Origin: Thermosphaera aggregans
GTDB lineage: Archaea; Thermoproteota; Thermoprotei_A; Sulfolobales; Desulfurococcaceae
NCBI RefSeq assembly: GCF_014962245.1
Contig: NZ_CP063144.1
Location: 362,582 to 426,581 of the forward strand
Direction: 5' to 3'
DNA length: 64,000 bases
In this document: positions 1 through 64,000 of the stretch, piece by piece
Numbering within the stretch: the first letter of the stretch is position 1
Layout of the letters: the number at the start of each line of letters is the position of its first letter
The notes under the pieces: model-generated
What the model was told of the DNA's origin: nothing
Databases searched by the model: none
Seen by the model: only the letters and a program-made list of their open reading frames with translations
Position numbers and translations under genes: made by a program

Positions 1-1
1 A

Positions 2-409
2 TCCCTTGAGGAGCTCAGCCTGCTGGCCGTGAAGGATCCAAGGATAGACTTGGAAATAGATAGGAGGACCATGGAGGTTGCCAGGGAGGACAACATCGTA
101 CTGGACGGGCATCTCTCAGCATGGATTGTCTCGGACATGATGGATGTTAAAATACTTGTTACCGCGCCAGTATCTCTCAGGATCCTCAGGATTGCAGGCA
201 GGGATAACATACCCTTGGAGAAGGCTTACAGGGAGACAATTATCAGGGAGAACGCACAGAGGAAAAGGTTCATGGAGTTTTACGGCATAGACCTCGACGA
301 CCTATCCATCTTCGACGTCGTAATCAATACAAAGATAATAGGGGTTGACGAGGCCTTTCAGATCATTAGGACTGTTATAGATAAGGTTTTAAAGGGAGAT
401 CGTGGTTAA
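2..409 (+). CDS. cmk: Cytidylate (CMP) kinase, archaeal type, 3' part only
   Basis: The frame is open from the left edge and ends at TAA 407-409, so the 5' end, including the P-loop, lies outside the window. The visible 135 residues contain the archaeal CMP kinase signature region 'RIDLEIDRRTMEVA' followed by 'NIVLDGHLSAWIV' (NMP-binding and core region) and a C-terminal lid/helix part with Arg-rich stretches. The enzyme phosphorylates CMP/dCMP with ATP in the cytoplasm. It sits directly before L14e and cbf5, a grouping common in archaea. A GTG at 29 is an internal codon, not the start. Confidence 0.88.
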   Translation, partial: SLEELSLLAVKDPRIDLEIDRRTMEVAREDNIVLDGHLSAWIVSDMMDVKILVTAPVSLRILRIAGRDNIPLEKAYRETIIRENAQRKRFMEFYGIDLDDLSIFDVVINTKIIGVDEAFQIIRTVIDKVLKGDRG

Positions 410-440
410 ACGATTAGGAGATATATAGAGGTGTTTACCC

Positions 441-731
441 ATGCCGGCTATTGAAATAGGCAGGATATGTGTTAAGGTTGCTGGTAGGGAGGCTGGACGT
501 AAATGCGTGGTTGTCGACATTGTTGATGAAAACTTCGTAATCGTGACAGGCCCCAAGTCCTTAACCGGGGTTAGGAGGAGGAAGACCAATATAAAGCATA
601 TTGAGCCAACCGACAAGATCGTGAACATCCCGAAAGGCGCTAGCGACGAGGATGTTTTAAAAGCCATCGGCACCTCAGGCTTAACAGACTTTATGACACA
701 GGTTGTTAAGCCAAAGCTCTCTCCTATTTAA
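441..731 (+). CDS. rpl14e: 50S ribosomal protein L14e
   Basis: This 96-residue basic protein matches L14e in length and sequence: an N-terminal KOW-like fold ('IGRICVKVAGREAGRKCVVV') and the 'TGVRRRKTNIKHIEPT' segment. It is a large-subunit protein of archaea and eukaryotes. The ATG at 441 follows a GGTG ribosome-binding site at about 430-433. It lies 31 bp after cmk and 41 bp before cbf5, so the three are probably co-transcribed. Confidence 0.93.
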   Translation: MPAIEIGRICVKVAGREAGRKCVVVDIVDENFVIVTGPKSLTGVRRRKTNIKHIEPTDKIVNIPKGASDEDVLKAIGTSGLTDFMTQVVKPKLSPI

Positions 732-772
732 GCTGTTAACAAAATATTTTGTTTACAAGGTGTTCATGTTTT

Positions 773-1830
773 ATGAGCTTAGCCGCTAAAGGCGTGGAGT
801 TTATAGACTACATAACCAGGAAAGCCGGCTACGAGAATAAGTGGATAATCCTCAGAGATGTTGAAACAGACCCTTCACACGGGAAGCTCCCGTACGAGAG
901 AAGCATTGAAGAACACATATCGTACGGCGTGATAAACCTGGATAAGCCTCCGGGCCCAACCAGCCACGAGGTTGTAGCATGGGTTAAGAAGCTGTTCAAC
1001 ATTGACAAAGCCGGTCACGGGGGTACCCTAGAGCCCGCGCGGGGCGGGGAAACCCCAAGGTGACCGGTGTCTTACCGGTAGGGCTGGACAATAGCACAAA
1101 GGTTATTGGCAACGTCGTCCACTCGGTTAAGGAGTACGTGATGGTGATACAGTTCCACGGGGACGTGGAGATCGGGAAGCTTACTGAAGCATTGAAATAC
1201 TTCACCGGCGAAATATATCAGAGACCGCCCCTCAGGTCAAGCGTGAAAAGAGTTTTGAGAACCAGGAGGATTCACGAGATAGAGCTCATCGACTTCAAGG
1301 ACAGGTTCGCTCTCGTCAAGGCTTCATGCGATCCTGGAACATACATGAGAAAGCTCGCGCACGATATTGGGTTATACACCGGGGTAGGGGCTCACATGAG
1401 GGAGTTGAGGAGGACGAGGACAGGCCCCTACAGGGAGGATGAAACACTTGTAAAACTCCAGGATGTCAGCGAGGCACTGTACCTCTGGAGGTTTGAAAAA
1501 GATGAGAGGATGCTTAGAAGAATAATCCTGCCAGTTGAGACAGCGGTGACACACCTTCCTAAGATAGTGATCAATGACTTAGCTGTTGACGCGATCGCTC
1601 ACGGAGCAAGCCTAGCAGCCCCCGGCGTGGTAAGGCTTACCGAGAACGTTTCAGCAGGGGCTACCGTGGCTGTTTTCACGCTTAAGGGAGAACTGGTCGC
1701 CCTGGCCAAGGCGTTGAAGAATGCTCGCGAAATAGCTTCGATGGAGAAAGGCATAGTTGCAAAGACGAAGAGGGTTTTAATGCCTACTGGCGTGTACCCC
1801 AGGTTCTGGAAGACCGGTGGAAAGGGCTAG
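773..1830 (+). CDS. cbf5: tRNA/rRNA pseudouridine synthase Cbf5, gene split by an mRNA intron (773-1031 joined to 1052-1830)
   Basis: Cbf5 is the catalytic subunit of H/ACA ribonucleoproteins and also makes psi55 in archaeal tRNA. Read straight through, the frame breaks near 1061. Removing 20 nt (1032-1051) joins the exons as CTA-GAC-CCC-AAG, giving 'GGTLDPKVTG', the family's catalytic motif, with the nucleophilic Asp at residue 87. Without splicing this codon would be GAG (Glu). The spliced protein is 345 residues: TruB catalytic domain, then a C-terminal PUA domain (about residues 260-335). The ATG at 773 is preferred over an in-frame TTG at 749 because AAGGTG at 757-762 is correctly spaced. 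The gene is 3 bp upstream of the methyltransferase gene. Confidence 0.93.
1032..1051 (+). other. 20-nt archaeal mRNA intron in cbf5 with bulge-helix-bulge fold
   Basis: The flanks fold as a bulge-helix-bulge. A 4-bp central helix pairs 1026-1029 (CCCT) with 1046-1049 (GGGG, one G-U). The 5' bulge is AGA (1030-1032) and the 3' bulge is AAA (1050-1052). The inner helix is GCCC 1033-1036 with GGGC 1042-1045. Outer pairing uses GGGG 1020-1023 with CCCC 1053-1056 and CCGGTCAC 1011-1018 with GTGACCGG 1060-1067. Cutting after the second base of each bulge, the rule for the tRNA splicing endonuclease, removes exactly 1032-1051, restores the frame and recreates the catalytic Asp codon. The outer helix is slightly irregular (1024-1025 mostly unpaired). 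Confidence 0.88.
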
Positions 1831-1833
1831 CTA

Positions 1834-2412
1834 ATGCATTATTTCAAGCCCGGTAAACCCGGAGAGAAGGTTTTAATCCCCTTCACAATACACGGGCACA
1901 CTTTCGAGTTCGTCTCATACACGAGCCTTTTCTCGGGCAAGCAGGTGGACGAGGGGACGAGGCTCCTGCTTGAAAACATCAAAACCCCTGCTGAGGGAGA
2001 GGTTTTAGATGTCGGATGCGGGTACGGCGTGATAGGTATTGTGCTAGCTAAGCTCAACCCGAGGCTCAGGGTTTACATGACAGATGTGAACCCGCTTGCC
2101 GTTAAAACAGCCGAGCACAACGCGGTGTTAAACAGGGTTAGGGACAGGGTTTTAATCCTGCAGGGAGACAGGTATGAGCCTGTAAAGGATAAGGTTTTCA
2201 ACGCGATATACTCCAACCCTCCCTTGTCAGCAGGCATGAGGATTGTTGAGGAAATAGTGCTGGGAGCGGCTAACCATTTAGCGCCGGGAGGGTTCGCACA
2301 GTTTGTTCTAGCCAGAGGAGGTGACTACCTGAGGAGAAAGGCGGCGGAGACCTACAGGGTTGTTGAAGCCCGTAGTAAAAAAGGTTATATTCTCCTATAC
2401 CTAGAACCATAA
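1834..2412 (+). CDS. Class I SAM-dependent methyltransferase, RsmC/MTS-type small domain
   Basis: This 192-residue protein has the SAM-binding motif I 'VLDVGCGYGVIG' (about residues 58-69), an acidic motif II ('YMTDVNPLAV') and the catalytic 'SNPP' motif IV typical of methyltransferases acting on exocyclic nitrogens of bases. The family (MTS) includes RsmC and RlmG, which make m2G in rRNA; archaeal single-domain members are assumed to act on RNA, but the target here is inferred. It starts 3 bp after the cbf5 stop, so it is probably translated from the same message. Confidence 0.8.
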   Translation: MHYFKPGKPGEKVLIPFTIHGHTFEFVSYTSLFSGKQVDEGTRLLLENIKTPAEGEVLDVGCGYGVIGIVLAKLNPRLRVYMTDVNPLAVKTAEHNAVLNRVRDRVLILQGDRYEPVKDKVFNAIYSNPPLSAGMRIVEEIVLGAANHLAPGGFAQFVLARGGDYLRRKAAETYRVVEARSKKGYILLYLEP

Positions 2413-2417
2413 TAGGA

Positions 2418-2501
2418 GCCGGGGTGCCCGAGCGGTCTAAGGGGCTGGCCTTGAGAGCCAGTGGGCGCACGCCCGCGCGGGTTCAAATCCCGCCCCCGGC
2501 G
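2418..2501 (+). tRNA. tRNA-Ser(UGA)
   Basis: Acceptor stem GCCGGGG (2418-2424) pairs with CCCCGGC (2494-2500), with discriminator G at 2501. The anticodon stem CTGGC/GCCAG encloses loop CTTGAGA, anticodon TGA. A long class II variable arm and a T arm with GTTCAAAT are present, as expected for tRNA-Ser. No intron; CCA is not encoded. Confidence 0.93.
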
Positions 2502-2625
2502 CTGCCTTACTCCCAGATAATGACGGGCCTCCCTGGTTTCCAGAGGTCATTGTTAAACATTATTGAAGCGTTGACATATTGTTAGAGGGTATACTGGTTT
2601 ATAGTTAAACGTTTAATTACCGTTG

Positions 2626-4752
2626 ATGAATATGAATTACTTTGACAGCTTAAAATTGCCAGGAGTGATGGGATTGTTCAGGCTCCTAGGGCGGAGGATG
2701 ATAAGTAGTGGGCGTGCCAGAGGGTTCCTAGTAGAGTTTTCCCGTGAATGGCCCGAGAACGCTAGGAGAATATACCTGGTAGGTAATTTCACAAGCTGGT
2801 TCCCAGGCTTCAAAAGGCTTGCCAAGAAAGGGGGCAGGGGTTTCACTGTTCTTGAGCTGTTTCCAGGAGTATATGGCTACGGGTTCGTCGTGGACAACGA
2901 TTTCACCAACATCCTAGACCCTGAAAACCCGGATACAATCCTCCTTCCAAACGTTATGACGCTGGAGGAGAACGCTTTCAAAGGGAGTAGGCTGGAGTTG
3001 AAGCCGCCCGTGGATCCGAGGGATTACGTGGTTCACGATGAGAATGATGAAGTATTCCTGCACAGGCATCTCGACCACTATGTTTTCAGGCTTAGAACCG
3101 GTGTTAAGGTTTTGAAATCCATACTGGTCGTCAATAATGAAGAATACGATGCGTCGGTGGTTTATGAGACAGGGTTTGAGAAGGTTTTCGAACACAACGT
3201 CCCTGTGGAGAAGCCTGGGAAAGCCATCACATACTATTTCAGGCTCGAGGCCCCTGGGGAGGAGTTCTCGTATGGTTTTAACGGGGTAGGGGAGAGGGTG
3301 CAGCCTATTCAGGTTTACACAGGCGATATTAAAGGCTTCGACAAGCCAGCGTGGTACATGGGCGCAGTGTACTACCACATCTTCGTCGACAGCTTCTACA
3401 ACGCCGACCGGTCAAACGATCCCCCTGTAAAAGTGCCTGACACCGCTCCTAGGAGCCACGGGTATTTAGGCGGGGATTTGAAAGGTGTTACGGAGAAGCT
3501 CGACCACGTTGTCAGCCTCGGAGCCGAGGCTATTTATCTAACCCCAATATTTCCAGCCGGTAGCTACCACAGGTATGATGTTAAAGACTACCTTGGCGTT
3601 GACCCCTACCTCGGCTCAATTGAGGATTTCGAAGAGCTTGTCAGGAAAGCCGAGGAGAAGGGCATAAAAATAGTTCTTGACATCACACTCCACCATATGG
3701 GGGTTTGCCACCAGTTTTTCCGGGACGCTCTCACCAGGCGTGAGAAATCCGACTACTGGGACTGGTTCATCTTTCTTGAAAAACCCAGCCAGGACTTCTT
3801 AAGCCAGGCTGTCAAGTTGATTGAGGAATGCAATTATCAAGGGTTAAGGAACCTAATTTTTAGAGCAGGGTATAGGAGGCCTTTCTACGAGGCCTTCTAC
3901 ACTGTCTGGGCAATGCCCAGGATTAACCATGAAAACCCTGAGACCCTAAAGTATTTCATCCACGTAGCCGAATCATGGATTGGGAGAGGCGTCAGAGGCT
4001 TTAGAATAGATGTTGCGCACGGTGTAATGGATACTTGGATGCAAGCCTTCTACAGGGCTGTTAAGAAGAATTCAAAGGATGTCGTCATCATCGGCGAGGT
4101 ATGCGACCACCCGTTCCTTTACAGGGATTACATGGACTCCTACATGAACTACTGGCTCAGATACATCCTCCTGGGAACGCTTGTTAAGGGCGATCTCAGC
4201 CCTCGGGAAATGGTTGCGAAAATCGGGGAGATCCTAGCCTCCCACCCCGTCTACCAAGCCACCATGCTCTACAACCTCCTAGGCTCACACGACACTCCGA
4301 GAATCATTGAACTAGTGAAAAAAGATAAGACGTTGCTGAAGCTGTTGATAAACCTGTTGAACATTCTCCCGGGTTCCCTGGCAATATACTACGGGGATGA
4401 GGTAGGGCTTGAAGGGGGGAACGACCCGGACAACAGGAGGCTCATGAAGTGGGATCGTAGAGAATGGGATGAGGAGGTTCTCACCACCTATCTTGAAGCT
4501 GTTGAAACACGCAGGAAACACACAGCAGTGAGGTATGGCTTCACACGGACATGGCTCTGCAACGATAAAGTACTGGTTGTGGAGAGATGGTTGCAAGGGG
4601 ATAAAGTTACCGGGTTGTTCAACCTTACAGGGGAGGAGGCAGATGTTTCAGACTGTGTAGGAAAATTGTTCAGGGAAGCTTCCAGCAATAACCATGTCGA
4701 GATGAAATCGTTAAGGGGCCACGACTTTGTCATTATCGCTCATAATAGGTAA
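2626..4752 (+). CDS. GH13 family alpha-glucan hydrolase (amylase/neopullulanase-like) with N-terminal beta-sandwich
   Basis: This 708-residue protein has an N-terminal region with a CBM48-like segment ('RRIYLVGNFTSWFPGF') and further beta-rich sequence, then a GH13 TIM barrel from about residue 240. The four GH13 regions are visible: 'LDITLHHMG', 'GFRIDVAHG' (nucleophile Asp about 462), 'IIGEVCD' (acid/base Glu about 491) and 'LGSHDTPR' (Asp about 556). It should hydrolyse alpha-1,4 (possibly alpha-1,6) linkages in maltodextrins. No signal peptide is seen, so it is probably cytoplasmic and processes imported or stored glucan. The start is uncertain: TTG 2623, ATG 2626 or ATG 2632, none with a good ribosome-binding site. 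Confidence 0.88.
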   Translation: MNMNYFDSLKLPGVMGLFRLLGRRMISSGRARGFLVEFSREWPENARRIYLVGNFTSWFPGFKRLAKKGGRGFTVLELFPGVYGYGFVVDNDFTNILDPENPDTILLPNVMTLEENAFKGSRLELKPPVDPRDYVVHDENDEVFLHRHLDHYVFRLRTGVKVLKSILVVNNEEYDASVVYETGFEKVFEHNVPVEKPGKAITYYFRLEAPGEEFSYGFNGVGERVQPIQVYTGDIKGFDKPAWYMGAVYYHIFVDSFYNADRSNDPPVKVPDTAPRSHGYLGGDLKGVTEKLDHVVSLGAEAIYLTPIFPAGSYHRYDVKDYLGVDPYLGSIEDFEELVRKAEEKGIKIVLDITLHHMGVCHQFFRDALTRREKSDYWDWFIFLEKPSQDFLSQAVKLIEECNYQGLRNLIFRAGYRRPFYEAFYTVWAMPRINHENPETLKYFIHVAESWIGRGVRGFRIDVAHGVMDTWMQAFYRAVKKNSKDVVIIGEVCDHPFLYRDYMDSYMNYWLRYILLGTLVKGDLSPREMVAKIGEILASHPVYQATMLYNLLGSHDTPRIIELVKKDKTLLKLLINLLNILPGSLAIYYGDEVGLEGGNDPDNRRLMKWDRREWDEEVLTTYLEAVETRRKHTAVRYGFTRTWLCNDKVLVVERWLQGDKVTGLFNLTGEEADVSDCVGKLFREASSNNHVEMKSLRGHDFVIIAHNR

Positions 4753-4822
4753 ACGTATTCACCCCGAGGGAAGTTAATTGCCGTTAACCTATGCTGGTTT
4801 AACGCTTAAGCATTCAAGAAAG

Positions 4823-4850
4823 GCCCTAGACGTGAAAACGTGTCTAGGGC
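4823..4850. terminator. Hairpin between convergent genes, candidate bidirectional terminator
   Basis: GCCCTAGAC (4823-4831) and GTCTAGGGC (4842-4850) form a perfect 9-bp stem with a 10-nt loop. It lies between the ends of the GH13 gene (+) and the beta-helix gene (-). A TATTTAAACT tract follows on the + strand. Archaeal termination relies mainly on T-runs, so the hairpin may instead stabilise 3' ends. Confidence 0.4.
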
Positions 4851-4858
4851 TATTTAAA

Positions 4859-6331
4859 CTATCTTCTCACTTTTTTAAACAAGAGGATCAGGGCTAGCAT
4901 TAGCAGAATTATAGCGGATATTGCAACATATGTTATTGTTTCACCACCTGGGGCCTCCTGTTCCGTCATACTTGTCTGAGAGGTTTCCGTGCTAGTGGTC
5001 GTCGGCGAATAAGTTGTTAGGGTGGTGGTGCTCGACGTGGTAGCAGTTAGCGATGCGTATGGTGGGATGATGGGGTTCGCCAATGGATACTTGTCGACTG
5101 ATTGCTTACCTGTTGAAGAGGGAATGATGTAAGGTTGGTCAACTATTCCATCGGAGTCGGCATCCGGACCCGTGTGATCATACCAGTAGTTCCCTACTCT
5201 ATGTGTCTCATTCTCCAGGTACCACTGGTTGAACCCGCTGTCATCCGCGGCGTTATAGTTGTAGCAGTACCAAAACGTGTTGCCGAATATGAGGTTTTCC
5301 GAAGTATACTCTGACATGTAAATGCCAACCCAGCCTGTCATGTTTACTAGGTTGAAGGATATGGTGTTTCCATGCCCGTTAGCCGCGTGAACACCTCTAC
5401 CGCCTGATAAGTAGTTGTATGATATTTGATTATAGTCACCGTGTAGCTGGATCGCGTGGTTTCCGCTGATGGTGTTGTGGTGGATGATATTATATCTTCC
5501 AACCAATCTAACTCCTATGTCACTCCCTGTTATCTTATTTCCTCTAATCTCGTTGCTGCTTAAAGATGTTTGAGGTATATCAATCCCTATCTTCCCCGTT
5601 ATCTCGTTCTCCTCTACAAACGCGTTTGATCCCGTGAGCGTTACTGCGTTCTCGTTTGTGGAAGATATTACGGATGATTTAACCGTTCCGGCTCCAATCT
5701 TCAAGGCCGTCTTTCCTGCAGAGATACTGCTTGAAAATATATCGGTGTTGCCGCAACCTGACACGCCTATGCCGTTTGACACCTGTATTGTTGAGTAGGT
5801 TATTGTTAAACTATTGCACACCCCCCACACGCCTGAGGGAGTACCGTATGTCTCAGCCCCGCCGGCGCTTATTTGAACAGATTCCAGGGAGACTACCCCC
5901 TCCGTGCGGCTTGCATCACCCACTTGAACACCGCTAGCACCGCTCTCTACGATGATGTTGGCTAGAACTATCCCCCTGCCAAACAACTTTACCGCTGAGT
6001 CGAGGCCTGAAGTAGGGTTTTCCAGTAAAACCTTTAGAGAAGAGATGTGAACGTCATCTGCTTCAACAACTATTCTACCATTTACAACTACCTCGGCAGG
6101 GCTTGTGCCAATTATCGTTAAGCTCTTCGATACTGTGAAACCCATGTACACCCCTCTTGAGACTATTATGATGTCTCCTCTCTCAGCGTTGTCAACGGCT
6201 GCTTGAATCTCGGGATAGTCGCCTGGTACATTAATGGTTCTACCGTGGGTTATTCTTGCGCATCCGAGAGCCGTGAGACCTATTAGTAGGAGGAGTAGTA
6301 GGAGTAGCCTAGTCTTCACTAAATAGTACAT
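4859..6331 (-). CDS. Secreted, membrane-anchored parallel beta-helix protein (NosD-like repeats)
   Basis: The ATG at 6331 is chosen because AAAGGAGG stands 7 nt before it; the open frame extends 53 codons further upstream without support. The 490-residue protein has a Leu-rich signal peptide, then 'INVPGDYPEIQAAVDNA', the usual opening of extracellular right-handed beta-helix proteins, and about ten PbH1/NosD repeats (patterns like 'NxIxxNxI'). A Ser/Thr-rich linker, one membrane helix and a basic 'KKVRR' tail follow, so it should face outward from the cell surface. The ligand is unknown; carbohydrate binding or cleavage is usual for this fold. The next gene is divergent. Confidence 0.78.
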   Translation of the reverse strand: MYYLVKTRLLLLLLLLIGLTALGCARITHGRTINVPGDYPEIQAAVDNAERGDIIIVSRGVYMGFTVSKSLTIIGTSPAEVVVNGRIVVEADDVHISSLKVLLENPTSGLDSAVKLFGRGIVLANIIVESGASGVQVGDASRTEGVVSLESVQISAGGAETYGTPSGVWGVCNSLTITYSTIQVSNGIGVSGCGNTDIFSSSISAGKTALKIGAGTVKSSVISSTNENAVTLTGSNAFVEENEITGKIGIDIPQTSLSSNEIRGNKITGSDIGVRLVGRYNIIHHNTISGNHAIQLHGDYNQISYNYLSGGRGVHAANGHGNTISFNLVNMTGWVGIYMSEYTSENLIFGNTFWYCYNYNAADDSGFNQWYLENETHRVGNYWYDHTGPDADSDGIVDQPYIIPSSTGKQSVDKYPLANPIIPPYASLTATTSSTTTLTTYSPTTTSTETSQTSMTEQEAPGGETITYVAISAIILLMLALILLFKKVRR

Positions 6332-6605
6332 TGATAAGGCCTCCTTTAATGGTTGATACTTGTTTTGTTTTACTAATAAACTTTTCCCACAAACATGCCA
6401 CAACCAATTATCGAATATCATGTTATGGTTTAAAACCAGGTTAACACAGGGCTTGTTTGAGATTAAGAGATAGACAACTTCCCTATCCATGCAGAGTGGG
6501 GGAACAACGCAGATCAGTGATGGTTTGATAAAAAGATACGATAGTGTTCAGTTCTGGAAACACTTTTTATGTACGTTGCCTGTTAATAATGCTGGGTGTC
6601 TACCA
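6332..6605. promoter_or_regulatory. Divergent intergenic region between the beta-helix gene and a small secreted protein gene
   Basis: This 274-bp stretch holds no supported gene, although both flanking frames stay open into it. It must carry both promoters. A/T-rich stretches suitable for TATA elements are visible (for example near 6360-6385 for the - strand gene), but I cannot pick one confidently. Confidence 0.35.
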
Positions 6606-7232
6606 GTGAGGCATGCATGGTTTAAGCTTACAATTACCCTGTTCGCAATATTGCTCACAGTTTCTGCAACGGTCTCAGTGAACGCTGAGAACGTTGTATA
6701 CCACCAGGGAGACTGGGCCTCCTACAGGGCGTCCCTGAATATTGGAGGAACCGAGTGCGTGTACAGGATCAGGCTCACAGTTAAGGATGTTAACGGCACT
6801 ATTGTCAAGTATTCTCTAGCGCTTGAAAATCTTGAGAAAGGCGATGAGCAGAAATGCCAATTAATCTCAGCACTCCTGCTTCTCGGGTTTACGTTTTCAA
6901 CAAATATTGAAAGAGATGTTTCAGCCCTCACCCCTGAGTCTAAGGAGGTGTTGATAAATCCTTCGTACACGGGCAAGTACACGACAAGCGATGGTGCAAG
7001 AGTCTCTTACACCAGGGGTGTTTTAACAGTGCTTGAGCAGGAGTCCAGCGATGTTATTGTAAGCCGTGTTAAGATAGAGCTCGTGGATACCAGCATATTC
7101 CTGATCAAGATGTACAGCTGGATACCCTACATAGTGATCGCAGGTCTCGCCTTAATACTGGCTGCGGCAGTAGCATTTTTAATCAAGCGTTTAAGGAGGA
7201 AGGTTGAAAATGCTGAGCCAGTTCGAGTTTAG
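6606..7232 (+). CDS. Secreted protein with C-terminal membrane anchor, unknown function
   Basis: I do not recognise the family. The GTG at 6606 is chosen because a signal peptide (hydrophobic residues about 6-24, ending 'VSVNA') follows at once and GGGTG lies about 8 nt upstream. The roughly 145-residue outward domain is beta-rich with two Cys, followed by a transmembrane helix ('IPYIVIAGLALILAAAVAFL') and a basic tail. It is divergent from the beta-helix surface protein, so the two may share a surface role. Confidence 0.65.
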   Translation: MRHAWFKLTITLFAILLTVSATVSVNAENVVYHQGDWASYRASLNIGGTECVYRIRLTVKDVNGTIVKYSLALENLEKGDEQKCQLISALLLLGFTFSTNIERDVSALTPESKEVLINPSYTGKYTTSDGARVSYTRGVLTVLEQESSDVIVSRVKIELVDTSIFLIKMYSWIPYIVIAGLALILAAAVAFLIKRLRRKVENAEPVRV

Positions 7233-7256
7233 GTGATCGATTCGAGCAGAATTTTA

Positions 7257-7667
7257 TTAATCAAGCTCCCTGGGCTCTAATGCTTCCTCCAACTGTTTGT
7301 TCACGAACATTTCAACAGCTTTGCCAAGCGGCACCAAGCTTCCCGTAGCACCCTCCACCGGCACATAGTATATTTTAACACCGCTCTCCCTTAGCAAGCG
7401 GAATGCTCCATAACCTATTCCGAGCACTATTACGGAGTCTACGCCCCGTGAAGTCAGCATCTCTATCACCCTGCTCCCCCTGCCATGCTCATGCCTTACA
7501 TGGGGGTTCTCAATAATCTCTAGAATCCTGTAATCATTCCCTGCTACCTGAACTATGGCGAAGAAGGGCGCCCGCCCAAAGTGAGGGGTTAAATAGTACT
7601 CGCTCCCAACCTTTACCACTGGCGCGGCTACCATGAATGGTTGAATGCTAGAGGACTCACTGCTCAT
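7257..7667 (-). CDS. Dinitrogenase iron-molybdenum cofactor-like (NifX/NifB C-domain family) protein
   Basis: This 136-residue single-domain protein has the ribonuclease H-like NifX fold signature: 'HFGRAPFFAIVQV', an 'ENPHVRHEHGRG' metal-ligand-rich loop, and the glycine-rich 'VDSVIVLGIGYGAFRLL'. Such proteins bind Fe-S or Mo-type cofactors in nitrogenase organisms, but in archaea without nitrogenase their role is unknown. It overlaps the DUF5320-like gene by 4 bp and lies near DUF134, a conserved grouping. Confidence 0.85.
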   Translation of the reverse strand: MSSESSSIQPFMVAAPVVKVGSEYYLTPHFGRAPFFAIVQVAGNDYRILEIIENPHVRHEHGRGSRVIEMLTSRGVDSVIVLGIGYGAFRLLRESGVKIYYVPVEGATGSLVPLGKAVEMFVNKQLEEALEPRELD

Positions 7668-7924
7668 TTCAACCCTGCCTCCCTATTCCTGAGCTCTTCA
7701 AGCCTCTTATCTATTTCCTTCAAGACGACTTCGGTTAGGTATTTCCTCAGCTCCTCCAGATACTTTGCCTCATCCTCGTTGCTTACCGGTGGAAGCGGAG
7801 TAGTGGTCCACAGCCTGCACCATCCTCTTCCGAAATACCAGCCTGGTCTCTCCCAGGGTGGTAGATTGCTCCACGGCCCTTTTCCAGGATGTGGTTTCCA
7901 AGACCTTATCCAACGCCAATCCAT
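7664..7924 (-). CDS. DUF5320-like small protein
   Basis: This 86-residue protein has a Trp/Pro/Gly-rich N-terminal half ('PPWERPGWYFGRGWCRLW') and a charged C-terminal helix that could form a coiled coil ('EEAKYLEELRKYL'-like). Its small size, aromatic/glycine-rich start and place immediately before a NifX-like gene match DUF5320 proteins. Function is unknown. It is the first gene of the operon, downstream of a TATA element flanked by two copies of the GAAACATRTTTC palindrome. Confidence 0.6.
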   Translation of the reverse strand: MDWRWIRSWKPHPGKGPWSNLPPWERPGWYFGRGWCRLWTTTPLPPVSNEDEAKYLEELRKYLTEVVLKEIDKRLEELRNREAGLK

Positions 7925-7939
7925 TTTTACACCGTATTA

Positions 7940-7951
7940 GAAATATGTTTC
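7940..7951. promoter_or_regulatory. Operator candidate A (palindrome GAAATATGTTTC)
   Basis: First of four near-identical palindromic sites around the DUF134 gene. It lies between the TATA-like element at 7959-7971 and the DUF5320-like start (7924, - strand), about where transcription should start, so binding could block initiation. Confidence 0.6.
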
Positions 7952-7958
7952 AAATACC

Positions 7959-7971
7959 TTTATATATTTAA
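7959..7971 (-). promoter_or_regulatory. TATA-like promoter element for the DUF5320/NifX operon
   Basis: On the - strand the sequence reads AAATATATAAAGG, a strong archaeal TATA match about 40 bp before the DUF5320-like start codon. It lies between operator candidates A and B. Confidence 0.5.
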
Positions 7972-7991
7972 GGATTTTTCCGCTGAAATAA

Positions 7992-8003
7992 GAAACATAT
8001 TTC
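7992..8003. promoter_or_regulatory. Operator candidate B (palindrome GAAACATATTTC)
   Basis: Second copy of the palindrome, 52 bp (about five helical turns) from site A, on the upstream side of the TATA-like element and only 4 bp beyond the 3' end of the DUF134 gene. Confidence 0.58.
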
Positions 8004-8006
8004 AAT

Positions 8007-8348
8007 CTACGGACTCGACCCTCCCGACTCCTGTTTCGACGAAACAACCCTAATAGGCTTATGCTCGATGAGCGCTTTAGCCAGCTTAAACCTTGCCTGC
8101 TCTAGTATTCGCCAAAAAGTTGTTTTAGACAGCTTCAACCTCTCCGAGGCCTCGTCCGTGGTTAAACCCTGGTAGTGAACCAGTGAGAAAGCCTCGATCT
8201 CGAAATCATAGATCTCAACGCACTCACCCGGGTTGAAGCCGGCAACGGGCTTCACAGGCAGGTAGAAAATATCCGTGACGCCCAGGCTACTCTCGACCTG
8301 CGCCCTAACCCTATACCGTCCCCAGCGATGACAGCACCGTCTAGGCAT
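8007..8348 (-). CDS. DUF134 family DNA-binding protein (sigma-70 region 4-like HTH)
   Basis: This 113-residue protein begins 'MPRRCCHRWGRYR', as DUF134 proteins do, and carries a helix-turn-helix at about residues 60-90 ('LTTDEASERLKLSKTTFWRILEQAR'-type, here with Thr/Ser recognition helix). DUF134 genes commonly sit beside NifX-like genes and are predicted regulators. The four palindromes around it are good candidates for its target, with site C just upstream of its own start suggesting autoregulation. Confidence 0.83.
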   Translation of the reverse strand: MPRRCCHRWGRYRVRAQVESSLGVTDIFYLPVKPVAGFNPGECVEIYDFEIEAFSLVHYQGLTTDEASERLKLSKTTFWRILEQARFKLAKALIEHKPIRVVSSKQESGGSSP

Positions 8349-8370
8349 GGTTAAACCCTAATTTAAACTT

Positions 8371-8382
8371 GAAACATATTCC
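8371..8382. promoter_or_regulatory. Operator candidate C (GAAACATATTCC)
   Basis: Third copy, one mismatch from perfect symmetry, 23-34 bp upstream of the DUF134 start (- strand). It lies just downstream of an A/T-rich TATA-like stretch at about 8384-8394, so occupancy would repress the gene. Confidence 0.55.
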
Positions 8383-8451
8383 AATAAATATCTTTGCCCC
8401 AGCTACTAGGAAATGAGTAATTACTGCTAACAGTCGCGTGCTTTCTGTCCT

Positions 8452-8463
8452 GGAACATGTTTC
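8452..8463. promoter_or_regulatory. Operator candidate D (GGAACATGTTTC)
   Basis: Fourth copy, one mismatch from perfect symmetry, lying in the divergent region about 90 bp upstream of the first TasA-like gene and about 105 bp upstream of DUF134. It could couple control of the surface-fibre locus to the DUF134 regulator. Confidence 0.48.
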
Positions 8464-8551
8464 AACCAGGATGAGTACTATCCATATGTATGAAAGATAC
8501 GCTTGCTTTATTAATAGTTGAAGCGTGATCTTAAACCAAGGTGTTTGTATT

Positions 8552-9112
8552 TTGACAAACGTTTTCATAGTCATGATGTTCCTGCTTTCAATCCTACTAA
8601 TAGGCGTCGGGTATGGCTTATGGAGCGATACTTTGAAAGCCAACGTCTACATCCACATGTTCCCCGGGTATTTGGAGATAGGGTCCTGGAAGGTTTTCGC
8701 ACGCTACAGATGTGATGGATGCCTAGGCTATGATTTAACATTCTTGTCGCCAAGCAACGACACCTTACACATACTTATTGGAAGCAGGGTTGTTGAATAC
8801 TTGTGGATAGGGCTGGTAATAGAGAATAATAAGGAAGCCAGCCTCTACTTGGAGAACATAGAGGTCAAGATCAACGATACTTCAGGAGAATACGAGTTAA
8901 CCCCAATATCATACCTATATGAGCCTGTTAAAACAGGCATAGGCTACATGCCCTACTGGGGAGGGGTTAGGTGCTCTGACCTACCCGTGAACGGTTACCT
9001 AGCAGGGTATCCTGTGCTGGTTAAGCCAGGTTATAAAATGGTTGCATGGCTCTATGTAGAGCTCGGGCTGAGCAATGCTGAGATCACTGTGGAGATAGTT
9101 TCAGGTTATTAA
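8552..9112 (+). CDS. SipW-dependent-type secreted protein, TasA/AbpA-like paralogue 1
   Basis: This 186-residue protein starts with a hydrophobic segment ending 'GYGLWSDTLKANVY', the same pattern as the genes at 9945 and 10572. The TTG at 8552 is chosen because AAGGTG (8538-8543) precedes it by 8 nt, as in both paralogues; an in-frame GTG at 8525 would lengthen the N-terminus. The rest is predicted beta-rich, suiting a TasA/camelysin-like jelly-roll subunit. Location is inferred to be the cell surface after processing by the SipW-type peptidase at 11288. It is the most divergent of the three and has four Cys. Confidence 0.6.
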   Translation: MTNVFIVMMFLLSILLIGVGYGLWSDTLKANVYIHMFPGYLEIGSWKVFARYRCDGCLGYDLTFLSPSNDTLHILIGSRVVEYLWIGLVIENNKEASLYLENIEVKINDTSGEYELTPISYLYEPVKTGIGYMPYWGGVRCSDLPVNGYLAGYPVLVKPGYKMVAWLYVELGLSNAEITVEIVSGY

Positions 9113-9248
9113 AATACACTGTGATGGTTGATTAAACAATTTCTCATAAAAAATAACTAACTTCTTTTTTAAAATGTATTAGATATACGGAAGCTTTATA
9201 GGTAGATAAATGCATTTATTATTTAAATGATTAACGAAGGTTTAATGC

Positions 9249-9851
9249 TTGAGTAATAGAACGCGAATCGACATAGTTGAAAAAATCCTAGACTATATAG
9301 CAAGAGAGGAGAAAGCTCTTAAAACCCATATCCTCTATGCCTCAAACCTGAACAGTAGCAATCTTAACAAGTACCTGGAGTGGATGGTAAAGCTCGGTCT
9401 TGTAGAAAGGTTTGAAGATAACAGGAACATAGCGTACGCGATCACCCCTAAAGGGATAGAACTTCTTGAAAAGTTGAAAAACATCAACGATGTATTGAAC
9501 AGTAAGAGGGATTTGCTGAGCGACGAGCTCGTCTTCTACAGGGATGTTTTCAAGAAGACCATGGGCTCGCAGGAGTTCACGGTTTCCTACAGGTCGGTGA
9601 TAGGTAAAACCGGGTTAACATACATCCACCTCACAGTGGGATACGGGGGTGTTGAACACCTTCTAGTATCTTTAAACGAGGCAGTTGTCTCCCAGTATTT
9701 AATTCGAAATCTCGCGTACTCACTGCTTGTCTCAGACGACACGGGCATGCCCTTATTGATTGTTTTGAGAAACAAGAGAATACAAGATGTAGTTGAAAGG
9801 CTAGCCTCATCCAATTCTCCGGAGAGAAGGGTTAGGATAATAGTGGTTTAA
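9249..9851 (+). CDS. Winged-helix transcriptional regulator
   Basis: Residues about 5-80 form an archaeal winged-helix domain: 'DIVEKILDYIAREE', a recognition region with 'LNKYLEWMVKLGLVER' and a wing ending 'YAITPKGIELLEKL'. The remaining 110 residues are an unrecognised domain. TTG 9249 is the only sensible start because an ATG at 9245 is closed by a stop at once. The gene lies between TasA-like paralogues 1 and 2 and probably controls the locus; repeated GTTAATACATA motifs follow it, upstream of paralogue 2. Confidence 0.72.
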   Translation: MSNRTRIDIVEKILDYIAREEKALKTHILYASNLNSSNLNKYLEWMVKLGLVERFEDNRNIAYAITPKGIELLEKLKNINDVLNSKRDLLSDELVFYRDVFKKTMGSQEFTVSYRSVIGKTGLTYIHLTVGYGGVEHLLVSLNEAVVSQYLIRNLAYSLLVSDDTGMPLLIVLRNKRIQDVVERLASSNSPERRVRIIVV

Positions 9852-9852
9852 T

Positions 9853-9883
9853 ATGTATAGTTAATACATATGGTTAATACATA
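9853..9883. promoter_or_regulatory. Repeated motif GTTAATACATA, candidate operator for the fibre locus
   Basis: GTTAATACATA occurs at 9860-9870 and 9873-9883, 13 bp apart, and TATGTAT at 9853-9859 makes the first copy an inverted repeat with ATACATA. A TATA-like TTTTAAAA follows at about 9901-9908, ahead of the gene at 9945. A related ATGTATTAGATATAC lies upstream of the winged-helix gene at about 9174-9188. Confidence 0.45.
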
Positions 9884-9944
9884 ATACTTCTGCACTAGTG
9901 TTTTAAAAGCTGCTTACAATAACCCAAACCGAAAGGTGTAATGT

Positions 9945-10499
9945 ATGAAATCTATATCAACTATAATGGGCTTAACCTTCATAGGGTTAATGCTCCTAGC
10001 TCTAGGAGTGGCAACAGCTATGTGGATGGAGACATTGTGGATAAACACTTATATCGAGACTGGCGAGGTAAGAGTTGCCTGGACCGAGTGGACGTGTTCG
10101 GACCAGGGCCCAGACCCCCAGGCTGGCGAACCCTTCCATAACGAGGAAGGTAAGAATGTAGCGCAGTGCATTGTAACGCCGGAGATCTACGATGACGAGC
10201 AAAACGTTATCAAGGTTAACATCACACTGGTCAACGCATACCCCGGTTATGCACCGTTCATAACACTATACGCTGGTAATATTGGAACGATACCTGTTAA
10301 ACTATTGAACTATACTAATCTACAGTACGATGAGGAACCATTGACGGTTTACCTAGACATTCCAGAGGACACTCAGATACATCCAGGCGAATCCCTGCCT
10401 ATAGGGATACACATAATTGTGAACCAGGAAGCCGAAGAGCTAACAACATACTCGTTCGAACTGGAATTCACGTTCGCACAGTGGAACGAGGTTCCATAG
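9945..10499 (+). CDS. SipW-dependent-type secreted protein, TasA/AbpA-like paralogue 2
   Basis: This 184-residue protein has an N-terminal hydrophobic segment (about residues 8-24), then 'AMWMETLWINTYIETGEV', resembling the SipW-type cleavage region and first strand of TasA/camelysin and of the archaeal bundling pilin AbpA. The mature part is acidic and rich in Val/Thr/Ile as in beta-sandwich subunits. AAGGTG stands 6 nt before the ATG. It has its own TATA-like element and precedes a 10-bp hairpin and paralogue 3. Confidence 0.68.
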   Translation: MKSISTIMGLTFIGLMLLALGVATAMWMETLWINTYIETGEVRVAWTEWTCSDQGPDPQAGEPFHNEEGKNVAQCIVTPEIYDDEQNVIKVNITLVNAYPGYAPFITLYAGNIGTIPVKLLNYTNLQYDEEPLTVYLDIPEDTQIHPGESLPIGIHIIVNQEAEELTTYSFELEFTFAQWNEVP

Positions 10500-10512
10500 T
10501 TTTTCAGAGAGA

Positions 10513-10535
10513 AATGCTTGCTCATAGCAAGCATT
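10513..10535. repeat. Perfect 10-bp inverted repeat between fibre-subunit genes
   Basis: AATGCTTGCT (10513-10522) and AGCAAGCATT (10526-10535) are separated by CAT. The hairpin lies 14 bp after the stop of paralogue 2 and 37 bp before paralogue 3. It may be an attenuator or mRNA-stabilising hairpin that sets the ratio of the two subunits. Confidence 0.6.
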
Positions 10536-10571
10536 AAACCATAGCGTAACAACGTAATAAGGTGTATTCAA

Positions 10572-11267
10572 ATGAATAAAAGCATAATGTATATGTTAAG
10601 CATAGCGCTCGTAGGGGTGTCAGTCCTCGTAGGACTAGCCATGTGGACTGACAGCTTGAAAGCAAACAGCTACGTGTCAACAGGAGAGCTTGATTGGGAG
10701 ATCGTGCCTGGTCCAACTATCTGGCTGGACGCATGCGGTCTTCCGCCGGGCTATGGAATGTTCAAAGGGAACGACTGGAACGCAAGCCTTCTCCCAATGC
10801 CAGGCGCCATCCAGCTCGACAAGGACGTGGGGTGCACTAGCGTCACCCTAATAGATTCTGACGGCGATGGAGACTATGACACAATGAATGTTACCCTAGT
10901 GAACGTTTACCCATGGTACTATACTCACATAGCTTTCAAAGTACACAATGATGGGACAATACCTTTGAAAATATGGAGAGTTGTCTTCGACGGACACGAA
11001 TACTATGAGATAAACGAGGGTGAGCTGCAGCAAGGCGTTGAAGTTGACTTGGACGGTGATGGAAACCCCGACATACTAGTATGGTGGGGAGACAACTTCG
11101 GGAAGCAACTACATCCTTGTCAGTCAGCAGACATAAGCTTCGATTTGACAATACTGCAGACAGCTCCACAGGGAGCTTCGCTCTCATTCACAATATACTT
11201 TGACGCGATAGCTTGGAACGAGTATTATACTCCGTCCACAGTTACCCCAATCCAAGGGCCAGAGTAG
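10572..11267 (+). CDS. SipW-dependent-type secreted protein, TasA/AbpA-like paralogue 3 with two calcium-loop motifs
   Basis: This 231-residue protein has a hydrophobic N-terminus (about residues 5-23), then 'AMWTDSLKANSYVSTGELDW', closely parallel to paralogue 2. It contains two DxDxDG-type loops, 'DSDGDGDYDTMN' and 'DLDGDGNPDILVW', as in EF-hand/dockerin or thrombospondin-type calcium sites. AAGGTG precedes the ATG by 7 nt. It is followed 20 bp later by the signal peptidase gene, a typical substrate-SipW arrangement. It is probably a major or minor surface-fibre subunit. Confidence 0.68.
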   Translation: MNKSIMYMLSIALVGVSVLVGLAMWTDSLKANSYVSTGELDWEIVPGPTIWLDACGLPPGYGMFKGNDWNASLLPMPGAIQLDKDVGCTSVTLIDSDGDGDYDTMNVTLVNVYPWYYTHIAFKVHNDGTIPLKIWRVVFDGHEYYEINEGELQQGVEVDLDGDGNPDILVWWGDNFGKQLHPCQSADISFDLTILQTAPQGASLSFTIYFDAIAWNEYYTPSTVTPIQGPE

Positions 11268-11287
11268 CCCCTGCGAGGCGCGTGTAA

Positions 11288-12478
11288 ATGAGCAGATCTT
11301 TTTTTATCGAAAACATCCAATTCATATATTTCTCCCTAGTCTTTTCAGCCCTAATTATTCTGTTCACGGGCAAAATGCTTTACAGTAACGCATACTACTT
11401 AATTCCTTCAGTGATTTTTCTTATAGGTTTTAGCGTGAACTATTCCTACCTGAAAGGGTTGAGCGAGGACTTGTCGCATTCTTTCAACGCTCTATCCTTG
11501 ATTATATACCTGGCATCTTTCCTAGTAGCAGGCTTGATATGGGGGTTTGGATTAAACACTTTACTTTTAACGCCTCTCACGCTCGCCTTGAGGACTATGC
11601 TGGTTTTAACAGCTGTGTTTTTCACGGAGTCTTCCAGAATCCTCCTCACGGTGAAAACCCGTTTACACTCCCACTCTGTTTTTGCCACAGCTGTTTCAGC
11701 ACTCCCCTTAGCAGTCATATACGCGTATGTTTTCGAGGGCGTGCCCTCCGGTTTAAACTGGGTTATAAAATACCTTGCCTTTGCATCATACAGCACGGTT
11801 TTATCGATCATAGCGTGGAGGTACGGGTTTAAAACCTCGTTATTGAACGCATTAACCTATGCTAGTCTCTTCTACCTATCCCCTGTCATACCTGCCTCTA
11901 CATCTCTTCTTACAAGTGTTCTCACATTAACATTGCAGACTATTCTGCTCTCAGGATCCCTGTACGCCCTGGCTAAGCCTGCCCCGGTCCCTGCAGGATA
12001 TCGTGCTCGAAAACCTTCTTCAAAAATCTTCTCAATCATGCTTATCGCGCTATCGATTTTACTACTCGGCTCCTTCCTCCTCGGGGTGAGACTGCTAGCA
12101 GTGGGCAGTGGCAGCATGACTCCCTCAATCAATATTGGAGATGTTGTTGTAGCAATACCGGTTTCACCCGGCGAGCTGAAAACAGGGGATGTCATTGTTT
12201 TCACCGGGGACTCAAGCCTTATTGTTCACCGGATCGTTGAGCCATCAGGCAACAACTGCTTCGTAACAAGGGGGGATGCTAATGAAAGCCCCGATCCTTT
12301 GTGGGCTTGCAGCGGTAGCATTGTTGGAAAAGTTATAGCCGTGATCCCGCTGGTAGGGTTGCCGACAGTTATTCTATTGGGTTTTCTACGCAGCTTCTCA
12401 TCACTAGTATCCCTGATGCTTGCTTTATTATCCCTTGTTTACGTTTACCATGTTGTGAAAGGAGTTGTATTGTTTTGA
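11288..12478 (+). CDS. SipW-type signal peptidase I with large N-terminal membrane domain
   Basis: Residues 1-245 form about eight hydrophobic segments. The C-terminal third is the S26 peptidase: 'GSGSMTPSINIGDVVV' with catalytic Ser276, box 'GDVIVFTGD', 'LIVHRIVE' with His314 in place of the bacterial Lys (the archaeal/ER/SipW type), 'VTRGDANESPDP' and a final membrane helix. Signal peptidase I cleaves secreted preproteins outside the membrane. Its position after three SipW-type substrates suggests it is dedicated to them rather than being the housekeeping enzyme. The next gene overlaps by 4 bp. Confidence 0.85.
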   Translation: MSRSFFIENIQFIYFSLVFSALIILFTGKMLYSNAYYLIPSVIFLIGFSVNYSYLKGLSEDLSHSFNALSLIIYLASFLVAGLIWGFGLNTLLLTPLTLALRTMLVLTAVFFTESSRILLTVKTRLHSHSVFATAVSALPLAVIYAYVFEGVPSGLNWVIKYLAFASYSTVLSIIAWRYGFKTSLLNALTYASLFYLSPVIPASTSLLTSVLTLTLQTILLSGSLYALAKPAPVPAGYRARKPSSKIFSIMLIALSILLLGSFLLGVRLLAVGSGSMTPSINIGDVVVAIPVSPGELKTGDVIVFTGDSSLIVHRIVEPSGNNCFVTRGDANESPDPLWACSGSIVGKVIAVIPLVGLPTVILLGFLRSFSSLVSLMLALLSLVYVYHVVKGVVLF

Positions 12479-13521
12479 GCAAAATCCTATCTAGAAACCG
12501 CTTATTCTCAGGGAAGGTTGTTAAAAGCCTCCTCTTACTTCTCACAGTTGTGTCTATCCTGGTCTTTGCTACCAGTGCTTTCTACCTCGCCGAGAGCTAT
12601 AGGCTTCAGCCCTACATTACCTACAAGAACTCGTACAAGACAGCGGATATCAATTCCCAACCCTACTACAGCGTTCTCGTCAAGCCCTCGCTAATATATG
12701 ATTACGCGACTGTGGTGACCTATTCAACAGTCTACCTTTCCCTGGCGGAGAAAGTTGATTATGTCTTCAACTTATCCTGGGCAGTGTACAATAACACAGC
12801 GAAAGGCCCGGTTTCAAGCATTACGTACAGTGTTGAACCTGCCCTCTTAATAACTACTTCAACGTGGAGTAAAAGCTTCGCAATAACCCCCGAGATCCTT
12901 GAGACGGGCGAGGGGGTTGTGGTTAAAGGCTCCTTCAACATCAGCGAGCTGGAAGGCTTAGTGGACGCTATAGACAAGGAGGTTCGGGTAAGCTCGTGGA
13001 GGTTTGACGCAAACACTACTTTGAGCCTCAGGATTCATGCCGCATACTCTACAGGGGTTAACGCTTCCTACGAGTTGAAACCTTTTATAGCGCTAAGCAT
13101 CAACAAGATATACAATCTCCTGGAAATATCTACAGGCGGTTTGACCTCATCCTACGGTGAAGAAGTTAAGAAAACCATTGAAAACACGATGACCCTCCCA
13201 TTAGGATTTAGCGTTAGAGTATCCACTGTTAGAAGCGTGGCAACCATTTCAACACTAACCACCGGCTTGCTGGCAGCGGTAATGGGTTACACCTCCCTCA
13301 GGTCTTACGGGGTGTTCAAAACACAGGGAGGGAAGAAGTTTAAGAGAAGGATTGTGAAAGCACGTGTAGACGAGTACCGGTTTAAAACAGTCATCGTGGA
13401 GAGTGCAGAGGATTTTGACGCGCTGGCTAGGAGGGTTGACGCGCCAGTCATATATTCCGAACAGGATAGGAAATACTACTTGGTAATAGGAGATATTGCA
13501 TACGTTTACCAGGAGAGTTAA
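12475..13521 (+). CDS. DUF5305-like membrane protein associated with SipW loci
   Basis: This 348-residue protein has an N-terminal membrane helix (about residues 15-37), an external domain of about 200 residues rich in Ser/Thr/Tyr, a second helix (about 245-268) and a basic cytoplasmic C-terminal domain with a late alpha/beta segment. Size, topology and position directly after a SipW-type peptidase match DUF5305, whose function is unknown. The start is TTG 12475, overlapping the upstream stop by 4 bp, with AAAGGAG at 12458-12464. It may help assemble or anchor the fibre. Confidence 0.62.
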   Translation: MSKILSRNRLFSGKVVKSLLLLLTVVSILVFATSAFYLAESYRLQPYITYKNSYKTADINSQPYYSVLVKPSLIYDYATVVTYSTVYLSLAEKVDYVFNLSWAVYNNTAKGPVSSITYSVEPALLITTSTWSKSFAITPEILETGEGVVVKGSFNISELEGLVDAIDKEVRVSSWRFDANTTLSLRIHAAYSTGVNASYELKPFIALSINKIYNLLEISTGGLTSSYGEEVKKTIENTMTLPLGFSVRVSTVRSVATISTLTTGLLAAVMGYTSLRSYGVFKTQGGKKFKRRIVKARVDEYRFKTVIVESAEDFDALARRVDAPVIYSEQDRKYYLVIGDIAYVYQES

Positions 13522-13525
13522 AAAA

Positions 13526-14863
13526 CTATATTGGTTTAACAAACCCCCATTTCTCCAGGGCCCGGGCAAGCTCCCTGTGTGATTCAGCGTATTCGTCGAG
13601 AGGTATCCCTTTCACAACGGCTTCGAGCGCTTGTCTAACAGCCATTGCGCCGGCCCTAGGTCCATCAGGGTGTCCAACCACCCCGCCCCCCACCTGGAGC
13701 ACTATGTTAGTCCCCAACGCCTCGATCACGGGAGGCAGGTTCCCTGGGTGTAACCCGCCTGAGGAGACAGGCATTGCCGGCTTGATATGGTGCATGTCCT
13801 GGGGGAGGTGGAACCGGTCCTCCGGATCCGGCGTGAACCTCTCCTCTCTTAATATTCTCGCACACCTTACAACGTCGAGTTTTCCGCCCTCAAGCTTCCC
13901 AGCGCCCGCTGTTCCAACGTGGAGCTGGTCAACCCCGATAACCCTGTAAAGCTTTGCCAGCACGAACATGGATATTCCATGGGACGGGTTTCTCGTGAAG
14001 GATGCGTGCATTGCTCTGTGAGCGTGAACGGCTAGCCCGTACTCCTCTGCGAGATCCCTGATATAGTTTAGAACACCCCAGCCGGACACTACCACGTCAA
14101 CCATGACGTAGGGGTTCCCGTAGTCAGCCACCAGCCTAAGCCTCTTCTCCATCTCTCTCACATCGGCTGTTATGTTTGCAAACCAAGCCTTCCTCTCACC
14201 GGTCTCCTTCTCAACCTTGTCAATCACATTCATTATAGCCCTGGCCCTTGCCTCGAAGCTGCAGTACTTCGGGCTTGTAAGGTTTTCATCATCTTTAATA
14301 TAGTCTAAACCACCCATTAACAGCTCAGTAGCTAGTTTTTCAACCTCTTCGGGAGAGTATCCAACCTTCGGCTTCGGAACAGTGCCTACGATCGGCCTAT
14401 CACTTATCTTGAAGATCTCCCTGACGCCTTCAACGCCTTTAGAGGGTCCTTTGAAATCTTTGAGAAACTTTTCAGGAAGGTATATGTCTTCAAGCCTCAG
14501 CCCTTCCACACGCCGCATTCCGAAAATGTTTCCAGCAATGCTGGCGAGCAAACCGGGGATGTTGCCCTCCTCGAAGAGCTCGACAGGATACGCTATCTTA
14601 ACAATCCATGAACCATCTCCCATGTCTAGGAACTCGTAAGCCCTCCCGCTAAGCCTCCTAACCCTCTCTGCATCATACCAGTTATAGATGGTGGTCCAAG
14701 TGCCCGTGCTGCTTTCAGCAGCCACTCCTCCCGCAGCATCATCTATCGTAAAGCCCTGAGCCGGTTTAATCCTGAAGACAGCGATGACATGAGAATCAGG
14801 ATCTGGCTTGAAAGACCTGTCAATATATTCGTGGTATGTTTCAAAATCGAATTTCTCAGGCAT
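13526..14863 (-). CDS. rbcL: Ribulose-1,5-bisphosphate carboxylase, form III (archaeal)
   Basis: This 445-residue protein shows the RuBisCO motifs 'GTVPKPKVGYS' (catalytic Lys174) and 'GGLDYIKDDENL', where Lys190 is carbamylated and the DDE residues bind magnesium, then a loop with 'HAHRAMHA' and the phosphate-binding 'GGGVVGHPDG'. Form III enzymes consume RuBP made from nucleoside monophosphates (the AMP/pentose bisphosphate pathway), yielding 3-phosphoglycerate, rather than running a Calvin cycle. The ATG at 14863 follows TTGAGGAG; the frame is open 54 codons further but unsupported. Its AMP phosphorylase and isomerase partners are not in the window. Confidence 0.94.
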   Translation of the reverse strand: MPEKFDFETYHEYIDRSFKPDPDSHVIAVFRIKPAQGFTIDDAAGGVAAESSTGTWTTIYNWYDAERVRRLSGRAYEFLDMGDGSWIVKIAYPVELFEEGNIPGLLASIAGNIFGMRRVEGLRLEDIYLPEKFLKDFKGPSKGVEGVREIFKISDRPIVGTVPKPKVGYSPEEVEKLATELLMGGLDYIKDDENLTSPKYCSFEARARAIMNVIDKVEKETGERKAWFANITADVREMEKRLRLVADYGNPYVMVDVVVSGWGVLNYIRDLAEEYGLAVHAHRAMHASFTRNPSHGISMFVLAKLYRVIGVDQLHVGTAGAGKLEGGKLDVVRCARILREERFTPDPEDRFHLPQDMHHIKPAMPVSSGGLHPGNLPPVIEALGTNIVLQVGGGVVGHPDGPRAGAMAVRQALEAVVKGIPLDEYAESHRELARALEKWGFVKPI

Positions 14864-14944
14864 GTAGGACTCCTCAAGAGTTTTGAAAATATATTGTTTA
14901 GAAAGGATTATAAGTATTACCGGGTTTGAACCAGGGTGTTTTAA

Positions 14945-15412
14945 ATGATTGAGAAAGCGGTTGGAGGGATTCCGGGGAGGTTCGAATTCCTGGAACACAT
15001 GAGCGATGTGTACGTTAAGGCTCACGGGAGGAGTGTTATAGAGTTGTTCGAGAACTCGGGGCTCGCGCTGTTTGAAGCAATGACCGACACCTCCGCGGTT
15101 GGCAGGAGTGTTGAGAGGATTGTTGAGGCAGAGGGGTTTGACCTGGAGAGCCTCCTCTACAAGTGGCTTGAAAACCTCCTAATACTCTACTATGCTGAGA
15201 AGATAATGTGCAGTGAGGTAGAGGTTACGGAGTTTAAAGCCGAGAAGAAGGAGGCTGGCGAGGAATACAAGGTTAGGGGTGTGTGCAGAGGCGAGGTTTT
15301 CAACCCGCTCGTTCACGAGGCAAGGGTTGAGATTAAATCACCAACTTATAGTTTAATGAGGATTCTCAAAGATGTTGACAAGTGGACGGCTTACTTCGTG
15401 CTCGACATATAG
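14945..15412 (+). CDS. Archease, cofactor of RNA ligase RtcB
   Basis: This 155-residue acidic protein has the archease pattern: 'EFLEHMSDVYVKAHG' near the N-terminus, 'LFEAMTD', 'LLYKWLENLLILYY' and a C-terminal 'KDVDKWTAYFVLDI'. Archease activates the RtcB ligase that joins tRNA (and mRNA) exons, which fits a genome with BHB introns. It is divergent from rbcL and overlaps the 3' end of the archaemetzincin gene by 22 bp. Confidence 0.92.
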   Translation: MIEKAVGGIPGRFEFLEHMSDVYVKAHGRSVIELFENSGLALFEAMTDTSAVGRSVERIVEAEGFDLESLLYKWLENLLILYYAEKIMCSEVEVTEFKAEKKEAGEEYKVRGVCRGEVFNPLVHEARVEIKSPTYSLMRILKDVDKWTAYFVLDI

Positions 15413-15963
15413 GTTTTAAGCAGTGATTTACACTGGGGGCAGAAGAACGCGGTCTTCCCGTCAACCTCTCTAACGCTGTTGCTAAACCTCATGACGCAGG
15501 TCGCGCTCCCGCAGTGTTTAAGCCCGAGCAAGTGTCCTAGCTCGTGAACAACCTCTTTCACAAGCCTCTCCAAATACTTGCCAGGATCCGGGGCCTCCCC
15601 GTAGAACTCAGGCCTCAGCCTCTTCGAGAACACGACGGCAACTCCTTTAGAGGGAACTGCCTCGCCGAACACGAAGTTTAACCCGTACTCATACCCGTCC
15701 AGGTAGCCGATACCGACCACGAGGATTCTCCTACCGGCTTTGAACACTGTGAAGTGCTTTTCAAGCTGCTCCACCAGGCACTGAGCCACGTACTGAGCCC
15801 TTTCCCAGTCGAAGCATTTAAGAGAGGGCTTGAATACTCCGGGCCAAACATTGACTTCAAGGCTTACGCCTGAGTCGGACAGGATGCTGGAAACCCTTGC
15901 TGCGAGCTCCTCAACATACTCTGAGACGCCGTGGCTGGTCATGGAAACCAGTAGCAACTCCAT
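15391..15963 (-). CDS. amzA: Archaemetzincin, zinc metalloprotease
   Basis: This 190-residue protein has the extended zinc motif 'HELGHLLGLKHCGSATCVM', i.e. HExxHxxGxxHC followed by the second Cys and the Met-turn, then 'FCPQCKSLL', giving the four-Cys structural zinc site of archaemetzincins. The physiological substrate is unknown. It converges on archease, with the stop codons overlapping by 22 bp. Confidence 0.93.
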   Translation of the reverse strand: MELLLVSMTSHGVSEYVEELAARVSSILSDSGVSLEVNVWPGVFKPSLKCFDWERAQYVAQCLVEQLEKHFTVFKAGRRILVVGIGYLDGYEYGLNFVFGEAVPSKGVAVVFSKRLRPEFYGEAPDPGKYLERLVKEVVHELGHLLGLKHCGSATCVMRFSNSVREVDGKTAFFCPQCKSLLKTYMSSTK

Positions 15964-16024
15964 CAGGGAACACCGTTCAGCCTATTTTTAAGAAAACAGG
16001 GAGGGTTTAATAAAGCAAAGCAAG

Positions 16025-16097
16025 TGCCGCCGCGGGGACTTGAACCCCGGGCATCCCGGTCTTCAGCCGGGCGCTCTCCCAGCTGAGCTACGGCGGC
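16025..16097 (-). tRNA. tRNA-Phe(GAA)
   Basis: On the - strand GCCGCCG (from 16097) pairs with CGGCGGC, with discriminator A at 16025. The anticodon stem CCCGG/CCGGG encloses loop CTGAAGA, anticodon GAA. T arm GTTCAAGT is present. There is no intron and CCA is not encoded. Confidence 0.93.
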
Positions 16098-16179
16098 CTA
16101 TTAAATCATTAGGGTTTCAGGGTTTATTAGCTTTATATCTCTGCACCTGTAATTTATAAATTATGCTTGGTGTGTTGCA

Positions 16180-16881
16180 ATGTTAGCGGCTATCCTGGCA
16201 GGTGGTTACGGTAAGAGGCTGAGGCCGTTCACCAATGACGTGCCTAAGCCAATGGTACAGGTCGGGGATAAGACCCTTATAGAGTGGCAGATAGAATGGT
16301 TGAGGAGGCATGGCTTCAACGAGCTGGTCCTCCTGGTAGGGTATAAGAAGGAGAAGATGATCGAGCACGTTGGGAGCGGTTCAAAATACGGGGTCAGGGT
16401 GACATATGTCATTGAGGATGAGCCCCTGGGAACCGGGGGTGCTGTTAAAAACGCTGAGCACATTTTGAGCAAGACTGATGTCTTCCTCGTGGTCAACGGG
16501 GACATATTAACAGATTTAGACCCTAAACTCCTGATTGAAAAGCTTGAGTCAGCTAATGGACTACTGGGCGTTATAGCTTCAATACCTCTTCCAAGCCCCT
16601 ACGGCGTCTTAGAAATAAATGGCGACATGGTTACAGGTTTCGTGGAGAAACCCTTGCTTAAGGATTACTGGATTAACGCTGGAGTATACGCTTTAAAGCC
16701 GGAGGCTCTGAAGTATTTCCCGGAGAAGGGTGATCTTGAGAAAACAGCATTCCCCGCAATGGCGAGGGACGGGGTTCTCGGAACGGTGAAATACACTGAC
16801 GTGTTCTGGAAGGCGATAGATACTTTCAAGGAGCTGGAGGAAGCTTCGAAAACCCTTATGGAACGATACAGGAGTGGTTAG
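16180..16881 (+). CDS. Sugar-phosphate nucleotidyltransferase (GDP-mannose/dTDP-glucose pyrophosphorylase-like)
   Basis: This 233-residue protein is the catalytic Rossmann-like domain only, with 'ILAGGYGKRLRPFT' (nucleotide/pyrophosphate loop), 'PKPMVQV', 'EPLGTGGAVKNA' and 'VVNGDIL' (metal-binding Asp). It lacks the left-handed beta-helix of longer family members. It makes NDP-sugars from a sugar-1-phosphate; the exact sugar cannot be told. A TATA-like TTTATAAA at about 16152 lies close to the ATG, so the transcript leader must be very short. Confidence 0.83.
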   Translation: MLAAILAGGYGKRLRPFTNDVPKPMVQVGDKTLIEWQIEWLRRHGFNELVLLVGYKKEKMIEHVGSGSKYGVRVTYVIEDEPLGTGGAVKNAEHILSKTDVFLVVNGDILTDLDPKLLIEKLESANGLLGVIASIPLPSPYGVLEINGDMVTGFVEKPLLKDYWINAGVYALKPEALKYFPEKGDLEKTAFPAMARDGVLGTVKYTDVFWKAIDTFKELEEASKTLMERYRSG

Positions 16882-17025
16882 GGATCAGGATTTCCGGCTC
16901 TCATCACAGCAAACTGCTCAAGAGACCCTCTTATCATCACTATTTAAAATACAGGAATAACCAACCTTATATAAGCCTGCACCGGGAAGTTTTTAAAACA
17001 AGAACCCAATCACATATAATAATGA

Positions 17026-17101
17026 GCGGCGGTCGTCTAGCCTGGACTAGGACGCCGGCCCTCCAAGCCGGAGATCCCGGGTTCAAATCCCGGCCGCCGC
17101 A
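17026..17101 (+). tRNA. tRNA-Gly(UCC)
   Basis: Acceptor GCGGCGG (17026-17032) pairs with CCGCCGC (17094-17100), discriminator A 17101. The anticodon stem CCGGC/GCCGG encloses loop CCTCCAA, anticodon TCC. T arm GTTCAAAT is present. A TATA-like TTTTTAAAA lies about 30 bp upstream. There is no intron. Confidence 0.92.
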
Positions 17102-17221
17102 TCCTCCATCGAAAGCTTCACAGATCCAATGTGTGAATCCCGGCTTTCTCTAAACTCCAGCACGTTCAGGTTTTAGAGGAATGCTTCTACACTTGGTTTT
17201 TGAAAACATATTGTTTTTCCT

Positions 17222-17529
17222 TCAGTACTGTGGGAGTGAAAAATTACTCCTCATGGTTTCATCCACAACATACACCTCGTCGAAACCAACCTCTTTGAGG
17301 CGGTTTCTAATCTTACTTATTATTGCATCCCATAAAACATTGTTTAAGAATTTGCAGAACAAGCACCCGGGTTGGAAACTCCTGAAGCTTACGAAGACTA
17401 TTATTTTTTACCATCCCATGAGATCCTGAAACCAGTGACCAGCCCGCCTCTTATAACGTCAACGTCGAAACCTGGAACCTCAATGCCTGAAAGCACTTCC
17501 TCAACCTGTTTCGCCCTCTCATCCACCAT
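17222..17529 (-). pseudogene. Frameshifted small gene, about 102 codons, possible Fe-S assembly (DUF59-like) protein
   Basis: On the - strand ATG 17529, preceded by AAGGTG at the right spacing, opens a frame reading 'EEVLSGIEVPGFDVDVI' and 'TGFRISWDGKK', then hits TAA in an A-run. Adding one A to the A6 run at 17404-17409 continues as 'IIVFVSFRSFQPGCLFC', 'LKEVGFDEVYVVDE' and stop 17222-17224. The restored 102-residue protein loosely resembles small DUF59/MIP18-type proteins with a CxxC, but the family is not certain. It could be a true pseudogene, a slippery-site frameshift or a base-call error. The rest of 17102-17819 holds nothing else I can support. Confidence 0.5.
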
Positions 17530-17819
17530 CTCAAGCACCTTTCCCCATTCCCATGCTCAGCCGAAAACCTCTACTAGATGATACGATCCTATTGTTCAAG
17601 CGCTCTAAATAGGTTTTAACCGTTCTCCCCGGAAACTAATCCCTCATCTTCCTCGTAAATCCAATCCTTAAAGATCAAAGGTTTGAGGATTAGAAGTATT
17701 TTACATTCACTTTCATCATGTTATGGTGTTTAATACTTCCTGCTTAATTCCTCTTTCCCGTGTTCTTCGAAGCTGTTCAACACGGCTTTATCCACGCGTG
17801 GTTTCCCGGTTTTAAACAC

Positions 17820-18230
17820 CTACACCTGGTTCCTCTCTTCACGTGTGGATAATATGTTTGGAAACACTGTGAAAACCTTTTCTGAAAGACTAGTTAACGA
17901 GTACATTTTATACTTTCCAGTACGCTTATACTGGACCAGCCCAGCCTTCAGCAGTGTTTTTAAATGATGTGAAACCAGGGTTTGATCAAGACCTAGCACG
18001 TAGGATATTATGCATACTGGTAGGGAGCCGTTTAAGTAGAGTAGTGATAGGATTTTAAGCCTCGTAGGGTCTGAGAGTTGCTTGAAAACATGGATTAACC
18101 CTTCCAACTCTTTCCCGGGTATTTTAATATCTAAATCATGGTTAAGGGGGATTGGTTCGCTGATCCTGCATGCTCCCTTCCCCCTTAATTCCTTAAGGAT
18201 CTCGGAAACCTTCACCGATTTCGTTGACAA
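17820..18230 (-). CDS. ArsR-family winged-helix repressor
   Basis: Residues about 42-115 form the ArsR DNA-binding domain: 'HVFKQLSDPTRLKILSLLYL', then 'VCIISYVLGLDQTLVSHHLKTLLKAGLVQYKRTGKYKMYSL'-type helix-turn-helix and wing (quoted in part by its key residues D-TRLKIL and VSHHLK). The 40-residue N-terminal extension has one Cys; 'LPVCII' at the HTH resembles the ArsR metal-site position (CVC in classical members), with only one Cys here. It probably senses metal or redox state for the adjacent ferredoxin and HdrA-like genes. Confidence 0.82.
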   Translation of the reverse strand: MSTKSVKVSEILKELRGKGACRISEPIPLNHDLDIKIPGKELEGLIHVFKQLSDPTRLKILSLLYLNGSLPVCIISYVLGLDQTLVSHHLKTLLKAGLVQYKRTGKYKMYSLTSLSEKVFTVFPNILSTREERNQV

Positions 18231-18291
18231 GTTTTCAATCCCTTAATGATCCAATATTTGAGAATGTTTTAAAAGAACCTTCCCCGCGGGA

Positions 18292-18513
18292 TTACTCAGT
18301 AGCTAAATCCCCTCTGTAGCTTATGGCCTCATTAGGGCAGATCTTCTGGCAGCCTCTGCAGAGCTCTACACAGTTACTAGGGTTAGCCACTAAGGGCTCC
18401 CCATCCCCCCGGACCTCGTAAACATCGTGAGGGCAAAAGTTGAAGCATGTGAGGCATCCGGAACACTTCTCGTAATCTATTACTGGATACCAGTTTTTCG
18501 CCACAGTATTCAC
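18292..18513 (-). CDS. Two-cluster [4Fe-4S] ferredoxin
   Basis: This 73-residue protein has 'CSGCLTCFNFCP' and 'CVELCRGCQKICP', giving the eight Cys of a 2[4Fe-4S] ferredoxin. It is a cytoplasmic electron carrier. It starts only 5 bp after the stop of the HdrA-like gene, so the two formed an operon before the island split the upstream gene. A promoter would now have to lie in the island's left end or in the truncated gene. Confidence 0.88.
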   Translation of the reverse strand: MNTVAKNWYPVIDYEKCSGCLTCFNFCPHDVYEVRGDGEPLVANPSNCVELCRGCQKICPNEAISYRGDLATE

Positions 18514-18518
18514 CAGGG

Positions 18519-18713
18519 TTAAAGAGCGTTTTCAATAGCCTTAATGGCTTCCTCGGTTGAAAGATTCCTTATTTCAACGCCGACGAACTTGGACTCGTCG
18601 AACCCTAACTCCTTAAACACCCAGCCGAACATTTTCTTCTGCATGACAGGGTCGCAGCCTGCTACAACAACTTTATCAATATACTCGTTCCTGCTTAGCA
18701 AGGCTCTCCAGAA
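18519..18713 (-). pseudogene. 3' half of an HdrA-like gene interrupted by the 18,714-24,486 island
   Basis: The frame reads 'FWRALLSRNEYIDKVVVAGC', then 'DPVMQKKMFGWVFKELG', to stop at 18519. This resembles the region of HdrA-type flavoproteins where 'VVVAACSP' occurs. Upstream in frame is a stop introduced at the island junction. The matching 5' half is at 24,487-24,641. A TTG at 18701 could start a 60-residue remnant. Exact family is uncertain; the split itself is well supported by frame arithmetic. Confidence 0.72.
18709..18713. repeat. Left copy of 5-bp direct repeat CAGAA flanking the island
   Basis: CAGAA here and at 24487-24491 bracket the island. Keeping one copy restores the HdrA-like frame exactly, as expected for a target-site duplication or a microhomology junction. 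Confidence 0.7.
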
Positions 18714-18744
18714 CTACCATATATAGAGGCAAAGAGTAAAGGCA

Positions 18745-19392
18745 TAGGTTATTTTGGTGGAAAAAGTTTTTACTAAAAGCTTCTATGTTCTAATGAAAGC
18801 ATCAAAATCTCTTTGGGATACGAGTGCTAATATTGTATTTTATATGGCAAAAATCTTAGAGAAACATCATGCTACGAGAGTTAGATAATATTGTAATTAA
18901 TCTTATGCCTAAAATTAAACTCTCAGATATTTAAAGATTGTAAAAAAGTTACGTATATAGTGGTTTCTTCATTAATTCCAGGACCATTGCCATATGTATT
19001 AATTGAGTTTATGTTATAATATATTATACAACAAATAAGTTATAGCATCAACGTAGGTGGTATACCGGAAATTATAGCTGGAGCTGGCTTAGGAGTAAAA
19101 GTTATAATGTTGTTGCAGATGAAATAATAACTTTCAATACTCTTACATTGGAGGAAGCTAATGAATTAGGTATCATTAATAAAATGTTTATCTTATTTAT
19201 CTTACAGAAATTCAGTAATCATAGAACGATCAACAGTTATAACAACCTAGGTTATAGCAAACATTATTGAATACCAGGTGTAAAAAATGGCTTTTGACAC
19301 TGTTAATTGCAGCAACGATGGTGTCAGCTATAGGTGGATTGCTGGATCTCTTAGTTTTAACCGGCTTTTAGCTTTAAATTTCTATATTCAAA
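18745..19392 (+). pseudogene. Heavily decayed glycosyltransferase remnants
   Basis: No intact frame exists in this stretch. At about 18745-18800 the DNA matches, base for base in many positions, the region 23570-23640 of the family 4 glycosyltransferase pseudogene ('YFGGKSF..FYVLM'). Near 19040-19090 a frame reads 'VGGIPEIIAGAGLGVKVI', like the end of a family 4 enzyme. Stops and frameshifts interrupt every frame. Apart from these scraps I see nothing. Confidence 0.45.
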
Positions 19393-19458
19393 GTGATATA
19401 TAAAAGCGAGGTGATTAATCTATTTAGCAATTATGCGAGAGGTTTAAATAGCTCTAGA

Positions 19459-20611
19459 ATGCGCAGAAGACCAAAGATATTACTTATTTCTTCACCTCCC
19501 ATCACACGTTTTTCTAGTGGGTACTACCTTAAAGGTGAATCACCTCTTATTATAAGATTGAGAGAGATTTGTGATGTTATTTCGTAGAGTTGGACTAAGC
19601 GTCGTGAACTACCAATTAGCTTTAGGCGCGTTTATCTCTTAGATGGTTTTCAAATATTTCTTGGTCTTATACATTGTATATTGAAAGGTCGTTTTAATGT
19701 AATAATTACGACAGGTATTCCTGTTTTAGAGTCTATACCAGCATTTCTCATGGCTAAGCTTTTACGTATTCCCGTGATAATTGAAGAAACGCACTGGTAC
19801 TGGCCTAGCACACTTATCTCTAAATTAATGTGGCCCATAAATAAATTGATGTGTTCTAAAACCGACTTAATAATTTGTCCAGGTAAACGAGCGTATGTCT
19901 ATTGGCGATCACTAGGTATACCTAGAGAAAAAATCAAAATTGTGCACTTCTATACAAGTATACTTCAACCGACTCCCGAAAATATAGAGTCTGCTAGACG
20001 TATTCGCGATAAATTCAGCGGTAAAGTTATCATATTGTACTTTGGTAGATTGATAAAGAAAAAAGGTGTGGATTATTTAATTAAAGCATTTGCAAAATTA
20101 GAGAGAAGTTGAAGACGTAGTCTTAATTATAGCTGGAGATGGACCTGAAAGACATAATTTAGAAAACCTATGTAAAGAATTGAAAGTGAAAAACGTTGTA
20201 TTTATCGGTGCCGTGTCCGAAGATGTTAAACCAGGCTATTTCTTGGCGGCAGATATTTATGTTTATCCTTCAATTACACTAGAACTACCCGAGGAGTGGC
20301 CTTTAGGCGTAGTTGAAGCTATGTCAGTTGGAAAACCCGTTATTGTTACCACAGCTGTTGGTTCTGCTCCCGACGTAGTTCAACATGGAGTTAATGGTTA
20401 TATCATTCCAGAAAAAGACGTAGATGCTTCATATAATGCCCTGAAAAGCTTAGTCTTGGACAAGGATTTGAGAGAAAAGATGGGACTAGCTTCTAAGAAA
20501 ATCGTAGAAAACGCTTACACGTATGAACATGCCGTTAAGGGTTTAGCTGAAGCAATAATAATAGCTCTCCGTAATAAAATAAAAGGTAAAACAAAAGATT
20601 ACATGGGTTAG
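19459..20611 (+). pseudogene. Family 4 glycosyltransferase, broken by a nonsense codon and a frameshift
   Basis: Starting at ATG 19459 ('KILLISSPPITRFSSGYY') the frame meets an in-frame TAG at 19585-19587, continues in the same frame with 'FNVIITTGIPVLESIPAFLM' and 'ILYFGRLIKKKGVDYLIKAF', and shifts near 20100-20108 in a GAGAGA tract. The C-terminal part reads 'VLIIAGDGPERHNL' and 'YVYPSITLELPEEWPLGVVE', with the ExxxxxxxE donor-site region of GT4. Both GT-B domains are recognisable, so decay is recent. It would have transferred a sugar to a lipid-linked glycan or polysaccharide. Confidence 0.75.
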
Positions 20612-20639
20612 TTATTTAGATGGTTGGGACTGTGGAAAA

Positions 20640-21555
20640 CATATGCGTGGGTGTTATATTATAGCAAAGAACGCATAAAAGACGATAGGTTATACCTTAT
20701 GCTCTTTACTTAAACAAACATGGAAACCCACGAAATAATTGTCGATGTACCTTCACTTAAAGATACAATAATCGATGCGATCAAATTATTCATGAATTCT
20801 AATAGCGGTAATTTAATAAGAATAGTAGTTCAAGATATAGAGGGACTTCTCAAAACATAAGTCATTATGCCACAGCCGGAAACATCGGGATTAGAGCTTC
20901 TATAGGCAATATCATTGTATTTGATATCATTACATTTATTGACACAGATGCTCGTGTATATTCACAATTTATAGAAAACATATGCAGCGTATTCATAACA
21001 CAGAAAGATGTAATGATTCAACAATTTCTTATTTTGGGAACAAATGGCTTAGCAAACTATTATTGCGTAGAAAATCGACTATCAGAAAAATAGACTTCTT
21101 CAGCCTAACGACTTAATTTACCTGAGTAGGCCGAAATATACTACTGCTATAATGGCAATAAGACGTGAATTGCTGTCTATCGTAGGACTGTTTGGTCTTT
21201 TTTGATATTGGCAGCGAAGATCGAGATTTTCTTCTACGTGTGGAAAAACATCGCATACAAATAGTTTATAACAAGAAAGCCGTAGTATATCATCAATCAC
21301 GGCCTTTTACATTAAAAGATTATCTGGAAAATGGGCGCTTCAAGGGCTCGTGCATTTATTAAATACGGAAGAGCAATGTTAAAAGATACTATCAGCGTAT
21401 TATTTCATATACTTTGCATTGTATTCTTTTTCGTGTTTTTGCTAACAAGAAAGCCATTATTAGGTTTAATACTATTAGCCTCATCATTGTTACTTAGATT
21501 TAAAAATACGATCAAAAGTACGTTATCCGAAAATTGGATGGCAAGTAGTATCTAA
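20640..21555 (+). pseudogene. Family 2 glycosyltransferase with C-terminal membrane segment, decayed
   Basis: Pieces of one GT2 gene lie in different frames: 'AGNIGIRASIGNIIVF' followed by 'FIDTDARV' (nucleotide-sugar and metal site), 'YTTAIMAIRREL', 'FDIGSEDRDFLLRVEKH' (the C-terminal ED acceptor site), and a final part from 21331 with a membrane stretch ('ISVLFHILCIVFFFVFLL'). Stops and frameshifts separate them. The 74-codon frame at 21331-21555 is the gene's tail, not a separate gene. Confidence 0.65.
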
Positions 21556-21733
21556 ATGTTAGTATTACAAAATTTATAATTTATATGTATGTAGCTTACT
21601 TTGCATTTATGGCTGAACTATTTAGGCATTTCATCGCATTAATAAGTTAGCACTGAGATTATTTAACTATATGGCGCGAAGTAAAAACTTGCGGTGATAA
21701 GATATCCTGTCTGAGAAAGAACGAATAAAAATT

Positions 21734-22864
21734 ATGTTCATCCCATTCACAGAAGACAAAACAAGTGAACGAGTTCCTTCACTAATTAGAATTTTGTCAA
21801 AATATTTTGACTTAGTGGGATTGAAGCCCCTATGTAGACGTCGTTCAATCTATTATAAGAATAGAATTGTATATGGAATTATATGGATTCTTGAATGGAT
21901 TACAGAGAGAATTATTATGATCTTAAACGGAATTAAGATGGGTTCACGAAACTTCATAACACTTATATTTTGTGAAGAACCGGAATATGCATTGGTTGGA
22001 TTTATACTTTCCAAGATTTTAAGAGTACCTTTTATTTACGATAGCCATGGAAACAAATACCTACAGTGTATAAGACTTAGAAATCCCCTCTATTACAGAC
22101 TCTACATAACGTTCTTAGACATATTCTTGGCGAAAAAGTGTTCGGTCTTACTGGTTGTTTCGGAATTTGACAGACGATGTTACATTAACCAAGGAGTTCC
22201 TCCTGGGAAAATATATGTAATTCCAAGCTTTATAGATCTCGAAAAAGTAAAAAGAGCTATAATGAATCCCTCCACGAACATACCTATTCCCAAGGGTAAA
22301 AAGACTCTACTTTTCTTTGGTAATTACAACTACGAGCCAAACGTTGAAGCTCTACGATTTATAAACAATGAATTAGCACCAGCGATTGATAACATAGAAA
22401 ACGTAGAAATATATATATGTGGCCGTAGCCCAGTTCCTATCGAGCAATTAGTTGGACCTCTCCACAGAAAAGTAAAATATCTAGGGTTTGTTCCAGACAT
22501 ATACGAAGTTTTAAATACTGTTGACGCATTCATATGTCCCATCTGGACAGGTGTTGGAATAATTGTAAAGGTGTTAGATGCTATGGCTGTTGGTAAACCT
22601 ATTGTCGGTACTAAATTTCTGAGAGAGGGCATACCTGAACTTAACGAGAATAATGCCTTACTGGCTAGAAATAAACAAGAATTCATCTATTTAGTCAGAC
22701 ACTTACTCGAACATTACGACGAGTATAAACACATGGGTCAAGTATTACAAAACATTATAGCTACTAGATACAGTCGAGATGTTATTGAGAAAAAATTGTA
22801 TTTTATAATATTGCATGTTATAAGAGATCGTCTCTTGAAAACTAAGAAGTTTAGAAAACTTTGA
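21734..22864 (+). CDS. Family 4 glycosyltransferase
   Basis: This 376-residue GT-B enzyme is the only apparently intact gene of the island. The N-terminal domain includes 'RVPFIYDSHGNKYLQCIRL'; the C-terminal donor domain begins 'KTLLFFGNYNYEPNVEALRF' and contains 'VKYLGFVPDIYEVLNTVDAF' and 'GVGIIVKVLDAMAVGKPIVG', with the family's donor-site Lys/Ala region. The expected role is sugar transfer in S-layer glycosylation or exopolysaccharide synthesis. No good ribosome-binding site precedes the ATG, and the codon use is far more A/T-rich than outside the island, so the gene may be silent. Confidence 0.82.
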   Translation: MFIPFTEDKTSERVPSLIRILSKYFDLVGLKPLCRRRSIYYKNRIVYGIIWILEWITERIIMILNGIKMGSRNFITLIFCEEPEYALVGFILSKILRVPFIYDSHGNKYLQCIRLRNPLYYRLYITFLDIFLAKKCSVLLVVSEFDRRCYINQGVPPGKIYVIPSFIDLEKVKRAIMNPSTNIPIPKGKKTLLFFGNYNYEPNVEALRFINNELAPAIDNIENVEIYICGRSPVPIEQLVGPLHRKVKYLGFVPDIYEVLNTVDAFICPIWTGVGIIVKVLDAMAVGKPIVGTKFLREGIPELNENNALLARNKQEFIYLVRHLLEHYDEYKHMGQVLQNIIATRYSRDVIEKKLYFIILHVIRDRLLKTKKFRKL

Positions 22865-22896
22865 CGTATTAACAATTTCATGTATGGCGTACAAAT

Positions 22897-23687
22897 ATGA
22901 AAATGGCAGTATTCTCAGAACTATTCTATCCTCACGGTGGAGGTGCTGAATTAGCAACGTGGTTGTATTTAAAGCTACTCAGTGAGGAAGAAGGAATTAA
23001 GATTAAAGTTGTAACTCGTCAATTCCCCGGCGAACCATCTACGGAATTAGTGAACAAGAATCTAACGATATTTAGAATTCCAATGAAGATAGCGCTCGGT
23101 AGCAGGTACGATACACTCGTTAATATGGGAATTCTATTGAAAGACTTTAATCAAAAACTGATTAAAGAAAGCGATGTAGTTTATATTCCAGGCTGTTGGT
23201 ATAGTGCAATACCGATTGCAAAAATGCATAAAAACCAGTTGTTGCCCATATACATAATTACTCCATTGCATGCTCTACATCCTTAATGTATGATTTTGCC
23301 AGAGATAGAGTAGGACCTGCAACACTACGATCTTTCATACTCCATGAAATACTTGAAAGGAGACGAAAAATAGTCTCCGTCGTAACTTCTTCTTTGATGA
23401 ACGAAGTATTTGGGAAGTACTATAATAAACTAGGCATAATGGCGGATGCCCTAATTTTTGTTAGTAGAGCTCAAATGAACCTAATACATTCATTAATTCC
23501 ATACATTAAAGATAAAAGCTACTTGATATATAATCCTATTCCAAATTACTCACTTATTAAAGCTGAGAAGAAGGGTGTAAGCTACTTTGGAGGAAAGAGT
23601 TTCGCTAAGGGATTTTATGTTTTAATGAGAACAATAGAGCAACTCACACGTCTTGCTGGGGTTTGGAGGCGCATGTACTCGGTGTAG
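22897..23687 (+). pseudogene. Family 4 glycosyltransferase, frameshifted and 3'-truncated
   Basis: The N-terminal part 'FSELFYPHGGGAELATWLYL' is typical of GT4. The frame ends at TAA 23284-23286; inserting one T there continues as 'MYDFARDRVGPATL' and 'ADALIFVSRAQMNLIHSLIP', as expected for the inter-domain region. The protein then stops shortly after 'YFGGKSFAKGFYVLM', losing nearly all of the donor-binding domain. The loss coincides with the junction to the opposite-strand fragments after 23690. It is homologous to the left-end remnant at 18745. Confidence 0.72.
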
Positions 23688-23716
23688 ACGTGTTAACTCT
23701 AGCCGTGTTGTGCTGG

Positions 23717-24067
23717 TTAGAGTGGTAGGGTTGCTCCAATGCCAAGTTTGACTGCTTTTTCATATGCTAATTTGGTGACTACGACGTCGTGTGATGCTAT
23801 TTCTAGTAAGACTGCTGCTTTCTTTGGTTTGCTCTTCAAGTACTCTATTCTCCTGGTGCATATGTCTCCCATGTCTAGTTCTACTTTATCAGGGTAGTTT
23901 TTGAAGTATGGGCCTTTTGCCCTGGTTGCTAGGTATTGTTGTTTATCGTCTACAACGAAGACGTCAGCGGTGTTTACTACTTCTTCTTTGACGACTGCAT
24001 CATAGTCTACTGCTATGACTAGAAAGTCTTCTTTCAAGTCGCCGAGGCCTATAAACCTCCTTGGCAC
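23717..24067 (-). pseudogene. C-terminal fragment of an ornithine cyclodeaminase/mu-crystallin-family gene
   Basis: The frame reads 'VNTADVFVVDDKQQYLATRA', an ELDMGD segment and 'VVTKLAYEKAVKLGIGATLP' to the stop, like the last third of ornithine cyclodeaminase/alanine dehydrogenase proteins. The N-terminal two thirds, with the substrate Lys and NAD-binding loop, are missing; upstream in frame is a TAG at the junction with the phosphohexomutase fragment. A GTG at 24067 could start a 116-residue product, but it would be inactive. Confidence 0.6.
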
Positions 24068-24486
24068 CTCCGACAGCTAGTAGTGGCGCTGTTCTATCAC
24101 CCCATTGAAATCTACCTTCATTATCTATAATCATTGCTCTATCGGCATCGCCATCATGTGCTACTCCAAAATCGCATCCATATAGTTTTACTAATTTAAT
24201 TGTTTCTACTAGGTTTTCTGGTATTGGCTCTGGTAGTCTAGCTGGGTGTGGATCTAGGTTTCCATTTACAACAACTGGTTTAACACCTAGTTTCTTGAGT
24301 AGAAGGGTTGTTGTTAGTGAACCTACATTGTTTCCAGGGTCTACTAGTACTTTGAAGTCTCTTCTAGCTATTTTATCAACATCTACTTTTTCTAATACAC
24401 CATTTACATATATTTCTATTGCATCTGGAAATCTCTCAATTCTATCAGGTGCACTCTTCCAGTTTACAAATCTATATCTTTCACTT
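24062..24486 (-). pseudogene. Internal fragment of phosphomannomutase/phosphoglucosamine mutase
   Basis: An open frame runs from the island's right end: 'NWKSAPDRIERFPDAIEIYV', 'VLVDPGNNVGSLTTTLLLKK', 'FGVAHDGDADRAMIIDNEG' (metal-binding loop DGDADR) and 'WGDRTAPLLA'. Both ends are missing: the N-terminal part with the phosphoserine loop is cut at the island boundary and the C-terminal half is replaced by the cyclodeaminase fragment. Complete enzymes isomerise hexose-6-phosphate to hexose-1-phosphate for NDP-sugar synthesis. Confidence 0.72.
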
Positions 24487-24491
24487 CAGAA
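24487..24491. repeat. Right copy of 5-bp direct repeat CAGAA flanking the island
   Basis: This matches the copy at 18709-18713. On the - strand it supplies TTCTG, completing the codons TTC TGG that join the two halves of the HdrA-like gene. Confidence 0.7.
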
Positions 24492-24641
24492 GTTATCACC
24501 ATCGGTTGCGCACAGCTGGGGGTGAATGAGAGCGAAGTCAACCTTCCTATTTCTTCGGAAGTAGTTCACTACTTCAAACACGTTCATCTTCTGAAATGAG
24601 GGGCAGGTGCCCTGGCATACGCACATTATCAACTCTTTCAT
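24487..24641 (-). pseudogene. 5' half of the HdrA-like gene interrupted by the island
   Basis: From ATG 24641 the frame reads 'MKELIMCVCQGTCPSFQKMN', then 'KVDFALIHPQLCATDGDNF', and meets TGA at the island boundary. Joined to 18,708-18,519 it gives 345 nt, a 114-residue protein through 'DNFWRALLSRNEY'. It resembles the N-terminal region of HdrA-type subunits, with a Cys-rich opening and the 'LC..DG' segment. The native role was probably electron transfer with the adjacent ferredoxin. Confidence 0.72.
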
Positions 24642-24744
24642 ATGAATCACAACTCATTTGAATAATAATTCAAGTATAAAAACCCCGCCATTAACGGATA
24701 ACCCTTTAATCCAAATTCAAGTTATTATTTAACGGTGATTTTAT

Positions 24745-25491
24745 CTGAAAATACTCGTGTTATCCGATATTCACGGGAACATGGACGCGTTGCAAGCGCT
24801 GATGAATAATGTTCCAAGATGGGATGAGGTCTGGGTTCTAGGGGATCTTGTCGACTATGGCCCAGAACCTTATGAAGTAATAGATTATGTTAGATCGCTC
24901 AGCCCCAGGCACGTTCTCCGCGGGAACCATGATCACGCCGTAGCCTTCGGGGTTGACTGCGGCTGTGGTGAGAGGACGCATGACCTTAGCGTTTACACGA
25001 GAGTCAATATTTCAATGAAAAAAGTGAGTAAGGAGCATGTCGAATGGCTTAAGAGCCTCAGTCCTGTTGAAAGAGTTGCTGAAAAAGGCTTGGAGGCCGT
25101 TATCGTCCACGGTAGCCCACGGAACCCTCTCTACGATTACATGCTCCCCGACCTCTCCTTCAACGATTACATGAGGATGCTTACCCCTTCCCCGTTAACC
25201 CTCCACGGATTTCGCGGCAGGGTTACAGGACTCGTTGTCTCCGGCCACACCCACATACCCATGGATGTTAGCCTTGGAGATGTGAGGATAGTTAACCCCG
25301 GGAGCGTCGGGCAGCCGAGGGATGGGGATCCAAGGGCGTCATGCGGCTTGCTCGACACCGAGACCATGGAGTTCAGGATCATCAGGGTTAAATACGATGT
25401 TGACAAAGTCCTCTCTAAGCTTAGAGCACTGATCACTGACGGGGAAGTTTACCAGAGGTTGGCAAGCATATTGTTAACCGGAAAGGTTTGA
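24745..25491 (+). CDS. Calcineurin-like metallophosphoesterase (YfcE/MJ0936-type)
   Basis: The metal-ligand blocks 'LSDIHGNMDALQAL', 'VLGDLVDYGPEP', 'LRGNHDHAV', 'VHGSP' and 'SGHTHIPM' are all present, so it is a two-metal phosphodiesterase. The family start 'MKILVLSDIHGN' corresponds to a CTG codon at 24745, 5 nt after a GGTGAT ribosome-binding site; the first standard start, GTG 24757, would remove part of the first beta strand and lies 17 nt from that site. An in-frame TGA at 24736 rules out anything further upstream. The protein is about 248 residues from CTG. It is divergent from the split HdrA-like gene. Confidence 0.88.
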   Translation: MKILVLSDIHGNMDALQALMNNVPRWDEVWVLGDLVDYGPEPYEVIDYVRSLSPRHVLRGNHDHAVAFGVDCGCGERTHDLSVYTRVNISMKKVSKEHVEWLKSLSPVERVAEKGLEAVIVHGSPRNPLYDYMLPDLSFNDYMRMLTPSPLTLHGFRGRVTGLVVSGHTHIPMDVSLGDVRIVNPGSVGQPRDGDPRASCGLLDTETMEFRIIRVKYDVDKVLSKLRALITDGEVYQRLASILLTGKV

Positions 25492-25557
25492 GCAACTGAT
25501 TCCATAATTATTTAGGGTTTAAACACTTATTGATTTAAAGGCGAAGGATTGGGGATA

Positions 25558-28500
25558 ATGGGTTTGTTTGCCAAAAATGTTTTAGAGTCAAAAGGGTATA
25601 GTTTCATATTCTTCTCAGACCCGCCTGTCGAGCCTTCATACTCAAGCCTTAGGTTTAAGGATGTTCTCCCCGAGTTTTCATCAATAGAATTGGGGGATAA
25701 ACTACTCTACAAGCATCAGCTGGAAGCACATGAGGCGTTGATGAAGGGTTTCAACGTTTTATTGAAAGCCGGCACGGGTAGCGGGAAAACGGAGGCATGG
25801 ATACTTTATGCTTTGAGCAGGATTAAGGAGGATAAAAGGTTCAAAGCCATAGCGCTATACCCCACTCTCGCGCTGGCTAATGACCAGATAAGGAGGATTG
25901 AGAAATACGTTAAGCTTGTTGATGGGAGGAGTATTCAAATAGACAGTATTAAGAAGGAGGAGTACGTGAAAAGGCATGGGATGCCATGGTTAAGGGAAGC
26001 CATTGGATCCTCGAACATCGTCATCTCTAACCCAGCATTCCTGATGCATGATTTGAAGAAGTATCTTTTAAGGAAGACACAGGGCGTTCTAGCCGGCTTA
26101 TACAGTAGGCTCGACTTAATAGTTATTGATGAACTCGACTTCTACGATCCGAGAAGCCTGGCTTTATTGATGAGTGTTCTGCAAATCCTCAGCGATATCA
26201 GCGATGTCAAGCCCCAGGTGGCAGTGTTAACTGCAACTCTTTCCAACCCGGAGGATATGGGAGAGTTCCTGAAGAAGGCGACGGGGCGGGAGTACCGGGT
26301 TGTTGAGGGCGAGGCGTTCAGGATTACCAACCATTACTACATAGTGCTCGGCAAGAACATGAGGGAGGTCTACAACAGCGTTAGGAGGTTGTGGAGCGAT
26401 GCGGTTAGGACACATCCGGAGCTGGCCGCTTACAGTAAGCTTGTCGAAGACTACTCGTCGTTTGAGAAGGAAGCCTACAGGGTTGTTTCAATACTTGAGG
26501 GCCTCGGCTACAACGTTCCAAGCATCAGCGTGAACCCTGCCGAGATAATAACGGAGTTCTTCAAGGATGATTACGTAACACTTGTTTTCACGAGAAGCAT
26601 TAGTTCTGCGGAAGAGCTGGTGAGAAGCATTAAACAGTATGCTGGGGAGGAGGCCCCGCTTGCAAGCCACCACCACTTAATCTCAAAGGCGAGGAGGGAG
26701 GAGGTGGAGGAGAAGGCGAGGAAGGGGTTGGTGAAGGTGGTGGTTTCTCCGAGAACCCTTTCCCAAGGCATTGACATAGGCACGATAAGGAGGATAGTCC
26801 ACCTCGGTCTTCCAGATGATGTCCGGGAGTTCTATCAACGGGAGGGGAGGAAGGGGAGGAGGAGGGAGCTGGGGTATGCGGAGACGGTTATAATCCCGTA
26901 CACGAGATGGGATAGGGAGTTGCTGAACAACGGGCTTGAAACCCTCCGTAAATGGCTGAGCCTGGGCATTGAGAAAACCCTTGTAAACGAGGAAAACCTC
27001 TACATCTACTTGTTCACGGGCACGGTGAAGCTGAAGTCACCATGGTATCGGAGAGAGCTGAACGAGCTGGAGAAGAAAGCCCTGTCCAAGGCCGGGATAC
27101 TGTTGAAGGATAGGGTGAACACGGAGCTGTTGGACTGGGTTTTCGAGAGGATGAACTTCTACGAGTTTGCCCCGCCATACGGGATTAAGAGGTATATTGA
27201 GAGGAACGGGGAGCTTAGACCGCTGGAGCCGATTGGACACGTAGACTTGATCGAGAAGTTCCAGCCAGGATGCATCGACTACTCCGAGGACGCGCTCGTG
27301 GTTTCCATAGAGTATGGGAAAACCTCCAGGCTCGTTAAAAGCGTGATAGAGAAACCGATCAAGGAGATTGACTTCTACTCCCATGACGCCCTCTCAGTGG
27401 CAGCGGAGGAGTACAAGTACTTGAAGATGAACTGGGGGGAGAAGCCCTCGCTCATAAAGGATTTGTTAACAGGTAGGATAACGAGCGAGGAGCTCTGCGT
27501 GGTCTACGTCCCCAGGAACGGTTTCGGCAGGTATAGGAAGATACCTGAGAGATGTATTTGGACTGTGAGGTCTGAGAGGCCCAGGTATGTCCGCGTTGAC
27601 GACACGCCGCTGGTCTTCTACGATAAGAAGACTATTTACGTTCCAACACCAACGGGGGGTGAGTACAGGGATTTCACATACGGCTACATCTACGATGTTG
27701 AAATGAGCGAGGATTCCGAGCTCCTCAGGCTTGCTCTCGCAGTGCTGATGGTTCTGCTTAGGAGGCTTTACGGGATAGCTTTTGAAACAATAATGTATGA
27801 TGTCGTCAAGCTAGGGGAGTACAAGTACTTCTCGCTCCACGAGCCCGTAGCGGCCGGTATCATAGACAGGCTTGACTGGTTGAGCGTTAGAAGGGATGTT
27901 GAGAAATACGTTTTCGACGACTTAGACAGGATTCTAATATCCGAGATAGACGATATTGCCTACTCAACCCTAGTCTCCCTGAAGTTTAACTGGAGCCTTG
28001 TGAAAGCGGAAATGCTCAGGGTGGTTGACTACGTCCTGGCCAAGGAGAAGATCCGGGCAGTGATAGAAGGCGTTGAGACACTCATACCGAGACCCAGCCC
28101 AGCGTTGAAAACCCTTTCACTCAGCATCATTAGTGAAGTACTGGATGAGGATTCTCTCTCCCCGAGCCTTCTCGTGGCGCTAGCCTACTATGACGGGGGC
28201 TTGTCAAGAGCGGTGGTAGAGCTTTATCCCCCAATACCTTACGTTAAACCCCCGCAAGCAATACTAGAGTTTGAGAGAGAGGTCCTGGATAAAATCCTCT
28301 ACGAGGACTTCAAGCTTGTCGTCGAGGACAGGGGCATGGTTCTCAAGCAGTTGAGAACTGCTAACCTAAGGATGCTTGCAGGATTCATTGAAAAAGAGCC
28401 TGGTAAAGTTGTAGACCTGCGTGAAAAATCTGCTGACCTCTCTGTTAAACCATTCACTCCTGAATCCTTGTTAACAGGTGAGGAGAAGGAGCCGAGGATT

Positions 28501-28689
28501 GAGCCAGCTGATGTTCAGCTGGTTTTGAAAGAGGCTAGGGAGAGGAAGGAATTATCCGAGAGCATGAAGAATGTTATCCAAAGATTTATGGCTAGAAGGG
28601 CGCGGGCTGATTACATAGCATACCTAGTTCTAAAGGAGGTTGCGGGCAGGAAGGGTGTAGTGGATAGAAGCAAGACCGGTGTCATCTAG
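25558..28689 (+). CDS. Large SF2 DExH helicase, Lhr/YprA-like
   Basis: The 1,043-residue protein has helicase motif I 'KAGTGSGKTEAW' (near residue 80), motif II 'VIDELDFYD', motif III 'LTATLSNP', then motif IV 'TLVFTRSISSAEEL', motif V 'LSQGIDIG' and motif VI 'YQREGRKGRRR'. The last 550 residues form an uncharacterised domain conserved in this archaeal group. It is probably an ATP-dependent nucleic-acid unwinding or repair enzyme; the substrate is unknown. ATG 25558 is chosen with GAAGGA upstream; TTG 25549 is an alternative. Confidence 0.83.
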   Translation: MGLFAKNVLESKGYSFIFFSDPPVEPSYSSLRFKDVLPEFSSIELGDKLLYKHQLEAHEALMKGFNVLLKAGTGSGKTEAWILYALSRIKEDKRFKAIALYPTLALANDQIRRIEKYVKLVDGRSIQIDSIKKEEYVKRHGMPWLREAIGSSNIVISNPAFLMHDLKKYLLRKTQGVLAGLYSRLDLIVIDELDFYDPRSLALLMSVLQILSDISDVKPQVAVLTATLSNPEDMGEFLKKATGREYRVVEGEAFRITNHYYIVLGKNMREVYNSVRRLWSDAVRTHPELAAYSKLVEDYSSFEKEAYRVVSILEGLGYNVPSISVNPAEIITEFFKDDYVTLVFTRSISSAEELVRSIKQYAGEEAPLASHHHLISKARREEVEEKARKGLVKVVVSPRTLSQGIDIGTIRRIVHLGLPDDVREFYQREGRKGRRRELGYAETVIIPYTRWDRELLNNGLETLRKWLSLGIEKTLVNEENLYIYLFTGTVKLKSPWYRRELNELEKKALSKAGILLKDRVNTELLDWVFERMNFYEFAPPYGIKRYIERNGELRPLEPIGHVDLIEKFQPGCIDYSEDALVVSIEYGKTSRLVKSVIEKPIKEIDFYSHDALSVAAEEYKYLKMNWGEKPSLIKDLLTGRITSEELCVVYVPRNGFGRYRKIPERCIWTVRSERPRYVRVDDTPLVFYDKKTIYVPTPTGGEYRDFTYGYIYDVEMSEDSELLRLALAVLMVLLRRLYGIAFETIMYDVVKLGEYKYFSLHEPVAAGIIDRLDWLSVRRDVEKYVFDDLDRILISEIDDIAYSTLVSLKFNWSLVKAEMLRVVDYVLAKEKIRAVIEGVETLIPRPSPALKTLSLSIISEVLDEDSLSPSLLVALAYYDGGLSRAVVELYPPIPYVKPPQAILEFEREVLDKILYEDFKLVVEDRGMVLKQLRTANLRMLAGFIEKEPGKVVDLREKSADLSVKPFTPESLLTGEEKEPRIEPADVQLVLKEARERKELSESMKNVIQRFMARRARADYIAYLVLKEVAGRKGVVDRSKTGVI

Positions 28690-28697
28690 CTCCCAGC

Positions 28698-29699
28698 CTA
28701 GGAGACGTCTAGGACTATTTGACCAAGGCTACGACCGTGTTTAAGCTCTTTCAACGCTTCATTAGCCTCCTCGAGCTTGAAGGCTTTAACCTCAGGCTTA
28801 ATCCCGTGCTTAACCGCGAGCTGGAGGAACTCGGACACATCCCTTCTCGTCACGTTTGCAACAGTCTTAACCTCCCTCTCCTCCCAGAGTAGCCTATACT
28901 CAAGCCTCTCTATAGGGGTCATGTATATCTCGCCTAGTACGACCCTGCCTCCCTTGTCAACCTTCCGCAAAGCTTCCACGAACACTTGTGAAGCCGGTGC
29001 ATAAACTATTGCAGCATCAAGTTTTGACGGCGGTTCATCAACCGTTCTCCCAGCCCACTCAGCCCCGTTCTTAAGCGCGTGCTCTATTTTCCACGGACTG
29101 CTCGTGAAAACGTAAACCCGTAGCCCCAGCTTCCTAGCTGTTTGAAGCATTAAATGCGCCGCGCTCCCGTATCCGAACAAGCCTAACACCCCGTCCGAGC
29201 CCACGAGGCCGGTTAGTCTTAAAGACCTGTAGCCTACGGCTCCGGCGCACATTAAGGGAGCTGCTTCAAGCTCACTGAGCCCTCCGGGTATTTTATGAAT
29301 AAACCTGTAGTGTGCCACCATGTATTCAGCATAACCCCCGTTTACAGAGTAGCCTGTGAACAATGCTTTATCGCAGAGGTTTTCCAAACCCCTTTTACAA
29401 TACCTGCACTCACCGCATGCGTAGTACAGCCATGGAACACCCACAAGCTCGCCAGGCACCACGCCTTCAACAGCGTCTCCAACCTCAACGATTCTCCCTA
29501 TCACCTGGTGCCCAGGGATTAATGGGAGTCTTGGAGGAGGTAGCTCGCCCTCGACTATGTGGAGGTCTGTCCTGCAGACGCCGCATTTCGATATTTTTAT
29601 CAAGACTTCCTCGCTCCTCGGAGAAGGGGTTTCAACGTTAACGTATTCCAGGGGATTGGTTTCAACAGGGGCTGGGTTGCGCAGGAGCATTGCCTTCAT
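28698..29699 (-). CDS. Zinc-dependent alcohol dehydrogenase (MDR superfamily)
   Basis: This 333-residue protein has the catalytic-zinc region 'CGVCRTDLHIVEGELP', 'IPGHQVIGRIVEVGD' (His zinc ligand; GHQ instead of GHE, as in one ADH subgroup), the four-Cys structural zinc site 'CGECRYCKRGLENLC' and a Rossmann segment 'GLFGYGSAAHL'. It oxidises or reduces alcohols and aldehydes with NAD(P). It converges on the helicase gene, 8 bp apart, and is divergent from the gene at 29747. Confidence 0.9.
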   Translation of the reverse strand: MKAMLLRNPAPVETNPLEYVNVETPSPRSEEVLIKISKCGVCRTDLHIVEGELPPPRLPLIPGHQVIGRIVEVGDAVEGVVPGELVGVPWLYYACGECRYCKRGLENLCDKALFTGYSVNGGYAEYMVAHYRFIHKIPGGLSELEAAPLMCAGAVGYRSLRLTGLVGSDGVLGLFGYGSAAHLMLQTARKLGLRVYVFTSSPWKIEHALKNGAEWAGRTVDEPPSKLDAAIVYAPASQVFVEALRKVDKGGRVVLGEIYMTPIERLEYRLLWEEREVKTVANVTRRDVSEFLQLAVKHGIKPEVKAFKLEEANEALKELKHGRSLGQIVLDVS

Positions 29700-29746
29700 A
29701 AGTTAAAATACACCTGTCTACTATAAGGGTTGAAGGGGGTAATTAA

Positions 29747-30157
29747 TTGGTTTCACTAGCCAGCACGAACGTTTACTTTCTACAGGAAGTTTCAGCGGTG
29801 CTGTTGCTTGCAATACTTGCCTTCATACTGCTAGCCGGTGTGAAAGGGTGGAGGAGGTATGTGGTCACCTGGCTCAGCCTCGTGTTAATCATCCTCCACT
29901 ACACGGTAATTAGCATAATATCGAAGTACGCTAAGGTTACAGTGCTCCCTTTAATAGTGGTTGAGCATGATTCATACGGGGGTAGCCTATACGTAGACTA
30001 CGGGCAGCTAGCGATTCTAACAATCCTTATAGTTTGGAGGAGGGAGATTTACGAGAGAATTAAGAAAATAGCCAACAAACTCAGGGCAGGGAGGGGTGGG
30101 CTTGAGAGTTCTCAAACTGGAGGGGTTGGTGAAGGCCTGGCTGAGGAAAAGAGTTAA
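29747..30157 (+). CDS. Small membrane protein, unknown function
   Basis: No family recognised. The 136 residues contain three hydrophobic helices (about 12-33, 38-60 and 82-97) and a charged cytoplasmic tail. TTG 29747 is the probable start, preceded by AGGGGG. Its last 56 bp overlap the start of sfsA, so the two are translationally linked. Confidence 0.6.
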   Translation: MVSLASTNVYFLQEVSAVLLLAILAFILLAGVKGWRRYVVTWLSLVLIILHYTVISIISKYAKVTVLPLIVVEHDSYGGSLYVDYGQLAILTILIVWRREIYERIKKIANKLRAGRGGLESSQTGGVGEGLAEEKS

Positions 30158-30806
30158 CAGGTTCACGGTTGAAGTAGAGGTAGATGGTTCCCCGGTGAAG
30201 GCTCATTTAACCAATACCGGCAGGCTTCAAGAATACCTGGTGAATGGGAGGAAATCCCTCCTCGCCAGGATTAAAGGCCCCAGGCTCAGCTACAGGCTTA
30301 TTGCTGTTGAAGATGGTGATGGATACGCTGTGGTAGACACTATCAGCCAGCAAAGGGTTTTCGAATCACTGGTACGGGACAACTCGATTCCATGGCTTAA
30401 GGACTGCTTCATCGTTAAGAGAAACTATAGGATTGAGGGAGAGGTTATAGACTACCTTATCGAATGCCACGGTCTGCAAAGGCTTGTAGAGCTCAAGAGC
30501 AGTGTCTTGAGAACAGTAGATAACTACGCATCATACCCGGACTGCCCTACCGATAGAGGAGTGAGACAGATTGAAACCCTTGCACGGTTCGCTGAGAAGT
30601 ACAAGCCCCTCGTCGTGTTCATCGCGGCTCTTCCACGCGTCAAAGGGTTTAAACCGTTCTGCAGGGGAGACCCAAGGATACTTGAGGCCGTGATGAATGC
30701 TTCCATGAAAGGAGTGGTTTTCAAATCCATTAACACGTACATGGTTGACGAATCGGGCTGGATTGTTTTAGAGAACCCTGACCTTCCTGTACTGCTTGAG
30801 TGTTAG
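30102..30806 (+). CDS. sfsA: SfsA family DNA/RNA-binding protein, nuclease-like
   Basis: This 234-residue protein opens 'LKLEGLVKAWLRKRVNRF' and contains 'HLTNTGRLQEYLVNG', 'YLIECHGLQRLVELKSSV' (restriction-endonuclease-like core with E-x-K) and 'YASYPDCPTDRGVRQI', the SfsA hallmarks. SfsA was named for sugar-fermentation stimulation in bacteria, but its fold suggests nucleic-acid binding or cleavage. TTG 30102 fits the family start and lies close behind GAGGGGTG; GTG 30096 is an alternative. Confidence 0.87.
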   Translation: MRVLKLEGLVKAWLRKRVNRFTVEVEVDGSPVKAHLTNTGRLQEYLVNGRKSLLARIKGPRLSYRLIAVEDGDGYAVVDTISQQRVFESLVRDNSIPWLKDCFIVKRNYRIEGEVIDYLIECHGLQRLVELKSSVLRTVDNYASYPDCPTDRGVRQIETLARFAEKYKPLVVFIAALPRVKGFKPFCRGDPRILEAVMNASMKGVVFKSINTYMVDESGWIVLENPDLPVLLEC

Positions 30807-30813
30807 GGAGAAG

Positions 30814-30921
30814 TGCCGCCGCCGGGATTTGAACCCGGGTTTCCCGCACCCTTCTCGAACGGACCTAGGGTGTCACGGGCTCGAGAGGCCCGCATACTTG
30901 ACCGGGCTATACTACGGCGGC
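30814..30921 (-). tRNA. tRNA-Glu(CUC) with an intron in the variable loop
   Basis: GCCGCCG (from 30921) pairs with CGGCGGC, with discriminator A at 30814. The anticodon stem CGGGC/GCCCG encloses loop CTCTCGA, anticodon CTC. The gene has 33 extra nucleotides between positions 45 and 46; without them the variable loop is a normal TGAC and the T arm CCGGG-TTCAAAT-CCCGG follows. The mature tRNA is 75 nt. Confidence 0.9.
30841..30873 (-). other. Non-canonical tRNA-Glu intron (33 nt, position 45/46)
   Basis: A canonical bulge-helix-bulge is visible: exon CCCG pairs with intron CGGG (4-bp central helix), with bulges TGA and AAA and inner helix CACCCT/AGGGTG. Cuts after the second base of each bulge excise exactly 33 nt. 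Introns outside position 37/38 are characteristic of Crenarchaeota with heteromeric splicing endonucleases. Confidence 0.88.
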
Positions 30922-30989
30922 ACCTAGGTATTCGTTTAATAGTTAATGGGGGTTTAAAACCTTGCTTAACCTTGTCGGAAGAGGACTGC

Positions 30990-31523
30990 TTACTTACCGC
31001 TGTCAGGCTTGGGAGGGGTTACACTAACCTGCCCCTGATACTTCCCCTCGTAGGGCTTGTAGACAGGGCTGCTCGTCCTTAAGAAGACTATGTGGAGGAA
31101 CCGTTGCAGAGGGTAAACCCTCACCGGGACATTCCCGCCTATAACTTCAATGGTAATGTTCCCCTTGAAGCCAGCATCTATCACGGTTGGAGGGATGAAC
31201 AGGTTGAGCCTGGCGAAAGTACTCCTCAAGTTGACGAGACCCACCAGGTCTATCGGCATCTCAACCCATTCAAGAGTTGTCGCCAGGACGTGCTCGTGAG
31301 GATTTATCACGAAGCCCTCGTCACCAACCTCTACACACTCCAGGAAGTCTCCCACGTTAACCAGCTTGGAGTCTAGAATGCTTCCGTTGGCCTTGAACCT
31401 GCAGAACGTGTTGCCAAACCTCAGGTCCACACCATTCTCCCTTACCGTGTCCTCGTAGAGAGGGCTTATAGCGAGGAGTTTTTTCTCAAGGTAGACTTTA
31501 ATATCCCAGTCGCTCAAAATCAT
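30990..31523 (-). CDS. dcd: dCTP deaminase (Dcd/DUT family)
   Basis: This 177-residue protein has 'MILSDWDIKVYL', 'ENGVDLRFGNTF', 'LVNLRSTFARLNLFIPPTVI' and 'DAGFKGNITIEV', the trimeric dUTPase-fold motifs of archaeal dCTP deaminases. It converts dCTP to dUTP (some archaeal members also hydrolyse dUTP), feeding dTMP synthesis together with the ThyX encoded at 37349. It ends 69 bp from the tRNA-Glu gene. Confidence 0.92.
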   Translation of the reverse strand: MILSDWDIKVYLEKKLLAISPLYEDTVRENGVDLRFGNTFCRFKANGSILDSKLVNVGDFLECVEVGDEGFVINPHEHVLATTLEWVEMPIDLVGLVNLRSTFARLNLFIPPTVIDAGFKGNITIEVIGGNVPVRVYPLQRFLHIVFLRTSSPVYKPYEGKYQGQVSVTPPKPDSGK

Positions 31524-31616
31524 TCAAAACACCCTTTGGCAGCATCTAAGGGGTATTTATAGAGCCTGTTCATTTAAAAACAATATTGAAGCAGAAAGGA
31601 GAAAAACAGGGTAGGG

Positions 31617-33032
31617 TTATTCCCCAACCTCCTCCAGTGGCGGGGCAGGAGGCCTCCCGAGAGCTTTCCCGATGGCTATCAATACTAGGAAGGTGATCAC
31701 TCCTACAAGGGCGCCGATCACGGTATCCCCGATCCCGTACGGCTGACCAGCAAGCCTCCAGTAGACTCCGGCAATGCTCCCGGTAATTATCGCAGCAATC
31801 CCCGCTTCCTTAGTGACATACTTCATTATCAAGCCCAGGGCGAAGGGCGCGAAGGGTCCCGCGGATCTCAGCATGAACGCGAAAGTGTTGATCGTCACTA
31901 TGTCGAACCTTGTCAAGGCTGCTGAAGCTGCTAGTACGCCTACAACAACTACTCCTAAACGGGTCAGGATCAGTATTTCCTTGTTGCTAGCGTTTTTCCT
32001 AATGTATCTCTTCCATATGTCGACAGCGAATATTGAAGCTGTCCCCAGCATGTCTGAGTCAGCGCTGGACATGGTTGCTGCTAGAATGGCGGCTAAGGCT
32101 ATTCCTGCAACAGGCTCGGGCGCGTATCCAAGCATTACCTTTGCATATGCTTCGCTAGCATTTATGCCTGGAAGCTCGGCCAGCGCTATCAGTCCGATTA
32201 AAGCTGGTATGAAGGCATACACGCCCATTAAGACTCCCGAAAGTATTGATCCTTTCAGAGCGATTTTCTCATCCCTGGACGCAAGGGCTCTCGAGGCCAT
32301 TTCAGCACCGGTTATGAAAGATACTATGTACATGAACGTCAGGTTCAGAATATTGTTGTATCCCAGCTTGAAGAAGTCTAGGTGTCCGGCAGGCAGCCTT
32401 GCAACAACGCTTTCCCACCCTCCTGCGTTGGCTAGTATAAACGGTATTGCGACAAGCATTCCCAGGGTTATCATGAGCCACTGCACGAAATCCGTCATCA
32501 CATCAGCCCATAACCCGCCGAGAATAGTGTAGAGGATGGTGATGATTGTTGCTAAGAGCACGCCGGTTTCGAAGGAGAGGCCTGTTAGGGCTGAGAAAAT
32601 AGTTCCCGACGCAAGTATTTGCGAAGCCGTCAGGGTTGTGAGAGATATCATTTGAAGAATGGAGGTAGTTAGGTGGGAGGGGGCGCCGAACCTTTTAGAT
32701 ATGACTTGTGGAAGGGTCCAAGCACGGGTTTTCCTCATGTAGTAGAAGACGTAGCCAACGGGTATCATTGCTATTCCAGCTGTCATAATGTACCATCCAG
32801 CGGACAGCCCCCATGCCCCGTACGCCCTAGCAGCCACGCCCACGGTGCTTCCTCCGCCGATGTTATTGGCTGAGAGCGACGCAGCCACGAATAATAATCC
32901 TACCCTTCGGCCAGCTATTACAAGGTCTTCAGCAGTTTTCACCTTATACCTAGCAGCGTAGAACCCGACCCCAAGCATTAGTAACAGGTAGGCTAGGACA
33001 ACTATTAAGGCCCAGACATACATAGGACTCAC
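31617..33032 (-). CDS. Sodium:solute symporter family permease
   Basis: This 471-residue protein has about 13 membrane helices and SSS-family motifs: 'YVFYYMRKTRAWTLPQVI', 'TILGGLWADVMTDFVQWLMI' and 'ILAATMSSADSDMLGTASIF', which carries the Na2-site Ser residues. It belongs to the branch including proline, pantothenate and short-chain acid transporters; the solute cannot be assigned. It lies 51 bp downstream of the sugar ABC operon and may be read through from it. Confidence 0.86.
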   Translation of the reverse strand: MSPMYVWALIVVLAYLLLMLGVGFYAARYKVKTAEDLVIAGRRVGLLFVAASLSANNIGGGSTVGVAARAYGAWGLSAGWYIMTAGIAMIPVGYVFYYMRKTRAWTLPQVISKRFGAPSHLTTSILQMISLTTLTASQILASGTIFSALTGLSFETGVLLATIITILYTILGGLWADVMTDFVQWLMITLGMLVAIPFILANAGGWESVVARLPAGHLDFFKLGYNNILNLTFMYIVSFITGAEMASRALASRDEKIALKGSILSGVLMGVYAFIPALIGLIALAELPGINASEAYAKVMLGYAPEPVAGIALAAILAATMSSADSDMLGTASIFAVDIWKRYIRKNASNKEILILTRLGVVVVGVLAASAALTRFDIVTINTFAFMLRSAGPFAPFALGLIMKYVTKEAGIAAIITGSIAGVYWRLAGQPYGIGDTVIGALVGVITFLVLIAIGKALGRPPAPPLEEVGE

Positions 33033-33083
33033 AATTAATATTGGGATGGCTTTATTTTTAAAACTTGTTGTTTAAGGATGGGG

Positions 33084-34196
33084 TCACAGGTTCAGCAGGT
33101 TCTTACCAGACTGTTTCTCGAAAACATGTAGCTTATCCACGCGGAAACTGATCCAGACCTCCTCCCTGGAGGCCACCTCTGCTTGCTCGGGAGGAATTAT
33201 AGCTGTTAAACGAGTGTCTGCGATTTTCAAGTGGGCCACTAGTTCACGCCCAAGCTTCTCAGTATACATCACCTTCCCTGGAAAGCTTCCTTCTTCCTTG
33301 AAAACCGATACTTTAACATGCTCCGGCCTCACGCCCAAAACTATCTCTAACACCTTCTTCTCAGCCGCAATCCTACCGTAGGCTTCCGGGAGCTTGTACT
33401 CTCCGAACTCGCATAGAACTGTGCCTGTTTCAAAATCCTGCATCCTACAGTTAAACATGTTCATAGGCGGGCTTCCAATGAAACCTGCTATGAAAGTGTT
33501 CAACGGCTTCTCATAAATCTCCTCAGGGGTTGCCACCTGTTGGAGAACGCCGGACGACATCACACCCACTCTGTCGCCCATGCTCATAGCCTCCACCTGG
33601 TCATGGGTAACGTAAACCACGGTGCTCCTGAACTCTCTCTGTATCTTCTTGAGCTCAACCCTCATCAAAACCCTCAACTTGGCATCAAGGTTTGAGAGAG
33701 GCTCATCCATTAAGAGTAGCGGCGGGTTCCTGATTAAAGCTCTCGCTAAGGCAACCCTTTGCCTCTCCCCACCGCTCAACTGCGCCGGCTTCTTAGACAA
33801 TAAATGTTGAATACCTAGGATGGCTGAAATATTCGTAACCCTATCCTTAATAGTCTCCGGGCTTTCTCCTCTAACTTTCAAGGGAAATGCTATGTTATCG
33901 AACACTGTCATGTGGGGGTATAAGGCATAATCCTGGAAAACCATTCCTAGGTTTCTCTCCTGTGGCGGAATATATATCTTCTTCTCCGCTGAGGCGACTA
34001 GTTTATCGCCAATCCAGATTTCCCCTTTATCAGGCCTCAGTATTCCCGCTATACAGTTTAATACTGTTGACTTCCCACTCCCGCTCGGCCCGAGCAGGAC
34101 GAAAAACTCCCCATCCCTTATCTCCAGGGTGAATTCTCTCACTGCCTCGGTTTTCCCGAACCTCTTGTGCAGGTTTACGATCGATACACCAACCAC
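33084..34196 (-). CDS. Sugar ABC transporter ATP-binding protein (MalK/UgpC-like)
   Basis: This 370-residue ATPase has Walker A 'LLGPSGSGKSTVLNCIAG', signature 'LSGGERQRVALARALI', Walker B 'LLLMDEPLSNLDAKL' and a C-terminal TOBE/regulatory region from about residue 235. It energises uptake through the two permeases encoded just upstream (4-bp gap). It is the last gene of the binding protein-permease-permease-ATPase operon. Confidence 0.93.
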   Translation of the reverse strand: MVGVSIVNLHKRFGKTEAVREFTLEIRDGEFFVLLGPSGSGKSTVLNCIAGILRPDKGEIWIGDKLVASAEKKIYIPPQERNLGMVFQDYALYPHMTVFDNIAFPLKVRGESPETIKDRVTNISAILGIQHLLSKKPAQLSGGERQRVALARALIRNPPLLLMDEPLSNLDAKLRVLMRVELKKIQREFRSTVVYVTHDQVEAMSMGDRVGVMSSGVLQQVATPEEIYEKPLNTFIAGFIGSPPMNMFNCRMQDFETGTVLCEFGEYKLPEAYGRIAAEKKVLEIVLGVRPEHVKVSVFKEEGSFPGKVMYTEKLGRELVAHLKIADTRLTAIIPPEQAEVASREEVWISFRVDKLHVFEKQSGKNLLNL

Positions 34197-34200
34197 GGTC

Positions 34201-35016
34201 TCACCCCTTCACCGCCCCTGAGAGATACCCTCTAATCAAGTATTTTCCTAAAACTACGTACACAATAATCACGGGTAGGGCGTAGATAAGGGTTCCAGCC
34301 ATTTGAACATTCCACTCAGCCGAGGTCGTGCCGAGGAGGTTTGCCAACACGACGCTAGCAGGCTGATTCACGCCTCTTGTGAGTATTAAGCCGAACAATA
34401 GGTCGTTCCATATGCTTGTGAACTGGAAAACACCTGTTACAACGAAAGCAGGCCATGAGACGGGTAGTGCTATGTTAAAGTATATTCTCAGCAAGCCTGC
34501 GCCGTCAATTCTCGCAGCGTTGATAATGCTCTCCGGTATTTCACCGTAGAAGTTTCTAAAGAAGAGAGTACATATCGGGATGCCGTAGATCGTGTGAACA
34601 ATTGACATACCCAGTATGGAGTTGAACAATCCCAGGTTCCTGGTAACAATTATTAATGGAATAATAACTGCGTGGTAGGGTATGAATATTCCAAGAGTCA
34701 GCAGGAAGAAGACAAGATCCGAGTACTTGAACCTAATTCTCGTCAGGGCGAAACCGTTAACGGAGCCTATCATGGTTGAGAGCACGGTGGCTACGCTTGT
34801 GAAAATCAAGCTGTTGAGAAGCCCTTGTGAAATAGCGTTTAAAGCTCTCCCCAAGGGATCTATTGTGGGCTGGGATGGAGGGGCGATAGGGATGGATGTT
34901 CTAACTTCAATATCGTTCTTCAACGCGGTTGTGAAAACCGTCCAGAACGGGAGTAGGTAGAACAGCGCGAACAATGTAAGGATCGCGTAAATCACAATCC
35001 TGCCTGGAAACCTCAC
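34201..35016 (-). CDS. Sugar ABC transporter permease (MalG-like)
   Basis: This 271-residue protein has six membrane helices and the EAA coupling loop 'PESIINAARIDGAGLLRIYF', which docks on the ATPase. The short N-terminus and the late EAA loop mark it as the MalG-type partner. It overlaps the upstream permease gene by 4 bp. Confidence 0.91.
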   Translation of the reverse strand: MRFPGRIVIYAILTLFALFYLLPFWTVFTTALKNDIEVRTSIPIAPPSQPTIDPLGRALNAISQGLLNSLIFTSVATVLSTMIGSVNGFALTRIRFKYSDLVFFLLTLGIFIPYHAVIIPLIIVTRNLGLFNSILGMSIVHTIYGIPICTLFFRNFYGEIPESIINAARIDGAGLLRIYFNIALPVSWPAFVVTGVFQFTSIWNDLLFGLILTRGVNQPASVVLANLLGTTSAEWNVQMAGTLIYALPVIIVYVVLGKYLIRGYLSGAVKG

Positions 35017-35870
35017 TTCTGCCCCCTCCTCAAGGAGACTATCATGTACGGGATAACAATGGCCATAACCATTAAGTAGAGGATACTGGCTAGTGCAGCA
35101 CCGTACTGGAAGTCTGTTTCAAAGAACGCTCTCCTATACATTAATAGTGCGAGAACATATGTTGAAACACCCGGGCCTCCATTGGTGAGCACGAATATGA
35201 AGTCGAAAGCCTTAAGCGAGAAAACCATTAGAACAACGAAGATTGAGAGAATCCATGGCTTTATCTGGGGTAGAACAATCTTGGTGTATATTTGTAGCGG
35301 GGAAGCCCCATCTATTCTCGCAGCGTGGAGCTGGGATTCCGGTATCGACTTAATCCCAGCCAGCATGACTAGTGACGCATACCCCGAGAACTGCCAGGTT
35401 AACGCTATTATCACGCTGTATAAAGCGATCTCGGGATCCCCTAGCCAGTTAACACGCTGTCCCAGAAGGGTGTTGATTACTCCGTATGAGTAGTTGTACA
35501 TCCAAGCCCACATTGATGCTGTGACTACGAAGGATAGTGAGAACGGGAGCAGGTATAGACTCCTGTAGAAACTCTCGAACCTCCCGCCCACAATGTCGAG
35601 CAGGATTGCCACCAGCAGTCCAACACCCACGCTTATGGGGATGAAAACCGTTATCAAAACTATGTTGTTTCTAAGTGAAACCCAGAAAACAGGGTCTTCA
35701 AGGGCTTTGTAGTATTGTTCGAGACCTGAAAACCTGAACTCCATGGTTAAACCAGTGGATTCTGAAAGCGATAAGAAAGTGTTCCACCCTATAAGCCCGT
35801 AGATGAAGAAGTATGCTATTGTGATCGTGAAAGCGAGAAAAATTACGAGGAAAAGGGAGCCTTTCTCCAC
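35013..35870 (-). CDS. Sugar ABC transporter permease (MalF-like)
   Basis: This 285-residue permease has six helices and the EAA loop 'ESQLHAARIDGASPLQIYTK'. The periplasmic-side segment between helices 1 and 2 is longer than in its MalG-like partner. The operon order and 4-bp overlap fit a heterodimeric membrane channel. Confidence 0.91.
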   Translation of the reverse strand: MEKGSLFLVIFLAFTITIAYFFIYGLIGWNTFLSLSESTGLTMEFRFSGLEQYYKALEDPVFWVSLRNNIVLITVFIPISVGVGLLVAILLDIVGGRFESFYRSLYLLPFSLSFVVTASMWAWMYNYSYGVINTLLGQRVNWLGDPEIALYSVIIALTWQFSGYASLVMLAGIKSIPESQLHAARIDGASPLQIYTKIVLPQIKPWILSIFVVLMVFSLKAFDFIFVLTNGGPGVSTYVLALLMYRRAFFETDFQYGAALASILYLMVMAIVIPYMIVSLRRGQK

Positions 35871-35918
35871 CCGATCTCCCCTATCTTATAGTTGATTATG
35901 GAGGGTTTAAAAAAAACT

Positions 35919-37232
35919 TTATGGAATGAGCTTCCATTCTTTAACATACTCGTTTTTCGCGGCCTGTATAGCGTTTATTATGCCATTACATGCTTCCTGA
36001 ACATTCCTGTTCGACGCGAAAGCGCTTGCCACGTCGTTAAAGGCGCTCGCGAACTTTTCAGGCGCTCCGCTACCGTGGACTATGCTGGGAGCCATGTACT
36101 GGGCGTTTTTGAAGTCCTGGATAGCCGATCTCTGATAGGGGCCGTACTTGTTAATGTCAGCGTCGAGCCTAGCTGGTATTGAACCCTTAATCGGGTTGAA
36201 CGCATCCTGGCCCTCCTTTGACCCAACCACTATTAGCCACTTCTCAGAGTTCTCAGGGTGCCTAGCACCCTTGGGTTTCTGGAAGCAGTCGACAACTAAC
36301 ACGTAGACCCCCTTCGTTCCTGGCACAGGTATTGCACCATAATCCACGTTGAACGTCTTGTTAGCTACGAGGAACTCTCCATTAGCCCAGTCTCCCATGA
36401 TTGTGAAGACGGATTCACCCCTAATCACTTTAGCAACAGCCTGATCCCAGGTGAGGGTTGCATAGTCAGGGTTCACGTAATCCATGTATCTCTTGAAGAT
36501 GTTGAACGCGTTGACGAGCCTTGGATCGTTAGGGTCTGAGAGCTTGCCGTTTATCAAGTCCTGGTAGAAGTCAACTCCTTGACTTATCAGTATCTGCTCG
36601 AGCGCGTGCGCTATTTCCCATTTACCAATACCGCCCATCGCGATAGGGTATGTGATACCCTCCCTTCTGAGTTTTTCACAAGCCTCGAAGAAGCCGTCCC
36701 AGGTCTCCAGGGATGCGGGGTCGATATTGTGCTGTTCCAGGATTTTCTTATTGTACCATAGGACGTTGGCCCTGTGAATGTTCAATGGGACGGCATAGTA
36801 ATGCCCGCCCCACTTAACCATGTCCTTCACTACGGCGGGGAAGACTTCCTCCCATCCCTGCTGAGCCCATAGGTGGTCTATTGGTTCAAGGTAGCCTCCA
36901 TCGATATATGGTTTCATCTCATATCCTGCGTGGATTTGGAACGAGTCTGGGGCCTCCCCCGCCGCCACCATTGACTTCATTACTGCTTTCAACACGTATC
37001 CAGCTCCTCCAGCAACGGGGCTTTGAATAACGCCCACGTCGGGATATTTCTCCTGGAATACTGCTACGAGGGCGTCTATGGCGGCTTTCTCGCCGCCGGA
37101 TGTCCACCAGTGATATATTTCCAACAGGTTAGCCTTCGGCTTGGGAGCCGTTGATAGGAAGTAGTATAGTATTCCGCCAACAATTATAGCGGTTACGAGA
37201 ACGGCTATTATTACCGCGTGGAGGGTGCGCAT
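35919..37232 (-). CDS. Extracellular sugar-binding protein of the ABC transporter
   Basis: This 437-residue protein has an N-terminal membrane anchor ('VIIAVLVTAIIVGGILYYFL'), then 'NLLEIYHWWTSGGEKAAIDA' and the two-lobed family 1 binding-protein fold, resembling archaeal glucose/mannose-type binders; the sugar is not certain. The start at 37232 is chosen because GGTGGAGGT precedes it; a frame start at 37262 is unsupported. It is the first gene of the import operon, with an A/T-rich promoter region at 37240-37290. Confidence 0.87.
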   Translation of the reverse strand: MRTLHAVIIAVLVTAIIVGGILYYFLSTAPKPKANLLEIYHWWTSGGEKAAIDALVAVFQEKYPDVGVIQSPVAGGAGYVLKAVMKSMVAAGEAPDSFQIHAGYEMKPYIDGGYLEPIDHLWAQQGWEEVFPAVVKDMVKWGGHYYAVPLNIHRANVLWYNKKILEQHNIDPASLETWDGFFEACEKLRREGITYPIAMGGIGKWEIAHALEQILISQGVDFYQDLINGKLSDPNDPRLVNAFNIFKRYMDYVNPDYATLTWDQAVAKVIRGESVFTIMGDWANGEFLVANKTFNVDYGAIPVPGTKGVYVLVVDCFQKPKGARHPENSEKWLIVVGSKEGQDAFNPIKGSIPARLDADINKYGPYQRSAIQDFKNAQYMAPSIVHGSGAPEKFASAFNDVASAFASNRNVQEACNGIINAIQAAKNEYVKEWKLIP

Positions 37233-37348
37233 TACCTCCACCGATATGTAAATTTTACGCACGATTATTTAAAATTTTATATCAAGATTTAATGCTGGAG
37301 TGGCCGATTTTTCAATCAGCCAGGAATATAGGTAGCCTGAGAAAGGTT

Positions 37349-38278
37349 TCAGGGAGAGGGGTTGTTGACAGCGTTTTTCAAGCAGGAGGGGATTTTATCG
37401 TTTGGGACAAGCTCGGGGCATCTCTGAATGGTGAACGAGCACTTGCCCTCTAAGTAATCGTTGAGGCTGCATGGGTTGTTTCTCACCCTGTTCTCCATTA
37501 GCACGCAGCGTGGTCCTGCGTAGGAGAAGATTGCAGGGTGTGTTTTAACCAGCTGATTCCTCAGCTCCCAGGCTATCATTCTAATCTCCCATTGAGCACG
37601 GGAGCACATTCTCAGGGGGAGGAAAACCTCCAGGAGCTCCCTAGCGTTCATTGAGACTAGTACACGGGTTTTCACAGCCTGGGGGAGCAGGTATCTGGCA
37701 TCCTCGTAGGGTGTTTGCGATGCGAGAGCCTTGTAGTATGCGGCTGTTGCCTTTAAAAGATGCTTGAAGAACCAGGTCTCGCCAGCCTTAACCATGGTTG
37801 GAGGGATCACGTATGCCTCGCTGACAAGATCCAGCAGGGTGTTGAAATCACTCAGGCTTCCCCCAGCCTCCTCCAGCACCCCGGCGGCTTCAGCAAAGCC
37901 TTCTGGAACCGGGGAGTTGACAAGGGCTGAAGCCTTCTCAACAAGCCTTCTCAAAAACCTATCGCTATATCTCTGCGACAGCTGAGAATAGCTTGCATGC
38001 CTATGCCTAACCAGCTGATGACTACACGCCCTGCTACAGACGATTTCAAACACGTAAACACTGTGCTCCAAAGGGCTCCCATGACCCCTTGAGACAAGCT
38101 CACGTATCCATGAATCCTTCCTCTCGTTGCTGAGGCTTTCAAGTATTTCCGTGAAGTCCTTAGGGGATATTGTCAGCTTAGCAGCGGATGCAATAATGGA
38201 GTCAGCCTGGTCAAGCCAAGCCACAAGCCTAGCCTGCGGGAGATGCCTATACTGGTTTTCCCCGGGGATACTGCTCAT
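37349..38278 (-). CDS. thyX: Flavin-dependent thymidylate synthase ThyX
   Basis: The 309-residue protein carries the ThyX motif 'RHRHASYSQLSQRYSD' (RHR-x7-S). ThyX makes dTMP from dUMP using FADH2 and methylene-folate. It is longer than typical ThyX (about 220-260 residues), with an added C-terminal region containing five Cys that may bind metal. ATG 38278, preceded by AAAGGG, is preferred over a start at 38308. It complements the dCTP deaminase at 30990. Confidence 0.9.
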   Translation of the reverse strand: MSSIPGENQYRHLPQARLVAWLDQADSIIASAAKLTISPKDFTEILESLSNERKDSWIRELVSRGHGSPLEHSVYVFEIVCSRACSHQLVRHRHASYSQLSQRYSDRFLRRLVEKASALVNSPVPEGFAEAAGVLEEAGGSLSDFNTLLDLVSEAYVIPPTMVKAGETWFFKHLLKATAAYYKALASQTPYEDARYLLPQAVKTRVLVSMNARELLEVFLPLRMCSRAQWEIRMIAWELRNQLVKTHPAIFSYAGPRCVLMENRVRNNPCSLNDYLEGKCSFTIQRCPELVPNDKIPSCLKNAVNNPSP

Positions 38279-38365
38279 TCCACAACCCTTTAAGGCTTCT
38301 TGACGCACACCTACTTATAATAACCATAATTAATATGCTATTTATGAGTAAAGTTGTGTGATACC

Positions 38366-38848
38366 ATGAGCGAGATAAGGAAAATCTACAGGTCCAGGAG
38401 CGATAAAATCTTATGCGGGGTTTGCGGCGGCTTGGCTTCATACTTCAGGGTAGACCCCACTATCGTGAGGCTTCTATGGGTTGCCGTAACCGTATTGGCT
38501 CCTGCTCCCGGATTGATCCTCTACCTTGTAGCATGCTTAATAATCCCGGAGGAGCCTGGTCCTCAGCAACCTCCTGCACCGAGCCAACCACTTCGTTTAG
38601 AGCGCACTGTAGACGAGAAGCCTCTTCTAGTGGCAGGGATTATTCTACTAGTGGTTGGAGGCTTAATCATCACTAGCGTGATGGGTGATCTCGTAAAGGA
38701 TTTAGCCCGATGGTGGGGCTATGTATGGGTTGATGAGAGGCTTAGGGCGCTCGCCGGCGTAATCCTCGTGATTGTAGGGTTGGTGCTTGTTTTAAAGCAT
38801 CGTGAAAAACCTGTTAAGCCGGCTCCTCCCTCACAGCAATCTTTGTAA
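38366..38848 (+). CDS. PspC-domain membrane protein
   Basis: Residues about 5-65 form a PspC domain: 'KIYRSRSDKILCGVCGGLAS', then 'RVDPTIVRLLWVAVTV' and a second hydrophobic stretch ending 'ACLIIPEE'. A Pro-rich linker and two further membrane helices follow (160 residues). PspC proteins are linked to membrane-stress responses in bacteria; the archaeal role is unknown. ATG 38366 is preceded by GTGTGAT. The 3' end overlaps nrdG by 35 bp. Confidence 0.82.
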   Translation: MSEIRKIYRSRSDKILCGVCGGLASYFRVDPTIVRLLWVAVTVLAPAPGLILYLVACLIIPEEPGPQQPPAPSQPLRLERTVDEKPLLVAGIILLVVGGLIITSVMGDLVKDLARWWGYVWVDERLRALAGVILVIVGLVLVLKHREKPVKPAPPSQQSL

Positions 38849-39572
38849 AACCATGTTTCCTCAACACATCATTTAGCAAGGAGAGGAAGTCACCGTCTAT
38901 TGCGCAGTTTTTAACACACCATTCAACACTCCTAGGGGTTGTGACAGGGGGACCCATCAGAGGCTGGATGATAATGACGAGGTTGCTGAGTTTGTGAAGG
39001 TGCTTCCCAATAATGGTTAAAGACTCCTCTAAAACCTCAGGCTTAAGAAGCCTGGAAACCGGGATCCTGAGCTCCAAGGGTATGTCGTGCTCTGACACTA
39101 GCTTCAGGTTTTCCAGATAGTTCTCCCAAAGCCTATCCGATACATCTGCTGGGAGACCGTACAGCTCACGGTACGGTAGCTTTAAATCGGTTGCAACATG
39201 GTCTACGAGGCCTGCCTCCAGGAGCCTATTAAAAGGCTCTTTCAAAGTCATATTTGTGTTCAAGCTTCTCTTAACTCCGAGAGAATCCCCCGCCTCCTGG
39301 AAGAGCTTGGACAGGGGCCGCCACTGCAGTAAGGGCTCCCCGCCCGTTACGTGCAAGTAGTCTATGAACATTAGCGATGCTGACAGGCTTTCAACAACCT
39401 CGTCAATACTAACCCATCTGCAAACCCCTGGGTCGTTTTCTGCAAGCCTCCAGTTGTGGCAGAAGGGGCATTTCAAGTTGCAACCACAGAGCCAAAGGGT
39501 GAACGATACGGAATTGTACACGTCTATCAAGGAGACGTTCTTCCAGCCTGAGGAGTATATGAGCGAGGTCAT
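38814..39572 (-). CDS. nrdG: Anaerobic ribonucleotide reductase activating enzyme (radical SAM)
   Basis: This 252-residue protein has the radical SAM cluster motif Cys31-x3-Cys35-x2-Cys38 in 'CGCNLKCPFCHNW' and the 'HVTGGEPLLQW' SAM-binding loop. It generates the glycyl radical on NrdD, whose gene lies 50 bp upstream. Single-domain activases of other glycyl radical enzymes look similar; the neighbour decides the call. Confidence 0.88.
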   Translation of the reverse strand: MTSLIYSSGWKNVSLIDVYNSVSFTLWLCGCNLKCPFCHNWRLAENDPGVCRWVSIDEVVESLSASLMFIDYLHVTGGEPLLQWRPLSKLFQEAGDSLGVKRSLNTNMTLKEPFNRLLEAGLVDHVATDLKLPYRELYGLPADVSDRLWENYLENLKLVSEHDIPLELRIPVSRLLKPEVLEESLTIIGKHLHKLSNLVIIIQPLMGPPVTTPRSVEWCVKNCAIDGDFLSLLNDVLRKHGFTKIAVREEPA

Positions 39573-39622
39573 TAGCGTTCATCTAGAATAGCTTGGTGAA
39601 GTTGAAGAGTGAAAAAGAAGAG

Positions 39623-41506
39623 TTAAAGCCCATAGTGTTTTCTCTGCCAGAACTCCTTCCTCCTGTACGGGTTCCAGTTCCTGAGGGGTCTGTAGTAGCC
39701 TATTATCCTGCTCCACACGTCGACATTACCGCTACCGCACTTGGGGCAAGCCCTGTAAAGCCCTGTTACTGTTGCCCCGCAGTCGTTGCAGTGTGTTATA
39801 GCGGGGGTGAAGCTCCAGTAGACAATATCGGTTTCCACAATCCTCTTAGCCAGCTTGGCAAGAGCTTCGGGATCCGCTTCCTCTCCCAGGAAGAGATGCA
39901 TCATTACTCCTCCTGTGAAGTATTTCTGAACCCTTGCCTCAACCTCAATCCTGTCGGGAATGGTCATGGAGTCGGTGTAGTAGGGGGCGACGCTGGTGCT
40001 GTAGAGGGGTTCGGCTGGGAGGTACTCGGCTAGCTCAGGGTAGAGCTTCATGTCTTTGAGAGCCAGCTTGGGTGCGGCTGACTCTCCAGGCACTTCCTCC
40101 ACATTCCATGGGACACCTGTCTCCCTCATCCAACCCCTAGCCCTGTCAGTAGCGAACTCAACCATCCTCCTCATGAGCTCGGCCGCTCTCAACCAGTCCT
40201 TCCTATTCCCGTCAAGCCATAGCTTAGGCTCACCCATGAGTATTGCCGATGCCTCGGGAAGCCCTATGATGCCGACAGTGTTGAAGTGGCTTGAGGGAAA
40301 CTCCTCCATATACTCTGCTATCAACCCGTAGAATCCTGGAGCCTGCTTCAAAATAGAGACATACCTGTTCCTAAACCATTCAACGGCTTCCTTAACCAGC
40401 TTAAGCCTCTCCTCGTAGAGCTCCCAGAACCTTGACTCCTCGCCACGAGCCTCAAGGGCAAGCCTCGGCAGGTTGATATCCACAACGTTGACCGAGCCGG
40501 TTACATCAGGCATAGCCCAGAGCCCGCCAAACCTCTGCCTCTCAATCCTGCTCCAGTAATCCTCCCTGGCAACCCCGAGGTCTCTTTTAAGAGAGAACTT
40601 TGAGCCATTGTTGAAAACGTGTTTCAGCTCGTTCTTATCTATTGCTAGACGACAGCACAGGGCGAAGCTGGCGTCTGGGTCAACCATTCTCGTGTTGAGC
40701 CAGTAGAAGCTCCCTCTCTTCGCCGCTACTTTGAATATTAGCTCGTGTAGCTCAGGGTCCTCCCATATCCATGATGCGGTTGCCATGAGGGTTGGGATGG
40801 GGAATGTGAATGGTTGTCCAACAGAGTCTCCTTCAAGCAGGACGTGTGAGAGTGCTTTGAGAAACAGCTTCGCCTCCTCCTCATACTCGCCTAAAACCCC
40901 TGCGTCCTCCCCGCCGTAAACAGCCCTATCTTCCTCCATCATCTTTTTCGGAGCATCCATGGTTATTGTGAAGTTGGTGAAGGGTGTTTGAAGCCCTATC
41001 CTGGTAGGGTAGTTAAGGTTGAACAGTAGCCTCTGAATCTGCTGTTTAACATCCTTGAAGCCTAATCCATCCCTCCTGATGAAGGGTCCTGAATACCATT
41101 CAACGCTTGAGAAAGCCTGTGCCCCGGTGAAGTAGTGCTGGGCTGTTATCAAGTAGTTTGCAATATGGTCTACGAGAGTGTCAAGGTGCCTGGCAGGTCT
41201 GGAAACCACCGTGGGTGTTCTAAGCCCTTTTCTCAAAAGCCTGCTTATGCTGTGCCCTGTGCAGTAGGGGATGTAGACGCTGTGAGGGAGCTTGTGAATG
41301 TATATTAAACCATCCATGTGTGCCCTCGCAATATGCCTGGGGAGAAGCTGGATTGACTCGTACTTGATCTTCTCCTCAAGGAGCCATGCGAAGAAGCTCC
41401 CCGGTCCTAAATACCTGTTAGCGTTCTCGTTAACCTCAAGACTATTCCAGGCTATGTACTCCTCCAAAGGATCTTTCACGAGGTTCTCGCTCAAACCAAC
41501 CTGCAT
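39623..41506 (-). CDS. nrdD: Anaerobic (class III) ribonucleoside-triphosphate reductase
   Basis: This 627-residue protein has the active-site 'SFALCCRLAIDKNEL' segment, a C-terminal four-Cys zinc site ('CNDCGATVTGLYRACPKCG') and the glycyl radical loop 'SRIIGYYRPLRNW' with Gly603. It reduces ribonucleotides without oxygen. No N-terminal ATP-cone is visible, so allosteric activity control may be absent. It is transcribed together with nrdG from the A/T-rich region 41507-41625. Confidence 0.93.
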   Translation of the reverse strand: MQVGLSENLVKDPLEEYIAWNSLEVNENANRYLGPGSFFAWLLEEKIKYESIQLLPRHIARAHMDGLIYIHKLPHSVYIPYCTGHSISRLLRKGLRTPTVVSRPARHLDTLVDHIANYLITAQHYFTGAQAFSSVEWYSGPFIRRDGLGFKDVKQQIQRLLFNLNYPTRIGLQTPFTNFTITMDAPKKMMEEDRAVYGGEDAGVLGEYEEEAKLFLKALSHVLLEGDSVGQPFTFPIPTLMATASWIWEDPELHELIFKVAAKRGSFYWLNTRMVDPDASFALCCRLAIDKNELKHVFNNGSKFSLKRDLGVAREDYWSRIERQRFGGLWAMPDVTGSVNVVDINLPRLALEARGEESRFWELYEERLKLVKEAVEWFRNRYVSILKQAPGFYGLIAEYMEEFPSSHFNTVGIIGLPEASAILMGEPKLWLDGNRKDWLRAAELMRRMVEFATDRARGWMRETGVPWNVEEVPGESAAPKLALKDMKLYPELAEYLPAEPLYSTSVAPYYTDSMTIPDRIEVEARVQKYFTGGVMMHLFLGEEADPEALAKLAKRIVETDIVYWSFTPAITHCNDCGATVTGLYRACPKCGSGNVDVWSRIIGYYRPLRNWNPYRRKEFWQRKHYGL

Positions 41507-41625
41507 GCGTCCACAACTCTGAATTATCTCTTAGTGTGGTGGTTTAAAAGTTTTTTTCTTTTTATTAAACATTGATCAGTTTTTTAAACAGATAAATAAA
41601 TAATGATCACATGAATCACATATTA

Positions 41626-42309
41626 TTATAGGATGTTCGCTAGCAACTCAGCCGTTGATATCAGCCTTGATGCTACCACCCACGTCATCAGAGACTCCTC
41701 GTATATGGAGTAGCAGTAGTCGGCTGCTTCGAGAGTCTCCTGGCTGAAATCCCCGTGCGGGAAACCGCCGACTCCTATGAGGAGGGCGTTATTTAAGGCT
41801 TTCACCACCACGCTTCTAACACTCTCCCTCTCGCACTCCTCTCTGAGAAGTAGGAGTCCTCTTGCCCCCGCGGCTCTCACCAGGTCAGGGAGCCTCATGC
41901 TCTTGGCTTGAAGTAGTGGTTCAGGAGACCCTGGTGGAACCTTCCCCTCGACAAGTAGCTGCTCCATCAGGCCTGTGAACCTGTTATAGTTTCTAGGTAT
42001 TCTTGTAGAGGGATGTATGAATATTGCCTTACCATCGTACGTGTGCACGTATATTTCGAGAAGGCCCTTCTTGTTCAAGGGGCTTTCCAATGCTTCTAGA
42101 AGGGTGACGTGTACTATGTCAGGCCTCCCTCTCTTAAACCTGTCGCGGATTCTCAGCATGGCGGAGTAGTGTATGCTCACGTCTAGAAGAGTGTGTGTTG
42201 GGGGCTTCCCCCTTCTGGCCGCGTTCTTAACTACTGAAGGATGGTTTGAAATCTCCTTTGGAACGAGCTCTACGCCAGCTTCAAGAATTGCTATCTTCAG
42301 CTTCCCCAT
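41626..42309 (-). CDS. nep1: rRNA pseudouridine N1-methyltransferase Nep1/Emg1
   Basis: This 227-residue SPOUT enzyme shows 'DVSIHYSAMLRIRDRFKRGR', 'YVHTYDGKAIFIHP' and the knot 'LIGVGGFPHGDFS', as in Nep1. It methylates a hypermodified pseudouridine in 16S rRNA and helps small-subunit assembly. It is divergent from rnp4, with an 81-bp shared promoter region. Confidence 0.93.
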   Translation of the reverse strand: MGKLKIAILEAGVELVPKEISNHPSVVKNAARRGKPPTHTLLDVSIHYSAMLRIRDRFKRGRPDIVHVTLLEALESPLNKKGLLEIYVHTYDGKAIFIHPSTRIPRNYNRFTGLMEQLLVEGKVPPGSPEPLLQAKSMRLPDLVRAAGARGLLLLREECERESVRSVVVKALNNALLIGVGGFPHGDFSQETLEAADYCYSIYEESLMTWVVASRLISTAELLANIL

Positions 42310-42390
42310 CGCAACGACCTTGTAAACAATATTTAAGCATTAGCTCAAAAATAGTTTTGATAATGAACTCTTCGAGGGGATTGCTAACTA

Positions 42391-42723
42391 TTGCCCAGGT
42401 CCAGGGTGAATGTTTTAAGAGAGATTGCTCGTGAAAGAATAGTGCTTCTATACAAGCTCGCGGTGGAGCAGGCGAGAAAGGGGGATTACGCGCTCGCTAG
42501 AAGGTATGTTGAGATAATGCTGAAGATTTCGGCTAAGGCAAGGGTTAAGCCTCCAAGATATATTAGGAGGGGTTATTGTAGAAGCTGTAAGATACCCTTG
42601 ATCCCCGGGGTTACATCCCGGGTTAGGGTTAGGAGTGATGGGTCAGTATCGAGGGTTGTTGTATCATGCCTTGCATGTGGATGGATGAGGAGGTACGTGG
42701 TGAAGACTTCAGGGAGAGGTTGA
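42391..42723 (+). CDS. rnp4: Ribonuclease P protein component 4 (Rpr2/Rpp21)
   Basis: This 110-residue basic protein has two N-terminal helices ('REIARERIVLLYKLAVEQAR') and a zinc ribbon 'CRSCKIPLIPG'...'CLACGWMRR'. It is a protein subunit of RNase P, which matures tRNA 5' ends. The start is TTG 42391. Its 3' end overlaps the CRM-domain gene. Confidence 0.91.
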   Translation: MPRSRVNVLREIARERIVLLYKLAVEQARKGDYALARRYVEIMLKISAKARVKPPRYIRRGYCRSCKIPLIPGVTSRVRVRSDGSVSRVVVSCLACGWMRRYVVKTSGRG

Positions 42724-42968
42724 AGGAGCGTAGGAGAGGTAAGGTTGACATTAGAATTGGGAAGAAGGGTGTGACGGAATCCCTTCTCGAGGAGGTTAGG
42801 AGGAGGCTGGAGAAGCAGGGTGTTGTTAAGGTTAAGGTTTTAAAGTCTGCTAGGGCTGAACCAGGTTTCAACCGGGAGGAGTTCGCGGAGGAGGTTGCGA
42901 GAGCTGTTGGAGGAGTTCTCAGAGAGGTTAAGGGATATACCTTTATAATTGTGAAGAAGGATCGTTGA
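42681..42968 (+). CDS. YhbY-like CRM-domain RNA-binding protein
   Basis: The protein (about 95 residues) has the CRM/YhbY pattern 'VDIRIGKKGVTESLLEEVRR', 'VVKVKVLKSA' and a final 'VKGYTFIIVKK' strand. CRM proteins associate with pre-ribosomes. The start is unsure: ATG 42681 is listed, but ATG 42666, ATG 42675 and TTG 42720 (right after AGGGAGAGG, at the rnp4 stop) are possible. Confidence 0.83.
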   Translation: MDEEVRGEDFRERLKERRRGKVDIRIGKKGVTESLLEEVRRRLEKQGVVKVKVLKSARAEPGFNREEFAEEVARAVGGVLREVKGYTFIIVKKDR

Positions 42969-43031
42969 AGTCCCGGGTATTAATATTAAAAAGGATTAAT
43001 CAAATAACAGAGATTTACAGGTGTGGATGCA

Positions 43032-43520
43032 ATGGTTAATGCTTTGGAAGCACCGGCTGAGAAGCTGTTGGAGAGGCTGGCTGACTACATTAGGGAGAAT
43101 ATTCCAGAGGTTAAGCCGCCTTCATGGGCCATGTTTGTGAAAACAGGGTCTCACAAGGAGAAGCCACCGGTGGATCCAAACTGGTGGTATATTAGGGCTG
43201 CCAGCATATTGAGAAAGCTTTACAAGAACTCTGCTCCCACCGGGTTGACGGAGTTTAGGAGGGAGTATGGTGGGAGGAAGAACAGGGGCGTGAGGCCTGA
43301 GAGAAGCGTTGAGGCACCTGGCAACGCTATTAGGAAGATTCTTCAACAGCTTGAAGCCGCCGGGCTGGTGAGGAGGACTCGGCGGGGAAGGGTGCTTACT
43401 CCACAGGGCAAGGCCTTGCTGGACAGGCTTGCGTACGACGTCATGGTTGAGGAGGCTAGGAGGAACCCTGAGCTGGCGAAGTACCTGCCGGAGTCTGCAC
43501 GGGCTAGGATACTAGGCTAG
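43032..43520 (+). CDS. rps19e: 30S ribosomal protein S19e
   Basis: This 162-residue protein shows '[20 protein letters not shown]', '[14 protein letters not shown]', '[12 protein letters not shown]' and 'QQLEAAGLV', the S19e winged-helix pattern. ATG 43032 follows GGTG at 43020 with 8-nt spacing; a GTG at 43023 overlaps that site and is rejected. It begins the tight run S19e-PDCD5-L39e-L31e-aIF6-LX. Confidence 0.95.
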
Positions 43521-43536
43521 GTTCAGCGGTGGAATC

Positions 43537-43869
43537 ATGGAGGATTACGGGTACAGCGACGAGGAGTTGGAGGCTATTAGGCAACGGAAGATGATGGAGC
43601 TTAAAAAGCGGATGGAGGAAGAGCAGGCCCGTAGGGCTCAGATAGAGGCTGTGATGCGGAAGCTGCTAACTCCTGAGGCTCGTGAAAGACTCAACAATAT
43701 CAGGCTTGTCAAGCCTGAGCTGGCTGAAGCCCTTGAGCAACAAATAATAGCCCTGGCCCAGGCCGGGCGTATACCTGTTCCCGTTACTGATGAGTTTTTA
43801 AAGAAGATTTTATCAGAATTATATGAGCATTCCCGGAGGGAAACACGCATAACGTTTAAGAGGAAGTAG
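43537..43869 (+). CDS. PDCD5-family DNA-binding protein
   Basis: This 110-residue helical protein has an acidic/Gln-rich N-terminal helix ('[17 protein letters not shown]') and '[20 protein letters not shown]', as in archaeal PDCD5/TFAR19 homologues. Archaeal members bind DNA and are regularly placed between S19e and L39e; the function is not established. Confidence 0.92.
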
Positions 43870-43878
43870 GTGGTGTTT

Positions 43879-44037
43879 ATGGCTCGCTTCAAACACCTGG
43901 CTCGCAAGCTAAGGCTTGCCGCGGCTGATAAGAGTAATAAGCCTATTCCAATATGGGTCACTGTTAAAACCAGGATGAGTGTTAGAAGAGGTTTCAGGCT
44001 TAGGAATTGGAGGAGGAGTAAGCTTAAGAATATTTAG
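43879..44037 (+). CDS. rpl39e: 50S ribosomal protein L39e
   Basis: This 52-residue, very basic protein ('MARFKHLARKLRLAAADKSN', 'IPIWVTVKTRMSVRRGF', 'RNWRRSKL') matches L39e, which lines the peptide exit tunnel. It begins at ATG 43879 with AGGTGGTG upstream and ends 10 bp before L31e. Confidence 0.95.
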   Translation: MARFKHLARKLRLAAADKSNKPIPIWVTVKTRMSVRRGFRLRNWRRSKLKNI

Positions 44038-44047
44038 GTGAGGCACC

Positions 44048-44347
44048 ATGAGCGAGCAGGGTCAGGTTGTTAAAGCCGTTCACGTAATTCCTTTGAGAAA
44101 AGTCTACTATGGCAGGAGGGCTAACAGGGCTGACCGCGCGGTGAGGCTGGTTAAGAAGTACGTGGCCAGGCATTTCAAGGAGGCGGAGAAGATTATTGTC
44201 GACCCAGCGGTGAACGACTACATATGGTCTAGAAGCAGGGAGAAGCCTCCTAGGAAGGTCGTGGTTGAGGTAAGGCTTGACAAGGAGAATAAGGTTGCCA
44301 AAGTTTTTTTGGCTAGAAAAACTGCCACGCCGAAACCATCCGGCTAA
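44048..44347 (+). CDS. rpl31e: 50S ribosomal protein L31e
   Basis: This 99-residue protein has 'VIPLRKVYYGRRANRADRAV', 'VKKYVARHFK', and 'VNDYIWSRSREKPPRKVVVE', the L31e signature. L31e sits near the polypeptide exit. It lies between L39e and aIF6, as in many archaea. Confidence 0.95.
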   Translation: MSEQGQVVKAVHVIPLRKVYYGRRANRADRAVRLVKKYVARHFKEAEKIIVDPAVNDYIWSRSREKPPRKVVVEVRLDKENKVAKVFLARKTATPKPSG

Positions 44348-44369
44348 CCCTTAAAGCCCAGGTGTGAAC

Positions 44370-45053
44370 ATGGATATCATCAGGATGAGTTTTTTCGGAA
44401 ACTCAAACATTGGAGTATACGGGTTCACCAATAACAAGATCATCATCCTACCCCCTGGAATCGGGCGTGACGACTTAGCAGCAATCTCCGAAACCCTTAA
44501 AGTCGATATTGTAGAGGCGAGGATAGCCGGCACAATTTTAAACGGGGTCTTCATTAACGGTAACGACAACGGGATAATTCTCCCGCACATTGTTTTCGAA
44601 GAAGAGCTCAGCTTGATCAAGGAGAAGGCTAGGGAGCACGAGCTCAGCGTTGAAGTAGTGAGGTCGAGGCACACAGCGCTTGGCAACCTACTCCTATGCA
44701 ATAATAAGGGGTGTATAACAAGCCCCCTGCTCGAGAGAGAGGCTCAGAAAAAAGTCTCGGACGTTCTCGGCGTCGAAGTGGTTGAGAAGGATTTAATGAA
44801 GCTGTCAATACCTGGCAGCCTCGGCGTGGTAAACGATCTCGGCGGCGCCGTCCACCCAGGCTTCGTTGAAGATGATTTTAAAACCCTATTAGATGTTTTA
44901 AAGATTAAGGCTGAGAAGGCCACGGTTAACGCAGGAGTACCATATATAAGGAGCGGGGTATTAGCTAATAATAAGGGAATAGTGGTCGGGGGCAACACAA
45001 CTGGCCCCGAAATACTCAGGATTAAGAGGGGTTTGGGAGGTGAGCTGGAGTGA
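44370..45053 (+). CDS. eif6: Translation initiation/anti-association factor aIF6
   Basis: This 227-residue protein has the five-fold alpha/beta repeat of IF6: 'MSFFGNSNIGVYGFTNNKII', 'GTILNGVFINGNDNGIILP', 'HTALGNLLLCNNKGCI', 'GVVNDLGGAVHPG', 'GVLANNKGIVVGGNTTGPE'. aIF6 binds L14 on the large subunit and blocks premature joining. ATG 44370 follows AGGTGTG; it overlaps the LX gene by 4 bp. Confidence 0.95.
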   Translation: MDIIRMSFFGNSNIGVYGFTNNKIIILPPGIGRDDLAAISETLKVDIVEARIAGTILNGVFINGNDNGIILPHIVFEEELSLIKEKAREHELSVEVVRSRHTALGNLLLCNNKGCITSPLLEREAQKKVSDVLGVEVVEKDLMKLSIPGSLGVVNDLGGAVHPGFVEDDFKTLLDVLKIKAEKATVNAGVPYIRSGVLANNKGIVVGGNTTGPEILRIKRGLGGELE

Positions 45054-45313
45054 GCACGGTTAAAACATACCGGGTTAAAGGATACATGCTTATCAGCCAT
45101 GACAGGCTCCCTACTTGGCAGGTTTTTACGAAAGATGTGAGAGCCGTTAACGAGAGCGACGCGCTCGAGGAGATATACAGCTTGATGGGTAGCAAGCACA
45201 AGCTTAAAAGATACCATATAAGAATCGAGAGCATCACTGAGATAAATCCTGAGGAATCCATCGACGTGGTTGTGAGGGAGTTGGCTAGAGCGACGAGGAT
45301 TGTTAAGCCATGA
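45050..45313 (+). CDS. rplX: 50S ribosomal protein L18Ae (LX/L20a)
   Basis: This 87-residue protein reads 'KTYRVKGYMLISHDRLPTWQ', 'VFTKDVRAVNESDALEEIYS', 'GSKHKLKRYHIRIESI', a clear LX protein. The start is GTG 45050, overlapping the aIF6 stop by 4 bp; the prefoldin gene overlaps its end by 4 bp. Confidence 0.93.
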   Translation: MSTVKTYRVKGYMLISHDRLPTWQVFTKDVRAVNESDALEEIYSLMGSKHKLKRYHIRIESITEINPEESIDVVVRELARATRIVKP

Positions 45314-45789
45314 GCGGTGAGCAGGCGGAAGGCGAGAAGACGATAACGCTGGAGGAGCTCCTGGCAAGAGCCTCAGAGCTCAGGGAGTATATAACTGTTT
45401 TATCCAACACTATCAACAACTACGTGACACAGTATAGGGAGCTTCAGCTAGCATCAGAGACTTTGAAAAGCCTTCCCGAAGCGGGAGGAGAAGGCTTCGT
45501 AGTCGTTGACAGGCTGTCAAGCGTCCTGGTGCCGGGGATTATCAGGGAGGGATGGACAGGGAGCGTCCTGGTTAACATAGGGTTTGGCTACTACTTGAAA
45601 ACTAGTAGGGATAAGGCTGTTGAAGTGATAGAGAAAAGGATTGCCAGCGTTAACAGGTTGCTCGACGAGCTTCAAAAAAGGTATAGGGCAGCGCTTGACG
45701 AGTACTCTGCTATCCAGGGTATTCTAAACCAGATGTATGCCGAGGCTCAGAAACCCGAGGACTCGGGAGGCCAAGCCACTGGTGGCTAG
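45310..45789 (+). CDS. pfdA: Prefoldin alpha subunit
   Basis: This 159-residue protein has two long coiled-coil arms (about residues 8-50 and 105-145) flanking a beta-hairpin core ('VLVPGIIREGWTGSVLVNIG'). Two alpha and four beta subunits form the jellyfish-shaped chaperone that passes nascent proteins to the thermosome. It precedes ftsY by 3 bp. Confidence 0.92.
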   Translation: MSGEQAEGEKTITLEELLARASELREYITVLSNTINNYVTQYRELQLASETLKSLPEAGGEGFVVVDRLSSVLVPGIIREGWTGSVLVNIGFGYYLKTSRDKAVEVIEKRIASVNRLLDELQKRYRAALDEYSAIQGILNQMYAEAQKPEDSGGQATGG

Positions 45790-45792
45790 CTT

Positions 45793-46677
45793 TTGTTCAA
45801 GAAGATTAAAGAAGCTTTTAGAAAGTTTATTGACTCAGCCTCGTCGATAATTTTCTCGCGAGAGAAGCTTGAATCCCTTATTGATGAGTTAAAGCTCGAG
45901 CTAGTTGCGAGCGATGTGGCCTACGAGGTTGCAGAAGAGATTTCAGCCAGGCTTTTAAAAGCAGTGGATGAGGGCTTGGTTAAGAGCAGGGAGGATCTTC
46001 AGCGCGTCCTTAAGAACATTTTAATAGAGGTTTTCGAGAAAGCGGGTAGTGTCAACCTCCTCGATGTCGCAAGGGCTAACAAGCCCTGCAAACTCGTATT
46101 CCTAGGCGTTAACGGAGTGGGTAAGACAACCACTATTGCTAAAGTAGCCGTGCTCTTAAGGGAGAACGGTTTTAAGCCGTTAATGGTTGCTGCGGACACT
46201 TTCCGTGCTGGAGCGCAGGAGCAGCTGAAGATACATAGTGAGAGAACAGGAATCCCTGTTTTCACAGGCAAGTACGGTTCTGACCCAGCCTCCGTGGCTT
46301 ACGACGCCATACAGTTCGCATCCAGCAGGGGCTTTGACGCACTGTTGATAGATACTGCTGGGAGAATGCATGTTGACGTGGATCTGGTTAACGAGTTGAA
46401 GAAAGTTGTGAGGATTGTTAAACCCCATTTCAAAATACTCGTGGTGGATGCTTTAACCGGTAACGACGCGATAGAGCAAGCCAGGTTTTTCAACGACGCA
46501 GTAGGGGTTGACGGGGTCGTTGTCACAAAGGTTGATGCTTACGAGCAGGGCGGGGTACCGCTTAGTATTGCGTACATACTTGGGAAGCCAGTGATCTACG
46601 CAGGGGTTGGGCAGGGCTATAAAGATTTAAAGCCGTTTAACGTTTATGAATACGTCAACAAGATTTTGCCGGATTAG
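45793..46677 (+). CDS. ftsY: Signal recognition particle receptor FtsY
   Basis: This 294-residue protein is the NG core with little A domain: N helices (1-85), G1 'GVNGVGKTTTIAKVA', 'DTFRAGAQEQL', G3 'DTAGRMHVD', and G4 'TKVDAYEQGG'. It is the SRP-dependent GTPase that delivers ribosomes to the membrane. The start is TTG 45793. SecE follows, so targeting and translocation genes are linked. Confidence 0.95.
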   Translation: MFKKIKEAFRKFIDSASSIIFSREKLESLIDELKLELVASDVAYEVAEEISARLLKAVDEGLVKSREDLQRVLKNILIEVFEKAGSVNLLDVARANKPCKLVFLGVNGVGKTTTIAKVAVLLRENGFKPLMVAADTFRAGAQEQLKIHSERTGIPVFTGKYGSDPASVAYDAIQFASSRGFDALLIDTAGRMHVDVDLVNELKKVVRIVKPHFKILVVDALTGNDAIEQARFFNDAVGVDGVVVTKVDAYEQGGVPLSIAYILGKPVIYAGVGQGYKDLKPFNVYEYVNKILPD

Positions 46678-46691
46678 AGAGTTGATGAGTA

Positions 46692-46874
46692 ATGAACCTG
46701 AGGGAACTGGTTGAGGCTTGGAGGAAGATACTCTTGCTGGCGACTAAGCCGAGCAGGGATGACTACATGACGTCCTTGAAGCTCAGCCTCCTAGGGCTGG
46801 CCCTAGTGGGGGGCATATCCTTTGTGATAAGGATTTTATTCTACACTTTCCTATTCCCCCCTCCAGCCGGGTGA
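46692..46874 (+). CDS. secE: Protein translocase subunit SecE (Sec61-gamma)
   Basis: This 60-residue protein has an amphipathic helix ('LVEAWRKILLLATKPSRDDY') and a single tilted membrane helix. It clamps SecY in the translocon. It lies between ftsY and spt5, the conserved archaeal order, 6 bp before spt5. Confidence 0.94.
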   Translation: MNLRELVEAWRKILLLATKPSRDDYMTSLKLSLLGLALVGGISFVIRILFYTFLFPPPAG

Positions 46875-46880
46875 AGAGTT

Positions 46881-47369
46881 TTGAGCGGGGCAGAGGAAGC
46901 AGCAGGCACTGGTAAGATATTTGCTGTGAGGACTACGATGGGGCGCGAGCTGGACGTAGCATTAGTTATCGCGCGCAGGGCGGAGGAGCTTCTAGCCAAG
47001 GGCGAGGACCCGGGGATTGCAAGCATTGTCATACCCCCGAACGTCAGGGGTTACGTGTTCTTCGAGGTAGAAAAGCTTGCATCCCTTTACAGGCTTTCAT
47101 CGGAAGTGAAGTATGTCAAGGCTTCAAGGCCTGTTAAAGTATCGCTCGAGGAGCTGGAGAAGCTGATCATGCCTAAGCCCGTGGTCGAATCCATATCTGT
47201 AGGCGACGTTGTCGAGATTATCAGGGGGCCTTTCAGAGGGATGAAAGCCCAGGTTACAGGCATAGATAGAAATAAAAACATGCTTACAGTGAATATTTTA
47301 GAAGCAGCTTTCGCGATCCCGATATCTATTCCGAGTGATTACGTGAAGCAGGTTAAGAAGGGTGAGTAG
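46881..47369 (+). CDS. spt5: Transcription elongation factor Spt5 (NusG)
   Basis: This 162-residue protein has an NGN domain ('[20 protein letters not shown]', '[19 protein letters not shown]') and a KOW domain ('[20 protein letters not shown]'). With Spt4 it promotes RNA polymerase processivity. The start is TTG 46881. Confidence 0.95.
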
Positions 47370-47371
47370 GA

Positions 47372-47881
47372 ATGGCTAAGAAAACCATCAAGGTAATGGT
47401 TGAGGGCGGCAGGGCTACTCCTGGACCGCCCCTGGGGCCAACGCTGTCCCCTTACAAAGTCAACATTCCCGAAGTAGTCAAAGCTATAAACGATGCGACC
47501 AAGGATTTCGAGGGTTTAACAGTACCTGTTGAAATAACCATAGACGTGGACACGAAGAAGTTCGAGGTTAAAGTAGGCATTCCAACCACGACCGCGCTGC
47601 TTTTAAAGGAGGCAGGGGCTAAGCAGCCAACCGGTGACCCGGGCCACCAGAGAATAGGCAACATAACTCTGGAGCAAGCCATAAAAATCGCCATCGCCAA
47701 GAAGGAGCAGCTCAGCGCTAAAACTTTGAAGGCTGCCGTGAAAACTATTCTCGGCTCAGCGCGATCCATAGGCATTACCGTCGAGGGTAAAGACCCTCGC
47801 GAGGTTCAGAGGCTGATAGATGAGGGTGCTTACGATGAATTGTTTAAGAAGTATGAGAGTGAGTGGGAGGGCGGTGCCTAA
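47372..47881 (+). CDS. rpl11: 50S ribosomal protein L11
   Basis: This 169-residue protein has '[20 protein letters not shown]', a proline-rich N-terminal domain, and '[20 protein letters not shown]' with the C-terminal rRNA-binding helices. It forms the GTPase-associated centre with L10 and L12. Its stop overlaps the L1 start by one base. Confidence 0.96.
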
Positions 47882-48522
47882 TGCCGGTTGACACCGAGAA
47901 GCTTAAAGCAGCCTTGTCCAAGGCCTTGGAAATGGGTAAGGGGAGAAGGTTTAAACAGACTGTTGAAATGGTGGTTGTTTTAAGAGATATAGATCCCAAG
48001 AGCCAGGCTGGGAAGCTCAGGGAGACTGTTACGCTCCCGAAGGGGAGGGGGAAGAGGCAGAAGATCTGCGTCGTAGCTGATGGCGAGCTCGCTGAGAAGG
48101 CGAAGTCTGCTGGAGCATTCATGGTGATTTCATCAAGCGAGCTCCAGTCCATAGGTAAGAAGCAGGCTAAGAAAATAGCGAGCACGTGCGACTGGGTTTT
48201 AGTCAGGACTGACCTGATGGCGCAGGTTGGACGCATCCTGGGACCGGCTCTTGGTCCGCGCGGAAAACCCCCTGTCCCAATGCCTCCCTCTGCGGATATT
48301 TCAACACTTATAAAAAGATATGAGAACTCCGTGGTGGTTAGGACTAAGGAGCAGCCGCAGTTATCCGTTGCAATAGGTACTGAGGACATGAGCGTTGAGG
48401 ATTTAACAGCCAACGCATCCAGCGTATTATCGCTCCTAGAATCTAAGCTCCCCGCCGGAATGGGCAATGTTGACAGGATATTGTTTAAGACCACGATGGG
48501 TCCAGCAGTGGAGGTTCTGTAG
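47881..48522 (+). CDS. rpl1: 50S ribosomal protein L1
   Basis: This 213-residue protein has 'KRFKQTVEMVVVLRDIDP'-like opening (here RRFKQTVEM), 'VTLPKGRGKRQKICVVAD' and 'GRILGPALGPRGKPPVPMPP', the L1 stalk rRNA-binding signature. In archaea L1 can repress its own mRNA; I could not verify a site here. ATG 47881 overlaps the L11 stop. Confidence 0.96.
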   Translation: MPVDTEKLKAALSKALEMGKGRRFKQTVEMVVVLRDIDPKSQAGKLRETVTLPKGRGKRQKICVVADGELAEKAKSAGAFMVISSSELQSIGKKQAKKIASTCDWVLVRTDLMAQVGRILGPALGPRGKPPVPMPPSADISTLIKRYENSVVVRTKEQPQLSVAIGTEDMSVEDLTANASSVLSLLESKLPAGMGNVDRILFKTTMGPAVEVL

Positions 48523-48531
48523 GTGGTGGAT

Positions 48532-49539
48532 ATGTCAGCAGTAGCTAGAACATACCCCAGGTGGAAGACGGAGCAGTTAGAGGAGCTTGTAGGGTTGTTG
48601 AAAACTCACAGGGCTTTCATCATTGGCGATCTAACAGGCGTTCCAGCCAGCCATGTCCAGAGGCTGAGGAAGAAGCTTGCAAAGATCGCGGAGGTCAGAG
48701 TTGTTAAGCCGAAGCTTTTCGCAATAGCGCTTGAGAAGGTGGGCATAGACCCCGAGGCTTTCAAGGATGTCTTGACAGGGCAGAACATAGTGTTCTTCAC
48801 GAACGAGAACCCGTTCGACGTGGCGTTGAAAATACACAACATTGTAACCATGGATTACTACAAGCCCGGGGAGAAGACAGACAAGGAGATCGTAATTCCT
48901 GAAGGCAACACTGGAATCCCCCCAGGCCCAATGCTTAGTGTTTTCGGCAAGTTGAAGATTCAGACCAAGGTGCAGGCTAACGTAATACATGTTGCCAAGG
49001 ATACTGTTGTCGCGAAGCCAGGGGATGTGGTTTCGCCGGAGCTGTCGAGCATTCTGCAGAAGCTCGGTCTAGCGTTGAAGGAGATAAGGCTGAGGCTTAA
49101 GGCAGCGTATGACGGCGTATTGATACCTGGTGAAAGCCTTATCCTGAACATTGACCAGTATGTTGAGTTGGTTAAGGCAGCTGGCTTGGATGCTTTGAAG
49201 ATAGCTGTTGAGCTAGCGCTACCGGAGCCTGAGGTGCTACCGCTAGTGCTGTCCAAGGCTGTTAGACAGGCAACAGCCCTGGCTGTTGAAGCAGGGTATG
49301 TCACGCCTGAAACCGTTGAACTAGTGTTAAAAGCTGCCGAATCCAAGGCCCAGGCACTGGCTTACGAGGTCTCAAGGCTCGCGCCGGAGCTTGGGATAGA
49401 GGTTAGGGTTGCCCAGCAACAGGTGCAGGAGGCTAAGCCGAAGAAGGAGGAGAAGCCTGCCGAGGAAGAGGAGAAGAAGAAGGAGGAAGGCGTTAGCGAG
49501 GAGACTCTTGCAGAAGGCTTAAGCGCACTGTTCGGATAA
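48532..49539 (+). CDS. rpl10: 50S ribosomal protein L10 (P0), stalk base
   Basis: This 335-residue protein has an N-terminal rRNA-binding domain, the archaeal insertion domain ('NTGIPPGPMLSVFGKLKIQT'), three stalk helices that each bind an L12 dimer, and a charged C-terminal tail ending 'AEGLSALFG'. The last about 90 bp are nearly identical to the end of L12. ATG 48532 with GGTGGTGGAT upstream is preferred over GTG 48523. Confidence 0.95.
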   Translation: MSAVARTYPRWKTEQLEELVGLLKTHRAFIIGDLTGVPASHVQRLRKKLAKIAEVRVVKPKLFAIALEKVGIDPEAFKDVLTGQNIVFFTNENPFDVALKIHNIVTMDYYKPGEKTDKEIVIPEGNTGIPPGPMLSVFGKLKIQTKVQANVIHVAKDTVVAKPGDVVSPELSSILQKLGLALKEIRLRLKAAYDGVLIPGESLILNIDQYVELVKAAGLDALKIAVELALPEPEVLPLVLSKAVRQATALAVEAGYVTPETVELVLKAAESKAQALAYEVSRLAPELGIEVRVAQQQVQEAKPKKEEKPAEEEEKKKEEGVSEETLAEGLSALFG

Positions 49540-49604
49540 GGGAAGAGATAGTTTTAAAACACCTCATCATCTATTTAAGATGTGATACATGTTTAATGTG
49601 GGAA

Positions 49605-49610
49605 GAGGTG
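49605..49610 (+). promoter_or_regulatory. Ribosome-binding site deciding the AUC start of L12
   Basis: GAGGTG at 49605-49610 pairs with the archaeal 16S rRNA 3' end and lies 7 nt before ATC 49618. No ATG, GTG or TTG in the L12 frame is near it, and an in-frame TGA (49612-49614) stands between them. Confidence 0.65.
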
Positions 49611-49617
49611 GTGAGCC

Positions 49618-49938
49618 ATCGAGTACATATATGCGTCACTATTACTCTATAAGGCTGGGAAAGAATTAAGCGAGGAAAACATTAAGAAGGTTTTAGAAGC
49701 AGCCGGGGTCGCCGTCGACGAAGTCAGGGTTAAATCCCTAGTAGCGGCTCTCAAAAACATCGATATTGCGAAAGTGCTGGAGCAGGCCTTAGCAGCGCCG
49801 GTTGCAGCGGCCCCTGTTCAGGCGGCTCCCGCGCAGGCTCCTCCGAAGGAGGAGAAGCCTGCTGAGGAAGAGGAGAAGAAGGAGGAAGGCGTTAGCGAGG
49901 AGACTCTTGCAGAAGGCTTAAGCGCACTGTTCGGGTAA
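49618..49938 (+). CDS. rpl12: 50S ribosomal protein L12 (P1) with an apparent AUC start codon
   Basis: The frame reads (ATC)'EYIYASLLLYKAGKELSEE', matching the universal archaeal start 'MEYIYAALLL', then 'NIKKVLEAAGVAVDEVRVKS', an Ala/Pro hinge and the acidic tail 'EETLAEGLSALFG' (106 residues). The in-frame codon before GCC-ATC is TGA, and the first in-frame standard start is a GTG more than 45 codons later, which would remove the dimerisation domain. So initiation at ATC 49618, or a substitution of ATG, is the only reading that gives a full protein. L12 recruits translational GTPases. A TATA-like TATTTAAG at about 49572 may give it its own promoter. Confidence 0.88.
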   Translation: MEYIYASLLLYKAGKELSEENIKKVLEAAGVAVDEVRVKSLVAALKNIDIAKVLEQALAAPVAAAPVQAAPAQAPPKEEKPAEEEEKKEEGVSEETLAEGLSALFG

Positions 49939-50077
49939 AGCAACGGTTTTTCAGCGTATTGGAAACAGTAAGGAGTTTTCCATCATTAAACTCCCCTATT
50001 TAAACAAATCATTCCTGGTTTCAGAATCGATTTAAATTATTCTAACACATAGTATAACCAAGTATTGAGGTGTTTCA

Positions 50078-52807
50078 ATGCCTGGAGAAATAAGTTTTGA
50101 CTATCTTCGAAAATACGGCTACGAGAAGTATGTTTGCAAGAAGTGCGAGGAAGGCGTGATATGGAGCGTTGTGCCAAGGGATACCTGCCCCGACCGCCCA
50201 TGCAGTAAGTATGAGTTTCTCTACAAGGACTATAAGAGGGTTAAGCCCCTGAGCCTTCAAGAGGTTAGGGAGAAGTTTATAAACTTCCTGGTCTCCAAGG
50301 GGCATGGGGTGGTGGATCCCTACCCGGTTCTAGCCAGGTGGAGGAACGACCTATACCTTAACATCGCCTCAATAATAGTCTTCCAGCCCGCTGTGACAGA
50401 GGGTATTGTGGACCCGCCGCACAACCCGCTCGTAATAATACAGCCTTCGATAAGGCTAAGCGATATTGACAATGTTGGCTTAACCTTCGGGAGGCATTTA
50501 ACAAGTTTTGAAATGGGCGGGATGCATGCTTTCAACAAGCCCGGCAGGATGATTTACTGGGTAGAGGGCATAATTGACAATACTATAGAGTTCTTCAACA
50601 AGGAGATCGGGATCGATCTAGAAGACCTTGTTTTCAAGGAGGGGTGGTGGGAGGGAGGCGGTAACGCCGGGCCGGCCCCGGAGGTTCTCGTCGACGGGAT
50701 GGAGCTAGCCACTCTCGTCCACATGATGTATAAGACCGTTGACGGTAAGTATGTTGAAAACCCTGTCCTAGTCGTGGACTGCGGATACGGTATTGAGAGG
50801 ATAACATGGTTTACCCAGAAGTCTCCAACAGGCTTCCACGCAATATACGGGAGGTTGGTGGACGAGTACAAGGATGTGTTAGGGGTTGAGGAGCCTCCTC
50901 ACGAGGTTTTGAAAAAGGCTGTTTACCTTTTAAGCGATAAAGAGCTGAACAGTGTGGCAGAGTATGTTAGAGCTCTCGAGGAGCATGGTTTTAGCGAGCA
51001 CCTCGCCTCGTTCTCCAAAATAATATATCTGTACGGGAGCCTCGACCACGTTAGAACAATAAGCTTAATGCTCTCCGACGGCATTGTGCCATCGAACAGC
51101 GGCGAGGGATACCTGGCCCGCTTGGTTTTAAGAAGGCTTTTCAGAAACCTTGTGAAACTGGGTGTTGAGTCTAACAGGCTTGCAGACATTGCTCAAGAGC
51201 TTGTTGACAGGCAGATAAAGTACTGGAGGAACGACTACATCTACGGCAAGTTCGAGAAGCACAGGGATTACATCTTAGACGTGGTCGGCTTAGAGGCAAA
51301 CAAGTTCGTCGACTCTGTCTACAGGGGTATTGAAATAGTTGACAAGCATTTGAAGAGGAAGAAGGCTCTCGGAGAGGAGGATTTAATAGAGATTTACGAC
51401 TCCCACGGGATCCCGCCGGAGTTTGTTGTTGAAAGAGCCCGTGAGAAGGGCGTTGAGGTAAGCGTTCCCGGAGACTTCTACTCGAAGATTGCGCAGAGGC
51501 ACTCCGCCGCACCGTTGGTGAAGGAGAAGGAGCACGAGTTCCCTGAGGAGCTTGCTAAATGGGCGGAAGGCTTCCCGGAGACTGTGAGGGTTTTCCACCA
51601 GGATCCATATGTAACAAGCATTAAGGCCAGGGTGCTCGGGGTTCTGGAGAACTATGTCATCCTAGACCAGACCATAATGTACCCGTGGGCTGGCGGGCAG
51701 GATCACGACACAGGAGAGTTAGTCTTCAACGGTAAAGCCTACCCTGTGAAATACGTTGGCAAGATAGGCGGCGTAATAGTGCACGAGCTCTTCGAGAAAC
51801 CAGGGTTCAGAGCTAGCGATGAGGTAGAGGTTAGGATAGACTGGTTTAGAAGATACAGGCTCATGCGACATCACACGGCAACACACGTTGTTCTCGCAGC
51901 TGCGAGAAGGGTTCTCGGAGATCACGTATGGCAGGCTGGTGCTGAGAAAACCGTTGAGAAGGGCAGGCTTGACATAACTCATCACAAGCCGTTGACGAGG
52001 AAGGAGGTTGCTGAGATAGAGGAGCTGGCTAACAAGATTATTGACAGCAGGATCCAGCTTAGATTCCACTACATGGGCAAGTTCGAAGCCGAGTCCAAGT
52101 ACGGGCTAAAGATATATCAGGGAGGAGCTGTCTACTCCCCTGTTCTAAGAATCGTTGAAATACCTGGATGGGATGCGCAGGCATGCTTCGGCACACACCT
52201 GTGGAACACTTCCGAAATAGGGGGTGTTAAAATAATTAACGCTGAGAGAATCCAGGACGGCGTGATCAGGCTCGAGTATGTTGCTGGGACAAGGCTTGTT
52301 GAACTAGCAAGGAGCATGGAGGAGGAGAAGGAGAAAGCGCTTGAGGCAATGGGCTCCACTCATAAGGATCTAGTCCTAGCAGCCGGCAAGCTGAGGGAGA
52401 GCTTGAGCGAGCTCGAGGAAGCTGTCGCCACCTATAGAAGAGTATTGGCTGACGCCCTCGTTTCAAACGCTTTAAACACTAAGAGAGTTGTCTGCGGTGT
52501 TGAAACCACGATGGTAGAGATACCGGTCAGGGATGAAAAACTCGTTAAAACAGTCCTGGAAGACCTTTCACTGAAGCATAAGACCCTGGCAGTAGTTTTC
52601 ACGGGAGATATGGTTGAGATCGCGCTAGACCCTGGAGAGGCGGCTGAGAAAAGAGTCAACCTGTTGAAGACCGCTGAGGCTTTGAGAAGCCTGGGGGCTA
52701 AGGGAGGAGGGCGCTCCGACCACATCACCCTGAAACTAAACGGCGTGGCTGTGGACAAGGTTTTAGAAGCCGTAGAGAAAACCATCTGTGCCAGTGGTAA
52801 GCAGTGA
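50078..52807 (+). CDS. alaS: Alanyl-tRNA synthetase, archaeal type
   Basis: This 909-residue enzyme has an N-terminal Cys cluster ('KKCEEGVIWSVVPRDTCPDR'), class II motif regions ('RLSDIDNVGLTFGRHLTSFE', 'GGGNAGPAPEVL'), an editing domain with zinc ligands 'HHTATH' and 'CFGTH', a coiled coil, and the DHHA1 end ('GGRSDHITLKL'). ATG 50078 follows GAGGTG. The 139-bp gap after L12 holds a TATA-like TTTAAATTA at about 50029 and no other feature I can support. Confidence 0.95.
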   Translation: MPGEISFDYLRKYGYEKYVCKKCEEGVIWSVVPRDTCPDRPCSKYEFLYKDYKRVKPLSLQEVREKFINFLVSKGHGVVDPYPVLARWRNDLYLNIASIIVFQPAVTEGIVDPPHNPLVIIQPSIRLSDIDNVGLTFGRHLTSFEMGGMHAFNKPGRMIYWVEGIIDNTIEFFNKEIGIDLEDLVFKEGWWEGGGNAGPAPEVLVDGMELATLVHMMYKTVDGKYVENPVLVVDCGYGIERITWFTQKSPTGFHAIYGRLVDEYKDVLGVEEPPHEVLKKAVYLLSDKELNSVAEYVRALEEHGFSEHLASFSKIIYLYGSLDHVRTISLMLSDGIVPSNSGEGYLARLVLRRLFRNLVKLGVESNRLADIAQELVDRQIKYWRNDYIYGKFEKHRDYILDVVGLEANKFVDSVYRGIEIVDKHLKRKKALGEEDLIEIYDSHGIPPEFVVERAREKGVEVSVPGDFYSKIAQRHSAAPLVKEKEHEFPEELAKWAEGFPETVRVFHQDPYVTSIKARVLGVLENYVILDQTIMYPWAGGQDHDTGELVFNGKAYPVKYVGKIGGVIVHELFEKPGFRASDEVEVRIDWFRRYRLMRHHTATHVVLAAARRVLGDHVWQAGAEKTVEKGRLDITHHKPLTRKEVAEIEELANKIIDSRIQLRFHYMGKFEAESKYGLKIYQGGAVYSPVLRIVEIPGWDAQACFGTHLWNTSEIGGVKIINAERIQDGVIRLEYVAGTRLVELARSMEEEKEKALEAMGSTHKDLVLAAGKLRESLSELEEAVATYRRVLADALVSNALNTKRVVCGVETTMVEIPVRDEKLVKTVLEDLSLKHKTLAVVFTGDMVEIALDPGEAAEKRVNLLKTAEALRSLGAKGGGRSDHITLKLNGVAVDKVLEAVEKTICASGKQ

Positions 52808-52826
52808 AAACATGCTGAAAACTACC

Positions 52827-53855
52827 TTACTTTTTAAGATGAGCGTCAACATAGCATTCTAGAATGTATGGCTCGTGGCTAACGTCCCAGGGAGCATCCC
52901 TAACGCCGGCCATAAGAGGATCGATTAACAACCATATACCCGTCTGTGCATTCTTCAAACCGGAGAAGTAGCTTATTCTTGAAGTCCTCGTGTTGAAGAC
53001 TAAATCATACTTTTGCACGGCTTTCAGCAGGTTGTCGGGGTCCTGGTTGACGAAGACTAGTGCTGCCGCATGATCAACCGCCCCGTCACCGTTAGTGTCC
53101 ACGAGACCTATTACGGCGTCTAAGCCGATAGACTCGTAAAGAGAGGCAATAAGCACTGCGAAGTCATCGCAGTCTCCAGCCCCGATCCTCAGTGTTTCTA
53201 GAGGAGATGCTACATACTCGAGACCGTTTGGATCGCTAACGTATTTAACGTTGACGCCTACCCAGTGTCCGATAGCCATTATTTTGAAAACCGGGTCATT
53301 TATGTCGACCGGAACTATTGCTTGAAGCAGGATTGAAACCTGCACACCCGTGCGGAGGAGCTTGTTAGTTACTCTTAAAACGTATGTTCCTGTCGCAGAC
53401 GCGTTGAAAGAGTATGAGGAGTTGTTTGTCAATTGTGAGTAAATAAGGCTACCTCCTGGACCGTATATTTCAATAAGTACGTTATATATTGTTGCAATGA
53501 TGTTAGTTTTGATGGTTGCACCGGAGGTTGCGTAAAAAGAGATTGTAAGCGCTCTCCCACCCGGTATGTAGTAGCTTGTATTCTCTAAGACTATGTTAGG
53601 GTTGCTATAGTTTTCGAGAATGCTGATAGCATGCTCACGTAGCTCAGGGCTGAAGCTCGTGATCGTTGAGAGATGCTTCTCCCTGAACAAGTCACACACG
53701 CTTCCCTTAGTAGTTTGCACCAGTGTTGTGGGTAGAATAGTTGAGTATAGAGCCCAGCCAGCGGCTAATAGCAATACAACCACGCCAAGTACAACTATTG
53801 TTCTGTGATTGGAAGCCCTCTTTTCAGCACTCTCCACCGCCACCGGTAGCACCAA
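52827..53855 (-). CDS. Membrane-anchored transglutaminase-like protein
   Basis: The 342-residue protein has one N-terminal membrane helix ('TIVVLGVVVLLLAAGWALYS'), an external beta-rich domain of about 120 residues resembling a pre-peptidase C-terminal fold ('GTYVLRVTN'), and a transglutaminase-like core with 'GAGDCDDFAVLIASLYESIG' (catalytic Cys) and 'DGAVDHAAALVFV' (His). It is probably an extracellular protease-like or cross-linking enzyme. It converges on alaS and diverges from the NCS1 permease. Confidence 0.8.
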   Translation of the reverse strand: MVLPVAVESAEKRASNHRTIVVLGVVVLLLAAGWALYSTILPTTLVQTTKGSVCDLFREKHLSTITSFSPELREHAISILENYSNPNIVLENTSYYIPGGRALTISFYATSGATIKTNIIATIYNVLIEIYGPGGSLIYSQLTNNSSYSFNASATGTYVLRVTNKLLRTGVQVSILLQAIVPVDINDPVFKIMAIGHWVGVNVKYVSDPNGLEYVASPLETLRIGAGDCDDFAVLIASLYESIGLDAVIGLVDTNGDGAVDHAAALVFVNQDPDNLLKAVQKYDLVFNTRTSRISYFSGLKNAQTGIWLLIDPLMAGVRDAPWDVSHEPYILECYVDAHLKK

Positions 53856-53963
53856 GTGTACTATAAGTTTTCTTTCAAAAAAGCTTAATCTGGCACGAGT
53901 CCTGCGAACAGCGTGCGGCGAAATATTTAAATAGCTTATCCCAGCATTAGTAGGCGTGGGCTC

Positions 53964-55373
53964 ATGCCCGAGGATGTAAAACCGGTTGGCTATGTGGAAA
54001 ACGAATCTCTTCTACCAATACCTTCAGATAAGAGGCTCTACGGTATTGGAACATTCACCTGGATGATGTTCAGCATGAACGTCTGTATCCCACTGTTCTT
54101 CCTCGGATCCATAGGGCTTCAACTAGGGCTCAGCGTTACCGAGGTTGCTCTCGGAGCATTGCTGGGGAATCTTGCGACAACGGTGATATTGTTTCTCAAC
54201 GGTCTTCCAGGGGTTAAGTATGGCATACCTTACCCTGTGCAGCTGAGGCCTAGCTGGGGTTTTAAGGGCTCTAAAATACCGGTGGTTCTCAGGGGGATTG
54301 TCGGGGCTGGGTGGTACGGTATTGAAGCATACAGTGGCTCGCTAGCAATACTGATGGTTGCCCTGTACATTCTCGGATATGCTGGGAGGGATCCTGTTGC
54401 AATAGCTTCGGCAGCGTTCCGCTACGTTGTCTTCGTTGTAGCATTATACGTTGCTTTCGCAACGATCGTGACGGCTAAGGGTCTTGGGATGATTGCCAGA
54501 GTGGTTAACGTGACCGGGCCGTTGCTCCTGGTTTACTTCATATGGCTGACCCTGCAGCTGTCGACTCAGCAAATCCCTGAGACCGGGGGTGGTGGGGCAG
54601 GCTTGTTCCCCCGAAGCTTCGCACTATACCTGGCTATTCAAACAAACTTCTGGGCTACTATGAGCCTTAACATATCCGATCTTTCCAGAGGGCTTTACGC
54701 TGACAAGAGAGGTTTAAGGGCGTTGATTATTGGCCCGTTAACGGGGATTGTGTTAACGGCTGTGGTAGCATCGATACTGGGTTACTACTTGACTATGTAC
54801 ACCGGGTATTCAACACCACAGGAGATAATACTTTACACTGCGCCAGGGGTTATAGCGATAGTCCTTGGACAGGTCTTCGCGTCCCTAGCTCCATTCAGCA
54901 CTGATATCACGGCAAACATTCCAGCACTAGTGAACATTCTAACATCATGCTTCAAAATGAAGTGGCGTAGCGCGGTCGTGATAGCGGGCTTCATAGGCTT
55001 CCTGCTCGCCCCATGGTGGGCTGTTGAGAAGGGCCCAGACATCATCAACTATGTTTCAGCATTCACTAGCAATTACGGGCTGATCCTGGGGCCCATAGCA
55101 GGAATCATGATAGCAGACTACTACTTGGTTAGGGGGAACTATGATTTGCGGAAACTATACATGAATGGTCCCGAGGGCTACTGGTATGGAGACGGGTACA
55201 ACAAGGCCGCTATCCTAACATACGTGATGTCTATAATCATCATATACGCCATCAGCTACGTGATGGGCGATATAACCATCGTAGGAGGCGTACCGTTTCC
55301 GACAAGCCTGAGCTGGTATATAGGAGTGGTTGTTGCAACCCTACTCTACTTTGCAATAACTAGAAAGCATTGA
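53964..55373 (+). CDS. NCS1-family nucleobase/hydantoin:cation symporter
   Basis: This 469-residue protein has about 12 membrane helices and NCS1 motifs: 'PVQLRPSWGFKGSKIPVVLR', 'GAGWYGIEAYSGSLA', 'NISDLSRGL' and 'PIAGIMIADYYLVRGNY'. It should import a nucleobase, allantoin or hydantoin with H+ or Na+. No catabolic genes are nearby to narrow the substrate. Confidence 0.88.
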   Translation: MPEDVKPVGYVENESLLPIPSDKRLYGIGTFTWMMFSMNVCIPLFFLGSIGLQLGLSVTEVALGALLGNLATTVILFLNGLPGVKYGIPYPVQLRPSWGFKGSKIPVVLRGIVGAGWYGIEAYSGSLAILMVALYILGYAGRDPVAIASAAFRYVVFVVALYVAFATIVTAKGLGMIARVVNVTGPLLLVYFIWLTLQLSTQQIPETGGGGAGLFPRSFALYLAIQTNFWATMSLNISDLSRGLYADKRGLRALIIGPLTGIVLTAVVASILGYYLTMYTGYSTPQEIILYTAPGVIAIVLGQVFASLAPFSTDITANIPALVNILTSCFKMKWRSAVVIAGFIGFLLAPWWAVEKGPDIINYVSAFTSNYGLILGPIAGIMIADYYLVRGNYDLRKLYMNGPEGYWYGDGYNKAAILTYVMSIIIIYAISYVMGDITIVGGVPFPTSLSWYIGVVVATLLYFAITRKH

Positions 55374-55432
55374 TTTTTTCCATCAACACTTTTCCTTGGT
55401 TCCTGGTTTAAGAAAAGAGTAGGGATGGTGTG

Positions 55433-56245
55433 TTATCCGCGATAGCTTCTATCTATCTTCGCAACGATTTCAGGCAGCTCCAAGTACAGCATCAGGAAGG
55501 ATAAGGGGATTAGAGCTACGGTGAGCGACATGAGGCTGGCAACCCACAGCGTTGGAGACTCGAACGCCTTGTCTAAACCTGCGAGAAGTATTGAGAAGCC
55601 GATGCTTGAGAGCATGGTTAACAACACCCCGGTGACCATGGTTAACACGGTGGGTGGGAAAACCCGCGCTGTCGTGAAAGATGCGATCCCAAGCAGGATC
55701 AGCAGGCCACCGATCAACAATCTCATCTGGAATGGTACTGATTTACAGTAGTCTGAGTCACCAGGACCCACCGTGCATGAAAGTGCTAAAGCTATTCCGG
55801 TGAAAGCAAGCATTAGCCCTGTTAGGAAATAGTTGAAAGCACCTATCACCATTGCGACCAGTCCTATGGCCGATATAGTAATCCCCAGCTTCATGTATTG
55901 AACAAGCTTGACGCTTGTAACGAACTCCGGGATTAACTCGGCAAGCTTGCTAAGACTATCTTGCAGGCTTTCGTCAACCACCTGCATGAATATGGTGAGC
56001 CCTGCCACGAGCAGGAATACACCCATAATCGCTACGTCAACATGCCTATCTAGCGAGGCTTTAAAGAAGCTTAGCCTTATGGAGAAAGCACCGGTCTCCA
56101 ACGCGCTTAACAAGGGTGGTGCCAGAATGGTTAAGGCAAACCCGGTTACAACCATGCCGATTGAGATGAACGCTATCAGCGATACTTCATGTATTTTCTG
56201 AAGCGAACCCATTAATGCTTCAACCTTAATCGACCCGTCACTCAT
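55433..56245 (-). CDS. Multi-spanning membrane protein, unknown function
   Basis: No family recognised with confidence; it is broadly like archaeal DUF973 proteins. The 270 residues contain about seven hydrophobic helices and an outer loop with two Cys ('LSCTVGPGDSDYCKS') that might form a disulfide. It converges on the NCS1 gene. Confidence 0.65.
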   Translation of the reverse strand: MSDGSIKVEALMGSLQKIHEVSLIAFISIGMVVTGFALTILAPPLLSALETGAFSIRLSFFKASLDRHVDVAIMGVFLLVAGLTIFMQVVDESLQDSLSKLAELIPEFVTSVKLVQYMKLGITISAIGLVAMVIGAFNYFLTGLMLAFTGIALALSCTVGPGDSDYCKSVPFQMRLLIGGLLILLGIASFTTARVFPPTVLTMVTGVLLTMLSSIGFSILLAGLDKAFESPTLWVASLMSLTVALIPLSFLMLYLELPEIVAKIDRSYRG

Positions 56246-56470
56246 TTTCTCCCCCTGTCAGAAATCCGGCGGGAACAGGTTAAAAGCAAGGGAGCACCGC
56301 TATACGCGGTGAATAGGCTTAATTCGGCAATACTGTTGAATCTTAGGATGGGTTACATAGAAACACGCCAGGCGTTTCCACAACGACAATCTCCATTATT
56401 TTAAAGGCTTGAACCCTTACAAGTCAAGCTTATCACTGGTTTTAGCAGAATATTCATATGAGGGGGAAAG

Positions 56471-56803
56471 ATGGGGTATGCTGGAGGAATACTCGTAACA
56501 TTCCTGTTGTTAATAGTGATTGGATGGATACCTGTGATAGGGCCGATTCTAGCTGGAATAGCTGGGGGGATCGTCGCTAAGAAAGGGGCTGGTGGAGGCT
56601 TCCTAACAGGCTTCATAGGGGGATTATTCGGGGGAATATTGCTCACCATTATTCTAACAGTTCTCGGCGGGTTGCTGGCGGGAGTACTGGGAGCCTTAAT
56701 AGGGTGGGTCGTGGGGTTTGCCTTCATTATTCTCCTCGTGTTCACAGCCGTTCTCGCAGGCATTGGAGGATTGATAGGTGGAGCCATAGCTGGTGGGAAA
56801 TAG
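56471..56803 (+). CDS. Small glycine-rich membrane protein (DUF5518-like)
   Basis: This 110-residue protein is made of three to four Gly-rich hydrophobic helices ('GPILAGIAGGIVAKKGAGGG', 'GGLFGGILLTIILTVLGGLL'). It resembles archaeal DUF5518 proteins of unknown function. The 225 bp upstream (56246-56470) carry only a short GC-rich inverted patch near 56300 and probable promoter sequence. Confidence 0.7.
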   Translation: MGYAGGILVTFLLLIVIGWIPVIGPILAGIAGGIVAKKGAGGGFLTGFIGGLFGGILLTIILTVLGGLLAGVLGALIGWVVGFAFIILLVFTAVLAGIGGLIGGAIAGGK

Positions 56804-56841
56804 TGTTTGTGATTAGGGTTGGTGAAGAGTTTATTCATGAC

Positions 56842-57816
56842 TCATGTTTTTAAGCAATCCCTTAATATGAATTCTGAAGCGTTCCGAGCCCCGTTCTCGT
56901 ATAAAGGTTTTTCAAGCTTGGCGGCTTCCTGTAAAGCAGCCTCTAGATTACCAGGAGTTACTTGGTCTATGAAAACCGCTTTCAGCTTGGATGCAAGCAT
57001 TTCAACGTCTTCTCTAGGATAGAGCGGTGAATGCCTTTTAGAGTAGACTATCACTACGGGTTTCCCATACGCGAGCCTGGCGGTGACGGCGGTCGTGCCC
57101 GGGTGGGTGACAACCACTGATGCCCCTGCAAGCCACTTGTGGAAGTCGTCAACATGTTTGAAGAAAACCCAGTGAGGCTTCCTGGAGATGAAGGGGGTGG
57201 GATCTATGTCGCCAGTTTGAACAACCACTTTCTCAAAGCTAAGTCTTACCACGGCTTCGAAAACCTCTGATGATCCCAGTGTTCCAAGAGTTACCAGCAA
57301 ATACCCTTCGTCACTAGGCTGGTGGAGTGCGGGCTCGTGTAAAGGTCCAACAACGATTCCATCATCGTAAAGCGCTTTTTGCTCCTCCCAGTGGAGGAGA
57401 ACCTTGGCTCCCAGCATGTGAAGGATTTTAACAGCTTTAGCAGGCTTGGAAAACCTGTTAACATCTTCAACAACGTACACCGGCGTGCCTTTAAACAGCT
57501 TAAGCCATGCTGAGGCGGGTATGGAGAAGTTGGAGCCAGCAGCGAAGACGAAATCATACTTCTCCTTGACAAGCCATGCTGTGCTGGCAAACCCTGCCAG
57601 CCACCTGTGGATTCCACGGTGGAAAGGCTCCAGCGGCTTTCGAGGGAGGACGGCGTAACGCAACTTCCCCAGCCTGGTGAACTTCTTGGACAGGTGCTCG
57701 TAGCCTTTTGGAAGCAATATGTCTAATTCCACACCATGCTTGGCAAGCTCGTAAGCCGCTGAGAAAGCATAGCCGGCGTGTCCCCCGTACCCAGCGATTA
57801 CAAGACCTCTCAACAT
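56842..57816 (-). CDS. MurG/Alg13-14-like GT-B glycosyltransferase (GT28 type)
   Basis: The 324-residue protein has an N-terminal Gly-rich motif 'VIAGYGGHAGYAFSAAYELA' and a C-terminal UDP-sugar region 'SVVVTHPGTTAVTARLAYGK', as in GT28 (MurG, Alg13/14). In archaea such enzymes add GlcNAc-type sugars to dolichol-linked oligosaccharides for N-glycosylation; the exact substrate is unknown. Unlike the decayed island genes it has normal base composition. Confidence 0.8.
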   Translation of the reverse strand: MLRGLVIAGYGGHAGYAFSAAYELAKHGVELDILLPKGYEHLSKKFTRLGKLRYAVLPRKPLEPFHRGIHRWLAGFASTAWLVKEKYDFVFAAGSNFSIPASAWLKLFKGTPVYVVEDVNRFSKPAKAVKILHMLGAKVLLHWEEQKALYDDGIVVGPLHEPALHQPSDEGYLLVTLGTLGSSEVFEAVVRLSFEKVVVQTGDIDPTPFISRKPHWVFFKHVDDFHKWLAGASVVVTHPGTTAVTARLAYGKPVVIVYSKRHSPLYPREDVEMLASKLKAVFIDQVTPGNLEAALQEAAKLEKPLYENGARNASEFILRDCLKT

Positions 57817-57918
57817 CCACCACGCTGTCAGGTATACTTATCAGGACACTGTTAAAAATCACTGTCTTCTTAAGAGGAAACGGAGTAGCTGGGGCTTGAG
57901 GCGTGGGAAACCTTGAAG

Positions 57919-58009
57919 CGGGCCCGCGGGGATTCGAACCCCGGGCCTCCGGCTCTCCTCGGAGCCTACTTAGAAGGCCGGCGCCCTATCCTGGCTAGGC
58001 AACGGGCCC
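57919..58009 (-). tRNA. tRNA-Arg(UCU) with a canonical 37/38 intron
   Basis: GGGCCCG (from 58009) pairs with CGGGCCC, with discriminator G at 57919. The anticodon stem CCGGC/GCCGG encloses, after removal of 16 nt, loop CTTCTAA, anticodon TCT. D stem GCCT/GGGC and T arm CGGGG-TTCGAAT-CCCCG are regular; U8 is in place with this register. Confidence 0.9.
57955..57970 (-). other. tRNA-Arg intron (16 nt, position 37/38)
   Basis: Exon CTTC pairs with intron GAGG (one G-U) as the central helix, with bulges TAA and AGA. Cuts after the second base of each give a regular 7-nt anticodon loop. The inner helix is weak (one clear pair), so the motif is a relaxed bulge-helix-bulge. Confidence 0.8.
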
Positions 58010-58091
58010 GCTTCAATCCTGTTTAATAGTGTTTCACGTTTTATATTTTTAACCTCAATTTTACGGCCTCAGAACCTGCGACGTCTCAAAG

Positions 58092-58490
58092 TTATTTGAT
58101 GGCTTCGGCGAAGAGCGTGGGGCATATGTTGCAGGTAACCGGGTTTACGGTTTCATCAACCAATTTATGTAGCCCGCAAACATGCTTGTCGGCCAGGGTT
58201 TTCAGCACAACCTTGTTAACCTCTATTTGAAGACTGACTCCTTCAAGCTCTCCCCGGGCTATTTTCTCGGAAACCTGCTCAACCCTCTCCATGATCCCTG
58301 GGTTTTTCGAAACATCGAGGAACATGCCTCTCTCTCCTTTCATATATCTTGAAACCAGGGATGGTGAAACCCCTAACTTCTCCGCTATAGCTATGGGTGG
58401 AATATTCTTCTCTACGAGCTTCAGCACTATGAGTCTTTTAATCGAGGGTTCAACATACCGGTATGCTAGCTCGAAAATGTTTTTAGGCAA
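58092..58490 (-). CDS. HTH transcriptional regulator with C-terminal Cys motif
   Basis: Residues about 18-55 form a Cro/XRE-type HTH ('IPPIAIAEKLGVSPSLVSRY'). The C-terminal part has Cys in 'HVCGLHKLVDE' and 'VTCNICPTLFAEA', a possible metal or Fe-S/redox sensor. The ATG lies 1 bp beyond the stop of the DUF438 gene, so the two share an operon. The palindrome at 59869 upstream of the operon is its most likely target. Confidence 0.75.
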   Translation of the reverse strand: MPKNIFELAYRYVEPSIKRLIVLKLVEKNIPPIAIAEKLGVSPSLVSRYMKGERGMFLDVSKNPGIMERVEQVSEKIARGELEGVSLQIEVNKVVLKTLADKHVCGLHKLVDETVNPVTCNICPTLFAEAIK

Positions 58491-58491
58491 A

Positions 58492-59856
58492 CTACAACAC
58501 CACTATCTTCTTCATGATCTCTTCAGGATTATTCAATACTTCGGTGAAGTCTTCCACAATCTCTGCAACGCCGAGTAGCTCCCCGTCAGGCTTTCTCACA
58601 GCTACGAGTAAAACCCTTATGATCCTGTCCCCAAGCCTCGTCCAGAAAACCCTGTATTTCTCCCTGCCCGTTTTCAAGGCTTCAACATTTCTTGCAACAT
58701 ACTGCTCAAGCCTGGGAGGGTGGCAGTATTCAAGCCTGCGCCCAAGAATGGTTTTTGCGCGAGGAAATCCTCCTGAAACACTGCTCTCGCTGAAGAATCT
58801 CACCCTATTGTTCACGTCAGCGTAGGTGATCTCAAGTGGGAGGGATTTAAACAATGCCTCAACCTCCTCACGCGAGAGGAAGCCTGTTTCAAACTCAAGA
58901 TCGCCTTCTCTCACTACAGAGTAGTCATCTGGTTGAAAACTCGTAGAGCCGATAACACCCTTCACCTCCTCAGGAAGTCTTTCAGCCTGCTCAGGGGTTA
59001 TCTCCGCAACCACTTGATACGGATACTTCGGCTCCTCAGACGGCGTCCACTCATGCTTATCCTGCTTCACGAAGAAGCCTAGTTTTCCAGCCACTTTGTC
59101 AACCCCTGCCCACTCACCTTCCGATAAAAGAACCCATAGTGCTGGGTAGAGGATTTTGTTCTCACGGAACACTAGGTCAGCGATATCCCTTGAGAGCTGT
59201 GTAGCAATCTCCGAAACCTTGGCGTACTCCTCGCTTAACGGGTTCACAACAACCTTATCGAGCAAACTCAGCAACTCCCTTATCTTTACAATAACCTGGT
59301 CCTCCCTACCCCATAGAACCCTGGGAATAGCGTAGATGCCTCTCCTCTCCAAGTAAGGGAAGAGAACCATCTGGTTCTTCCTGTAATGGCTTCTCAGCTG
59401 GTTCTTCGCAATAGTGATCAGTGATTTAACGTTTGCTAAGGCTTTTGAAGCATTTTCGGCATCACCATTCTTCAAGGCTTGGGCTAAGAGGCCTGCGTAA
59501 AGGCCGAGGGCTTCCGAAGTCTTCAATATCTCATCGTTCTCGGAAATTAGCAGGTCCAGGGGATGCCCCTTGGGAATGTCTTTGAGCTCCCTGGATGCGA
59601 GGACGTTTTTGAATAAATCCAGGTGGATATCACACATCTTCAATATCTCGCTTACGGATACGCCTTCCCTGACGAGCTCCTGTTCAACCGTGACTATTTC
59701 AAAGGGAGTAATCTGTGATAGAATATGCGAGAACTCCTTCCTCAACTCCTCATAGCTTTCTCCTTCATGGATTCTTTTAAGCAAATTCTTCACGATTTCT
59801 ACCTTCTCCTTGCTAACATGGTTCAAGGTTTTCACCAAGATGTGGTATTGTTTCAT
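58492..59856 (-). CDS. DUF438 / hemerythrin / PAS protein
   Basis: The 454-residue protein has three parts: DUF438 (about residues 5-75), a hemerythrin-like four-helix region (about 95-265) including 'KNQLRSHYRKNQMVLFPYLE' and 'LVFRENKILYPALWVL', and a C-terminal PAS domain (about 320-450; 'LEFETGFLSREEVEALFKSL', 'PPRLEQYVARNVEALKTGR'). It is a cytoplasmic sensor, probably for oxygen, nitric oxide or redox through the di-iron or PAS site. Co-transcription with an HTH regulator supports a sensing role. Confidence 0.85.
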   Translation of the reverse strand: MKQYHILVKTLNHVSKEKVEIVKNLLKRIHEGESYEELRKEFSHILSQITPFEIVTVEQELVREGVSVSEILKMCDIHLDLFKNVLASRELKDIPKGHPLDLLISENDEILKTSEALGLYAGLLAQALKNGDAENASKALANVKSLITIAKNQLRSHYRKNQMVLFPYLERRGIYAIPRVLWGREDQVIVKIRELLSLLDKVVVNPLSEEYAKVSEIATQLSRDIADLVFRENKILYPALWVLLSEGEWAGVDKVAGKLGFFVKQDKHEWTPSEEPKYPYQVVAEITPEQAERLPEEVKGVIGSTSFQPDDYSVVREGDLEFETGFLSREEVEALFKSLPLEITYADVNNRVRFFSESSVSGGFPRAKTILGRRLEYCHPPRLEQYVARNVEALKTGREKYRVFWTRLGDRIIRVLLVAVRKPDGELLGVAEIVEDFTEVLNNPEEIMKKIVVL

Positions 59857-59868
59857 CCCTTTTTAAAT

Positions 59869-59882
59869 TTGACACGTGTCAA
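59869..59882. promoter_or_regulatory. Perfect palindrome upstream of the DUF438-regulator operon
   Basis: TTGACACGTGTCAA is a 14-bp perfect palindrome 12 bp before the DUF438 start (- strand), next to an AAATTTAAAAA stretch. At this distance it would overlap the transcription start of a short-leader message, suiting a repressor operator for the HTH protein encoded by the operon. Confidence 0.6.
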
Positions 59883-59953
59883 TTAGCAGAAAATTCTACA
59901 AGCTAGAACACTATTCAACAGGAAAGAGGGTTTTGTAAAAAAGGCTTGAAAAA

Positions 59954-61513
59954 TTAGGGAACTGTCTTGTAAATCGTGTAGTACGGCATTAGCATAGGCG
60001 GCCCTATCAGAATCCCGTGCACATTAGTATTGTAGACTATCATAAGGTTTCCTTGCAGTAAAGGTATGAACGGGACTTCCTCTGCAAGGATGTTCTGAAC
60101 CTGCCTGTAGAGTTCAATTCTCTCGGACTGATTAACTAGTACTTGAGCCTGATTCAGTAGCTCGTCCACCGTTGGGTTGGAGTACTGCGAACCTGTCCAC
60201 TTGTTAGCACCTGTCATCAGGAATGGCGTCAGGAAGTTGTCCGGGTCTATGTAGTCAGGATACCATCCGAACAGGCTTAGCATCATCCTGTTGTTCCTGG
60301 CGTTGTCAACATACGTGCTCCACTCAGCACTCTTAAGCTGGACGGTGATCATTCCCGTAGCCTCTAGCTGGTTCTTTAGCAAGGTGGCTACGTCAGCCTC
60401 CGTGTCACCATAGTGGGTGGGCGTGTACCATAGCTCGATCACCAACTTGTTCTCCTCGCTGAACCCTGCTTGCATTAAGAGATCCCGGGCGAGAGTGATG
60501 TTTGGGCCTGGGCCATATGCCTCTTTGAAAGCATCTACGTGCCCCCACATTCCAGCTGGAACCAGGCTGTAGAGCGGGCTCATGGTGTTGTAAAAGACTG
60601 TTGACGCTATTTCAGTCCTGTTTATCGCAGCGGCTATGGCCTTCCTCACCAGGACGTTGTCAACTGGGGACATTTTCACATTAACAATTATGTACCTTAT
60701 GAACGTGCCCGGGATGCTCTGGACTACAAGGTTCGGCTTCCTCTCCAGGTCAGTGTAGTCTTGAGGCCTCAAGGTTCTCCAAGCAATGTCGACCTCGCCG
60801 TTCTCCAAGGCAAGCCTTAGGGACGTAGCATCCCTGTAAAACTTGACAACAATCTCCTTAGTCTTCGGCTTCTCGCCATGATAGTACGGGTTCTCCCTTA
60901 ACACTATGTACTCGTCACGCTTAAACTCTGCAATGCAGTAGGGTCCGGCCCCGCCCCAGGTTGCATCGCTCACTATCTCGTTGGGATAGCTCGGGTGTAC
61001 TGGGAAGTATGGAGGCGTCGCGGCTACGGCTAAGAAGAAGGCTGCAGGTGTTGCCAGCTCAAATCTTACAGTATAGTTGTCCAAGGCAGTAACGTTCGAG
61101 ACAAAGTCTGTGACGAGCCACGCAGGGTCCCCGTTAATAGTCATCACTCTTTCAATACTTCTAACAACATCATCGGCAGTGAGCTTTCTCCCATCGCAGA
61201 ATGAAACATTCTGCTTCAACTTGAAAGTCCACACAGCACCATCCTCTGAAACCGTCCAGCTTTCCGCGATACCGGGGATAAGCTCATCTGTGCCGGGCTT
61301 ATACTTGACCAGGCCTTCCATCACGTTGGTTAGTATTTCCCACGTGAAGAAATCGTAGGCGTTTGAAGGGTCGAGATCGGTTACTTTATCGGTAACTCCT
61401 ATGACAACCCTTTCAGCCAGAGCAGGCTGTGCTGGCTGCGTGTATACGTAGATTAATACTCCCGCGGCGATAATTATAAGTAGGAGTAATACTATTATTA
61501 TCTTTTTATTCAA
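59954..61513 (-). CDS. Oligopeptide ABC transporter substrate-binding protein (DppA/OppA family)
   Basis: This 519-residue family 5 binding protein has a membrane anchor ('IIIVLLLLIIIAAGVLIYVY'), then 'GVTDKVTDLDPSNAYDFFTW', 'GLVKYKPGTDELIPGIAESW' and 'FCDGRKLTADDVVRSIERV', all typical. It captures peptides outside the cell. TTG 61513, preceded by GGTGTGGGA, is preferred over TTG 61525. It is divergent from the permease genes of the same transporter. Confidence 0.9.
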   Translation of the reverse strand: MNKKIIIVLLLLIIIAAGVLIYVYTQPAQPALAERVVIGVTDKVTDLDPSNAYDFFTWEILTNVMEGLVKYKPGTDELIPGIAESWTVSEDGAVWTFKLKQNVSFCDGRKLTADDVVRSIERVMTINGDPAWLVTDFVSNVTALDNYTVRFELATPAAFFLAVAATPPYFPVHPSYPNEIVSDATWGGAGPYCIAEFKRDEYIVLRENPYYHGEKPKTKEIVVKFYRDATSLRLALENGEVDIAWRTLRPQDYTDLERKPNLVVQSIPGTFIRYIIVNVKMSPVDNVLVRKAIAAAINRTEIASTVFYNTMSPLYSLVPAGMWGHVDAFKEAYGPGPNITLARDLLMQAGFSEENKLVIELWYTPTHYGDTEADVATLLKNQLEATGMITVQLKSAEWSTYVDNARNNRMMLSLFGWYPDYIDPDNFLTPFLMTGANKWTGSQYSNPTVDELLNQAQVLVNQSERIELYRQVQNILAEEVPFIPLLQGNLMIVYNTNVHGILIGPPMLMPYYTIYKTVP

Positions 61514-61605
61514 ATCCCACACCAATAGTTTTTACAGTTCCATTTAATTTATAAATTTAACCCTCTATAACTTGTTAAAGATTTGAGTTGAAAGGGGTTT
61601 TCTCA

Positions 61606-62616
61606 ATGGGCCTGGCCCGTTACGTGCTAATAAGGGGTTTGCTAATAATTCCCACGATCATTGTCTTGTACACTCTTGTCTTCATAGTTTTAAGGATACT
61701 GCCTGGGAACCCTGTTTTAGCTGCGCTGGGAACTAAGAACATCCCTGAAGAACAGTTGATCGCTATTATGAAGGATCTGGGGCTTGATAAACCGTTGTAC
61801 CAGCAGTATTTCGAGTACTTGGTAAACTTTCTCCAAGGAGATATGGGCAAGTCCATGATAGTGAGGGGTAGGGCTATTGCGAGCGATATAGCGGACAAGC
61901 TCCCAGCAACCATAGAGCTTTCCGTGTGGGCTATGGCTTTCAGCCTCTTAATAGGTGTGGGAACCGGGTATTTAGCAGGCAACAGCGAGAGGGAGTCGGT
62001 TAGAAACTTCGCGAGGCTGACGGGCTCTATCACATATGTGATATTCATACCAGCCCTGGGAATATTCCTCCAGCTGGTGTTCTCTCAATGGCTCAGGATA
62101 CTTCCTTCAGGCGGCAGATTATCCACCGGTTTCTACCTTAAACCTGTCACCGGGCTCTACACTATAGACTCACTACTCCAGCTCAATATTCCAGCCTTTG
62201 TGGACGCTGTGAAACACATAGTTCTGCCAGCTTTCACCCTGGGCCTCGTCCTATCCGGCCCTTTCACAAGGCTAACGCTTAACAACATGGTTAAGATCAG
62301 GGAGTCTAAGATGGTTACAGCTTACTATGCGAGAGGGGTCAGGGAGGAGCTTGTGTCCCGCCACGTCTTCAGGCACGTGTTAATACCGGTGGCAACTTAC
62401 GCGGGATTACAATTCGCCCTCCTGCTTGGAGGGGCTGTTTTAACGGAGACGACTTTCAACTGGCCCGGCATAGGCACCTATTTGGTCGACAAGGTAATGT
62501 ACAGGGATTACACTGCTATACAAGCAGTAGTGATAATATTTGCCTTCATAGTAGGGTTGACCAGTTTAATCGTGGACGTTCTCTACGCATTGATAGATCC
62601 CAGGGTGAGGTATTAA
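61606..62616 (+). CDS. dppB: Peptide ABC transporter permease DppB
   Basis: This 336-residue protein begins 'ARYVLIRGLLIIPTIIVLYT', has 'RILPGNPVLAALG', six helices and the EAA-like loop 'VTAYYARGVREELVSRHVFR' with 'HVLIPVATYAGLQF'. ATG 61606 is chosen with AAAGGGG upstream. Its stop overlaps the dppC start by one base. Confidence 0.92.
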   Translation: MGLARYVLIRGLLIIPTIIVLYTLVFIVLRILPGNPVLAALGTKNIPEEQLIAIMKDLGLDKPLYQQYFEYLVNFLQGDMGKSMIVRGRAIASDIADKLPATIELSVWAMAFSLLIGVGTGYLAGNSERESVRNFARLTGSITYVIFIPALGIFLQLVFSQWLRILPSGGRLSTGFYLKPVTGLYTIDSLLQLNIPAFVDAVKHIVLPAFTLGLVLSGPFTRLTLNNMVKIRESKMVTAYYARGVREELVSRHVFRHVLIPVATYAGLQFALLLGGAVLTETTFNWPGIGTYLVDKVMYRDYTAIQAVVIIFAFIVGLTSLIVDVLYALIDPRVRY

Positions 62617-63428
62617 TGAGGCTTGGGAGATTAAACACTTACATAATTATTGGCCTTGCCATGATAGCGTTCTTCACATTCATGGCTGTTTTCGCTGACT
62701 TCATAGCCCCCTACTCTCCCGTGGAGAAAGTCGGCCCTGAGAGAAGCCCTCCATCCCGCGAGTATTTGATGGGCACGGATAATCTTGGAAGAGACATGTT
62801 TTCAAGAATCGTCTACGGGAGCAGGATTATATTGGTAGTTGTCTTCCTATCCGTGCTCGTGAGCGGGAGCGTTGGAACGATCCTCGGTCTTTTAAGCGGC
62901 TACGTCGGCGGATTTATCGACAAGGTTGCATCATTCGTAATGGATTCCCTTTACGCCTTCCCATCCCTGATTCTTGCGATAGCGTTATCTGTTGCGCTCG
63001 GGACGAGTCCCTTGAACGCTGCCATAGCCATAGCGGTGGTCTACATTCCAACCTATTTCAGGATGATCAGGGGCCAGGTGTTGAGCTTGAAGAACGAGCT
63101 CTTCATCGAGGCTGCCAGGGCCCTCGGGATCCCGTCTTCAAGGATAATTACAAGACATATTCTTCCACACCTAACTCAGACTTTAATGGTAGTGTTCAGC
63201 ATGAACAGTGCCGACGCCGTGCTCACCGAGGCAGCGCTGAGCTTCCTCGGCTTAACCGTCCAACCCCCGGAGCCTGACTGGGGTTTCGACCTCTACAAGG
63301 GTAAAGGCTTCATCCTCTCAGGAGACTGGTGGCTGCTAGCATTCCCCGGGCTCATGATAACTCTTCTAGCAATAGGCTTCGCCCTGCTCAGCGAGGGCGT
63401 TTCCCTAAAGTTCGGGGGGAGGGATTAA
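62616..63428 (+). CDS. dppC: Peptide ABC transporter permease DppC
   Basis: This 270-residue protein has 'FADFIAPYSPVEKVGPERSP', the conserved 'LMGTDNLGRDMFSRIVYGSR' and the EAA loop 'IEAARALGIPSSRIITRHIL'. It pairs with DppB to form the peptide channel. It overlaps dppD by one base. Confidence 0.93.
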   Translation: MRLGRLNTYIIIGLAMIAFFTFMAVFADFIAPYSPVEKVGPERSPPSREYLMGTDNLGRDMFSRIVYGSRIILVVVFLSVLVSGSVGTILGLLSGYVGGFIDKVASFVMDSLYAFPSLILAIALSVALGTSPLNAAIAIAVVYIPTYFRMIRGQVLSLKNELFIEAARALGIPSSRIITRHILPHLTQTLMVVFSMNSADAVLTEAALSFLGLTVQPPEPDWGFDLYKGKGFILSGDWWLLAFPGLMITLLAIGFALLSEGVSLKFGGRD

Positions 63429-64000
63429 TGGAGGCTTTAAGAGTCGAAGACTTATGGGTTAAATACTACACTGCCAGCGGGGTTGTATCAGCGGTCTCAG
63501 CCGTCTCCTTCACCATGAAGCGCGGGGAGATGCTGGGGGTTGTAGGAGAAAGCGGTAGTGGGAAGTCAACGCTGGGTTTCGCGCTCATGAACATGGTGCC
63601 TCCTCCCGGTAGAATAGTTAAGGGAGCCGTGATTCTCGATGGGAGAAACATTCTCGAACTGGGAAGCAAGGAGCTTAGGGGGATAAGGGGTAGCAGGATA
63701 TCCATGGTTTTCCAAGACCCTTTCACAACTCTTGACCCTTTGAGGAAGGTGAGCGATCAATTCGTAGAGTTCCTCATGGAGCATGGTTTATCGAAGGAGG
63801 AGGCGCAGTCTAGAAGCTACCAGCTACTCGCAGCGGTAGGGATACCTGAGAGGCTTAGGGACGCTTACCCCCACCAGCTCAGCGGGGGGCAGAAGCAGAG
63901 GGTTTCAATAGCAATGGCTATAGCCTTAAACCCTTCCATAGTGGTAGCTGACGAACCCACTACAGCCCTCGACGTTATCGTGCAGAAGCAGATAATGGAT
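63428..64000 (+). CDS. dppD: Peptide ABC transporter ATP-binding protein DppD, 5' part only
   Basis: The frame is open from ATG 63428 to the right edge (191 codons). It contains Walker A 'VVGESGSGKSTLGF', Q-loop 'SMVFQDPFTTLDP', signature 'QLSGGQKQRVSIAMAIAL' and Walker B 'IVVADEPTTALDV'. The C-terminal part lies beyond the window, where a DppF gene would be expected. Confidence 0.92.
   Translation, partial: MEALRVEDLWVKYYTASGVVSAVSAVSFTMKRGEMLGVVGESGSGKSTLGFALMNMVPPPGRIVKGAVILDGRNILELGSKELRGIRGSRISMVFQDPFTTLDPLRKVSDQFVEFLMEHGLSKEEAQSRSYQLLAAVGIPERLRDAYPHQLSGGQKQRVSIAMAIALNPSIVVADEPTTALDVIVQKQIMD

What the first reader, a model, noticed from the sequence alone, without database searches (positions are those of the whole stretch)
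18519..24641. A 5.8-kb glycan-gene graveyard inserted inside an HdrA-like gene, with a 5-bp direct repeat at the junctions
Seen: the 5' half of a gene (24641 down to 24487) and its 3' half (18713 down to 18519) lie on the same strand on either side of an A+T-rich block. CAGAA occurs at both junctions. Deleting 18714-24486 plus one CAGAA copy leaves 345 nt, a clean 114-codon frame through 'DNFWRALLSRNEY' with the ferredoxin gene 5 bp after its stop. Inference: the block arrived as one insertion event with target-site duplication, or by microhomology. It encodes no transposase, has no terminal inverted repeats, and nearly all its genes are already broken.
Basis: seen in the sequence. Interest (0 to 1): 0.85.

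Follow-up and report, generated by a model that had tools for sequence, protein, structure and literature searches.

The report
Foreign DNA patchwork splitting an archaeal gene
In the heat-loving archaeon Thermosphaera sp. 3507, a 5.8-kb patchwork of at least three unrelated foreign or glycan-gene fragments was recently pasted into a small redox gene through a seven-letter sequence match, which suggests that these archaea can capture foreign DNA with almost no sequence homology and no mobile element.

Summary
Six relatives, including the closest one (G001), carry the uninterrupted 114-codon gene next to the ferredoxin. In G001 the empty site differs from the window by exactly the block plus one CAGAA copy. 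The interpretation needs three changes. (1) The block is a mosaic: a glycosyltransferase cluster (A), the 3' end of an ornithine-cyclodeaminase/alanine-dehydrogenase-type gene (B, 89% to G035) and an internal piece of glmM (C, 85% to G035). G035 (MAG UBA285) is in another genus, and there B and C lie on different contigs. C groups with G035 (support 100/98), away from the host's own intact glmM. (2) CAGAA is probably not a transposase target duplication. The nearest donor relatives already carry the same letters at both breakpoints (GlmM CCAGAAG; glycosyltransferase TCCAGA, at a conserved proline; chance about 2e-4 and 1e-3). There are no terminal inverted repeats, no transposase, and no plasmid or phage match. 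(3) The insertion looks young: target halves and C have no indels, while the leftmost glycosyltransferase has 16 in 569 nt. Much of the decay therefore came before arrival. Best reading: microhomology-mediated illegitimate integration of foreign DNA. Whether the donor was linear, circular or copied by template switching is undecided.

The parts
18292..18513 (-). intact 4Fe-4S ferredoxin gene downstream of the split gene
   Evidence: orthologues next to the uninterrupted gene in G001, G002, G027, G048, G054, G038
18519..18713 (-). 3' part of the split 114-codon gene
   Evidence: tblastn across the junction in six relatives; only halves in G000
18707..18713 (+). left junction TCCAGAA, shared by target and glycosyltransferase donor
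   Evidence: resident paralogue of the donor gene reads TCCAGA at the same codons; 6-nt run, null frequency 0.0013; proline codon conserved in homologues
18714..19275 (+). segment A: 3' part of a GT4-type glycosyltransferase, heavily decayed (16 indels versus the resident paralogue)
19282..19353 (+). segment A: trace of the end of a membrane-protein gene as in the resident cluster
   Evidence: tblastx match to L064 12202-12273
19430..20611 (+). segment A: GT4 glycosyltransferase, one frameshift near 20110
   Evidence: 77% DNA identity to G000:C1:197406-198496; Pfam Glycos_transf_1
20700..21555 (+). segment A: remnant of a family-2-type glycosyltransferase, many stops and frameshifts
   Evidence: weak Pfam match; three-frame translation
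21734..22864 (+). segment A: open 376-codon glycosyltransferase, the only intact gene in the block
   Evidence: Pfam Glyco_trans_1_4 E 3.8e-20; no relative at E<=1e-25 in 197 genomes of the order
22897..23645 (+). segment A: GT4 glycosyltransferase, frameshifted, cut off at about residue 252
   Evidence: 59-63% aa to the resident paralogue; 65% DNA
23647..24075 (-). segment B: 3' end of an ornithine cyclodeaminase/alanine dehydrogenase-type gene (stop at 23717-23719)
   Evidence: 89% DNA to G035:C2:28301-28678 over 23699-24075; gene absent from G001 and G002
24075..24076 (.). B/C fusion point, about 1 bp of overlap
   Evidence: OCD and GlmM of G035 each match one side only
24076..24486 (-). 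segment C: internal codons ~133-267 of glmM (phosphoglucosamine mutase)
   Evidence: 85% DNA to G035:C13:110544-110946; tree with G035 100/98, away from own GlmM; NCBIfam TIGR03990 on the G035 gene
24487..24492 (+). right junction CAGAAG, shared by target and glmM donor
   Evidence: G035 glmM reads CCAGAAG there, target TCCAGAAG; 7-nt run, null frequency 1.9e-4
24487..24641 (-). 5' part of the split gene

Best explanation
The block is foreign or mosaic chromosomal DNA, not a mobile element. A fragment carrying a piece of a glycan-synthesis cluster (A), the tail of an OCD/alanine-dehydrogenase-type gene (B) and an internal piece of glmM (C) was inserted into a small gene of unknown redox role. 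Shown: an empty site in relatives, foreign origin of B and C, absence of B-C adjacency in the nearest donor relative, and matching 6-7-nt sequences at both outer junctions in the nearest donor relatives. Inferred: the target's TCCAGAAG paired with the same letters in donor DNA at both ends (microhomology-mediated end joining at a staggered break, or copying out and back), so target CAGAA appears twice with no target base lost. Also inferred: the three source pieces were joined end to end in the donor or during repair, and the event is recent, because target halves and C show no indels.
For: Intact gene in six relatives and exact empty site in G001. Two separate G035 contigs match the two sides of 24075. 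C clusters with G035 (100/98) while G000 keeps its own glmM. OCD absent from both other Thermosphaera genomes. Microhomology: GlmM CCAGAAG and GT1 TCCAGA in register with target TCCAGAAG, null frequencies 1.9e-4 and 1.3e-3; the proline codon at the left breakpoint is conserved in the GT homologues. No terminal inverted repeats (best match within shuffles), no plasmid or phage DNA match, no viral-contig match. Young: no indels in target halves, and own-lineage changes still mostly at third positions, 3/1/15. Ku absent in 13 genomes. Microhomology end joining is documented in the crenarchaeon Saccharolobus islandicus (PMC12019639).
Against: The real donor sequences are not known; donor letters at the junctions are read from relatives roughly 65-86% identical. 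Two independent microhomologies to the same target heptamer is an extra coincidence for a linear donor. At the right junction the block has TCAGAAG where both target and donor relative have CCAGAAG, so one later change must be assumed. B/C shows only about 1 bp of overlap and A/B has an unexplained stretch of ~45 bp.
Confidence: 0.68

Rival explanations
1. Transposition: a composite or transposase-less element inserted with a 5-bp target-site duplication.
For: 5-bp direct repeat CAGAA flanks the block with no target loss.
Against: No terminal inverted repeats above shuffles; no transposase found; ends lie inside two ordinary genes (glmM codon ~133, GT residue ~218); the repeat letters are already present in donor relatives at both ends; no second copy of the unit in G000.
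Confidence: 0.1
2. A circle carrying one TCCAGAAG site integrated by a single crossover at that site, either by very short homology or by an unknown site-specific recombinase.
For: Both ends carry the same 6-7-mer in direct orientation and the target loses nothing, exactly as single-crossover integration predicts.
Against: No integrase in the block, no plasmid-like genes, no match to plasmids or phages; the core is a coding heptamer in three unrelated genes, not a tRNA end; the circle itself would have to be a chimaera.
Confidence: 0.14
3. A larger genomic island arrived long ago and shrank by internal deletions, leaving A, B and C side by side.
For: A has heavily decayed members; B and C are sharply fused fragments.
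Against: Target halves and C have no indels and own-lineage change in the target still looks constrained, so there was little time for decay in place; both outer ends are intact at the target.
Confidence: 0.12
4. Assembly or culture artefact.
For: Strain was purified from an enrichment culture (PMC7729421); part of the block resembles another genus.
Against: Isolate Illumina data assembled into one contig from 1.16 million read pairs of 2 x 150 bp (PMC7729421), an estimated coverage above 100x; B and C are only 85-89% like the nearest known genome; four chimaeric joints would all have to be unbranched in the assembly. Reads were not examined here.
Confidence: 0.04

Closest known systems
Double illegitimate recombination and homology-facilitated illegitimate recombination (naturally transformable bacteria such as Acinetobacter baylyi; described from own knowledge)
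   Same: foreign DNA joined to the chromosome at a few matching bases, without a mobile element
   Different: here an archaeon; both outer joints use the same target heptamer with no target loss; the insert is a chimaera of at least three sources; no long anchoring homology was found
Microhomology-mediated end joining through the replicative primase in Saccharolobus islandicus (PMC12019639)
   Same: crenarchaeal, Ku-independent joining through a few paired bases
   Different: the published outcome is mainly 1-2-bp indels; capture of kilobase foreign DNA was not found in the passages read
Ced DNA-import system of Crenarchaeota (PMC9905601)
   Same: a possible route by which chromosomal DNA of a neighbour enters; studied in Aeropyrum pernix, placed there in Desulfurococcales
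   Different: imported DNA is thought to be used for homologous repair; presence of Ced in this strain was not tested here
Fragment capture at repaired breaks in eukaryotes (filler DNA; own knowledge)
   Same: several unlinked fragments joined and trapped at one site
   Different: here prokaryotic, without Ku, kilobase size and interspecies source

Membership tests
Transposon insertion | terminal inverted repeats | tested here: not met
   best 20-nt inverted match 12-13, shuffles mean 11.2, max 16
Transposon insertion | transposase gene or known element relative | tested here: not met
   larger block ORFs match only glycosyltransferases or nothing; no plasmid/phage match
Transposon insertion | flanking repeat comes from the target alone, not from the donor | tested here: not met
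   donor relatives carry CCAGAAG and TCCAGA at the ends; true donor unknown
Integrase-driven integrative element | integrase gene and tRNA or long att site | tested here: not met
   no tRNA at the site; no integrase among the ORFs scanned; shared core only 6-7 nt
Microhomology-mediated illegitimate integration | short identity between donor and target at each outer joint | tested here: met
   7 and 6 nt, null frequencies 1.9e-4 and 1.3e-3, read from relatives of the donor
Microhomology-mediated illegitimate integration | foreign or unlinked donor DNA | tested here: met
   B and C nearest to G035; A only distantly like the resident cluster
Homology-facilitated illegitimate recombination | one long homologous anchor next to the insertion | tested here: not met
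   flanks align to G001 right up to the block, with no foreign stretch outside it seen
Ku/LigD non-homologous end joining | Ku protein | tested here: not met
   PF02735 absent from G000 and 12 relatives; control found in Bacillus subtilis
Ced-mediated DNA import | CedA/CedA1/CedB genes in the genome | not tested
   no search made
HdrA (target gene) | full-length HdrA above NCBIfam cut-off | tested here: not met
   114 aa; 17 bits against cut-offs of 1100-1400; no Pfam hit

The most novel reading that the evidence does not exclude
The block is a single multi-fragment capture: during repair of a break, a hyperthermophilic archaeon joined at least three unlinked pieces of foreign DNA and sealed them into its chromosome through a 7-nt pairing, an archaeal counterpart of eukaryotic filler-DNA insertion and a route of interspecies gene transfer that needs neither homology nor a mobile element.
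Probability: 0.3. Interest if true: 0.68.

Novelty: new variant of a known kind. Interest (0 to 1): 0.5.

Why it matters
Many strain-specific islands in archaeal genomes have no known way of entry. A young event with an empty site in sister species, traceable foreign pieces and readable joints is direct evidence that kilobase foreign DNA can enter by microhomology alone. It turns primase-type end joining, so far seen as small indels, into a testable route of horizontal gene transfer in archaea. It also warns that a short direct repeat at an island is not proof of transposition.

Tried and rejected
A genome-contig scan with the intact GT and viral scans with the GT, the OCD piece and the B/C junction 20-mer found nothing. 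Plasmid and phage DNA searches were empty. I considered that the block is circularly permuted relative to the resident glycan cluster, because both ends of A carry a YFGGKSF glycosyltransferase piece. Rejected: the two pieces differ clearly when read side by side (PELPYIEAKSKGIGYFGGKSF versus PNYSLIKAEKKGVSYFGGKSF) and are better read as two paralogues. A first tree of C used a wrong frame and was redone. Literature searches for short-homology recombination and double illegitimate recombination in archaea gave nothing directly comparable.

Full report
WHERE IT IS. The window is bases 362582-426581 of a 1,305,106-bp genome. That is the size published for Thermosphaera sp. strain 3507 from a Chilean hot spring, an isolate assembled from Illumina reads into one contig (PMC7729421). 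The identity of the genome is inferred from its exact size.

The two halves (24641-24487 and 18713-18519) join, with one CAGAA removed, into 345 nt: 114 codons plus stop, ferredoxin 5 bp further on. The joined protein matches uninterrupted genes in six relatives across the junction: 88% identity in G001, 69-83% in the others. In G001, the closest genome, DNA identity runs from 18307 to 18713 and resumes at 24487, with only the five bases CAGAA used twice. This is an empty site. G000 has no other copy of the gene, so the gene is lost in this strain. The gene is patchy in the order: 16 of 197 sampled genomes match, counting G000's halves and a decayed copy in G063. The name HdrA-like rests on a weak match to the HdrA N-terminal region (17 bits, cut-off above 1100).

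THE BLOCK IS A PATCHWORK. Segment A (18714 to about 23646, 34% GC) is a piece of a glycan cluster. It is related to the resident cluster at about 190-202 kb of the same genome in gene content and partly in order, but only 65-80% identical in DNA. Segment B (about 23647-24075) is the 3' end of an ornithine cyclodeaminase/alanine dehydrogenase-type gene on the minus strand. Segment C (24076-24486) is codons ~133-267 of glmM on the minus strand. B and C are 89% and 85% identical to G035, a MAG of another genus in the same family (UBA285). There they lie at internal positions of two contigs, so the B/C fusion at 24075 does not exist in G035. The OCD gene is missing from both other Thermosphaera genomes. 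C groups with G035 at 100/98 support inside that genus, while the host's own intact glmM groups with Thermosphaera.

B AND C MAY HAVE DIFFERENT HISTORIES. Differences between C and G035 fall 14/7/46 on the three codon positions, i.e. 34% at third positions, as expected under selection. Those in B fall 15/14/10, about 11% overall and without constraint; the G035 OCD copy is itself frameshifted. The two segments therefore probably did not diverge from G035 at the same time. This is an inference from short segments.

THE DIRECT REPEAT IS BETTER READ AS MICROHOMOLOGY. The target reads TCCAGAAG. At the right joint G035 glmM, in register, continues CCAGAAG (Phe-Trp codons). At the left joint the resident paralogue of the broken glycosyltransferase reads TCCAGA, and the proline encoded by CCA is conserved in the homologues examined. 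Against all other positions of the window, a run at least as long occurs with frequency 1.9e-4 (right) and 1.3e-3 (left). A transposase duplication would not need any donor match. The ends show no inverted repeat above shuffles. No transposase, integrase or viral/plasmid relative was found. The true donor was not found, so its letters at the joints are inferred from relatives. The inner B/C joint has only about 1 bp overlap, and A/B contains about 45 unexplained bases.

IT IS YOUNG, AND PART OF IT ARRIVED DEAD. Target halves (345 nt) have no indels relative to G001, and C (411 nt) none relative to G035. Own-lineage changes in the target still fall mainly at third positions (3/1/15 with G002 as outgroup). 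In contrast the leftmost glycosyltransferase piece carries 16 indels in 569 nt, and the family-2-type remnant is also badly decayed. These two decayed mostly before the insertion; the comparison is with a resident paralogue that is itself diverged, so the count is approximate. One glycosyltransferase (21734-22864) is still open.

MECHANISM. Shown: empty site, foreign mosaic, matching letters at both outer joints in donor relatives. Inferred: repair of a break or stalled fork in the target, using 6-7 bases of pairing at both sides. Ku is absent. In Saccharolobus islandicus the replicative primase supports microhomology-mediated end joining (PMC12019639), so a machinery of this kind is known in Crenarchaeota. 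Import of neighbour DNA by Ced is possible (PMC9905601) but was not tested here. A circular donor with one TCCAGAAG site explains the lack of target loss equally well and cannot be excluded.

NOVELTY. Microhomology-mediated illegitimate integration is known from bacteria (own knowledge). I found no paper in the held library describing it for Crenarchaeota (a limited search). The chimaeric insert and the shared heptamer make this a variant rather than a plain example. It is one genomic event, not a system, hence an interest score near the middle.

Noticed in passing
L064 12362-13516 (G000:C1:197361-198515): The resident copy of the GT4 gene in the host's own glycan cluster is also frameshifted (near L064 13130), at a different place from the copy in the block.
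   Followed up: partly
L064 13568-13654: The resident cluster seems to keep only the first ~90 bp of the glycosyltransferase that is intact in the block at 21734-22864, suggesting a deletion there.
   Followed up: partly
L065 7687-8679 (G035:C2): The OCD/alanine-dehydrogenase-type gene of G035 (UBA285) is itself frameshifted, so both the block copy and its nearest relative are defective.
   Followed up: partly
L145 (G063:C34:13988-14263): G063 carries what looks like a decayed copy of the target gene (37% aa, six stops), so this gene may have been lost more than once in the family.
   Followed up: no
window 24485-24492: The right joint reads TTCAGAAG where target and donor relative both read CCAGAAG; the change makes TGA and ends the 5' half exactly at the joint.
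   Followed up: partly
window 23646-23700: About 45 bp between the glycosyltransferase and the OCD fragment match neither side and include an inverted repeat (ACACGTCT ... AGACGTGT).
   Followed up: no
window 9001-10000: A second, smaller GC dip (0.39) in the window.
   Followed up: no
window 30814-30922: ARAGORN and Rfam give different limits for the tRNA-Glu gene (30841 versus 30814), possibly an intron or a boundary error.
   Followed up: no
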